Assembly (NCBI GenBank): GCA_009840575.1
Contig: VXNO01000004.1
Span: forward strand, 1-34,700
Direction: 5' to 3'
Origin: Chloroflexota bacterium
Lineage (GTDB): Bacteria; Chloroflexota; Anaerolineae; Aggregatilineales; Phototrophicaceae
DNA length: 34,700 bases
The first letter of the stretch is position 1, and every line of letters begins with the position of its first letter. Positions 1-34,700 of the stretch are shown one piece after another. The notes under the pieces were generated by a model, which saw only the letters and a program-made list of their open reading frames with translations, was not told the DNA's origin and made no database searches. The position numbers were made by a program, and so were the translations under genes.

Positions 1-715
1 TGGCGTTGTTGATAATTTGCGCGTTTGCCGCATCCAGCCGCGCGAACTCGCTGTGGATTTTGTGCTCGGTTACGCGCTCGGCGGTAACTGGCTGGAAGGT
101 ATCCAGCCCGATGTGCAAGGTGCAACGCGCGAGATGAAGGCCCCAAGCGGTGATACGCTCCAACAAGGCCGGCGTAAAATGCAAGCCAGCGGTCGGCGCG
201 GCCGCGGAGCCTGCCCGGCGCGCATAGACCGTCTGGTACCGTCCCGGGTCAGCCAGCTCGGCCTGAATATATGGTGGCAGTGGCATTTCGCCCAGCTCGG
301 GCAGGCGCGCGCGGATGGGCAGGTCGAATTCCAGCAGTCGCTGGCTTTTTTCCAGGCGGTCAAGCACAGTGCAGCCGGTGCCATCCGCCAGCAGCAGCCG
401 CATGCCGTCGCGGATATTGCGCCCGCCGACCAGCGCCAGCCAACGCCGTTTCTCCTGTTGCCGCAGCAGCAAAATCTCGACCTTGCCGCCGCTTTCTGCC
501 TTGGTAGCCGGCAGCCGCGCCGGGATGACGCGCGTATCGTTCATCACCAGCACATCGCCGGGTAGCAGCATTTCGGCAATATCAGCAAATTTGTGGTGAG
601 AAATTGCGCCGCTGCCACGCTCCAGGCGCATCAACCGGGCGGTATCGCGGGGCTCGGCGGGCGTCTGCGCGATGAAATGCGCCGGCAAGTCATAGTCGAA
701 GTCGGCGACTTTCAT
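1..715 (-). CDS. queA: S-adenosylmethionine:tRNA ribosyltransferase-isomerase QueA (partial, C-terminus beyond the left edge)
   Basis: The reverse strand reads as QueA, which transfers and isomerises the ribosyl group of SAM onto 7-aminomethyl-deazaguanine in tRNA to give epoxyqueuosine. The first 238 codons are visible. They start [11 protein letters not shown] and contain the family blocks [28 protein letters not shown] and TEHKIHSEF. The family usually has about 340-360 residues, so roughly a third lies outside the window. The ATG (715-713) overlaps the ruvB stop as ATGA, so translation is probably coupled and the two genes form one operon. A ruvB-queA order is common in several bacterial phyla. 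Identity is firm from motifs; the missing end cannot be judged. Confidence 0.93.
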
Positions 716-1794
716 AGCAGCGTCGGCTGTGTCTCATCATCGGCGGCAACTTCGGGAATAGGCAAGCCGAGATGCGCGTAGGCATGGCGCGTGCAGGTGC
801 GTCCGCGCGGCGTGCGATCAATGAAACCCAACTGGATCAAATAGGGCTCGTAGACATCCATGATGGTGGCGCTGTCTTCGCTGATAGCGGCGGCGATGGT
901 ATCCAGCCCGACTGGTCCGCCGCCGTAATTCTCGATGATGATGCGCAGGATGCGGCGGTCGATATCGTCCAAGCCCAGCTCGTCAATCTCCATGAGTCCC
1001 AGCGCTGCCTGCGTAGCTGCCATCGTGATGACGCCGTCCGCCCGCGCCTCGGCATAATCACGCACGCGCCGCAGCAGACGCAAGCCGACGCGAGGTGTGC
1101 CGCGCGCCCGCCGGGCGATTTCCCGCGCGCCCTCAGCGTTGATTTCGACATCCAGCAGCCGCGCCGCCCGCCACACGATCTTTTGCATGTCCGCTTCTGC
1201 ATAGAAATCCAGGCGAAAAGTCGCCCCAAAGCGATCGCGCAATGGCGCCGCCAGCAGCGCCAGCCGCGTCGTCGCGCCGATGACAGTGAAGCGCGGCAGG
1301 TTCAGACGCAATGACTTGGCGGCGGGGCCTTTGCCGATGACGATATCCAGCACGAAATCTTCCATGGCCGGGTACAAAATCTCTTCGACCGCTTTGCCAA
1401 GCCGATGCACTTCGTCGATGAAGAGGATGTCGCCTTTTTTTAGATGCGTCAAAATCGCCGCCAGGTCGCCCGCGCGCTCAATGGCTGGTCCCGCCGTAAC
1501 GCGGATGTCCCCAGCCACCTCGTTGGCGATGACATAAGCCAGCGATGTCTTGCCCAGCCCGGGCGGACCATAAAAGAGTACATGGTCAATTGGCTCGCTG
1601 CGGGCAGTAGCGGCTTCGATCAAGATGCTCAAGTTTTCGCGCACGCGGTCTTGCCCCAGCATGTCATCCAGGCGGCGCGGACGCAGGGCGATATTGTCGC
1701 GGTCGCTCTTCCGCTGCACCCCACTGACGACGCGCTTTTCGGCTGACACGATACCCTGTCCGATTCTGCTTATGACCTGCCCATGTGTTGCCAT
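712..1794 (-). CDS. ruvB: Holliday junction branch migration DNA helicase RuvB
   Basis: This 360-residue AAA+ ATPase pumps DNA through RuvA-bound Holliday junctions during recombinational repair. Visible motifs are Walker A GPPGLGKT, Walker [10 protein letters not shown], sensor 1 GATTR, the C-terminal [18 protein letters not shown] block and the winged-helix end ([10 protein letters not shown]). The length is slightly above the usual 330-350 because of a short N-terminal lead before [13 protein letters not shown]. The ATG lies only five bases after a TATACT -10 box, so the message may be leaderless; no Shine-Dalgarno is seen. Its stop overlaps the queA start. ruvA and ruvC are not in the window. 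Confidence 0.97.
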
Positions 1795-1799
1795 TTAGC

Positions 1800-1827
1800 A
1801 GTATAGACTACGGACTATGACTTGCAA
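1800..1827 (-). promoter_or_regulatory. Candidate sigma70-type promoter for ruvB-queA, giving a leaderless mRNA
   Basis: On the reverse strand TTGCAA (1827-1822), a 16-base spacer and TATACT (1805-1800) are followed after five bases by the ruvB ATG. A start site about six or seven bases past the -10 box would fall on the A of ATG itself. The hexamers are seen in the sequence; promoter function and leaderless translation are inferred. Confidence 0.5.
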
Positions 1828-1857
1828 AGCTGGCTTTCTTGGCTGGCGCAGCGCTGC

Positions 1858-1886
1858 TGTAAATCCCGGCGGGATGCGGCTACAAT
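1858..1886 (+). promoter_or_regulatory. Candidate promoter for the upp operon
   Basis: TACAAT (1881-1886) is a good -10 box, with a weak TGTAAA (1858-1863) 17 bases upstream. The predicted start near 1893 gives a leader of about 32 bases. This leader carries a strong Shine-Dalgarno, AAAGGAGG (1911-1918), six bases before the upp ATG. Confidence 0.4.
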
Positions 1887-1924
1887 TGCCCTGACGAAAG
1901 CTGCTCCCCCAAAGGAGGCTGGTC

Positions 1925-2551
1925 ATGCCCGCCAACTTGCGTATTTCACCCCATCCGCTGGTCAAGCATAAATTGACCTTGCTGCGTGATACCGCCACCG
2001 ACCATCGCTTGTTCCGCGAGCTGGTGCGTGAATTGGCGCTGCTGTTGTGTTACGAGGCGACAATCGACCTGGCGCTGCAGCCCAGCGTCGTCAATACACC
2101 TATGGGGCAGGCCAGCGGCTGGCAGAGCAGCGAAGTTATCGGGCTGGTGCCGGTGCTGCGCGCGGGCTTGGGGCTGGTCGATGGCATCCAGGAGCTGCTG
2201 CCGGCTGTGCAGGTCTGGCATATTGGACTGTATCGCGATGAAGCGACCCTGCGCCCGGTCGAGTATTACAACAAGTTGCCCGAAGAGCCGACTGTGCAAG
2301 TCTGCCTGGTGCTTGACCCTATGCTGGCGACCGGCGGCTCAGCTATCGCGACCATCGACATATTGAAACGGTGGGGCGCGCCGCGCATCAAATACCTGGG
2401 CATCCTGGCTGCTCCCGAAGGCGTCGAGGCGCTTTCGGCTGCGCACCCCGATGTGCCTATTCATATCGCCGAGCTGGACAAGCAACTGAACGATATCGGC
2501 TTCATTGTGCCGGGTTTGGGCGATGCCGGCGACCGTATGTTTGGCACATGA
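1925..2551 (+). CDS. upp: Uracil phosphoribosyltransferase
   Basis: This 208-residue cytoplasmic enzyme makes UMP from uracil and PRPP (pyrimidine salvage). The PRPP loop VLDPMLATGGSA, the VPVLRAGLG block, the EYYNKLP segment and the family-typical end PGLGDAGDRMFGT are all present, and the length is normal. The ATG is chosen because AAAGGAGG sits six bases upstream. Its TGA overlaps the ATG of the next gene by four bases (ATGA), so the two are co-translated. A salvage enzyme coupled to a glycan lipid-carrier transferase suggests a shared uridine-nucleotide theme, but that is only inference. Confidence 0.97.
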   Translation: MPANLRISPHPLVKHKLTLLRDTATDHRLFRELVRELALLLCYEATIDLALQPSVVNTPMGQASGWQSSEVIGLVPVLRAGLGLVDGIQELLPAVQVWHIGLYRDEATLRPVEYYNKLPEEPTVQVCLVLDPMLATGGSAIATIDILKRWGAPRIKYLGILAAPEGVEALSAAHPDVPIHIAELDKQLNDIGFIVPGLGDAGDRMFGT

Positions 2552-3600
2552 CTCGCGACCTGCTGGCATTCGTTCTGGTCTTCAACGCGGCGCTGGCTTC
2601 GGCCTTGGCGCTAATCCCCCTGGCGCGCGCGCTCAGCTTTCGCTTCGGTATCATTTCGCTGCCGGGCGGGCGGCGTCAAGAACCTGTGGCCATGCCCAAG
2701 CTGGGCGGCTTGGCGCTCTTCGCGGCTTTCGTCATCGGCGTCGTCCTGGCGCAGTTGCTGCCGGTCGAGCGCGGCGACCCCAACGAGATAACGCGCGTAG
2801 CCGGCTTGCTGCTAGGCAGCTCGCTGATTGGCATTTTTGGCATGATTGACGATATCTGGGATATGAGCTGGCGGCAGGTATTTATCGCGCAGATCGCCAG
2901 CGCCGCTATCGCCATTGCTTTTCAGATCTTCATTGAGTTTTTTAACAACCCGCTGACCGGCGCGCAAACCGACCCCTGGCCGCCCGTCGTGACCGTCGCG
3001 CTGACTCTCTTTTGGCTGGTGCTGATGATGAATACGGTCAACCTGCTGGACGGCTCGGATGGCTTGGCGGCTGGCGTCGCGGTCATCGCCAGCGCCATCC
3101 TCTTTCTCAACAGCGCCGTCCGCCAGGAGCCGCCACAGACCAGCGTTGCGCTCTTGCCGCTGGCATTGTGCGGGGCATCGCTGGGCTTCTTGTTACACAA
3201 CTTTTACCCTGCCCGCGTCTATCTGGGTGGCAGCGCCTGGTTTCTGGGTTTTGCCTTGGGCGCGCTGAGCATCATCGGCGGCGCAAAGATGGCGACTATC
3301 CTGCTGGTGATGGGTTTGCCGTTGATGGACCTGGGCTGGCAGATTGTCAACCGCCTGGCGAACGGGCACAACCCCTTCCGTGGCGACCGCGGCCACCTGC
3401 ACTTCCGCCTGCAAGATAGCGGTTTGTTCAGTCCGCGCCAGATCGCCTTGGGCTATTATGCCATCTGCGCGGTTTTTGGCTTCCTGACCTTGGTTACATC
3501 CAGCCAGATGTTCAAATTTATCGCCTTCGCCATCATGCTCGTATTCATCGCTATCGGCTTTATGATTGTCGGGCGCTTCTCGGCGCTGCGCGATGATTAA
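2548..3600 (+). CDS. Undecaprenyl-phosphate sugar-1-phosphate transferase, WecA/TagO/MraY family
   Basis: This 350-residue polytopic membrane enzyme of the GT4-unrelated PNPT family loads a sugar-1-phosphate (probably GlcNAc-1-P) from a UDP-sugar onto undecaprenyl phosphate, the first step of surface glycan assembly. Visible motifs are the Mg-binding MIDDIWDMSW (DD at 101-102, D105), MNTVNLLDGSDGLA (161-174) and GDRGHLHFRL (279-288). About ten hydrophobic segments are spaced along the protein. The start is the ATG overlapping the upp stop; a longer open frame from 2371 only reads upp out of frame. The sugar cannot be told from the sequence; WecA/TagO type is likelier than MraY because of the HLHFR ending. 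Its stop interlocks with that of the opposite gene (3597-3600). Confidence 0.9.
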   Translation: MTRDLLAFVLVFNAALASALALIPLARALSFRFGIISLPGGRRQEPVAMPKLGGLALFAAFVIGVVLAQLLPVERGDPNEITRVAGLLLGSSLIGIFGMIDDIWDMSWRQVFIAQIASAAIAIAFQIFIEFFNNPLTGAQTDPWPPVVTVALTLFWLVLMMNTVNLLDGSDGLAAGVAVIASAILFLNSAVRQEPPQTSVALLPLALCGASLGFLLHNFYPARVYLGGSAWFLGFALGALSIIGGAKMATILLVMGLPLMDLGWQIVNRLANGHNPFRGDRGHLHFRLQDSGLFSPRQIALGYYAICAVFGFLTLVTSSQMFKFIAFAIMLVFIAIGFMIVGRFSALRDD

Positions 3601-4589
3601 GGCTTGTCTTCATGATAAGGCCCATCACCTTCATCGAGATAGCTATCGTCATCGTCCAGCGGCTCGGGCGCGGGTTGCAGCACTGTGACGGCTTGGCGGC
3701 TGACCGGCTCTCTGCCCGGCGGCCCGGGGATAGGCAAAGGAAAGTCATAAATCGAGCGGAATGTCTTGGGCTTGGCAGGCGACTGGCTGGCTGATGAGGC
3801 TTGGGCTTGTTCGGCGCGCCAGGCACGGGCTTCTTCCCGCGACATAGCGACCATCACCCCATCAACGAAGCTGGCGCTCTTGCCCGTCACGCGCTCAATC
3901 AGCGACTCGGCTGTGCCCAAGACAGCCACAACCAGCAGGTTAAACGCCAGCACTTGCAGCAGCGCCACCGCCAGACTCTCCAGCAGGGTCAGGCTGGATG
4001 CGCTGTCGATTGCCCACGCCAGCAAAGCCAGCGAAAACAGCCCAAGCCCCGCGACAGCCTGCTGCCAGCGACTGTGCAAAATCGGCTGCGCTGGAAACAT
4101 GGTGTTGGCGATGACAAATGCCAGATAAAACCACAGCCAAAAATCCGCGGTTCGTAGCACATTACCCAGCGCGAGCGCCAGGGCATCTATGCCGCCGGCT
4201 TCAAGCGGAGCCAGCGCCGCCCCCCAGCGAAACACGCCCGCCGCCAAGAGCCACAAAGCGATGCTGCCCGCCGCCAGTGGCGCAAGCGAAATGATGACTT
4301 TGCGGGCGCGCCCAGCTCCTGGTGACAAGCGGACGAAGTTCAAACGCAGCTCGCCGATTTCTTGCGCAGCCGGGAAGTCAATCGCAGTTTCCGCGTGTAC
4401 CCGCAGCAAGCCCGCCAGCAGCCAGACGGTCAGCTCGTGCAGGGCGATGCCAGGCAGGAAGAGGCAATAATAGAGGATGGTCGTGATGTGGAAATTGTTG
4501 GTCAGCAGCCAGCCGACCTTGAAAATGTGCTGATGCAGCCACCGTTCGCCGCGCCGGAATGCGATAAAAAGCGCCCCCAGCACCAGCAA
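3597..4589 (-). CDS. M50-peptidase-like integral membrane protein with degenerate active site
   Basis: The product has about 330 residues: five or six hydrophobic segments up to about residue 225, then an acidic, Pro-rich cytoplasmic tail ending DDDDSYLDEGDGPYHEDKP. The segment LFLPGIALHELTVWLLAGLL resembles the HELSHW helix of M50-like proteins. Here the second His of HExxH is replaced (HELTV), and the later IANTMFPAQPI segment lacks the usual Ser/Asp pair, so protease activity is doubtful. The family call is from memory of such proteins and is tentative. The given start is TTG. A CTG at 4616, just after the tpiA stop and 7 bases after GGAG, would add LRELDFLAQ and may be the true start. It follows tpiA at once, so it probably belongs to the gap-pgk-tpiA operon. 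Confidence 0.72.
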   Translation of the reverse strand: MLVLGALFIAFRRGERWLHQHIFKVGWLLTNNFHITTILYYCLFLPGIALHELTVWLLAGLLRVHAETAIDFPAAQEIGELRLNFVRLSPGAGRARKVIISLAPLAAGSIALWLLAAGVFRWGAALAPLEAGGIDALALALGNVLRTADFWLWFYLAFVIANTMFPAQPILHSRWQQAVAGLGLFSLALLAWAIDSASSLTLLESLAVALLQVLAFNLLVVAVLGTAESLIERVTGKSASFVDGVMVAMSREEARAWRAEQAQASSASQSPAKPKTFRSIYDFPLPIPGPPGREPVSRQAVTVLQPAPEPLDDDDSYLDEGDGPYHEDKP

Positions 4590-4618
4590 CTGCGCCAGAA
4601 AGTCCAGCTCGCGCAGCC

Positions 4619-5392
4619 TTATTCTCCGTTCATCTCCGCCGCGATTTCCACCAAGGCGGCGAAATCGTCGACTTGCAGCGATGCGCCGCCGACCAGCGCG
4701 CCATCGATATTCGGCTGCGCCATGAACTCGGCCATGTTGCCCGGTTTGACGCTGCCGCCGTATTGAATGCGCGTGCTTTCGGCAATAGTATCGCCATAAA
4801 GCCCGCGCAACGTATCGCGCACAGCCGCGCCAATGATGCTGTCAGCTTGCTGGCTGGTGGCGCTCTTGCCAGTGCCAATCGCCCAAATCGGCTCATAAGC
4901 GATGACCACGCGCGCCATATCCGCCGCCGAGATTCCCGCCAGCGCCGCGCGAACTTGCCCGCGCACGAAGGGAATGGTCTCGCCGGCTTCGTTCTGCGCC
5001 AGGCTCTCGCCCACCGCGATGATCGGCTGCATGCCCGCCGCCAGGACAGCGTTGGCTTTGCGGTTGACATTGGCATCGGTCTCAGCCAAATACGCGCGCA
5101 CTTCTGAATGCCCGAGGATGACAAAGTCCGCCAGCCCGCGCAGCATGTCGGCGGCTACCTGCCCGGTGAAAGCGCCGCTGGCTTCCCAATGGGCACCCTG
5201 CGCCGCGACCTTCAAGGGACTGCCTTGCAAGGCATCGGCAACGCCGGACAGCGCCAGGCTGGTCGGCGCAACCGCCGTTTCGACCGAGTCGAAATTACGG
5301 ACGCGCGCTTCTAGCTGCTGCGCGAAGTCAATGGCTTCGCGGGGAGCTTTATTCATCTTCCAGTTGCCCACCACGATAGGCGTCCTGCTCAT
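4619..5392 (-). CDS. tpiA: Triose-phosphate isomerase
   Basis: This 257-residue TIM-barrel enzyme interconverts dihydroxyacetone phosphate and glyceraldehyde 3-phosphate. It shows the substrate Lys in GNWKMN, the catalytic His in GHSEVR, the catalytic Glu in AYEPIWAIGTG, and the phosphate loops YGGSVKP and GALVGGASL. The usual GHSERR is GHSEVR here, a mild deviation. The ATG at 5392 has AAGGAGG seven bases upstream; the open frame reaches an in-frame GTG at 5407, but that GTG lies just ahead of the Shine-Dalgarno, so it is not used. It is the third gene of the gap-pgk-tpiA operon, 38 bases after pgk. Confidence 0.97.
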   Translation of the reverse strand: MSRTPIVVGNWKMNKAPREAIDFAQQLEARVRNFDSVETAVAPTSLALSGVADALQGSPLKVAAQGAHWEASGAFTGQVAADMLRGLADFVILGHSEVRAYLAETDANVNRKANAVLAAGMQPIIAVGESLAQNEAGETIPFVRGQVRAALAGISAADMARVVIAYEPIWAIGTGKSATSQQADSIIGAAVRDTLRGLYGDTIAESTRIQYGGSVKPGNMAEFMAQPNIDGALVGGASLQVDDFAALVEIAAEMNGE

Positions 5393-5430
5393 GTCGCCCT
5401 CCTTCACTGCATTCCAAAATTTGCGCCTGG

Positions 5431-6618
5431 CTAGCGGTCGGAAAGCGCCGCGATGCCGTGCAACGTCTTGCCTTCCAGCAGTTCGAGACTTGCGCCGCCG
5501 CCTGTGGAAATATGCGACATAGTCGCCGCCAAACCCGCCTGCGCGACCGCCGCCGCTGAATCGCCGCCACCGATGATTGTGGTCGCGCCATTCGCGGTTG
5601 CCGCCGCCAATGCCCGCGCCATGCCCGTCGTGCCCAGCGCGAAATTGGGCATCTCGAATACGCCCATGGGTCCATTCCAGACGACCGTGCCCGCCGCCGC
5701 CACTTCCGCGCCGAATGCCTGCACAGTCGCGGGACCGATATCCAGCGACTGCCAGCCAGCCGGGACATCTTCGTCCGCGCTCAGGACTCGCTGCTGCGCG
5801 TCATTGGCGAAGTCGGATGCGATGCGCTGGTCGACCGGCAGCAGCAATTTGTCGCCTGCTTTCGCCAGCAAATCACGCGCCAGCTCCAGTGCATCCGGCT
5901 CGACCAGCGAGTTTGCCATGTCGCGCCCTTGCGCCACGAAGAAAGTATTCGCCATGCCGCCGCCCACAAGCAGCTTGTCCACCTTGCCCAGCAGCGCCTC
6001 GATGACATCGATCTTGCCTGAGACCTTTGCGCCACCAATGATGGCGATAAATGGACGTCGCGGCTTTTCCAGCGCGGTCGCCAGGTAGTCGATTTCTTTC
6101 TTCAGCAGCAAGCCCGCCGCCGCGCCGAGATGCCGCGCCAGCCCGACATTCGAGGCATGGGCGCGATGAGCAGCGCCAAAAGCATCGTTGACAAAGACAT
6201 CGCCCAAAGCAGCTAGCGCCCTCGCAAAATCCGAATCGTTAGCGGTCTCACCGGGATGAAAGCGGGTATTCTCCAGCAGCAGCACACCGGCCGCGGGCAG
6301 CGCCTCCACAGCCTGCCGCGCGATGGGTCCAATGCAGTCACCCGCAAAAGCGACATCGCGTCCCAAAGCCGCAGCCAGAGCCGGCGCAACCGGTGCGAGC
6401 GACATATCCGCGCGGACTTTGCCTTTGGGGCGGCCCAGATGCGAAAGCAAAATCAACGCGCGTGGCTCAGCCTGCAATATCCGTTGCAAGGTAGGGATAG
6501 CGGCGCGGATGCGCGTATCGTCGGTGATGCGCCCGTCAGCCAGCGGCACATTGAAATCGACGCGGACGAGGACGCGCTTCCCGCCCAGCTCGATATTGTC
6601 AATCGACAATTTGTTCAT
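5431..6618 (-). CDS. pgk: Phosphoglycerate kinase
   Basis: This 395-residue, two-domain cytoplasmic kinase transfers phosphate from 1,3-bisphosphoglycerate to ADP. Diagnostic blocks are VLVRVDFNVPLADGRITDD near the N-terminus, LLSHLGRPKG, ENTRFHPGE, the nucleotide site IGGAKVSGKI, WNGPMGVFE and the end GGGDSAAAVAQAG...HISTGGGASLELLEGK. Length is typical. It starts 15 bases after the gap stop and is followed by tpiA, the classical lower-glycolysis operon order. Confidence 0.97.
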   Translation of the reverse strand: MNKLSIDNIELGGKRVLVRVDFNVPLADGRITDDTRIRAAIPTLQRILQAEPRALILLSHLGRPKGKVRADMSLAPVAPALAAALGRDVAFAGDCIGPIARQAVEALPAAGVLLLENTRFHPGETANDSDFARALAALGDVFVNDAFGAAHRAHASNVGLARHLGAAAGLLLKKEIDYLATALEKPRRPFIAIIGGAKVSGKIDVIEALLGKVDKLLVGGGMANTFFVAQGRDMANSLVEPDALELARDLLAKAGDKLLLPVDQRIASDFANDAQQRVLSADEDVPAGWQSLDIGPATVQAFGAEVAAAGTVVWNGPMGVFEMPNFALGTTGMARALAAATANGATTIIGGGDSAAAVAQAGLAATMSHISTGGGASLELLEGKTLHGIAALSDR

Positions 6619-6633
6619 TATTTCGCCTGGCGC

Positions 6634-7641
6634 TTAGAGGCGCTCGCCGACGAACTTGGTCAAGTCGGCTGTGCGGCAGGAATAGCCCCATTCGTTGTCA
6701 TACCAGGTGATGACTTTGACCAGGTTGCCCGCTACATCGCTCGCCAACGCATCGATGATGCTCGAATGCGGATTGCCCACATAATCGCTGCTGACCAGCG
6801 GCTCATGCGAGACAGCCAGGTAGCCCTGCATAGCGCCGGTGGATGCTTCTTCAAAGGCGGCGATCAATTCGTCTTTGCTGGGCGCTTTATCCACTGTGGC
6901 GACGAAATCCACCAGCGAGCCGGTCGGCGTGGGCACGCGCACCGCCATGCCATCAAACTTGCCTTTCAGCTCGGGCACGACCAGCGCGACAGCTTGCGCG
7001 GCTCCAGTGCTGGTGGGGATCATGTTGACAGCCGCGGCACGGGCGCGGCGCAAATCTTTGTGCGGCAGGTCGAGGATCTGCTGGTCGGTGGTGTAGCTGT
7101 GGATGGTGGTCATAAAACCCTGCTGGATGCCAAAGACGTCGTTGACCACCTTGGCGGCTGGCGCGAGGCAGTTGGTGGTGCAAGAGGCGTTGGAAACGAC
7201 ATGGTGCGCGGCGGGGTCATATTTGTCCTGGTTGACACCTAATACGATGGTGATATCTTCGCCTTTGGCGGGCGCGGAGATGATGACTTTTTTCGCGCCG
7301 GCGCTGATGTGCTTGGAAGCGCTGGCTCTGTCGCGGAAGATGCCGGTACTCTCGATAACCACATCCACGCCCAGCTCGCCCCAGGGCAGTTGCGCCGGGT
7401 CGCGCTCGGATAGCGCAGCCACGCTGTCGCCATCCACAATCAACGCGCCATCAGCGACTTCGACCGTGCCGGAATATACGCCATAACTCGAATCGTAGCG
7501 AAACAGATGCGCCATGGTAGCCAGGTCGCCCAGGTCGTTAAATGCCACAATGTCAATATCGTCCGCGTAACGTTCGCGCATGGCTTTCAGCACCTGCCGG
7601 CCGATGCGCCCGAATCCGTTAATGCCCACGCGAATCGCCAT
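6634..7641 (-). CDS. gap: Glyceraldehyde-3-phosphate dehydrogenase, type I
   Basis: This 335-residue enzyme oxidises and phosphorylates glyceraldehyde 3-phosphate. The Rossmann motif [11 protein letters not shown], the catalytic [12 protein letters not shown] and the C-terminal [11 protein letters not shown] are intact. AFNDL with its acidic residue after the second beta strand points to NAD rather than NADP, which fits a glycolytic role. A Shine-Dalgarno AAAGGAGAG lies about nine bases before the ATG. It is the first gene of the operon; the 82-base gap to the next leftward gene must hold the promoter, but no convincing -35/-10 pair was found. Confidence 0.97.
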
Positions 7642-7723
7642 TTTCTTTCTCTCCTTTGCTACTGGTGACCGTCCTGCTTGATTATCCGCCTAGCATAGTA
7701 CAAAGCATCGCGGCTGAGTATGC

Positions 7724-8416
7724 TCAAATGCCCGCGCGCGCCGACAGCGCCCAGTGACACAGCAGCAATGTCAGCCCCGCGCCGACAGCGCAGAAGGCCG
7801 CGATGAAGAGCGCCGCGTCAACGAACAGCTGCTGGGGGTACAAGCGAATCAAGCTGTCGGAATAGGGGAAACGCCAACTGCCCGCCGCGAAGAACAATTC
7901 ATGGAAGCGGTCAAAGGCGCTGTCCCAAGCCGCCAGAGCCACCACGCCCAGCCCGCCAATCAGCGCAACCGTCAGCCACGCGCCCAGTTGCAAGCCTTCC
8001 AGCCCCGCCCGCCAATCCCGCCACAGCGCCAGGCCGATGCACAAGGCGCAGGCCGCCGCCAGCGCAAAAGCGACTTGCGTTAGCTGCTTGACATCCTGCA
8101 TGTGTCGCAGCTCGGCGGCATTGAAGAGCGCGCAATCATCGGCATCGGCAGTCGGTAAGAAGCACAAGCCCCGCGGCAGGCGCAGTTCCGCCAGGAAGGC
8201 AACCGACTCGGCATTGAACAGGTAGTCGATGGCATAGCGCCCGTATGTCAAGCGGTCGCTGGCGCTGAAGCCATAGCTGTCGGGTGGAAAGCCGGGCCGC
8301 TGGTATTCGATGCGCAGGAACTCGTAGCTCAGCAGCAAGCGCGCTGCCGTCATCAGCAGCAGGCAGAGCAGCGCCAGCCCCAGCAGCAGCTTAACCACCA
8401 GGCGCGAGCTACTCAT
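7724..8416 (-). CDS. TIGR01906/DUF1461 family integral membrane protein
   Basis: This 230-residue protein starts MSSSRLVVKLLLGLALL, so a membrane segment begins almost at once. A soluble extracytoplasmic stretch follows, then three more hydrophobic segments. The block FDRFHELFFAAGSWRFPYSDSLIRLYP matches the hallmark FHxLFF...W.F...D.LI.L.P of the TIGR01906 family; the function of that family is unknown. The ATG at 8416 overlaps the end of the upstream gene by eight bases (ATGAGTAG), so the pair is an operon. The longer open frame reaching 8785 reads the upstream gene out of frame. The family call is by motif recall, not search. Confidence 0.8.
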   Translation of the reverse strand: MSSSRLVVKLLLGLALLCLLLMTAARLLLSYEFLRIEYQRPGFPPDSYGFSASDRLTYGRYAIDYLFNAESVAFLAELRLPRGLCFLPTADADDCALFNAAELRHMQDVKQLTQVAFALAAACALCIGLALWRDWRAGLEGLQLGAWLTVALIGGLGVVALAAWDSAFDRFHELFFAAGSWRFPYSDSLIRLYPQQLFVDAALFIAAFCAVGAGLTLLLCHWALSARAGI

Positions 8417-10007
8417 GCCGCCGAAACTCGTCCGCGCGGCCCGCCAGCAAAAAGTCCAGCACGATGGAATCGACCAAACGCTCGACCGGCGCGCGGTCAT
8501 CGGTGAAGACGATGTCGCTTTCGCCCAGCGGCACCAGCGCTTCCGCCGCTTGCTCCAGGACGTCGTAAAGCCGCGCATCAACCGAGTCGACGCGATAGGC
8601 GAGGTTTTCGCGCAGGTTGCTTGCTTGGCTGGGCTGGGCGGTCGCCACCAGGATGGTATTGAAGGACTGCGGCACATCCAGGGCATGAACGCTGGGGAAG
8701 ACTTGCAGCAATGTGTTCGTGAGTGCATCAACCAGCCGCCGGTCGGTATCGGTGCGCCCGACATTGATAGCCAGCGCGCCATCATCAGCCAGCCGCGATT
8801 TGACCTCGCCGAAGAATTCGGCAGTCGTCAGGTGCCAGGGAATATACGGCGGGCGGTAGGCGTCAATGCCAATCACGGTGAACTGGCGGCCAAGGTTGCG
8901 CAGTTCATAACGACCGTCGCCGGCGATGGCTTGCAATGACGGCATCTGCGCGCCGTTCATGTCAAAGAAGTCTGCGCCGACCTGAATAATCTCGGCATCC
9001 AGCTCAATGCCTGTCATGACGATATCGCCATACACCGCTTGGTACTGGCGCGCTGTTGTGCCAGCCGCCAAACCGATGAGCAACAAAGATTCCACCTGGT
9101 CGGCGTGGAAGGGCGGCGCATTGAAGTAGGGCGCAGCCAAAAAGTATTGCCAGGTGCCGCCGTAGAAAAGCTCGTTTTCATGCCACTGGCTGTGCACGCC
9201 TTGCCCTTCGTTGAGATACAGGTAGCGATAGCCAGCGCCGTCTTCCTGCACTTGAATGTAGTTGTATTCACTTTCGCCATCGTATAGCAGCCTTGCGTCA
9301 GCGGCTGGCGGACGCAGTGGCGATGCCAACGCCGAGCGAGCCAGCAGCGCGATAATCAGCGGCAGCAGCAGATAGCGCCATGCCGGCCGAGGCTGGAGCC
9401 GCAGCAAAGGCAGGAACGCGGCGAAGTATAAAATGCCCGAAAATAGCAGGAAAGTGCGCGCCGTGCCCAGCTGCGGGATGGTAACCAGCACCGGCAGGAA
9501 GGTGCCCAGCAAGCTGCCCAAGGTGCTGATGGCATAGACCTGCCCGGCGACTTTGCCCGCCTCCGTGACATCCCCCACAGCGAGGCGGATGACAAAGGGC
9601 GAGACCATGCCCAAGAGCGTGATTGGCAGCGCGAACAGCACCAGGATGACGAGAAAAGAGCCCAGCGCCAGCGCCGCCTCCGCGCCAAAGACAGCCTGCG
9701 CCGCCCGTGATATGATGGGACGAGCCAACAGCGGGATCAAAGCCGCCAGGAATGCCGCCCAAAGGAGTATCTGCAGCAAAAGTGGCGCATAAGGCCTGCG
9801 GTCCGCCAGCCGCCCGCCAAGAAAGTAACCAACTGTGAGATACAGCAGCATCAAGCCGATGACATTTGCCCAGACCAGATTGCTGTTGCCAAATACATTG
9901 CCCAGCAGGCGCGAAGCCGAAAGCTCAATCGCCAACGTCGTCATACCGCTGATGAAAGCGATCAGGTACAAGGTCGGCTTGCGGATAGTTTCAGGCGCGA
10001 TTGACAA
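8409..10007 (-). CDS. Membrane-bound spermidine-synthase-like protein (MFS-like N-terminus fused to a methyltransferase-fold domain)
   Basis: The 532-residue protein has two parts. The N-terminal half holds about seven membrane segments, with LIAFISGMTTLAIELSASRLLG and TLGSLLGTFLP typical of the spermidine-synthase-fused membrane family. The C-terminal half is a Rossmann-like domain with LLLIGLAAGTTARQ, TGIELDAEII and FTVIGIDAYRPPYIP. Only one Asp of the usual aminopropyl-transfer Asp pair is visible (IDAYRPP), so the true substrate is uncertain. The frame has no ATG. I choose TTG at 10007 because GGAAG lies five bases upstream and because the other TTG (10043) would fall inside the likely -10 box. 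It is coupled to the downstream DUF1461 gene. Confidence 0.82.
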   Translation of the reverse strand: MSIAPETIRKPTLYLIAFISGMTTLAIELSASRLLGNVFGNSNLVWANVIGLMLLYLTVGYFLGGRLADRRPYAPLLLQILLWAAFLAALIPLLARPIISRAAQAVFGAEAALALGSFLVILVLFALPITLLGMVSPFVIRLAVGDVTEAGKVAGQVYAISTLGSLLGTFLPVLVTIPQLGTARTFLLFSGILYFAAFLPLLRLQPRPAWRYLLLPLIIALLARSALASPLRPPAADARLLYDGESEYNYIQVQEDGAGYRYLYLNEGQGVHSQWHENELFYGGTWQYFLAAPYFNAPPFHADQVESLLLIGLAAGTTARQYQAVYGDIVMTGIELDAEIIQVGADFFDMNGAQMPSLQAIAGDGRYELRNLGRQFTVIGIDAYRPPYIPWHLTTAEFFGEVKSRLADDGALAINVGRTDTDRRLVDALTNTLLQVFPSVHALDVPQSFNTILVATAQPSQASNLRENLAYRVDSVDARLYDVLEQAAEALVPLGESDIVFTDDRAPVERLVDSIVLDFLLAGRADEFRRHE

Positions 10008-10042
10008 GGCGACTTCCGGCGGCTGGCGTAGCGCTGCGCGCA

Positions 10043-10071
10043 AGTATGCGGCGGCAGAAGCGAAAAATCAA
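10043..10071 (-). promoter_or_regulatory. Candidate promoter for the spermidine-synthase-like/DUF1461 operon
   Basis: On the reverse strand TTGATT (10071-10066), a 17-base spacer and CATACT (10048-10043) predict a start near 10036. That leaves a leader of about 29 bases before TTG 10007, with GGAAG as Shine-Dalgarno. The -35 box overlaps the first base of the divergent GNAT start codon. Confidence 0.4.
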
Positions 10072-10748
10072 TGATGCTCACAATCCGCAAAGCCGTCTCA
10101 TCCGACTTGTCCGCCATCGCGCAAATTACTGAAGACACATTCCAGGAGCACATACAACCGGGCGTGACGCGCCTGCAAAACAATCTGCTGCTGGTCGCGG
10201 AGCTGCAGGGCGTGGTGGTGGGATTCGCCGCCAATTTTCAGACGCGCTCGGCGTATGGCGAGGGGCGCTTTGAGCTGGATTTGCTGGCTGTCGACCCGTC
10301 CGCGCGGGGCAGGGGGGTGGGCTATTCGCTGTTGTCAGGCTGCATACAAAGGGCGTCCGTTAGTAGCGCGGATGTGCTGCGTGCCTTGGTGCGCGCCGAC
10401 AACCTCGCCATGAGCCAGCTCTGCGCGCGCGGGGGGTTGCAACGTTCCGCGCAGCCCTATGTTTTGTATATTGCTCGCCCCCCTCGCCCCCCCCGACGAG
10501 TCAGGGGGAGGCAGAGCGTCCGAGCAGGGCATCTGGTGTCGGTGGACACCTTGACTTACCGCGGCATCTGGCTGGAAGGCGACTTGTCCCAGGCAGCAAT
10601 CGCCCAGGCGCAGCAAATCGCTAGAGCAGAAAATCGCTCGCGCATCGGGGCGCTGGTGCCCACTGCGGATGCGCCGGTCGCCGCGCTGTTGAGCGAGAAC
10701 GGCTTTGCGGCGGTCGGCACGTTCTATTGGTGGTCTTCTAGCTTGTGA
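10071..10748 (+). CDS. GNAT-family acetyltransferase, apparently tandem (second half degenerate)
   Basis: This 225-residue protein has a first GNAT fold at residues 1-135, with LDLLAVDPSARGRGVGYSLL as the acetyl-CoA loop and VRADNLAMSQLCARGGL as the C-terminal block. After an Arg/Pro-rich linker (RPPRPPRRVRGRQ), residues 155-225 look like the end of a second GNAT fold (ALVPTADAPVAALLSENGFAAVGTFYW). The linker is coded by a palindromic G/C-rich repeat (10473-10517) that keeps the frame open. The start may be 10071 or the ATG at 10074; no good Shine-Dalgarno is seen. Its end overlaps the opposite oxidase gene by 11 bases. The substrate is unknown. Confidence 0.85.
   Translation: MMLTIRKAVSSDLSAIAQITEDTFQEHIQPGVTRLQNNLLLVAELQGVVVGFAANFQTRSAYGEGRFELDLLAVDPSARGRGVGYSLLSGCIQRASVSSADVLRALVRADNLAMSQLCARGGLQRSAQPYVLYIARPPRPPRRVRGRQSVRAGHLVSVDTLTYRGIWLEGDLSQAAIAQAQQIARAENRSRIGALVPTADAPVAALLSENGFAAVGTFYWWSSSL
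10473..10517 (+). repeat. Palindromic G/C-rich repeat inside the GNAT gene (third member of the 26.8-kb repeat family)
   Basis: GCTC at 10473-10476 pairs with GAGC at 10514-10517, and long C runs pair with GGGGGAGG inside. The layout (GCTC, C-rich arm, ...CGA..., G-rich arm, AGAGC) matches the copy at 26804-26853. Its 45 bases are a multiple of three and code for an Arg/Pro linker. Confidence 0.55.
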
Positions 10749-11883
10749 AGCGCGCCAGCTTGAAGAGGCTGTCATTGTGTGGCGTGCCGCCATCCAGCGC
10801 GAGTTCGCTGAGCATCTTGCCGATAGTCGTGCTGAACTTGAAGCCGTGCCCGCTGAAGCCCGCGCCTATCACCACATGGGCGTATTCGGGATGCTTGTCG
10901 ACGATGAAATGTTCATCCGGCGTCTGCGTATACAGGCAGATGCGCTGGCTCTGCACGGGCGCATCAGCGACACCGGGGATCTGCGCGCGCAGGAAGGGGC
11001 GTAGCCTATCGATATCTTCCGTCGTGGGTGCATAGTCGACTTCGTCAGGATGCGCCACAGCCGGCCCGGCATGGAATGCGACTTTGAATCCCGACCCGCC
11101 GTGCGCGGGGATGCCATAAATCGCTTCGCCATCACGGTTGCGTAGATGCGCGATATAGACCGGGCAATGCTTGGCGCTGTGCAGTCCTAAATCAGCCGGC
11201 GCGAGAAAATTGAGCTGGCAGCGCAGAACCCGCAGCGGCAGGTCGATGCCCGTTTGCGCCAACAGCGATTTCGCCCAAGAGCCAGCCGTTACGACCAGCT
11301 TGCCAGCCGAGAACTCGCCGCGGCTGGTAGATACTTCGACGCTGTCTCTGCCGATGCGAATGGACGGCACGGCGGTGTTGTCAAGCGCTTCCGCTCCATT
11401 GGCGCGCGCCAACTGGATATGCCCGCGGACGGCGCGCGACGCCCGCACGAAGCCGCTGTCTGGCTGATAAAGCGCCGTGAAGTTGTCATCAAAGCGAAAT
11501 TGCGGGAATTGCTTCTGTGCCTCTTCGGGCGAAAGCAACTCATGCGCGAGTCCGCTATCCCGCACAGAGGCGATTGTCGCAGCCAGGGTCGGGTCATCCG
11601 CAGGCCCAAAGTCGATGCCGCCCGTCTTTGTTACCAGCCGCTGCCCGAGCTCATCTTCCAGCGCAAACCACAGCGGGTAGGTGTCTTTCGCCAATTCGAC
11701 ATAAGCAGGGTCGTCATAGGAATAACGGATAATGCGCGAAAAACCATAGGAGCTGCCGCGCTGGTGGTCAACCTCAAACTGCTCCAGCAGCAGCACGCGC
11801 TGCCCGCGCCGACTGAGGTAGTGGGCGGCTGCGCTGCCCATAGCGCCCGCGCCGATTACGATGGCGTCGAAGGATTTTCTCAT
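10738..11883 (-). CDS. Monomeric sarcosine oxidase / N-methyl-amino-acid oxidase family (SolA-like) flavoprotein
   Basis: This 381-residue FAD-dependent amine oxidase of the MSOX family probably demethylates an N-methyl amino acid with release of formaldehyde and H2O2. The dinucleotide site IGAGAMGSAAAHYL (10-23), SRIIRYSY (49-56), GFKVAFH with the oxygen-activating Lys (267), and ICLYTQTPDEHFIVD with the Cys (316) that binds FAD covalently are all present. The end GAGFSGHGFKFSTTIG is also typical. Length matches the family (about 385-390). The ATG at 11883 is preceded by AGGGAA; the longer frame reads the upstream gene. It starts 22 bases after the DUF58 gene, so it may be co-transcribed with moxR, an odd partner. 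The exact substrate is not known. Confidence 0.88.
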   Translation of the reverse strand: MRKSFDAIVIGAGAMGSAAAHYLSRRGQRVLLLEQFEVDHQRGSSYGFSRIIRYSYDDPAYVELAKDTYPLWFALEDELGQRLVTKTGGIDFGPADDPTLAATIASVRDSGLAHELLSPEEAQKQFPQFRFDDNFTALYQPDSGFVRASRAVRGHIQLARANGAEALDNTAVPSIRIGRDSVEVSTSRGEFSAGKLVVTAGSWAKSLLAQTGIDLPLRVLRCQLNFLAPADLGLHSAKHCPVYIAHLRNRDGEAIYGIPAHGGSGFKVAFHAGPAVAHPDEVDYAPTTEDIDRLRPFLRAQIPGVADAPVQSQRICLYTQTPDEHFIVDKHPEYAHVVIGAGFSGHGFKFSTTIGKMLSELALDGGTPHNDSLFKLARFTS

Positions 11884-11905
11884 ATTGTTCCCTGTTTTCT
11901 GTCGC

Positions 11906-13162
11906 TCAAATCGGACGTTGCTCCAGCGCCAGCCCGATGTCGTCGCCTTTGGACACAATCAAAGCGGCGATATTCGCCAATTGCAGCATACCGCGCGCCT
12001 CGCTTGAATCCAGCTGCGGGTTGAAGGTCGCCGGGTCGATGAAAACACAAAAGGGGCGGATGCCGCGCCGCTGCAAGACCTGCGCTTCAGTGATCCAGCC
12101 TGGATCCAGCGAGCTCGTGATGATCATCAAGGTCGTGCCGCGCGTGAACTGCATGGCCTCCAGGGACAGCATCTCGCGCAGGCTCATTTCCGATGTGCAT
12201 TTAGCGACAGCCAGCGCCGACCAGACCATCGCCAACTGCCGATCGCCGCGGTCAGGCAAGACAAAGTGCCGGTTGGGGCTGTATGCGCCGAAGCCAAGCA
12301 CGCGCTCGTCATCGATGAAGTGCTTTGCCAGCGAAGCCGCGATGACCACAGCATATTCTTCTGTGGCTGGCGGGATCTGCGCTGAGGACGGTATGATGGT
12401 GCCGCCGGGGCTGGCTCGGCGGATGCTGCCGTCATCATAAGCCGATTTCGCGGAAAAGTCGCAAAACAGCCAGATATCCACCAGCGGGTCCAACTCAAAT
12501 TCCTTGACCATCAATTCCCCCGTGCGCGCGGTGGATCGCCAGTGAATGCGATTCATGCTGTCGCCGGGCACATAGTCGCGGATGCTGCTGGCGTTGGTGG
12601 TGATATTGTGTGTGAGTTGCCGCTGCGCATCGCCGCCAGAAAGCAAGCCGACCGGCAGCAGCACGCGCCGAATCTCGACAACGCGCGGATAAACAATCAG
12701 CTTTTCGGTCGCGCCCAGCCGCCGCGGCGATTGGAACAAGCCAAAGGGGTCGCTGCTGACGACGGTGACAGGGCCCAGCCGGAATTCGCCGCGCACCGAA
12801 CAGACCGTCTCGGCTGTCCAGCGGTATTCGCGCTTGCCAAACAGGCTGGGCGCGACATGGCTGGCGCGGTGCCCGGGCAACGTGGAATGGTCGCGGACCT
12901 CCAGCCAGAGCTTGGGCAGCCGATTCGTCCTGCGCAGGCTGAAACTTTCGCGGAAGACGCGGCTCACTTGCGAGCGACGGCTGCGCGTGCGGCGGCGCAG
13001 GGCAATGCCACGCAGCGATTGCCAGGTCCACAAGCGCGCCAGCAGCAGCAATGCCGCCACCAGCCAGGCGATGACAAATAGCAGGGCGCGCCCGGTGAAG
13101 AGCGCGATGACGATGCTGAGCGCAGCCAGCAGGTAGAGCGCTCGGCGGCGTGCGGCTGGCAT
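11906..13162 (-). CDS. DUF58 domain-containing membrane-anchored protein
   Basis: The 418-residue product begins with two hydrophobic segments (about residues 7-45) followed by a basic stretch. It then has a beta-rich region (GEFRLGPVTVVSSDPFGLF) and the DUF58 signature IRDYVPGDSMNRIHWRSTARTG, leading into a vWA-like domain (VDIWLFCDFSA, with TTLMIITSSLDP later). Proteins of this type usually pair with a MoxR ATPase in complexes thought to assist maturation of metalloproteins or envelope proteins; the exact role is unknown. It starts six bases after the moxR stop, so the two are an operon. Confidence 0.9.
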   Translation of the reverse strand: MPAARRRALYLLAALSIVIALFTGRALLFVIAWLVAALLLLARLWTWQSLRGIALRRRTRSRRSQVSRVFRESFSLRRTNRLPKLWLEVRDHSTLPGHRASHVAPSLFGKREYRWTAETVCSVRGEFRLGPVTVVSSDPFGLFQSPRRLGATEKLIVYPRVVEIRRVLLPVGLLSGGDAQRQLTHNITTNASSIRDYVPGDSMNRIHWRSTARTGELMVKEFELDPLVDIWLFCDFSAKSAYDDGSIRRASPGGTIIPSSAQIPPATEEYAVVIAASLAKHFIDDERVLGFGAYSPNRHFVLPDRGDRQLAMVWSALAVAKCTSEMSLREMLSLEAMQFTRGTTLMIITSSLDPGWITEAQVLQRRGIRPFCVFIDPATFNPQLDSSEARGMLQLANIAALIVSKGDDIGLALEQRPI

Positions 13163-13168
13163 GGAAAA

Positions 13169-14167
13169 TCAGCGAACCGATGCGCCCGGCACCGGCGTCG
13201 CTCCCAGGATGTCCTGGACGATCGTGCGCGAGGTGATATTTTTGATGCGCGCCGCGGGACCCACGATGATGCGGTGCGCCAACGTTACCTCCGCCAGCGC
13301 CTTGACATCATCGGGGATGACGAAGTCGCGCCCGCTCATGGCTGCCCGCGCCTGCGCCGTGCGGAAGAGCGCCAAAGACCCGCGCGGACTGCTGCCCAGA
13401 TAGACATCGCTGTGCCGCCGCGACGCCGTTATCAAATTGATGATGTACTGCTGCACTTCCTTCGCTACATAGACATCCTTGATGGCTTGCTGCACAGTCA
13501 GCAATTCTTGCAGGCTGACAACCTGCTGCAAGTTTTGCAAAGGATGCTGATATTGCTGCGAGGCGAGGACGCGCAGCTCGTCCTGCGGCTGTGGATAACC
13601 CATCTTGATGCGGATCAAGAAGCGGTCCAGCTGCGCCTCAGGCAAAGGAAAAGTGCCCTCGTATTCAATCGGGTTCTGCGTCGCCATGATAAGGAATGGG
13701 TTGCTGAGGCGGTAGGTAACGCCATCGACGGTCATCTGCCCCTCTTCCATGGCTTCCAGCAGCGCCGATTGAGTCTTGGGTGTGGCGCGATTGATCTCAT
13801 CAGCCAGCACAATCTGCGCCATGATAGGCCCCGCGCGGAACTCAAACTCGCGCGATTTCGGGTTAAATATCGACACGCCCGTGATATCCGACGGCAGCAT
13901 ATCCGGCGTGAACTGGATGCGGCTGAAGCTGCAGCCCACCGCCTTCGCCAGCGACTTCGCCATCATCGTCTTGCCGACGCCGGGGATATCTTCCAGCAGC
14001 AGGTGCCCGCGGCACAACAAGCCCAATGCGGTGAGACGGATCTCGTTGCGCTTGCCCAAGATTACCTGGCTGACCGCGCTCACAATGCGCTCGGTTAACT
14101 CCTGAACCGAACCCGCCGTGGGCTGCGCGCGCGGACTGCGCTTCGCCGTATTTGGATTTTCGCTCAT
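13169..14167 (-). CDS. MoxR-family AAA+ ATPase
   Basis: This 332-residue AAA+ chaperone-like ATPase shows Walker [17 protein letters not shown], Walker [24 protein letters not shown], sensor 1 [23 protein letters not shown] and [16 protein letters not shown], all typical of MoxR. The start is ATG 14167 ([10 protein letters not shown]); the frame stays open further upstream to 14365 but that stretch crosses the probable promoter. It leads the moxR-DUF58-oxidase operon. No transglutaminase or extra vWA gene, often found in such operons, is present. Confidence 0.93.
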
Positions 14168-14200
14168 GCAGCACAATCCGCTATTCACCGAACCTGTTAC

Positions 14201-14206
14201 AGTATA
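14201..14206 (-). promoter_or_regulatory. Candidate -10 box of the moxR operon
   Basis: The reverse strand reads TATACT here, 33 bases before the moxR ATG, with only a weak match for a -35 box (GCTACA at 14229-14224, 17-base spacer). Confidence 0.35.
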
Positions 14207-14265
14207 GCGAAATCTGAAAACTGTGTAGCGGCTGCGACGGGCGATTGACTTTGCCCATATCCAGC

Positions 14266-14293
14266 TTGAAATGCTGCGCGCAGAAACTATACT
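14266..14293 (+). promoter_or_regulatory. Candidate promoter for the Roadblock protein and pyrG
   Basis: TTGAAA (14266-14271), a 16-base spacer and TATACT (14288-14293) form a good sigma70-type promoter. The start near 14300 gives a leader of about 70 bases before the GTG at 14369. Confidence 0.55.
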
Positions 14294-14368
14294 AGCTGTC
14301 ATGCGCGGCGCAGATATACACATCCTCGCAGCAGCGCCTTGGGCAACCAAAAGAACAGGAATCATGCC

Positions 14369-14743
14369 GTGTCAGACGCCCCTGCCGAGCGCCTTGCCGA
14401 GTGCCTGAACAGCCTGCGCGCGTCGACCCCCGGCCTAGAAGCCGCGGCGGTAACCAGTGTAGAAGGCATCATCATCGCGGCATCCTTGCCCGACGACCTG
14501 GGCGGGGCGCGCATTGACGCCATGAGCGCGGCTATGCTGGCGCTGGGTGAACGGATTGCCGCCGAGCTGGGGCGGGGTGAGCTGGAGCAGGTCTTCATCA
14601 AAGGGCGGGCGGGCTATGCGCTGCTGCAGGCGCTGGATGAGAATTGCCAGTTAGTCGTCCTAGCGAGTGAGGACGCGCAGCTTGGCTTACTCTTCCTGGA
14701 TATGCGCGCTGCCGGCGAAGACCTGCGCAAGCTCTTGACATGA
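14369..14743 (+). CDS. Roadblock/LC7 domain protein
   Basis: This 124-residue single-domain protein has the Roadblock/LC7 pattern: helix [21 protein letters not shown], then [40 protein letters not shown] and [22 protein letters not shown]. Bacterial members of this fold (MglB type) usually regulate small Ras-like GTPases, but no such GTPase lies in the window. The GTG start is chosen because AGGA lies about nine bases upstream and because the family fold starts soon after; the frame is open to a TTG at 14339. pyrG begins 28 bases downstream, so they probably share a transcript. The partner is unknown. Confidence 0.82.
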
Positions 14744-14771
14744 CGATTGACAGGGAAAAAAGGGAAAATAA

Positions 14772-16406
14772 GTGAAACCAAAATACATCTTCTGTACAGG
14801 CGGCGTCGTCAGCTCAGTCGGCAAAGGGCTGACTGTCGCCTCCATCGGGCGCATCTTGAAAGCGCGCGGCTTGAAGGTCGCCATCCAAAAGCTGGACCCT
14901 TACCTCAATGTTGATCCCGGCACGATGAGTCCCTATCAGCATGGCGAGGTCTTCGTCACTTCTGATGGCGCGGAGACCGACCTCGACCTGGGGCATTATG
15001 AACGGTTCGTGGACGAGCCAGTCAGCCGACTCTCTAATGTAACCGCCGGGCAGGTCTACCTCACCGTCATCGAGAAAGAACGCAAAGGCGATTACCTGGG
15101 TGGCACCATCCAGGTCGTGCCGCATATCACCAATGAAATCAAGCGCTGCATCAAGCTCCTGGGCAAGCGCGCCGCTGCCGATGTCGTCATCGTCGAGGTG
15201 GGCGGCACCGCCGGCGATATCGAAAGCCTGCCTTTCCTGGAGGCGCTGCGACAACTGCGTACCGAGTTCGGCCGCCGCGATACGCTCAATGTGCATGTTA
15301 CTTTCTTGCCGCACATCGGCGCGACTGGCGAGCTAAAGACCAAGCCAACCCAGCACAGCGTGCGCGAACTGCGCGGCATCGGTATCCAGCCCAATGTCAT
15401 CATCGCGCGCACCGACCACCCGGTCAACCAGGAAATCATCAACAAAATCGCGCTCTTCTGCGATGTGGACGAAAATGCCGTCATCCCGCTGCAGACTACC
15501 GACAGCATCTATGCCGTGCCGCTGATCATCGAAGCCAGTGGCTTGGGCGATTTCATCTGTGAGTGCTTCCAACTACAGCCCAAGACACCCGACCTGAGCG
15601 CCTGGCGCGCCATCGTGAGCCGCCGCCAGCAAAGCGCGGGCTGCCTGCGTATTGGCATCGTTGGCAAATATGTCGAGCTGCACGACGCCTATATGTCCGT
15701 CAAGGAATCGCTGGTGCATGCGGCAATCCAGCGCCGGCAAGCCCTCGATATCCACTGGATTCACTCTGGTGAGCTGGAGAAAGGCAAGTGGCTGGACAAG
15801 CTGGATTCGCTGGATGGCATCGTCGTGCCGGGTGGATTCGGCTATCGCGGCATCGAAGGCAAGATCATCGCCGCCGCCCATGCGCGCGAGCACAAAGTGC
15901 CTTATCTGGGCTTGTGCCTGGGCATGCAAGTCATGTGCATCGAATACGCGCGCAATGTGCTGGGCTTGGATGACGCCAACAGCTCCGAGTTTGATGTCAG
16001 CACGCCGCACCCGGTCATTGACCTGATGCTGGAGCAGCGTGACATCACCGATTTGGGTGGCACGATGCGCCTGGGCGAGTACCCCTGCGTCTTACAAGCC
16101 AACTCCTTGGCGGCTGCTACATATGCCAAGCCGCAGATCATGGAGCGACACCGCCACCGCTTTGAATTCAACAATGCCTACCGCGAGGCTTTCCTGCGAG
16201 GCGGCGTGGCATTCAGCGGCTTAAGCCCCGATGGCGTCTTGGTGGAGATCGCCGAATTGCAAGACCACCCTTTTATGCTGGGCTGTCAATTTCATCCTGA
16301 GTTCCTCAGCCGTCCCAATCGCCCCCACCCGCTCTTTGACGCCTTCATCGGCGCGGCGGCGGAATACCAAGCCGAGATGGGGCATCTTCGTCAACGGCTG
16401 GCTTGA
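14772..16406 (+). CDS. pyrG: CTP synthase
   Basis: This 544-residue enzyme makes CTP from UTP, ATP and glutamine. The N-terminal synthetase domain carries GGVVSSVGKGLTVASIG (P-loop) and LDPYLNVDPGTMSPYQHGEV. The C-terminal glutamine amidotransferase carries GGFGYRGIEGK, the nucleophile Cys in GLCLGMQ, and CQFHPEFLSRP with His and Glu of the triad. Length is normal. The GTG start has AGGGAAAATAA before it. It is the second gene after the Roadblock protein and ends ten bases from the convergent Hsp20 gene. Confidence 0.98.
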   Translation: MKPKYIFCTGGVVSSVGKGLTVASIGRILKARGLKVAIQKLDPYLNVDPGTMSPYQHGEVFVTSDGAETDLDLGHYERFVDEPVSRLSNVTAGQVYLTVIEKERKGDYLGGTIQVVPHITNEIKRCIKLLGKRAAADVVIVEVGGTAGDIESLPFLEALRQLRTEFGRRDTLNVHVTFLPHIGATGELKTKPTQHSVRELRGIGIQPNVIIARTDHPVNQEIINKIALFCDVDENAVIPLQTTDSIYAVPLIIEASGLGDFICECFQLQPKTPDLSAWRAIVSRRQQSAGCLRIGIVGKYVELHDAYMSVKESLVHAAIQRRQALDIHWIHSGELEKGKWLDKLDSLDGIVVPGGFGYRGIEGKIIAAAHAREHKVPYLGLCLGMQVMCIEYARNVLGLDDANSSEFDVSTPHPVIDLMLEQRDITDLGGTMRLGEYPCVLQANSLAAATYAKPQIMERHRHRFEFNNAYREAFLRGGVAFSGLSPDGVLVEIAELQDHPFMLGCQFHPEFLSRPNRPHPLFDAFIGAAAEYQAEMGHLRQRLA

Positions 16407-16416
16407 GAGCGGCGCT

Positions 16417-16854
16417 CTATTCCACTGGCGTTACGGCGATATTGCCATAGACGCCTTCATCAAGCGGCAGACTGATGAGCAGACGGCCGCCGCCTTCGAC
16501 CTTGGCGCGCGCTTCTTGCGCCTTGACCGGGACAGACAGCTCAATCTCCCGCGAAATAGGCCCAAAGCGCCGCTCTTGCAGCAGGAATCGCGCTGATGTA
16601 GGCGTCGGCTCCGGCTCGGTTTGCACATGGATCGTCAAGATGTTGGATTCCAGGCTGATATCGATGCTCTCTTTGACCAGCCCGTCTATACATTGCGTGC
16701 TGATGTAGAGATGCCCTTCCGCTTCGTACATATCCACTTGCAGCTGCTCGGGATTGCTGGTTACGGCGCGGATGCCTTTTTCTACCTGGCGCGTGATTTG
16801 CTCGCCGATCTGTTGGATATCGCGCAGCGGGTCAAAGCGCGTTTCGTTTTTCAT
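16417..16854 (-). CDS. Small heat shock protein, Hsp20/alpha-crystallin family
   Basis: This 145-residue protein starts with a helical segment (RFDPLRDIQQIGEQITRQ). An alpha-crystallin domain follows from about residue 37 (LQVDMYEAEGHLYISTQ...) to VEGGGRLLISLPL, the family's A-x-n-G-x-L type signature. The C-terminal tail NIAVTPVE contains an I-x-V motif of the kind that joins subunits in sHsp oligomers. It is an ATP-independent holdase. The ATG at 16854 has GAGGGAG about seven bases upstream; an in-frame GTG at 16884 is less likely. It ends ten bases from pyrG. Confidence 0.85.
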   Translation of the reverse strand: MKNETRFDPLRDIQQIGEQITRQVEKGIRAVTSNPEQLQVDMYEAEGHLYISTQCIDGLVKESIDISLESNILTIHVQTEPEPTPTSARFLLQERRFGPISREIELSVPVKAQEARAKVEGGGRLLISLPLDEGVYGNIAVTPVE

Positions 16855-16887
16855 GGTCGCTCCCTCGTCGTCTGGCTCCTTCACGGT

Positions 16888-16918
16888 AGTATACGCGCGC
16901 GATGAAAATGTGTTGCAA
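16888..16918 (-). promoter_or_regulatory. Candidate promoter for the hsp20 gene
   Basis: The reverse strand has TATACT (16893-16888) and TTGCAA (16918-16913) with a long 19-base spacer. The leader to ATG 16854 would be about 27 bases. The long spacer makes the -35 box doubtful. No CIRCE-like inverted repeat was seen. Confidence 0.35.
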
Positions 16919-16991
16919 GCTGGGGGCTATGATGCGCGCCAACTTTCGTTTATGATGCGAGACCCGGCACGAAGCGCGAGGCAAGCTCAAC

Positions 16992-17825
16992 ATGCCAAAA
17001 GTAGCCTATCAAGGCATTCCTGGCGCAAATTCCGAAATCGCTGTTCACCAGCATTTTGGCGATGCCGCGCAGCCCGTCCCCTGCCAGGACTTAAACCATC
17101 TCTTTAACGCGCTGCAAAATGGCACGGTCGAATACAGCCTGCTGCCGGTAGAAAATGCGCTGGCTGGTTCGGTGGCTGGCGCTTACGAGATGCTGCTCGA
17201 CCATGATGTGCGCATCCAGGCGGAGGTGATCCTGCATGTGCGCCACAACCTGCTGGCAAGCCCCGGCGCGACCATGCAAGACATCCAACAAGTGCGCAGC
17301 CACCCGCAGGCGCTGATGCAATGCAAACGTTTCCTGGAGCGCAACAATTTTGAGCCTTTCGGCTGGTACGATACGGCTGGCGCGGCGCAAGACCTGGCGA
17401 AGTCGCCCGAGCCGGGCGTCGCGGCCATTGCGTCGCGGCTGGCAGGGGAACTGTACAAGCTAGATGTGCTGGCGCAGGAAATCGAAGATGCGCCATTTAA
17501 TTATACCCGCTTCTTGCTCCTGGGGCATGGCGACCCGCCACCCGGCGAATACAACAAAACATCAATCATCTTCGCCACCCGCAACCGACCGGCCGCGCTC
17601 TATGAATGCCTGGGCGAATTCGCCCAGCGCGATTTGAACCTGACCAAGATTGAATCCAGACCGCGCCGCAACCGCCCTTGGGAGCCGCTGTTTTACCTGG
17701 ATTTTGAAGGGCATTGGCAAGAGCAGCGCTGCCAGGAATTGTTAATGCAGTTGCTGCAGTTGACCTCGTTTTTGAAGTTGCTGGGATCGTATCCGGCGGT
17801 GCGCTCGGGCACAGTCGGCATGTAA
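16992..17825 (+). CDS. pheA: Prephenate dehydratase (with ACT domain)
   Basis: This 277-residue monofunctional enzyme converts prephenate to phenylpyruvate in phenylalanine synthesis. The catalytic domain (1-180) shows VAYQGIPGANSE, VEYSLLPVENALAGSV, SHPQALMQC and the TRF motif in NYTRFLLLG. The ACT domain (about 190-275) shows the ESRP motif in LTKIESRPRRN, which binds phenylalanine for feedback inhibition in this family. There is no fused chorismate mutase. asd follows after 15 bases, so the two amino-acid genes are likely co-transcribed. Confidence 0.95.
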   Translation: MPKVAYQGIPGANSEIAVHQHFGDAAQPVPCQDLNHLFNALQNGTVEYSLLPVENALAGSVAGAYEMLLDHDVRIQAEVILHVRHNLLASPGATMQDIQQVRSHPQALMQCKRFLERNNFEPFGWYDTAGAAQDLAKSPEPGVAAIASRLAGELYKLDVLAQEIEDAPFNYTRFLLLGHGDPPPGEYNKTSIIFATRNRPAALYECLGEFAQRDLNLTKIESRPRRNRPWEPLFYLDFEGHWQEQRCQELLMQLLQLTSFLKLLGSYPAVRSGTVGM

Positions 17826-17840
17826 GGCAGGTGCGGGACG

Positions 17841-18923
17841 ATGCAAAAACTTGATGTGGCGATACTGGGCGCGACCGGAGCAGTAGGGCAGCGATTCATC
17901 CAACTGCTGAAAGACCATCCTTGGTTCCAGGTGCGCGAAGTCGTTGGTTCATCGCGCAGCGCGGGTCGCCGCTATGCCGATGCGGCGCATTGGGTGCTGA
18001 ATGGCAACCCGCCTGCCTGTGTCGGCTCGCTGGTCGTCAAGGCATTGGACGAGCCGCTACATTCGCCGCTGGTTTTCTCGGCTTTGCCAAAAGCAGCGGC
18101 AATCCAGCGCGAACTCGACTTGGCGGCGGCGGGGCATGTAGTTTGCACTAACGCCTCCGCCAATCGTATGCTGCCCGATGTGCCCCTGCTGCTGCCCGAA
18201 GTCAATGCCGAGCACACCGGCTTGATCGGACTGCAACGCCGGCAGCGCGGCTGGACAACTGGCGCATTGATCGCCAATTCCAATTGCACGGTGATGCCGG
18301 TCGTCATGGCGCTGAAGCCACTGAAAAAATACGGCATCCGCCGCCTGCACCTGGTCAGCGAGCAAGCCATCAGCGGCGCGGGCTACCCGGGCGTTTCCTC
18401 CATGGACATCATTGACAATGTCATCCCCTGGGTGCCTAGCGATGAAGACAAGATGGAAACCGAATCGCGCAAAATGCTAGGCGAGTTTATAGGAGCTGGC
18501 ATCGCTGAGCTGGATATGGTAGTCAGCGCGACTTGCACGCGCGTGCCGGTGGTGGACGCGCACCTGGTCAATATCTCGGTCGAGCTGGAGCGGCAGCCGA
18601 CCATTGCCGATATCATTGACGATTGGGAAACCTGGCAAGCTCCCCCGCCCGTGCCAGAGCTACCCAGCGCGCCGCGCTTCCCGCTGCAATACCTGAGGCA
18701 GATCGACCGCCCACAACCGCGCCGCGACCGCGATGCCGGCCAGGGCATGACCACCAGCATCGGAAGACTGCGCGAATGCCCCATCCTGGGCTACAAGTTC
18801 GCCTCGCTATCGCACAACACGATCCGCGGGGCGGCTGGCTGCAGCATCCTCAATGCCGAGCTGCTGGTGGCGCAGGGTTATATCGAGCCGTTTCGCCTGG
18901 CGGAGGCAGCGCTGGCTGTCTAG
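17841..18923 (+). CDS. asd: Aspartate-semialdehyde dehydrogenase, archaeal/fungal type
   Basis: This 360-residue enzyme reduces aspartyl phosphate to aspartate semialdehyde, the branch point to lysine/diaminopimelate, threonine and methionine. It shows the NADP motif ILGATGAVGQRF, FSALPKAAA, the catalytic Cys in NSNCTVMP, SGAGYPGVSSMDIIDNVIPW and SATCTRVPV. The pattern fits the archaeal-type ASADH family rather than the E. coli type. An AGGTGCGGGACG stretch precedes the ATG. It is the second gene after pheA. Confidence 0.93.
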   Translation: MQKLDVAILGATGAVGQRFIQLLKDHPWFQVREVVGSSRSAGRRYADAAHWVLNGNPPACVGSLVVKALDEPLHSPLVFSALPKAAAIQRELDLAAAGHVVCTNASANRMLPDVPLLLPEVNAEHTGLIGLQRRQRGWTTGALIANSNCTVMPVVMALKPLKKYGIRRLHLVSEQAISGAGYPGVSSMDIIDNVIPWVPSDEDKMETESRKMLGEFIGAGIAELDMVVSATCTRVPVVDAHLVNISVELERQPTIADIIDDWETWQAPPPVPELPSAPRFPLQYLRQIDRPQPRRDRDAGQGMTTSIGRLRECPILGYKFASLSHNTIRGAAGCSILNAELLVAQGYIEPFRLAEAALAV

Positions 18924-18929
18924 CGAGCC

Positions 18930-19961
18930 TCAGTCATACTCGCCGCTGGAATAGACATACACGGCGGGGCCGGTATAATCGCCAGCCCGGTAGTCATACT
19001 CACTTTCCGACCACTGGAAGAGCCAATGCGCATCGGTGAGCGCCAGGTTGACACAGCCATGGCTGCGCCGATAACCAAAACCATCGTGCCAATACGCGCC
19101 ATGCAGCCCGATCTGGTCATCGTAATACATCGTCCAAGGCACATCTTGCAAGTAATAAAAGTCGGCTTGGTCATAAGCGCCGCTCATCAAAGTCCGGGTG
19201 AAGCGCACATAGACATGAAAGAGCCCCTCGTTGGTGGGCCAATCCTCCAGGCCCGAAGACACCAAGGTGGCGAAGACGGGCTTTTCGCCTTCGTAGGCGA
19301 TCGCCACCTGTTCATACAAATCGACGCTGATCCATTTGTGCGTATCGACTTCCGCCGGGCGCGCAGCCGGCAAGATCTTCGCCACTTTGAACTGATGCAC
19401 CCACTGGTCCTGCCCAATCTGATACCAATCGTAGCCATCGACCCGCACGGTGGCATAGATATAGACGCGGCTGTAGCGATACAAGAAGCGATTGTCCGCC
19501 GCTTCGGGTCCACCGGGCGTCTTTGAGCCGCGCAGATGTGTCAATGTCCAGGCGACGGTGAAAGGCAGGTTGCCATCCGGCGGCAGCAATGCGCCAGCGA
19601 ATCGCGACGGACGATAGCTCTCGCCCAGGCTGTCTGCGCGCACCCATTGCTCATCGCCGATCTTCACCCACTGTCCGTGTTCTTCCTGCGCCGTTACAAA
19701 GGTATAGCCCTCGCCATAGCTTTCGGGTTGGGGACTGTCGGGCGCGCTGTAGATGGCGAGCGGGCCCGTGACAGGACGGTAATCGCGGTCGCCCAGCAGC
19801 GCATCGTCAACCGGCAGCGAGCGCACATTGGGGTAGCGGTGGGCGGCGATGGTACTGTCGGGGGCGCCACAGCCATTGGGCAGGCAAGTCGTCTGCGCGG
19901 CAGCCGCCTGGCTCGCCAACAGCAGTATTGTCACTGAGACAAGAACAATGATCACGCGCAT
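18930..19961 (-). CDS. Secreted L,D-transpeptidase (YkuD domain)
   Basis: This 343-residue protein has an N-terminal signal peptide (MRVIIVLVSVTILLLASQAAAA) and a beta-rich middle region with two SH3-like stretches (WVKIGDEQWVRADSLG and WYQIGQDQWVHQFKV). The C-terminal YkuD catalytic domain has LHGAYWHDGFGYRRSHGCVNL, with His287, His301 and nucleophile Cys303. It would form 3-3 or related cross-links in peptidoglycan, or attach partners to it, outside the membrane. The ATG has GAGGTGAG upstream. It ends six bases from asd, convergent. Confidence 0.9.
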   Translation of the reverse strand: MRVIIVLVSVTILLLASQAAAAQTTCLPNGCGAPDSTIAAHRYPNVRSLPVDDALLGDRDYRPVTGPLAIYSAPDSPQPESYGEGYTFVTAQEEHGQWVKIGDEQWVRADSLGESYRPSRFAGALLPPDGNLPFTVAWTLTHLRGSKTPGGPEAADNRFLYRYSRVYIYATVRVDGYDWYQIGQDQWVHQFKVAKILPAARPAEVDTHKWISVDLYEQVAIAYEGEKPVFATLVSSGLEDWPTNEGLFHVYVRFTRTLMSGAYDQADFYYLQDVPWTMYYDDQIGLHGAYWHDGFGYRRSHGCVNLALTDAHWLFQWSESEYDYRAGDYTGPAVYVYSSGEYD

Positions 19962-19992
19962 AGACTCACCTCGGGCAAATCATTCTGCTGAC

Positions 19993-19998
19993 ATTATA
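19993..19998 (-). promoter_or_regulatory. Candidate -10 box for the L,D-transpeptidase gene
   Basis: A perfect TATAAT on the reverse strand, with a leader of about 25 bases before ATG 19961. No good -35 box lies 16-18 bases upstream. The box lies just downstream of the TnpB remnant. Confidence 0.4.
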
Positions 19999-20035
19999 GG
20001 CTTCTTGACGCAAATTATGGGAATTATATCGCAAA

Positions 20036-20280
20036 CTAAACGATACATTGCGCCATCAACAGGATTGCGGTCGAACCCGTCTTATTATCCCTCTGGCAGC
20101 AGGCCATTCTAGCCCGCTTTATATTTCTAGCCGCATGCGGTCTCTATCCATCTCAAGACCACAGTCGCCACATTTGAATACCCTCTCTCTCAGCGGCATA
20201 TCCTGCCGATGCCCGCCCTTTGAACATACCTTGCTGGTCGGCTCAAAACGGTCTATGTAGACCCCTTGCTTGCCCGGCTT
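20036..20280 (-). pseudogene. Remnant of a TnpB/OrfB (IS200/IS605-IS1341 type) transposon protein, C-terminal zinc-ribbon tail only
   Basis: Read on the reverse strand from about 20280, the frame gives GKQGVYIDRFEPTSKVCS, then PLRERVFKCGDCGLEMDRDR. This is the C-terminal RuvC/zinc-ribbon end of TnpB proteins (typical form: DRFEPSSKxCSxCG...CxxCG...DRDxNAAxNI). Two lesions are visible: the first CxxC is CSKG (second Cys lost), and one base is missing at about 20136/20137. Restoring one A there turns RMRLEI-stop (stop 20119-20121) into RNAARNIKRARMACC, running to a stop at 20036-20038. Everything upstream of about 20280 is gone. No transposon end or TnpA was identified. It fills most of the 379-base gap between the L,D-transpeptidase and glucokinase genes. 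Confidence 0.85.
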
Positions 20281-20306
20281 GCGAGCTATCCGCTCTGTGC
20301 TACACT
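20279..20306 (+). promoter_or_regulatory. Candidate promoter for the polyphosphate glucokinase gene
   Basis: TTGCGA (20279-20284), a 16-base spacer and TACACT (20301-20306), with TGC just before the -10 box (extended -10). The start near 20313 gives a 28-base leader with GAAAGG (20327-20332) before ATG 20341. The -35 box sits exactly at the upstream break of the TnpB remnant. Confidence 0.5.
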
Positions 20307-20340
20307 TGCTTCGGATGGTCGGGGACGAAAGGCGCGTACC

Positions 20341-21078
20341 ATGAAGATGCTGGGAATTGATATCGGCGGCTCAGGCATCAAGGGCGCGATAGTCGATACG
20401 AAAAAAGGCGACTTTGTCGGCGAGCGCCTGCGCATCCCCACGCCACAGCCCTCCAGTCCCAAAGCAGTCGCCAAAGTTGTCGCGCAGCTATCCCGACATT
20501 TTGACTGGGGCGCGTCGATTGGCTGTACCTTCCCCGCGGTCGTCAAGCGCGGCATCACGCTGTCCGCCGCCAATGTAGACAATCGCTGGATTGGCACTGA
20601 TGCGGCGGCGCTGCTCGGCAAACACACCGGCAATCCCGTGCTGATTCTGAATGACGCCGATGCGGCTGGAATCGCCGAGATGCGCTTTGGGGCGGGCAAA
20701 GGCGTAGAGGGCTTGGTTGTCATCTTGACGCTGGGCACCGGCATCGGCAGCTCGCTGTTTATGAATGGCGAACTCGTGCCTAATACGGAGTTTGGGCACC
20801 TCATCATCCGCGGCAAAGATGCCGAAGCGCGCGCATCCGACCGCGCCCGCGAAGAAAAAGGCTTGTCCTGGCAGCAATGGGGCAAACGGCTCTCGGAATA
20901 CCTGCAATACCTGGAAGCGCTAATCACGCCTGATTTGTATATCATCGGCGGCGGCGTCAGCAAGCGCTATAGGAAATTCTTCCCGCATATCCAATGCGCG
21001 ACACCGATCGTGCCCGCCAGGCTGCGCAACCGGGCTGGCATCGTCGGAGCAGCCATCGCCGCAGCCGAACTGCTCTAA
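20341..21078 (+). CDS. ppgK: ROK-family polyphosphate glucokinase
   Basis: This 245-residue cytoplasmic kinase would phosphorylate glucose with polyphosphate (or ATP). The phosphate loop GIDIGGSGIKGAIVD (5-19) and the RIPTPQPSSPKAV segment (31-43) match the PpgK subgroup of ROK proteins. LNDADAAGIAEMRFG holds the catalytic Asp, TLGTGIGSS the second phosphate loop, and NTEFGHL the glucose-binding Glu/His; the zinc-binding CxCGxxGC of other ROK kinases is absent, as in PpgK. Start is ATG 20341, with GAAAGG eight bases upstream. The polyphosphate preference is inferred from subgroup motifs. Confidence 0.88.
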   Translation: MKMLGIDIGGSGIKGAIVDTKKGDFVGERLRIPTPQPSSPKAVAKVVAQLSRHFDWGASIGCTFPAVVKRGITLSAANVDNRWIGTDAAALLGKHTGNPVLILNDADAAGIAEMRFGAGKGVEGLVVILTLGTGIGSSLFMNGELVPNTEFGHLIIRGKDAEARASDRAREEKGLSWQQWGKRLSEYLQYLEALITPDLYIIGGGVSKRYRKFFPHIQCATPIVPARLRNRAGIVGAAIAAAELL

Positions 21079-21080
21079 GG

Positions 21081-21584
21081 CTATTTGTCTTCCTGCGACT
21101 GGAAGACGCCCCATTGGCGGTTGTGATAGAGCAACGGCAGCTTGTCATCCGTCCAGCCGCCTTCGACCACCTTGCCCAGGATCATCGAGTTCTCGCCGAC
21201 ATCAATGCGCTGCTGCAACTCGCAGGAGAGCCACGCCATCGATTCGTCGATAATGGGATCGCCCAGCGCGCTGGTTTCGCAGTCCAAGCCCTCGAAGCGG
21301 TTCTCGCGCAGGTGGTCGTAATAGCCGGCGAAACGCTTGCCCAGCTCAAGTTGCTGGTCGGACAAGATGCTGATGGCGAAGTGTTTTTCGCGCCGGATGT
21401 AAGCGGCGATATCCAGCCGATTGGCGATGTTCAGCACGATGAACGGCGGCTGCATGCTCACGCTGGCGAAGGAATTGACTGTAATTGCCTGCCAGTCCCC
21501 CCGCGAAGCCACACTGACCACCGTGATGCCCGCCGTCCAGCAAGCAAGGATATTCTTGAAACTCTGACCATCAACCTGGCTCAT
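21081..21584 (-). CDS. Flavin-reductase-like (FMN-binding split-barrel) domain protein
   Basis: This 167-residue protein has the flavin reductase like-domain pattern: TAGITVVSVASRGDWQAITVNSFASVSMQPPFIVLNIA near the N-terminus, HFAISILSDQQLELGKRFAG in the middle, and AWLSCELQQRIDVGENSMILGKVV near the end. Members reduce FMN/FAD with NAD(P)H, often for a two-component monooxygenase, but no partner gene is adjacent. The ATG at 21584 is chosen because AAGGGGG lies just upstream; a TTG at 21602 is in frame. It ends two bases from ppgK, convergent. Confidence 0.85.
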   Translation of the reverse strand: MSQVDGQSFKNILACWTAGITVVSVASRGDWQAITVNSFASVSMQPPFIVLNIANRLDIAAYIRREKHFAISILSDQQLELGKRFAGYYDHLRENRFEGLDCETSALGDPIIDESMAWLSCELQQRIDVGENSMILGKVVEGGWTDDKLPLLYHNRQWGVFQSQEDK

Positions 21585-21607
21585 AGCGCCCCCTTGTTTC
21601 ATGCTGT

Positions 21608-21636
21608 ATTGTACAAGCCAGCCAGCAAAATGCCAG
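21608..21636 (-). promoter_or_regulatory. Candidate promoter for the flavin-reductase-like gene
   Basis: On the reverse strand CTGGCA (21636-21631), a 17-base spacer and TACAAT (21613-21608). The predicted start near 21601 gives a short leader of about 17 bases that still holds the Shine-Dalgarno. Confidence 0.45.
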
Positions 21637-21707
21637 CCTGCCCACTATGCCCGGCGGCTTGGCTGTGGTTTAATCTCTCCCTAGAAACCTAACAGGGCCG
21701 CGTGCCG

Positions 21708-22049
21708 ATGTCATCAGATTTGCCCGTCTTCCGCAGGGTCAAGCGCAGCTATGCTGCCAGCATCGCCAATTCGGTGCTGTCGAGCCCGCGCGGCGCGGCT
21801 TTGCTACGGCTGATTGAATACGAAGACCATCACTTCCGCGCGATCTTCGACCAAAGCTATTTTCAGTTGCAAGCGGGAAAATCCGCGCCCAGCAAGTCGC
21901 AGTGGAGCACGCTGAAGAAGAAGTTCAAGCGCCGCAACCGCTCAATCTTTGTCTTTCGCGCGCATGGCGAGCTGCCTCGCCAGCAAGTTCCCCACGCGCA
22001 CCGGGGGCGAACCTGCCTCTTCGTGGATTTTGGCTTTATGCTGGATTGA
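21708..22049 (+). CDS. Hypothetical protein, small and basic, family not recognised
   Basis: This 113-residue protein has no signal peptide and no membrane segment. Its middle is strongly basic (STLKKKFKRRNRSIFVFR) and suggests nucleic-acid or membrane-surface contact, though no known fold is recognised. The end is hydrophobic and aromatic (CLFVDFGFMLD). The start is ATG 21708 or GTG 21702; AGGG lies 10 and 4 bases upstream, respectively. Codon use looks like its neighbours, and the frame lies alone between two leftward genes, ending 12 bases before the response regulator. It is probably real, but not certain. Confidence 0.55.
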   Translation: MSSDLPVFRRVKRSYAASIANSVLSSPRGAALLRLIEYEDHHFRAIFDQSYFQLQAGKSAPSKSQWSTLKKKFKRRNRSIFVFRAHGELPRQQVPHAHRGRTCLFVDFGFMLD

Positions 22050-22061
22050 GCGCGCCGCTGC

Positions 22062-22787
22062 CTACTTGCGAAAATCTACGAAGCGATAGCCAACGCCGCG
22101 CTCGGTGATGATGTATTGCGGGTTGGAGGGGTCGGCTTCGATCTTCTCGCGCAGGTAATTCACATACAGGCGCACATAATGCGCTTCATCGCGGTATTCA
22201 TAACCCCAGACCTTCTGCAGAATCTGGTCATGCGGCACAGTCCAGCCGGCGTTGCGAACCAGGTGGTAGAGCAGGCGGTATTCGGTCGGACGCAGCTTGA
22301 TAGGCTCGCCAGCCACGATGACCTCACGGCGGTTGAAATCGATGCTGAGCCGGTCATCGATGCGCAAGATGGCTTGGTCAGTGGTCGGCTTCTCGAGCCG
22401 GCGGAAGATGGCTTTGATGCGGCTGGTCAGCTCGCGGGTACCAAAGGGCTTGGTGATGTAGTCATCCGCGCCCAGCTCCAGCCCGGTTACCTTGTCGCTT
22501 TCTTCGCCTTTTGCCGTCAGCATAATGACGGGGATATCGCTGAACTCGCGCAGCATGCGCAGGGTCTCGAAGCCGTCCAGCTCGGGCATCATCACATCCA
22601 GCAGTACGAGGTCGGGCAGTTGCGTGCGGATGACCTCCAGCGCTTCCACGCCGTTGCGCGCCTCGAGGACTTGATGGCTCTCCAGCTCCAGGTTCATGCG
22701 GATAAAGCCGATCATCCGCGGTTCGTCGTCCACGACCAGGATGCGTTTGCCTTTGCGCTGCCCATCAAGTTGTCGGCTCTTCAGCAT
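22062..22787 (-). CDS. OmpR/PhoB-family DNA-binding response regulator
   Basis: This 241-residue transcription regulator has a receiver domain (13-125) with the acidic pair D20/D21, the phosphorylation site D64 in [16 protein letters not shown]91 and K113 ([11 protein letters not shown]). A winged-helix DNA-binding domain follows (about 140-240), with [17 protein letters not shown] and [18 protein letters not shown], ending [11 protein letters not shown]. It starts 22 bases after the PP2C gene with GAGAGG upstream, so it is co-expressed with that phosphatase. No histidine kinase gene is nearby; the cognate kinase lies elsewhere or another input is used. Confidence 0.95.
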
Positions 22788-22809
22788 GTTTGACCTCTCT
22801 TGCTTTGCT

Positions 22810-23931
22810 TCAGTCTTGGCTTGGCGCGTCGGGCAGCTTCATAACGATGACGGAGATATTGTCAATGCCGCCACCTTCATTCGCCAGTTGCACAAGCCGG
22901 TCGCAGGCTTCTTGTGGCGTCCGGGCGGTTCGGGCGACTTTGCCGATGGTGTCATCATCTACCATATCCCACAAGCCATCTGTGCAGATGACGATGCGCG
23001 CGCCGGGCGGCAAAGTGCGAATCATGCGCTCGACCTTGAGCTCTTCATTCTGCCCGATGGCGCGGTAGAGTACATTCTTCTGAGGGTAATTCGCGGCTTG
23101 TTCGGGCGTCAGCTCCTGCATTTGCAGCAAGCGCTGCACCAGCGTGTGGTCGGTTGTCAGCTGCTCAATGATATCGCCTTGCACCAGGTAGGCGCGGCTA
23201 TCGCCCACATGCGCCACATAAGCCAGGTTGCCAACGATCGCTACTGCCGATAATGTCGTGCCACCGCCGGGCACTTGCTGCACGACCGCCCGGTTGGCGC
23301 TCTCAGCTGCCGATACCAGCGCATCCAGGATGGTGGGGCTACTGTTGGCGTCGAAATTGCGCAGCATGGGCGTATACACCCGCTCCAGCATTTCGGCGGC
23401 AAGGGTTTGCACCGCGATGCCCGCCGCGCGCTCGCCATCCAGATGCCCGCCCATGCCATCGGCGACGACGAAAAAGCCAAAATCCGGTCTCTCGTCCACC
23501 GTGATGGAATGCCACTGCATGCCAAAACAGGCATCTTCGTTGTTGGAGCGCAGCCGGCCCACATGGCTGGCGATGCCATAAGTCAGCGGCTGCTGCTGGA
23601 CGTTGCGCTTTGGCTGCAAGTTGAGCGAGGGCTCGGTGATTGGCGGCTCTGGCACGGTGCGGCGTGGCGCGGGCTGAGAAGGCGGTTTGGGGTTTTCTGG
23701 CAAGGGTTTCGGGGGTTGCGGCGCGGGCTGGGCGTCGATTTCATTTGCCGGCGCTGGCGGTGGGCTGCTTTCATCCGCGTGTTCTTCAGCAGGCGCGTCT
23801 GGTTCGGCTTCGCTATCGATCGGTCGGATTGGCTGGTCGCGGCCGGGCGTAACATGCGATGCGCGCTGCAGCCTGGGGTCGCCCTCAGCTTGCTCGCCTT
23901 GCCACCCAAACAGACGTCGAATGAACCTCAT
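22810..23931 (-). CDS. PP2C-type serine/threonine phosphatase with N-terminal anchor and Pro-rich linker
   Basis: The 373-residue protein begins with a basic amphipathic stretch ([14 protein letters not shown]). A disordered Pro/Glu/Ala-rich region fills residues 20-115. The PP2C (PPM) catalytic domain follows: RLRSNNED (127-133), [16 protein letters not shown] (155-170), [29 protein letters not shown] and [11 protein letters not shown], the metal-binding Asp residues being intact. It should remove phosphate from Ser/Thr targets. ATG 23931 is chosen over a TTG at 23958. It leads a two-gene operon with the response regulator. The first helix may attach to the membrane surface; that is inference. 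Confidence 0.92.
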
Positions 23932-23987
23932 GCCAGCCCGTCCAAAATGACGAATCAAAATACCGCCACGGTTCAGCAGCTTGCATA

Positions 23988-24016
23988 ATTATATTTTACC
24001 AATCACAATGGCGCAA
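23988..24016 (-). promoter_or_regulatory. Candidate promoter for the PP2C-response regulator operon
   Basis: The reverse strand reads TTGCGC (24016-24011), a 17-base spacer and a perfect TATAAT (23993-23988), with a start near 23981 and a leader of about 50 bases. The region is A/T-rich against its surroundings. Confidence 0.55.
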
Positions 24017-24038
24017 TCATTGCCTTTCGCGACAATCC

Positions 24039-25244
24039 ATGCCAAGTCCGCTATCTATCTACATCCATATCCCTTTCTGCAAGGCGCTTTGCAGCTATTG
24101 CGCTTTTAACACCTATATCGACCTGGCGCATCTCATGCCCGCGTATGCGCGCGCCATCTGCGCTGAGCTGGCTTATGTCGCTGACGGCTGCCCAGCGCGA
24201 CCCGTGCATAGCATCTATTTTGGCGGCGGCACGCCATCACTGCTCACTCTCGCGCAATTCGCGCAAATCCTGCGCCAGCTAGGGGCTTCATTTGCGCTGA
24301 CGGACGACTGTGAAATCTCGCTGGAAGCCAATCCCGATGACTTGTCGGTCAGCTACTTGAGCGAATTGCGCGCGCTGGGATTTAACCGCATCAGCATCGG
24401 CATGCAATCCGCCAACCCGCGCCTGTTGACCCTGTTTGAACGGCAGCATGACCTCCAGGCAGTGGGCGACGCTGTTCGCAGCGCCCGCTCGGCTCGCTTC
24501 GACAATGTGAACCTGGATGTCATTTTCGGCTCGCCATACGAATCGCTGGCGGACTGGCAAGGCACAATCGGCGCGGCAGTCGACTTCGCGCCTGAGCATA
24601 TTTCCATGTACGGGCTGGAGCTCAAGGGCGGGACATCGCTGCGGACGCAAGTCGACGCGGGGGTGTTGCCACAGCCGGATGAAGACCTCTTCGCCGATAT
24701 GTATGAATACGCTGCGGGCTTTTTGGCGGGGCATGGCTATGGGCAATATGAAATCAGCAATTGGCGCCTGCCCGCCCGCGAATGCCGACACAACCTGCAA
24801 TACTGGCGCAACCTGGACTACATCGGCATCGGTGCCGGCGCGCACGGATTCGCCAACGGAATGCGTTATTCCACCATCACCGCGCCCGCCCGCTACATCG
24901 CCGCGCTGGAAAAAGCGCCAAAGCAGCGCCGCTTCCCCTTGACGCCGGCTGTCGCCAAGCATAGCGCTGTGTCGGCTGCCGATGACCTGTATGAGACCGT
25001 GATGATGAGCCTGCGGCTAACGCGGGAAGGTATCAGCCGGGCGCATTTTCAGGCGCGGTTTGGCGCGGATATTTGCGACATATTCCCGGCACCATGCCAA
25101 AAAATGGCGGGGCTGGGGCTGCTGCATATCGAAGCGGAGCGGGTGAGATTGAGCGATGCGGGCAGGCTGCTCAGCAATGCGGTCATCCGCGAGTTTGTGG
25201 AGGCGATCCCGCCGGCAGCAATTCCGCTCCTCGCAGCGAGTTAA
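24039..25244 (+). CDS. hemW: HemW-type radical SAM protein (coproporphyrinogen III oxidase-like)
   Basis: This 401-residue radical SAM protein starts [18 protein letters not shown], giving the 4Fe-4S motif CxxxCxxC (C14, C18, C21) of the HemN/HemW group. [30 protein letters not shown] and GIGAGAHGF also fit. HemW proteins are thought to act as heme chaperones rather than true HemN oxidases; the length and lack of the long HemN N-terminus favour HemW. No Shine-Dalgarno is evident. The last 62 bases overlap fni on the other strand. Confidence 0.9.
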
Positions 25245-26247
25245 TATCCCGCGAGGCGCTGCAAAACATGGCGATGCGCAGTTGGGCGGTTAACTCGTGG
25301 ATGAGCTGGCTTACGGCGGCGGCTGATTCGCTGGCGGCGCGCAAGAAGGGGCTGGCCAAACCAGCCATATCCGCGCCCAAAGCCAGGCACTTGGCGATGT
25401 CAATGCCATCGCGCAAGCCACCGCTGGCGAATATCGGCAAATCTGGCGCGCCAGACCGGGCATAGAAAATTGCATCGGCAGTGGGGATGCCCCAATCGGC
25501 GAAGCTGCGCGCGACCCGGGCATGGAAGGCGCTGGGCGCGCGGTGGTATTCGACTTCGCTCCATGATGTGCCGCCCGCCCCCGCCACATCAATCGCCGCC
25601 ACGCCAGCATCCGCCAGCGAACGGGCCGCCGAGCGCGAGAAGCCCCAGCCAACTTCTTTGGCGATGACAGGCACGGGTAATTTTTTGCAGACAGTCTCTA
25701 CCTGGCGCAACAAGCCGGAGAAATCGATATCGCCTTCCGCCTGCACCGCCTCTTGCAGCGCGTTAAAATGCAAGATAAGCGCGTCCGCGCCTACCATGTC
25801 GACCGCGCGCTGGCACTGCGTAAGCCCATAACCATAATTCAATTGCACCGCGCCGATATTGGCGAAGAGCAGGATATCCGGCGCGACATCACGGATGGCA
25901 TAACTGGCTTCCAACGCGGCGTCTTCGATAGCGGCTCGCTGCGACCCCAAACCCATGGCGATGCGCTGCTCTTGCGCCGCCCTGGCCAGGTTGCGGTTGA
26001 TGCCGCGCGCCAGCTCGGTGCCGCCCGTCATGGACGAGATCAAGATGGGCGCGGACAAGCGCTTGCCAAAGACCGTCGTGGCGGTATCCACCTGGCGCAG
26101 GCTAAGCTCCGGCAGCGCCTGATGCACAAAACGCAAAACCTCCAAACCAGTCGTCAAGCGCGGGAATTGTACATCCTGTTCCAAGTTGATGCGGATATGA
26201 TCAACCTTGCGGCTTTCCGTCGTGGGCGATTCCGTTACTTTCGACAT
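25183..26247 (-). CDS. fni: Isopentenyl-diphosphate delta-isomerase, type 2 (FMN-dependent)
   Basis: This 354-residue FMN/NADPH enzyme interconverts IPP and DMAPP for isoprenoid synthesis. Typical blocks are [92 protein letters not shown] and [25 protein letters not shown] lies ten bases before the ATG. The C-terminal 20 residues are coded antisense to the end of hemW. No mevalonate or MEP pathway genes are adjacent. Confidence 0.95.
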
Positions 26248-26347
26248 AGGGCGGTGTTCCTGTATGCAAGGCTGTCGCGCTGGTACAGCCAGGAATGCTA
26301 CCTGTTTGCGCGGCGGGCTGTCAATTATCGAGCCGCTGGCAATCAGA

Positions 26348-26376
26348 CTGGCAGGCGCGCGGAAACACAGTATAAT
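26348..26376 (+). promoter_or_regulatory. Candidate promoter for acpP
   Basis: CTGGCA (26348-26353), a 17-base spacer and a perfect TATAAT (26371-26376). The start near 26383 gives a leader of about 45 bases with GGGAGG before the acpP ATG. Confidence 0.55.
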
Positions 26377-26427
26377 TGGTGGCTATGGATTGAGATATCG
26401 GATCGGAATTACGGGAGGACCCCGAAC

Positions 26428-26667
26428 ATGGCAACAATTGAAAAGCGTGTGCAAGGTATCGTGGTCGAGCTCTTGGGCGTCGAAGATGAGCGCGTCGTAG
26501 CCAGCGCCAGCTTCCGCGAAGACCTGGAAGCCGATTCGCTTGACCTCGTTGAACTAATCATGGCTTTTGAAGAAGAATTTGGCGGCGAAATCAGCGATGA
26601 AGATGCCCAGCGCATTGAGACTGTCGGCCAAGCCGTGGAGTATATCCGTTCCAATATGACCGACTAG
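26428..26667 (+). CDS. acpP: Acyl carrier protein
   Basis: This 79-residue acidic protein carries the phosphopantetheine site in [19 protein letters not shown] (Ser37 of DSL). Its helical pattern and length match fatty-acid ACPs. A strong GGAGG lies nine bases before ATG 26428. The reading frame stays open far upstream (to 25753), but that part is only the antisense of fni. The gene stands alone, with its own promoter, and no fab genes are nearby. Confidence 0.95.
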
Positions 26668-26739
26668 GTTGATGCGTCAATTGCTCCACCCCTGCAGCCC
26701 TCCGAAATAGCGGGGATTTGTGGATGAATATCAAACATT

Positions 26740-26760
26740 GGGCGAGTCACCGCCTCGCTC
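26740..26760. repeat. Short hairpin repeat-like sequence in the acpP downstream gap
   Basis: GGGCGAG (26740-26746) pairs with CTCGCTC (26754-26760) across a 7-base loop with one G-T wobble. The surrounding 26668-26800 has no convincing gene; it looks like repeat-derived intergenic DNA. It might also end acpP transcription, but there is no T-run. Confidence 0.4.
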
Positions 26761-26803
26761 CTACGCCGATTCTCAGTAAGTCCAAGTAAGTTGTTGGAAT
26801 ACA

Positions 26804-26853
26804 GCCCCCATCCCCCGGCTCCTTCCCCCCAGAACGAGGGAAGTAGAGCTTTT
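26804..26853 (+). repeat. Palindromic G/C-rich repeat, copy A
   Basis: The copy begins GCCCCCATCCCCC and ends TAGAGCTTTT. GCTC (26818-26821) plus CTTCCC (26822-26827) pair with GGGAAG (26838-26843) plus GAGC (26846-26849), leaving a TA bulge. It aligns with the reverse complement of copy B (26875-26918) and with the copy inside the GNAT gene. Confidence 0.65.
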
Positions 26854-26874
26854 GCCAGCGATTCTGTAAGCATT

Positions 26875-26918
26875 AAAGCCCCTCCCTAATTTTTTGGGGG
26901 AGGGGTTTAGGGTGGGGG
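26875..26918 (-). repeat. Palindromic G/C-rich repeat, copy B (inverted relative to copy A)
   Basis: Read on the reverse strand it begins CCCCCACCC and ends GGGAGGGGCTTT, matching copy A in order and spacing. The two copies face each other across 21 bases. Copy B supplies the last three Pro codons and the stop codon of the next leftward gene. Confidence 0.65.
26879..26905 (-). terminator. Possible terminator hairpin formed by repeat copy B
   Basis: CCCCTCCC (26879-26886) and GGGAGGGG (26898-26905) form a perfect 8-bp stem with an 11-base loop. On the reverse strand it directly follows the stop codon of the 26907-27530 gene and is followed by CTTTAAT, only a short U tract, so termination is plausible but unproven. 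Confidence 0.4.
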
Positions 26919-27530
26919 TAAAATGTGGAAAAATAGCGTGCGCAAGCCCGTCACGAACAGGCAACAATAACTGGCCAGGACTATCCAAATGCCCAGCCCT
27001 GCGCTGCCGCCGCTCGCCAAACTAGCGAAGACATCCAGCGCCAAGCTTGCGCCCGCCAGCGTCGTCAGCGCGCCAAGCAAGCTGAGCCCAGCCACGAATA
27101 AGCGCCGCCAGCGGGCATCCATCCAACACAAAGCCGCCATGCCCAGCAGCAGGCTGGACAGCGCCAAGCCGAATTGCTGTCGATAATTCAGGTTGCCGAT
27201 GTCATTGACAAATTCAATCGGCGGCAGTTGCGCCACAGCCAGCGTAAAAATGACCAGCGCGGCGGCTCGCTTCTCCAGCTTGCCCCGTGCGACCAAGCCG
27301 ACCAGTACGCACAGAATCAGCAACTGGGCGCGCAGCAGCAAAGGCGCGAGCAGTGGCGGATTAGTGGCTCTCTGCGCCGGGTGCAGGCTCGCCCACTCCG
27401 CGAGATCGTAGGCATTCAGAGTCATAGGCGCGTTTGGCGCGAGCAGCCAAGGCAGCAGCAAACCAGCCAGCAACGTCATCAGCAGGCTGAATTGCAAGAG
27501 CGCATGTCCGGGCGGGCGGTTTCCGCGCAT
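26907..27530 (-). CDS. Small integral membrane protein of unknown function
   Basis: The 207-residue protein has about five hydrophobic segments: near residues 12-32, 65-80, 90-105, 120-135 and 145-200. No known family was recognised. It is the last gene of the leftward surface-polysaccharide cluster, 55 bases after the glycosyltransferase. A TATACT on the reverse strand (27571-27566) could give it a separate promoter. The start is ATG 27530 (MRGNRPPGHAL); an in-frame TTG at 27563 lies too close to that box. Its last residues (HILPPP) and its stop come from repeat copy B, so the original C-terminus may have been altered. Confidence 0.65.
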   Translation of the reverse strand: MRGNRPPGHALLQFSLLMTLLAGLLLPWLLAPNAPMTLNAYDLAEWASLHPAQRATNPPLLAPLLLRAQLLILCVLVGLVARGKLEKRAAALVIFTLAVAQLPPIEFVNDIGNLNYRQQFGLALSSLLLGMAALCWMDARWRRLFVAGLSLLGALTTLAGASLALDVFASLASGGSAGLGIWIVLASYCCLFVTGLRTLFFHILPPP

Positions 27531-27585
27531 GAAATCAGGAAGTGTCTTCGAGCTAGAGTACAATCAGTATAGCACGGGCGGTCAT

Positions 27586-28725
27586 TCACCCAGCCAGCAG
27601 CGCGGCATAAATCGAGCGCAATTGCTGTGCCGAGCGCTGCCAGGTGAAGCCCGCGGCTCGCGCATAGCCCGCCTGCACGAGTCGCTCGCGCAGGGCAGGC
27701 TGTTCTTCCAGCGCGATAATCGCATCAACGAGGTCGGTTGTACTGGCTGGGTCGGTTAGCAGCGCCGCCTCGCCTGCGACTTCGGGCAAAGACGACCGGT
27801 CGCTGCTGATGACCGGGCAGCCACAGGCAAATGCTTCCAACACGGGCAAGCCAAAGCCTTCGTATAAGGACGCCATGATTAGTGTCCGCGCTCCGCTATA
27901 CAGCGCCGGCAGGTCAGCATCGTCCACCAAGCCCAGCAGGTGTACAAAAGAGTGCGCGCCGAGCCGGGCAATCGTCTGGTGCATCTCGTCTTCCAGCCAG
28001 CCTTTGCCGCCGGCGATGGCATAATGCAAATCGTATCCCTGCTGGCGCACTGCCGCCACCGCCTGGATGACACGGCTGTAATTCTTGCGCGGCTGGACGG
28101 TGCCCACCGACAGCAGGTAGTCGACGCCATCCAAGCCATAGTCGCGGCGGCAAGCGCGCAGCAGGGCTGGGTCGCGTATTGGTCGAAAATGCGCGTCCAC
28201 GCCGCAATACAGCACGGTGATTTTCTCGGCGGGGCAGCCATAGAGCGCGATGAGGTCGTCTTTGGTGGCTTGCGAATCGGCAAGGATGTGCCCCGCGCGC
28301 GCCACCGAAGGCGGCACAACGGCATCCAGGTAGGCTTTGAGCGGCGGGCTGGCGGCTTCGGGCACGCGCAGGAAAGACAAATCGTGCACCGTCAGCAGGG
28401 TTCGCGTGTTGGGCAGGGTCGGTGGCAGCACAAAGTCGGTGGCGTGGAACAAGTCAATGCTGCCAGTAAAAGCCTCAACAGGAAGCGGCAGGCGCGCTCG
28501 ATGCCACAAACGCGCCAGCCAGCGGGAGCTTAGCCGCGTCGCTCGCCAGCGGAAGTTGGCTGCGGGCAGGCTGGGCAGGGAGTCAGGGTTTGCGCCAGCC
28601 ACAAAGAGCCGATAGTTGTCTTCAGAGTCGAGGCTGGCAAGCGCCGCCGTCAACTCGCGGACATAGCGCCCGATGCCGCCACGCTGCTCGATAGCTGGGG
28701 TGTAGTCAAGCGTGATCCGCTGCAC
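27586..28725 (-). CDS. Glycosyltransferase family 4 (GT-B fold)
   Basis: This 379-residue enzyme transfers a sugar, probably onto a lipid-linked glycan at the inner face of the membrane. The N-terminal domain starts ITLDYTPAIEQRGGIGRYVREL. LLTVHDLSFLR, DSQATKDDLI, LLSVGTVQPRKN and the EX7E motif EGFGLPVLE, followed by AFACGCPVISSDRSSLPEVAG, are typical of GT4 mannosyl- or rhamnosyl-type transferases. The start is GTG 28725, one base after the gtrA-like stop. The sugar cannot be read from the sequence. Confidence 0.9.
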   Translation of the reverse strand: MQRITLDYTPAIEQRGGIGRYVRELTAALASLDSEDNYRLFVAGANPDSLPSLPAANFRWRATRLSSRWLARLWHRARLPLPVEAFTGSIDLFHATDFVLPPTLPNTRTLLTVHDLSFLRVPEAASPPLKAYLDAVVPPSVARAGHILADSQATKDDLIALYGCPAEKITVLYCGVDAHFRPIRDPALLRACRRDYGLDGVDYLLSVGTVQPRKNYSRVIQAVAAVRQQGYDLHYAIAGGKGWLEDEMHQTIARLGAHSFVHLLGLVDDADLPALYSGARTLIMASLYEGFGLPVLEAFACGCPVISSDRSSLPEVAGEAALLTDPASTTDLVDAIIALEEQPALRERLVQAGYARAAGFTWQRSAQQLRSIYAALLAG

Positions 28726-28726
28726 C

Positions 28727-29332
28727 TTAGTCGACGTCGTTATAAGTCCAATAGCGATTGGCGAGGAAGTTCCAGGCAGTTACGACAATCACGCCGACGA
28801 AGAGCGCCAGCATCGTGCCAAGTTTGTTTTGGTCGAGCAGGGCGGGGGCATAATCGGCATTCAGCATTTTGATGAACTCTGTGCTCATCTCGCCCAAGGA
28901 TTGATAGGCGAAGTCGATCCACACAGTGCGCAGCGCCCAGCCAATGACGCTGACGATGAAGAATTGACTCAGCTGCCTGCGCGCCGAACGCGAACGGGAA
29001 TCGGGATAAGTCCACAGGCGATTCCACACAAAATTGCTGCAAACCGCCAGCACAAAAGCCACTGAGGTCGCCAGCGCCACATTGGCATCCAGCGGCTGGT
29101 TGTTCGTGGTCACCGGCGGCAGCAAGCTATTCTGCAAGATGATGACTGTGCCGGTGTCGATGACAAAGCCCAGCAGCCCGACGAAGGCGAACTTGATGAA
29201 TCGCTCCAGCTCTTTGGCTTTCTCGCCGCCAAAGCGCAGCGCGACCAGCCGGATGAGCCGGTCGGCGGGCGTGCTCACACTGTGGTGGCGGCGCGGCGCG
29301 TTTTTGGCATTGGCAGTCAAAGTTCCCGACAT
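28727..29332 (-). CDS. GtrA-like membrane protein
   Basis: This 201-residue protein has four hydrophobic segments and the GtrA-family features: FIKFAFVGLLGFVIDTGTVIIL, a VAFVLAVCSNFVWNRLWTY segment and a final WNFLANRYWTY. GtrA proteins are thought to flip lipid-linked sugars across the membrane. ATG 29332 has GGAG five bases upstream, made of the end of the upstream ligase gene; a GTG at 29338 overlaps that stop as GTGA. The neighbouring glycosyltransferase and ligase support a role in glycan export. Confidence 0.88.
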   Translation of the reverse strand: MSGTLTANAKNAPRRHHSVSTPADRLIRLVALRFGGEKAKELERFIKFAFVGLLGFVIDTGTVIILQNSLLPPVTTNNQPLDANVALATSVAFVLAVCSNFVWNRLWTYPDSRSRSARRQLSQFFIVSVIGWALRTVWIDFAYQSLGEMSTEFIKMLNADYAPALLDQNKLGTMLALFVGVIVVTAWNFLANRYWTYNDVD

Positions 29333-29334
29333 CC

Positions 29335-30648
29335 TCACTCCAGTTGCAATGCAGTCCGCAACTGACGGTGCAAGATCGTCTGCACACCCAATAATACACC
29401 GATATGCAAAAACAGGCTGTTGACAAACAGGTAATCAAAGAAACTGTGGGCAGCCAAATAGACCCAGCAGCCCAGCAAACCGATGCCCAGCGAGCGCGCG
29501 CATGGGTCAGGGTGTGTCCGCAGCGACCAGCATATCCGCAGCATGTGAGCCCAATAGGCAATGTAGGCAAACAAGCCAATTATGCCCGTCTCCGCCAGCA
29601 GATTGAGATAGGTATTGTGGGCATGACCCAGCGGCAATTGCCAATTGATGAGCCGATATTGCGCGTAGACAACGGGATAATTGCCCAGCCCGACGCCGAA
29701 GAAAGGGTGGTCGCGCGCCATGTCGATAGCCGCCTGCCAATGCGCCAGCCGCTCGATCACCGCGTAATTCTCTGCATGGGCATCGATGCCGCGCACATCA
29801 TTGATGGCGACCAGGTCAACCAAAGACGAGGTCAGCCGCGCAATAAGCGCATCCGGCAAGATACCCGTCTGCCACAAGGCGAAGACAAGCGCAACCGCAA
29901 TCAATGCCAGCAGCAGACCATGCGCAAAGCGCCGTGGCAGCGCAACCAACATGACGAGCGCCGCGCAGGCTGTGCCCAACCAAGCGCCACGACTCCACGA
30001 TGCCAGTAAAGCCGCCGCCACCACCAGCGCCGCTCCTGCCCAAGCCAGCAACTGCGCGACTTGCACAGCTTTAAGGAAGTTTCCTGCCCGCCAATTCGCC
30101 CAAAGCCGCGCCGCCATACCCCAGGCGGACAAACAGCAGACGGGCAGGGCAATGCCCATGAAGCCGCCGAAAGGGTTGGGCTGTCCGAAGGTGCCAAAAG
30201 CGCGATAGAAACGCCCGAGGATCAGCAGATGCTCAGCGCCGCTGCCACCCAGGAAGATGTATAAACCGACCAAGCCATTGCCGACCGCCGCCACCGCCAC
30301 CGCATAGACCAGCCACCGCCAGCGCCCGCCGCGCTCGAAAGCCAGCAGCCAGACCAAGCCCGCCACCACCAGCCATTTCAGCCACTCCTTGAGCCACTCG
30401 GAGAGCGACTCGCTGCTATATGCGCCGATGGCAAAGACGGCAGTTAGCAGAATAGTCGCAATAAGAGTGGGGTTATGCTCGAGGCGCAGTAGCCGTCCGC
30501 GCCGCAAAACCAGCCCGCCTAGCCACACAATGGCGAAGATCAGCAGCAGAACCTGGTCAATGCTCAGCGGCAGGCTTAAGCCGCTCTCCACCGCGACCAA
30601 AGCGCGCAGTGGCGAAAGCGTCAGCAGCGCCACCAACATGGGCGACAT
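29335..30648 (-). CDS. O-antigen ligase/polymerase family (Wzy/WaaL-like) membrane protein
   Basis: This 437-residue polytopic protein has about 11 hydrophobic segments. A long periplasmic loop near residues 280-340 carries IDMARDHPFFGVGLGNYPVVY, then GHAHNTYLNLLAETGIIGLFAYIAYW, the signature block of the O-antigen ligase superfamily. It would polymerise glycan units or join them to an acceptor on the outer face of the membrane. The ATG at 30648 lies four bases after the epimerase stop; the longer frame to 30873 reads the epimerase out of frame. No clear Shine-Dalgarno is seen, so re-initiation is likely. It is a shorter relative of the domain in the 31767-34700 gene. Confidence 0.9.
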   Translation of the reverse strand: MSPMLVALLTLSPLRALVAVESGLSLPLSIDQVLLLIFAIVWLGGLVLRRGRLLRLEHNPTLIATILLTAVFAIGAYSSESLSEWLKEWLKWLVVAGLVWLLAFERGGRWRWLVYAVAVAAVGNGLVGLYIFLGGSGAEHLLILGRFYRAFGTFGQPNPFGGFMGIALPVCCLSAWGMAARLWANWRAGNFLKAVQVAQLLAWAGAALVVAAALLASWSRGAWLGTACAALVMLVALPRRFAHGLLLALIAVALVFALWQTGILPDALIARLTSSLVDLVAINDVRGIDAHAENYAVIERLAHWQAAIDMARDHPFFGVGLGNYPVVYAQYRLINWQLPLGHAHNTYLNLLAETGIIGLFAYIAYWAHMLRICWSLRTHPDPCARSLGIGLLGCWVYLAAHSFFDYLFVNSLFLHIGVLLGVQTILHRQLRTALQLE

Positions 30649-30652
30649 ACGC

Positions 30653-31609
30653 TTAGTTGGCTGCCCTGCCGTCCGCGAGCAGCGAACGAAAATAGTCGAT
30701 TGTGCGCCCCAGCCCCGCGTCCAGCGCAACCTGCGGCTGCCAGCCCAGCGCCTGCCGGGCGCGCGTGGTATCGGGTTTGCGCGTCTGCGGGTCGCCATCA
30801 ATGCGCAAGCCTTCAGCATAAATCGTGCCGGCGCTGTTGCCTGCCACGCGATTGACAACCTCGGCAAAGTCACGGATGCAGATCTCGTGGGTGGTGCCGA
30901 TATTGACGGGGTCGACGAGGTCGCTGTGCAAAAGCCGCACGACGCCTTCGACTAGGTCATCGATATATTGGAAGCAGCGCGTCTGCATGCCATCGCCATA
31001 GATGGTCAGTGCCTCGCCGCGCACCGCTTGCCCGATGAAGTTGGGCACGACGCGCCCGTCATCCAGCCGCATGCGCGGACCATAGGTATTAAAGATGCGC
31101 ACGATGCGCGTAGCCATCCTGTGCTCGCGGTGATAAGCCATGACCAGCGCCTCGGCAAACCGTTTCGCCTCGTCATAGACGCCGCGCGGCCCCACCGGGT
31201 CGACATTGCCAGCGTAAGCTTCGCTCTGTGGATGCACCAGCGGATCGCCATAGACTTCAGATGTGGAAGCCAGCAGGAAGCGCGCGCCTTTTGCTCGCGC
31301 AAAACCCAGCGCATTATGCGTGCCCAGCGCGCCGACCTTGAGCGTCTGGATCGGGTATTTCAGGTAATCAATCGGGCTGGCGGGCGAGGCAAAATGCAGC
31401 ACAGCATCAATAGCGCCCGGCACATGGATGAAATTGCTGACATCGTGATAGATAAACTCAAATTCACGATTTTCCGCCAGATGAGCGATGTTATCGGGCG
31501 AGCCAGTGATAAAGTTATCCATGGCGACGACGCGCAAGCCATCGCGTAGGAAACGGTCGCAGAGGTGCGAGCCTATGAAGCCCGCGCCGCCGGTGATGAG
31601 TAGTCGCAA
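30653..31609 (-). CDS. NAD-dependent sugar epimerase/decarboxylase, UDP-glucuronate decarboxylase (UDP-xylose synthase) type
   Basis: This 318-residue extended SDR enzyme has [12 protein letters not shown] (5-16), [21 protein letters not shown] (112-132), catalytic Y145 and K149 in [23 protein letters not shown] and [29 protein letters not shown]...GPR..YDE.KR is the pattern of UDP-xylose synthases, which turn UDP-glucuronate into UDP-xylose. Related UDP-glucose epimerases or dehydratases cannot be fully excluded. The start is TTG 31609, with an exact AAAGGAGG nine bases upstream; no ATG fits. It heads the run epimerase-ligase-gtrA-GT4. Confidence 0.88.
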
Positions 31610-31640
31610 GGTGAACCGCCTCCTTTCGCAACCCTGTTTT

Positions 31641-31649
31641 AGTCTAGCA
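31641..31649 (-). promoter_or_regulatory. Candidate extended -10 promoter for the epimerase operon
   Basis: The reverse strand reads TGCTAGACT, an extended -10 element with no clear -35 box. A start near 31634 leaves a 25-base leader containing AAAGGAGG. The 157-base gap 31610-31766 holds nothing else recognised. Confidence 0.35.
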
Positions 31650-31766
31650 CATGCGCTTGGCCACGGGCAGGCAAAAGCGTTTCTAGCTCATGGAAGTGAG
31701 ACAAAAACCTTTTACCAGCTACTCGGTGGTTAAAATTTCGGATATTCGCTTGATAAGCAAATTCGG

Positions 31767-34700
31767 CTAATCACTTTGCGGGTTTGCCCCGTCCGCCAGC
31801 TCGCTCAAGCTCAGCATAGCCGCCAGTTGAAACATAAAAATAAAAGCCAGGTCGACGACAAAATAGCTGTTGTCGATCAGCCCATGCGCCAGCAAGCCCG
31901 CCATGCTGCCCATCAAGCCCGCCGTCATGGCAAATAGCTGCGCATCCCGCCCCCGTGCCGCCCGCAGCGCCCGCCAGCCCAGACGCCAGAATACCGCTTG
32001 TATGGCGAATAATGCCAGCAGACCCAGCAGGCTCAAGCGTGTCCAAAAGTCCAGCGCGAAATTGTGCGGATGCGACAAATCGCTGTCGTGCACGGCATCC
32101 GGGCGCAGGTATTCGCCACCATAAAGATACAGGAATTGGTCTAAGCCGATGCCGGTCAAAGGATAATCGCGGATCATCGCAATCGCGCTCTCCCACAGGC
32201 GCAGGCGCACAAAGGTCGTGCCGCTGCCGATATCGAGCAGGCTCGCGAAACGCGCCGAAATCCGCGTCAGCAAGCCGAAGCCTGCTGCGCCCGCCAGTCC
32301 CGCCCCCAGCAAGGGCAGCCGCGCTCGTCGCTCATAACAAGCCAGACAGACCACTGCGCAGCCAGCCGGCACGCCCAGCAAAATCGCGCCCACACTCTGC
32401 GTCAGCGCCAGGGTTGGCAGCATAATCAGCAAGCTGATGCCCGCCCATAGCCGCAGCCGAGACGCCAAGGGCACCAGTAACAGCGCCAGCGCGATGGGTA
32501 TCGCCCGCCCGAATAACAAGCCGATGTTGTTAGGCGACCCATAGACACTCTGCAAGCGCGTCGCCCCCGCCTCAGCAACGATGACCATATCGCCCAGGAA
32601 ATATAGAAACAAGCCAATAAGCGAAACAAGTACCGCCGCAGCGAGCAAAGCCAGAAAATAGCGCATCAACATGGAGCGATCGGGGCGCGTGCCGCGCAGC
32701 AGCAGGTAAAACAGCGCTGGCTCAATCAGCAGTGTGCGCAGCTCGGTGGTCGCGCTGGCAACATTGCGCGTCCATAGCAGCGAGGCGACTCCCAGCCCGA
32801 CCAAACACAAAACCAGCGCGTCCAGCCAGTGCACATGCCGCAAGCTCGCCTGTGAAAATAGTGGAAAAGCCGCAGCGCGCATTTGCAAGCGCTCCCCCAG
32901 CGCGACTAGCCCGCGCAGCAAGCCCGCCGCTGCCATGAGCAAAATCATCACTTCGACCATGGGGAAGGCGTAGTTGTGCAACTCGACCGGATACAAAAAG
33001 AATGGCGCCCAAAGCAGCGTCAAAATCAGCCCGCTCTCCAGCCGCTGGAAGACCAAGCCGAAGAGCGCCAGCCCAAGAAGCAGTGAAAGCAGCAAGCTGG
33101 GCGAGAAATACAGCAAGCCGCCGGTCAACAGCGCCAGCAGCAAGTTGACCTCATCGCGCATAAACAGCGCTGGCTTGGGCATGCCCCAAGTTAGCAGCAT
33201 AGCCAGCATCATGGCTAGTGAGGTTGCGCCAGCCAGCAGTAAGTGTATGCCTGCGCTTAGTCCGCTGGTGATAGACGCAATGCGCGGCAGCCAATCCGCC
33301 CATGGCGCTCGCATCAGCGAGGTCAAGAGCGCCGCCAGCGAGAGCAGGCATGTCACAATGCCCAGCGCGATCTGCCGATTATACGGTGCAGCCAGGTTGC
33401 CGGAGCTGACGGCGTAGCCAGCGATCGCCCAGCGGTCCCAGCCTTGGTCGGCGACCGCGGTTAAGCGGTGCTCGCCCAGCGACAGCCCGCGCGCGACTGG
33501 CGCAACCGTTTGCTGTGGCTGCTGGTTGTTGCTGCGCAGGAAGATATAGGCATTGCCATCGGCATCGTGTTGGGCGGCATTGGCTGGCTCGCCATCGACC
33601 TGCGGATACAGAAAAGCCACATAGTCATCTTCGTTGACCAGCATGGCGACATCGCTGCCAAAGAAATCAAAGGACAGGTGACTGTCGCTGGTATTAAGCC
33701 AGCCTATGTCCGCGCCGCGTTCGCTGAATTGCCAGATGCCGCTGTAGCCCGCGTAGGGATTGCGCGCATGATAAAGCCCGTCTTGGGCATGGGTTTCTGC
33801 CTGGATGGCTGGCAGCGCATCCAGAAGCGGGCTTGCCGAGCCATCGGGCTGTACGAGCGCGAATCCCCATTGGGCGCTGGTGGGCGGGGCGGCTGGCTGC
33901 CAATGCTGCAAGAACATCGCGCCCAGCCAAGCCCATTCGCGGCGCGCCCGTTGGATAGCTTGCCGAGTGTAGGCGATTTGTTGTTCTTGGCTGACATCCT
34001 CCCAGATGGATTCATCGCCTTGCCAGCCGGGCGGCAGCGCATTCCAGCCGAAGTTGCTCGCCCATAGAGGTTTTTTCCCATCGCCATTCGCCAGCATGAT
34101 TTCGCGCAGGGCGATCAAGCGCGAAAAATTGAGCAGGCTTTCATCGACGCGCCGGTCCAGCGGCGAATGTTCAAAGCCATACGGTTTGCCCGCGACTATA
34201 TCCATCAGGTCGCGTGCGCCGTGATCGTATAGCGCCTGCAAGTAGCGGATATCGCTGATATTTTGCCCGCTAGTTTCGGTGGTGGGTGCCAGGGCGGCGG
34301 CAATGATGGTAGCGGTGGAGTCGTTGCGCAGGATGGCTTGGCGCGCAGTTTCCAGCAGGGCGATATATTCGGCAGGCCGCGGGTCGAGACTGCCCCAGGC
34401 ATCATCCAGGTTCGGTTCATCCCAAACCTGATAATAATCAATCTCCCCGCTATATCGCGCCGCGAATTGGCTGACGAATTGCGCGAAGCTGTCCAGGTCG
34501 GCGGGCGGGGCAGTCGCGGTGAGCGCGCGGGTCGGATGTTGATTGCGCGCCCAAGCCGGGCTATTCATCAACACGACCACCAATTCCAGCTCGGGGAAAG
34601 CCCGCAGTTGCTCGACGAGCGCATCCCAGCCTGACCAGTCGAACTCGCCGGGCTGCGGCTCTAGCTCATCCCAGCGCGCGAATTGCCGCAGCCAGCGAAA
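31767..34700 (-). CDS. Glycoside-hydrolase-like domain fused to an O-antigen-ligase-like membrane domain (partial, N-terminus beyond the right edge)
   Basis: The frame is open to the window edge, giving 977 residues in view (numbered from the edge). Residues 1-300 look like a clan-A TIM barrel (GH39/GH5-like): FRWLRQFARWDELEPQPGEF, then YYQVWDEPNLDDAWG with the acid/base Glu (E95), and a later strand WASNFGWNALPPGW where the family normally has ...TEFGW; the nucleophile Glu is Asn (N216, codon 34055-34053). Residues about 310-450 are beta-rich (SFDFFGSDVAMLVNEDDYVAFLYPQVDG; GWDRWAIAGYAV). From about 450 on there are 14 or so membrane segments, ending in MIRDYPLTGIGLDQFLYLYGG and HPHNFALDFWTRLSLLGLLALFA, the O-antigen ligase signature. 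It lies 157 bases upstream of the epimerase operon. Function as ligase, polymerase or glycan-binding protein is inference. Confidence 0.85.
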   Translation of the reverse strand, partial: FRWLRQFARWDELEPQPGEFDWSGWDALVEQLRAFPELELVVVLMNSPAWARNQHPTRALTATAPPADLDSFAQFVSQFAARYSGEIDYYQVWDEPNLDDAWGSLDPRPAEYIALLETARQAILRNDSTATIIAAALAPTTETSGQNISDIRYLQALYDHGARDLMDIVAGKPYGFEHSPLDRRVDESLLNFSRLIALREIMLANGDGKKPLWASNFGWNALPPGWQGDESIWEDVSQEQQIAYTRQAIQRARREWAWLGAMFLQHWQPAAPPTSAQWGFALVQPDGSASPLLDALPAIQAETHAQDGLYHARNPYAGYSGIWQFSERGADIGWLNTSDSHLSFDFFGSDVAMLVNEDDYVAFLYPQVDGEPANAAQHDADGNAYIFLRSNNQQPQQTVAPVARGLSLGEHRLTAVADQGWDRWAIAGYAVSSGNLAAPYNRQIALGIVTCLLSLAALLTSLMRAPWADWLPRIASITSGLSAGIHLLLAGATSLAMMLAMLLTWGMPKPALFMRDEVNLLLALLTGGLLYFSPSLLLSLLLGLALFGLVFQRLESGLILTLLWAPFFLYPVELHNYAFPMVEVMILLMAAAGLLRGLVALGERLQMRAAAFPLFSQASLRHVHWLDALVLCLVGLGVASLLWTRNVASATTELRTLLIEPALFYLLLRGTRPDRSMLMRYFLALLAAAVLVSLIGLFLYFLGDMVIVAEAGATRLQSVYGSPNNIGLLFGRAIPIALALLLVPLASRLRLWAGISLLIMLPTLALTQSVGAILLGVPAGCAVVCLACYERRARLPLLGAGLAGAAGFGLLTRISARFASLLDIGSGTTFVRLRLWESAIAMIRDYPLTGIGLDQFLYLYGGEYLRPDAVHDSDLSHPHNFALDFWTRLSLLGLLALFAIQAVFWRLGWRALRAARGRDAQLFAMTAGLMGSMAGLLAHGLIDNSYFVVDLAFIFMFQLAAMLSLSELADGANPQSD

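Follow-up and report, generated by a model that had tools for sequence, protein, structure and literature searches.

The reason for the presence of a glycosidase in polysaccharide synthesis loci has been described as an open question, and the role of such hydrolases as elusive (PMC9075953). In the locus analyzed here, a glycosidase-like barrel is joined to a membrane ligase domain in a single protein. The window, which is the whole stretch of DNA that we analyzed, is an entire contig of 34,700 bases, and a single stop-free frame of 977 amino acid residues on its reverse strand runs to its end (Table 1). Since the contig ends inside this gene, the 5' end is lost, and with it approximately 76 residues of the N-terminus, among them the membrane anchor; nothing but the contig end cuts the gene. 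Complete homologues have about 1050 residues (range about 1020 to 1075) and consist of a membrane anchor, a (beta/alpha)8 barrel, a beta-sandwich and a polytopic Wzy_C domain, and the homologues with an intact 5' end start with the N-terminal membrane anchor.

In a scan of bacterial genomes, which reaches close relatives only, 25 loci were found, and every one came from an Anaerolineae/Chloroflexi assembly. Both halves of the protein were found together in one frame in 24 of them, and the 25th locus is a fragment at a contig end. No frame break was seen in the window frame or in those of the 24 related loci of other MAGs that have an intact 5' end. The original prediction of one continuous frame was thus borne out, and the predicted domains (a TIM barrel, a beta-sandwich and an O-antigen-ligase domain) and their order were all correct according to the models and Pfam; of the two findings that it had named as contrary to it, an upstream frame break and the lack of a glycosidase-like fold, neither was encountered. 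The truncation of the gene and a single relative split over two frames could be taken to mean that the fusion arose by chance joining, mis-assembly or a frame artefact. This reading is refuted by the recurrence of the identical fusion in dozens of independent assemblies, and its probability is negligible. In the split relative (L120, position 1364 onwards; genome G047), the barrel and the ligase lie in two overlapping frames, owing to either natural fission or a sequencing error.

Table 1. Features of the fused gene and its neighbours in the window (residues are numbered from the first residue encoded in the window)
Feature	Position	Strand	Basis
Fused gene: GH39/PslG-like barrel, beta-sandwich and Wzy_C/O-antigen-ligase domain	31767..34700	-	ORF; complete homologues
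PslG/GH39-like (beta/alpha)8 barrel; the window covers beta2 to beta8	33801..34700	-	PDB sequence match; model
Beta-sandwich domain	33399..33800	-	Model secondary structure
Polytopic membrane domain, WaaL-like fold	31791..33389	-	Full model of homologue L003
Pfam Wzy_C core	32010..32435	-	Pfam
Asp94-Glu95: acid/base Glu kept, canonical Asn replaced by Asp	34416..34421	-	Alignment with W-N-E-P-N of PslG
Asn216: position of the nucleophile Glu (PslG E276), end of beta7	34053..34055	-	Alignment and model
Lys172: end of beta6 (L003 Lys248)	34185..34187	-	Residue comparison of sequence sets
Gln265: position of the conserved Trp ending beta8 in Asn-type enzymes	33906..33908	-	Residue comparison
Val770: position of the first Und-PP-binding Arg of WaaL (Arg191 of 7TPG)	32391..32393	-	Alignment with 7TPG
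Arg832: invariant; corresponds to the diphosphate-binding Arg265 of WaaL	32205..32207	-	Alignment with 7TPG
His879: invariant; corresponds to the acceptor-activating His313 of WaaL	32064..32066	-	Alignment with 7TPG
UDP-glucuronate decarboxylase (UDP-xylose synthase)	30653..31609	-	PDB matches 4gll/2b69; synteny
Second Wzy_C protein, separate clade	29335..30873	-	Pfam E 2.1e-23; tree
GtrA-family membrane protein	28727..29338	-	Domain search; synteny
GT4 glycosyltransferase	27586..28725	-	Domain search; synteny

The folds of both halves were examined with structural models. The model of the soluble part (alignment A2; pLDDT 92.6) has eight barrel strands and a beta-sandwich, and the barrel has the (beta/alpha)8 fold of clan GH-A. 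In a sequence-profile search of the PDB, PslG was the best match of the barrel (E 4.7e-26), followed by GH39 beta-xylosidases (6uqj, E 5e-11), and PslG was again first in the structure search (Foldseek 5e-25; Z 32.9). In the full-length model of homologue L003 (pLDDT 84, pTM 0.66), the N-terminal half matches PslG (Z 32), and residues 624-1047 match WaaL (7TPG) with a Z score of 27.4 over 378 aligned residues. Pfam Wzy_C was found in the window protein (E 4.5e-13; 49.7 bits against a cut-off of 31.7) and in 24 of 24 members of the homologue alignment. The beta-sandwich shows a weak similarity to the CE2_N jelly roll in 14 of 24 homologues (best Pfam E 6e-4); it was not detected in some relatives of about 900 residues (L148, L152-L156 and L160), which likewise join the barrel to the ligase.

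The catalytic residues of PslG are E165 and E276 (PMC6813494). In the HMM alignment, E165 corresponds to Glu95 of the window protein, which is located at the end of strand 4 in the model; the Asn-Glu pair expected there in a retaining glycoside hydrolase is incomplete, with the Glu present and an Asp preceding it. At the end of strand 7, the same alignment sets AIWSTEWGWSA of PslG against LWASNFGWNA of the window protein, so that E276 stands opposite Asn216 and no nucleophile Glu is found. Together with the match of the C-terminal half to WaaL, these residues suggest that the fused protein is a PslG-like pseudoglycosidase joined to a WaaL-like ligase, which would fall outside the catalytic definition of the glycosidase family.

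We compared 72 nucleophile-less Asp-Glu sequences with 51 Asn-Glu/Glu sequences (residues are numbered according to L003 from here on, except where they appear in Table 1). Asn170, present in 51 of 51 Asn-type sequences, is Asp in 72 of 72 nucleophile-less ones, and position 248, mostly Asn or Met among the former, is Lys in all 72 of the latter. The nucleophile-less set also has Val in place of R119 (51/51 in the Asn-type), Tyr in place of E60, and Gln, His, Glu or Asp in place of W341 (48/51), and its replacements of E292 (51/51) are Asn, His, Gln, Ala or Ser. Over the whole clade the nucleophile position is occupied by N, H, Q, S, A, D or T, with Asn in the window. E171, Y250, W169, W295, W309 and W334 are retained in the nucleophile-less set. 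Judged from these aligned residues, the exchanges at Asn170, Arg119, Trp341 and the nucleophile show a coordinated change of the pocket, and the new finding here is that the catalytic centre of the barrel is dismantled in the Anaerolineae clade.

The pair of catalytic residues was lost more than once. Both Glu residues are present in 51 of 51 Asn-type sequences (pair broken in 0/51), whereas of 112 fused Asp-type sequences 93 have a broken pair and 19 a complete one; as these counts are of related sequences, the minimum number of changes on a tree built without the catalytic-centre columns is the safer number, namely 9 for the nucleophile state, 7 for the acid/base state and 15 for the state 'pair complete'. 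Within the clade of the window protein itself, almost every member retains the acid/base Glu. When forty more loci, spread over many families of the class, were examined, E171 was found replaced by Gln or Asn in several lineages in which E292 was retained, and the replacement of Glu171 by Gln, Asn or Ala with Asp170 kept was observed in L138, L139, L148, L152-L155, L161, L166, L178, L180 and L186. Such repeated loss by different routes is as expected if catalysis is not needed. The dN/dS values were 0.11-0.20 for the barrel, 0.06-0.19 for the sandwich and 0.12-0.16 for the ligase half, and these estimates show purifying selection on both halves. Since catalysis was lost repeatedly under a constraint as tight as that on the partner half, a binding module is the most plausible reading of the barrel.

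We therefore consider it moderately probable that the fused protein is a membrane-anchored ligase or polymerase whose PslG-like module clamps, and does not cut, an undecaprenyl-linked envelope glycan. The barrel would descend from an active glycosidase of the PslG/GH39 type that has presumably lost hydrolysis; the old substrate groove, together with the beta-sandwich, may bind the acceptor or the elongating chain beside the WaaL-like active site, and the clamp may set the efficiency of transfer or the chain length. This proposal is consistent with the retained aromatic pocket (W169, W295, W309, W334 and Y250), with the intact glycoside hydrolases that are fused to, or located just before, the same ligase elsewhere in the phylum, and with the association of PslG with the inner membrane in the Psl synthesis machinery (PMC6813494). 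Against it stand the two Glu residues still present in 19 fused Asp-type proteins, the importance of the hydrolytic activity of PslG for Psl synthesis (PMC6813494), the lack of the first Und-PP-binding Arg in the ligase half of the window lineage, and the retention of the acid/base Glu almost throughout the window clade with Asp170 and Lys248 as new invariant residues, which may represent a rebuilt catalytic site. A more specific form, in which the module is a built-in ruler of chain length or a processivity clamp that holds the chain end at the membrane active site, is a tentative possibility; here an endoglycosidase of a polysaccharide locus would have become fused to the polymerase/ligase for the lipid-linked glycan, and catalysis would have disappeared many times with the groove preserved. 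If true, the module would replace a separate Wzz-type regulator.

The original prediction was of a machine that binds or trims a glycan. Binding fits better with the present results, and trimming is unlikely in view of Asn216 and the rebuilt -1 pocket. If the fused barrel still cut the nascent chain, as has been proposed for PslG, the protein would both polymerize or ligate and cleave; the PslG fold and the acid/base Glu agree with this, as do the fusions of other classes in which the Asn-Glu/Glu site is intact (L086, L087 and L098-L103) and the requirement of PslG activity for normal Psl production (PMC6813494). However, the window protein has Asn in place of the nucleophile, most of the clade lacks the nucleophile, the Arg and Trp of the pocket are gone, either catalytic Glu was lost repeatedly, and intact standalone PslG-like paralogues in the same genome (L088, L089 and L090) could do the trimming, so that we regard active cutting by the fused barrel as improbable.

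Enzymes of family GH20 use neighbouring-group catalysis by a 2-acetamido sugar. Asp-Glu and Lys248 might similarly form a new site that works without a protein nucleophile. Asp170, Glu171 and Lys248 are invariant in 72 of 72 nucleophile-less Asp-Glu sequences, L094 and L127, in which Asp170 is replaced, have also lost Lys248, and in the basal rows Asp and Lys appear before the loss of the nucleophile. On the other hand, sister lineages keep Asp170 and lose Glu171, and no acid/base mechanism tolerates such a loss. This finding makes GH20-like substrate-assisted catalysis less probable, and a re-tooled enzyme appears rather unlikely; the loss of Glu171 in the sister lineages favours a binding role of the barrel for the family as a whole.

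The ligase half was aligned with WaaL (7TPG). The equivalents of Arg265 and His313 are invariant in 114 of 114 sequences, and the His, which activates the acceptor, lies in the long outer loop (His879). Of the two Arg residues that bind the Und-PP diphosphate, the second is thus invariant, and the first, Arg191 in WaaL, is variable in the family and lost in the window lineage, where Val770 takes its place. In BP-Pols of the same clan, Glu or Asp has been described where this His stands, and the His of the fused protein therefore points somewhat to ligase, rather than polymerase, chemistry. Arg731 and Arg808 are almost invariant in the fused ligase half.

A second Wzy_C protein is encoded near the fusion, and the two genes lie side by side in most loci. 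Its ORF overlaps its neighbour and the true start is probably near 30.65 kb; no sequence match to it was found in the PDB. Its homologues keep both Arg residues and the His in 23 of 23 cases. Because the Arg191 equivalent is gone from the fused protein in the window lineage, one may ask whether an impaired fused ligase half serves chiefly to place the barrel, the transfer being performed by the second protein with its complete set of residues. The near invariance of the Arg265 and His313 equivalents, Arg731 and Arg808 and the low dN/dS of the fused ligase half argue against such a scaffold, which we consider very unlikely. The presence of two Wzy_C enzymes per locus suggests a division of labour between a polymerase and a ligase, the second protein being an old separate clade.

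Among known systems, the fused protein has the fold of PslG, the GH39-type endoglycosidase of the Psl locus of Pseudomonas aeruginosa (4zn2, 5bx9 and 9g17), and the two are also alike in the strand-4 W-x-E-P-N motif, in N-terminal membrane association and in being encoded among genes for polysaccharide synthesis. The membrane-associated PslG binds to the Wzc-like PslE, and its activity supports Psl production (PMC6813494); it differs in being a separate, hydrolytic protein with Asn-Glu165 and Glu276, whereas the fused protein has Asp-Glu and an Asn for the nucleophile. The GH39 beta-xylosidases resemble the barrel in fold and in part of the sequence but are free enzymes with an intact catalytic pair. 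WaaL (7tpg; CAZy GT121) and the inverting Wzy polymerases (clan GT-C1, PMC10920833) have Wzy_C, the fold, the second Arg and the His in common with the ligase half; the fused protein of the window lineage lacks the first Und-PP-binding Arg, has invariant Arg residues of its own (R731 and R808) and carries in addition a large N-terminal extracytoplasmic glycosidase-like module.

Klotho chains were also among the structural matches of the fused protein. The ectodomains of Klotho are GH1-like, catalytically dead and used for binding. The likeness lies in a glycosidase barrel that lacks the full catalytic pair, sits on a membrane protein and serves for binding; since Klotho belongs to another GH family, is eukaryotic and binds growth factors, this is an analogy only.

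The gene order is conserved throughout the order: a G5/DUF348 lipoprotein-like gene, the fusion, the UDP-glucuronate decarboxylase gene, the second Wzy_C gene, GtrA and GT4. This conserved synteny confirms that the fused gene lies in a glycan cluster. The decarboxylase is closely similar to the characterized UXS1 (E about 6e-102), and the glycan may perhaps contain xylose, as inferred from the adjacent UDP-xylose synthase. The surrounding genes are housekeeping genes (plsX, hflX, type 2 IPP isomerase and hemW), and the region therefore looks like a core envelope locus rather than a variable capsule island. All through the order, the lipoprotein-like gene is conserved upstream of the fusion; in L004 (8139-9773), it encodes DUF348, G5 and a possible beta-propeller and overlaps the start of the fusion. 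A syntenic neighbour at 26907-27563 encodes 218 residues, is conserved with 32-75% identity and has no Pfam or NCBIfam match. A match to TIGR00947 ('bicarbonate transporter') was far below the cut-off and was rejected.

The fused form had been expected to be rare, which was wrong within this lineage: the order has it as a core gene, and it is widespread across the class. A strong match was obtained in 55 of 61 genomes of the order, with frames of 850-1120 residues except for a few, mostly contig-edge, cases, and the fusion is present in about 50 genomes. The ligase domain was found in 223 of 298 genomes of class Anaerolineae, and in 40 of 40 additional loci sampled from the class the ligase frame contained a barrel match, one of them weak. 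In other Chloroflexota, an intact glycoside hydrolase gene directly precedes the same ligase gene (L077, L081, L085, L104, L106 and L107). Other classes include the above fusions in which the catalytic pair is intact, many of them preceded by an additional standalone glycoside hydrolase gene (L087 and L098-L103), and some loci with the glycoside hydrolase alone. The fused Asp-type barrels formed one clade in the first tree (support 99), their deep placing being weak in the wider tree. The fused state requires at least 4 changes on the tree, which suggests more than one event of joining or splitting of the barrel and the ligase, although some of the 'unfused' rows (L120, L123 and L124) are contig-edge or frame-split cases. 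A search of open-access papers, with limited evidence, found no description of a fusion of a glycoside hydrolase and a ligase.

Anaerolineae are a major group of which few members have been cultured, and these results identify one of their core envelope-glycan loci, which is kept by vertical descent. The fused family is a natural experiment, in which a glycosidase was tied to a membrane glycosyltransferase and, in one large clade, catalysis was dropped repeatedly while the domain remained under strong selection; it separates a binding from a cutting role and offers natural pairs, intact and dead or fused and split.

Pairs of intact and dead barrels recur in the family. In the window's own genome, tandem standalone PslG-like genes (L090, 6651-12080, contig C162) include an intact one (NEPN/Glu) and a neighbour without both catalytic residues (HQQN/Ala). 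The reverse was seen in L100 (5380-9799), in which the standalone upstream barrel is degenerate (HEPN/Ala) and the fused barrel is intact. Finally, L084 (5616-9008, reverse strand) encodes a protein of 1131 residues with a PslG-like barrel, a beta-sandwich and a membrane mannosyltransferase domain of the PMT_2 type, a second, independent fusion of a PslG-like module to a membrane glycosyltransferase.
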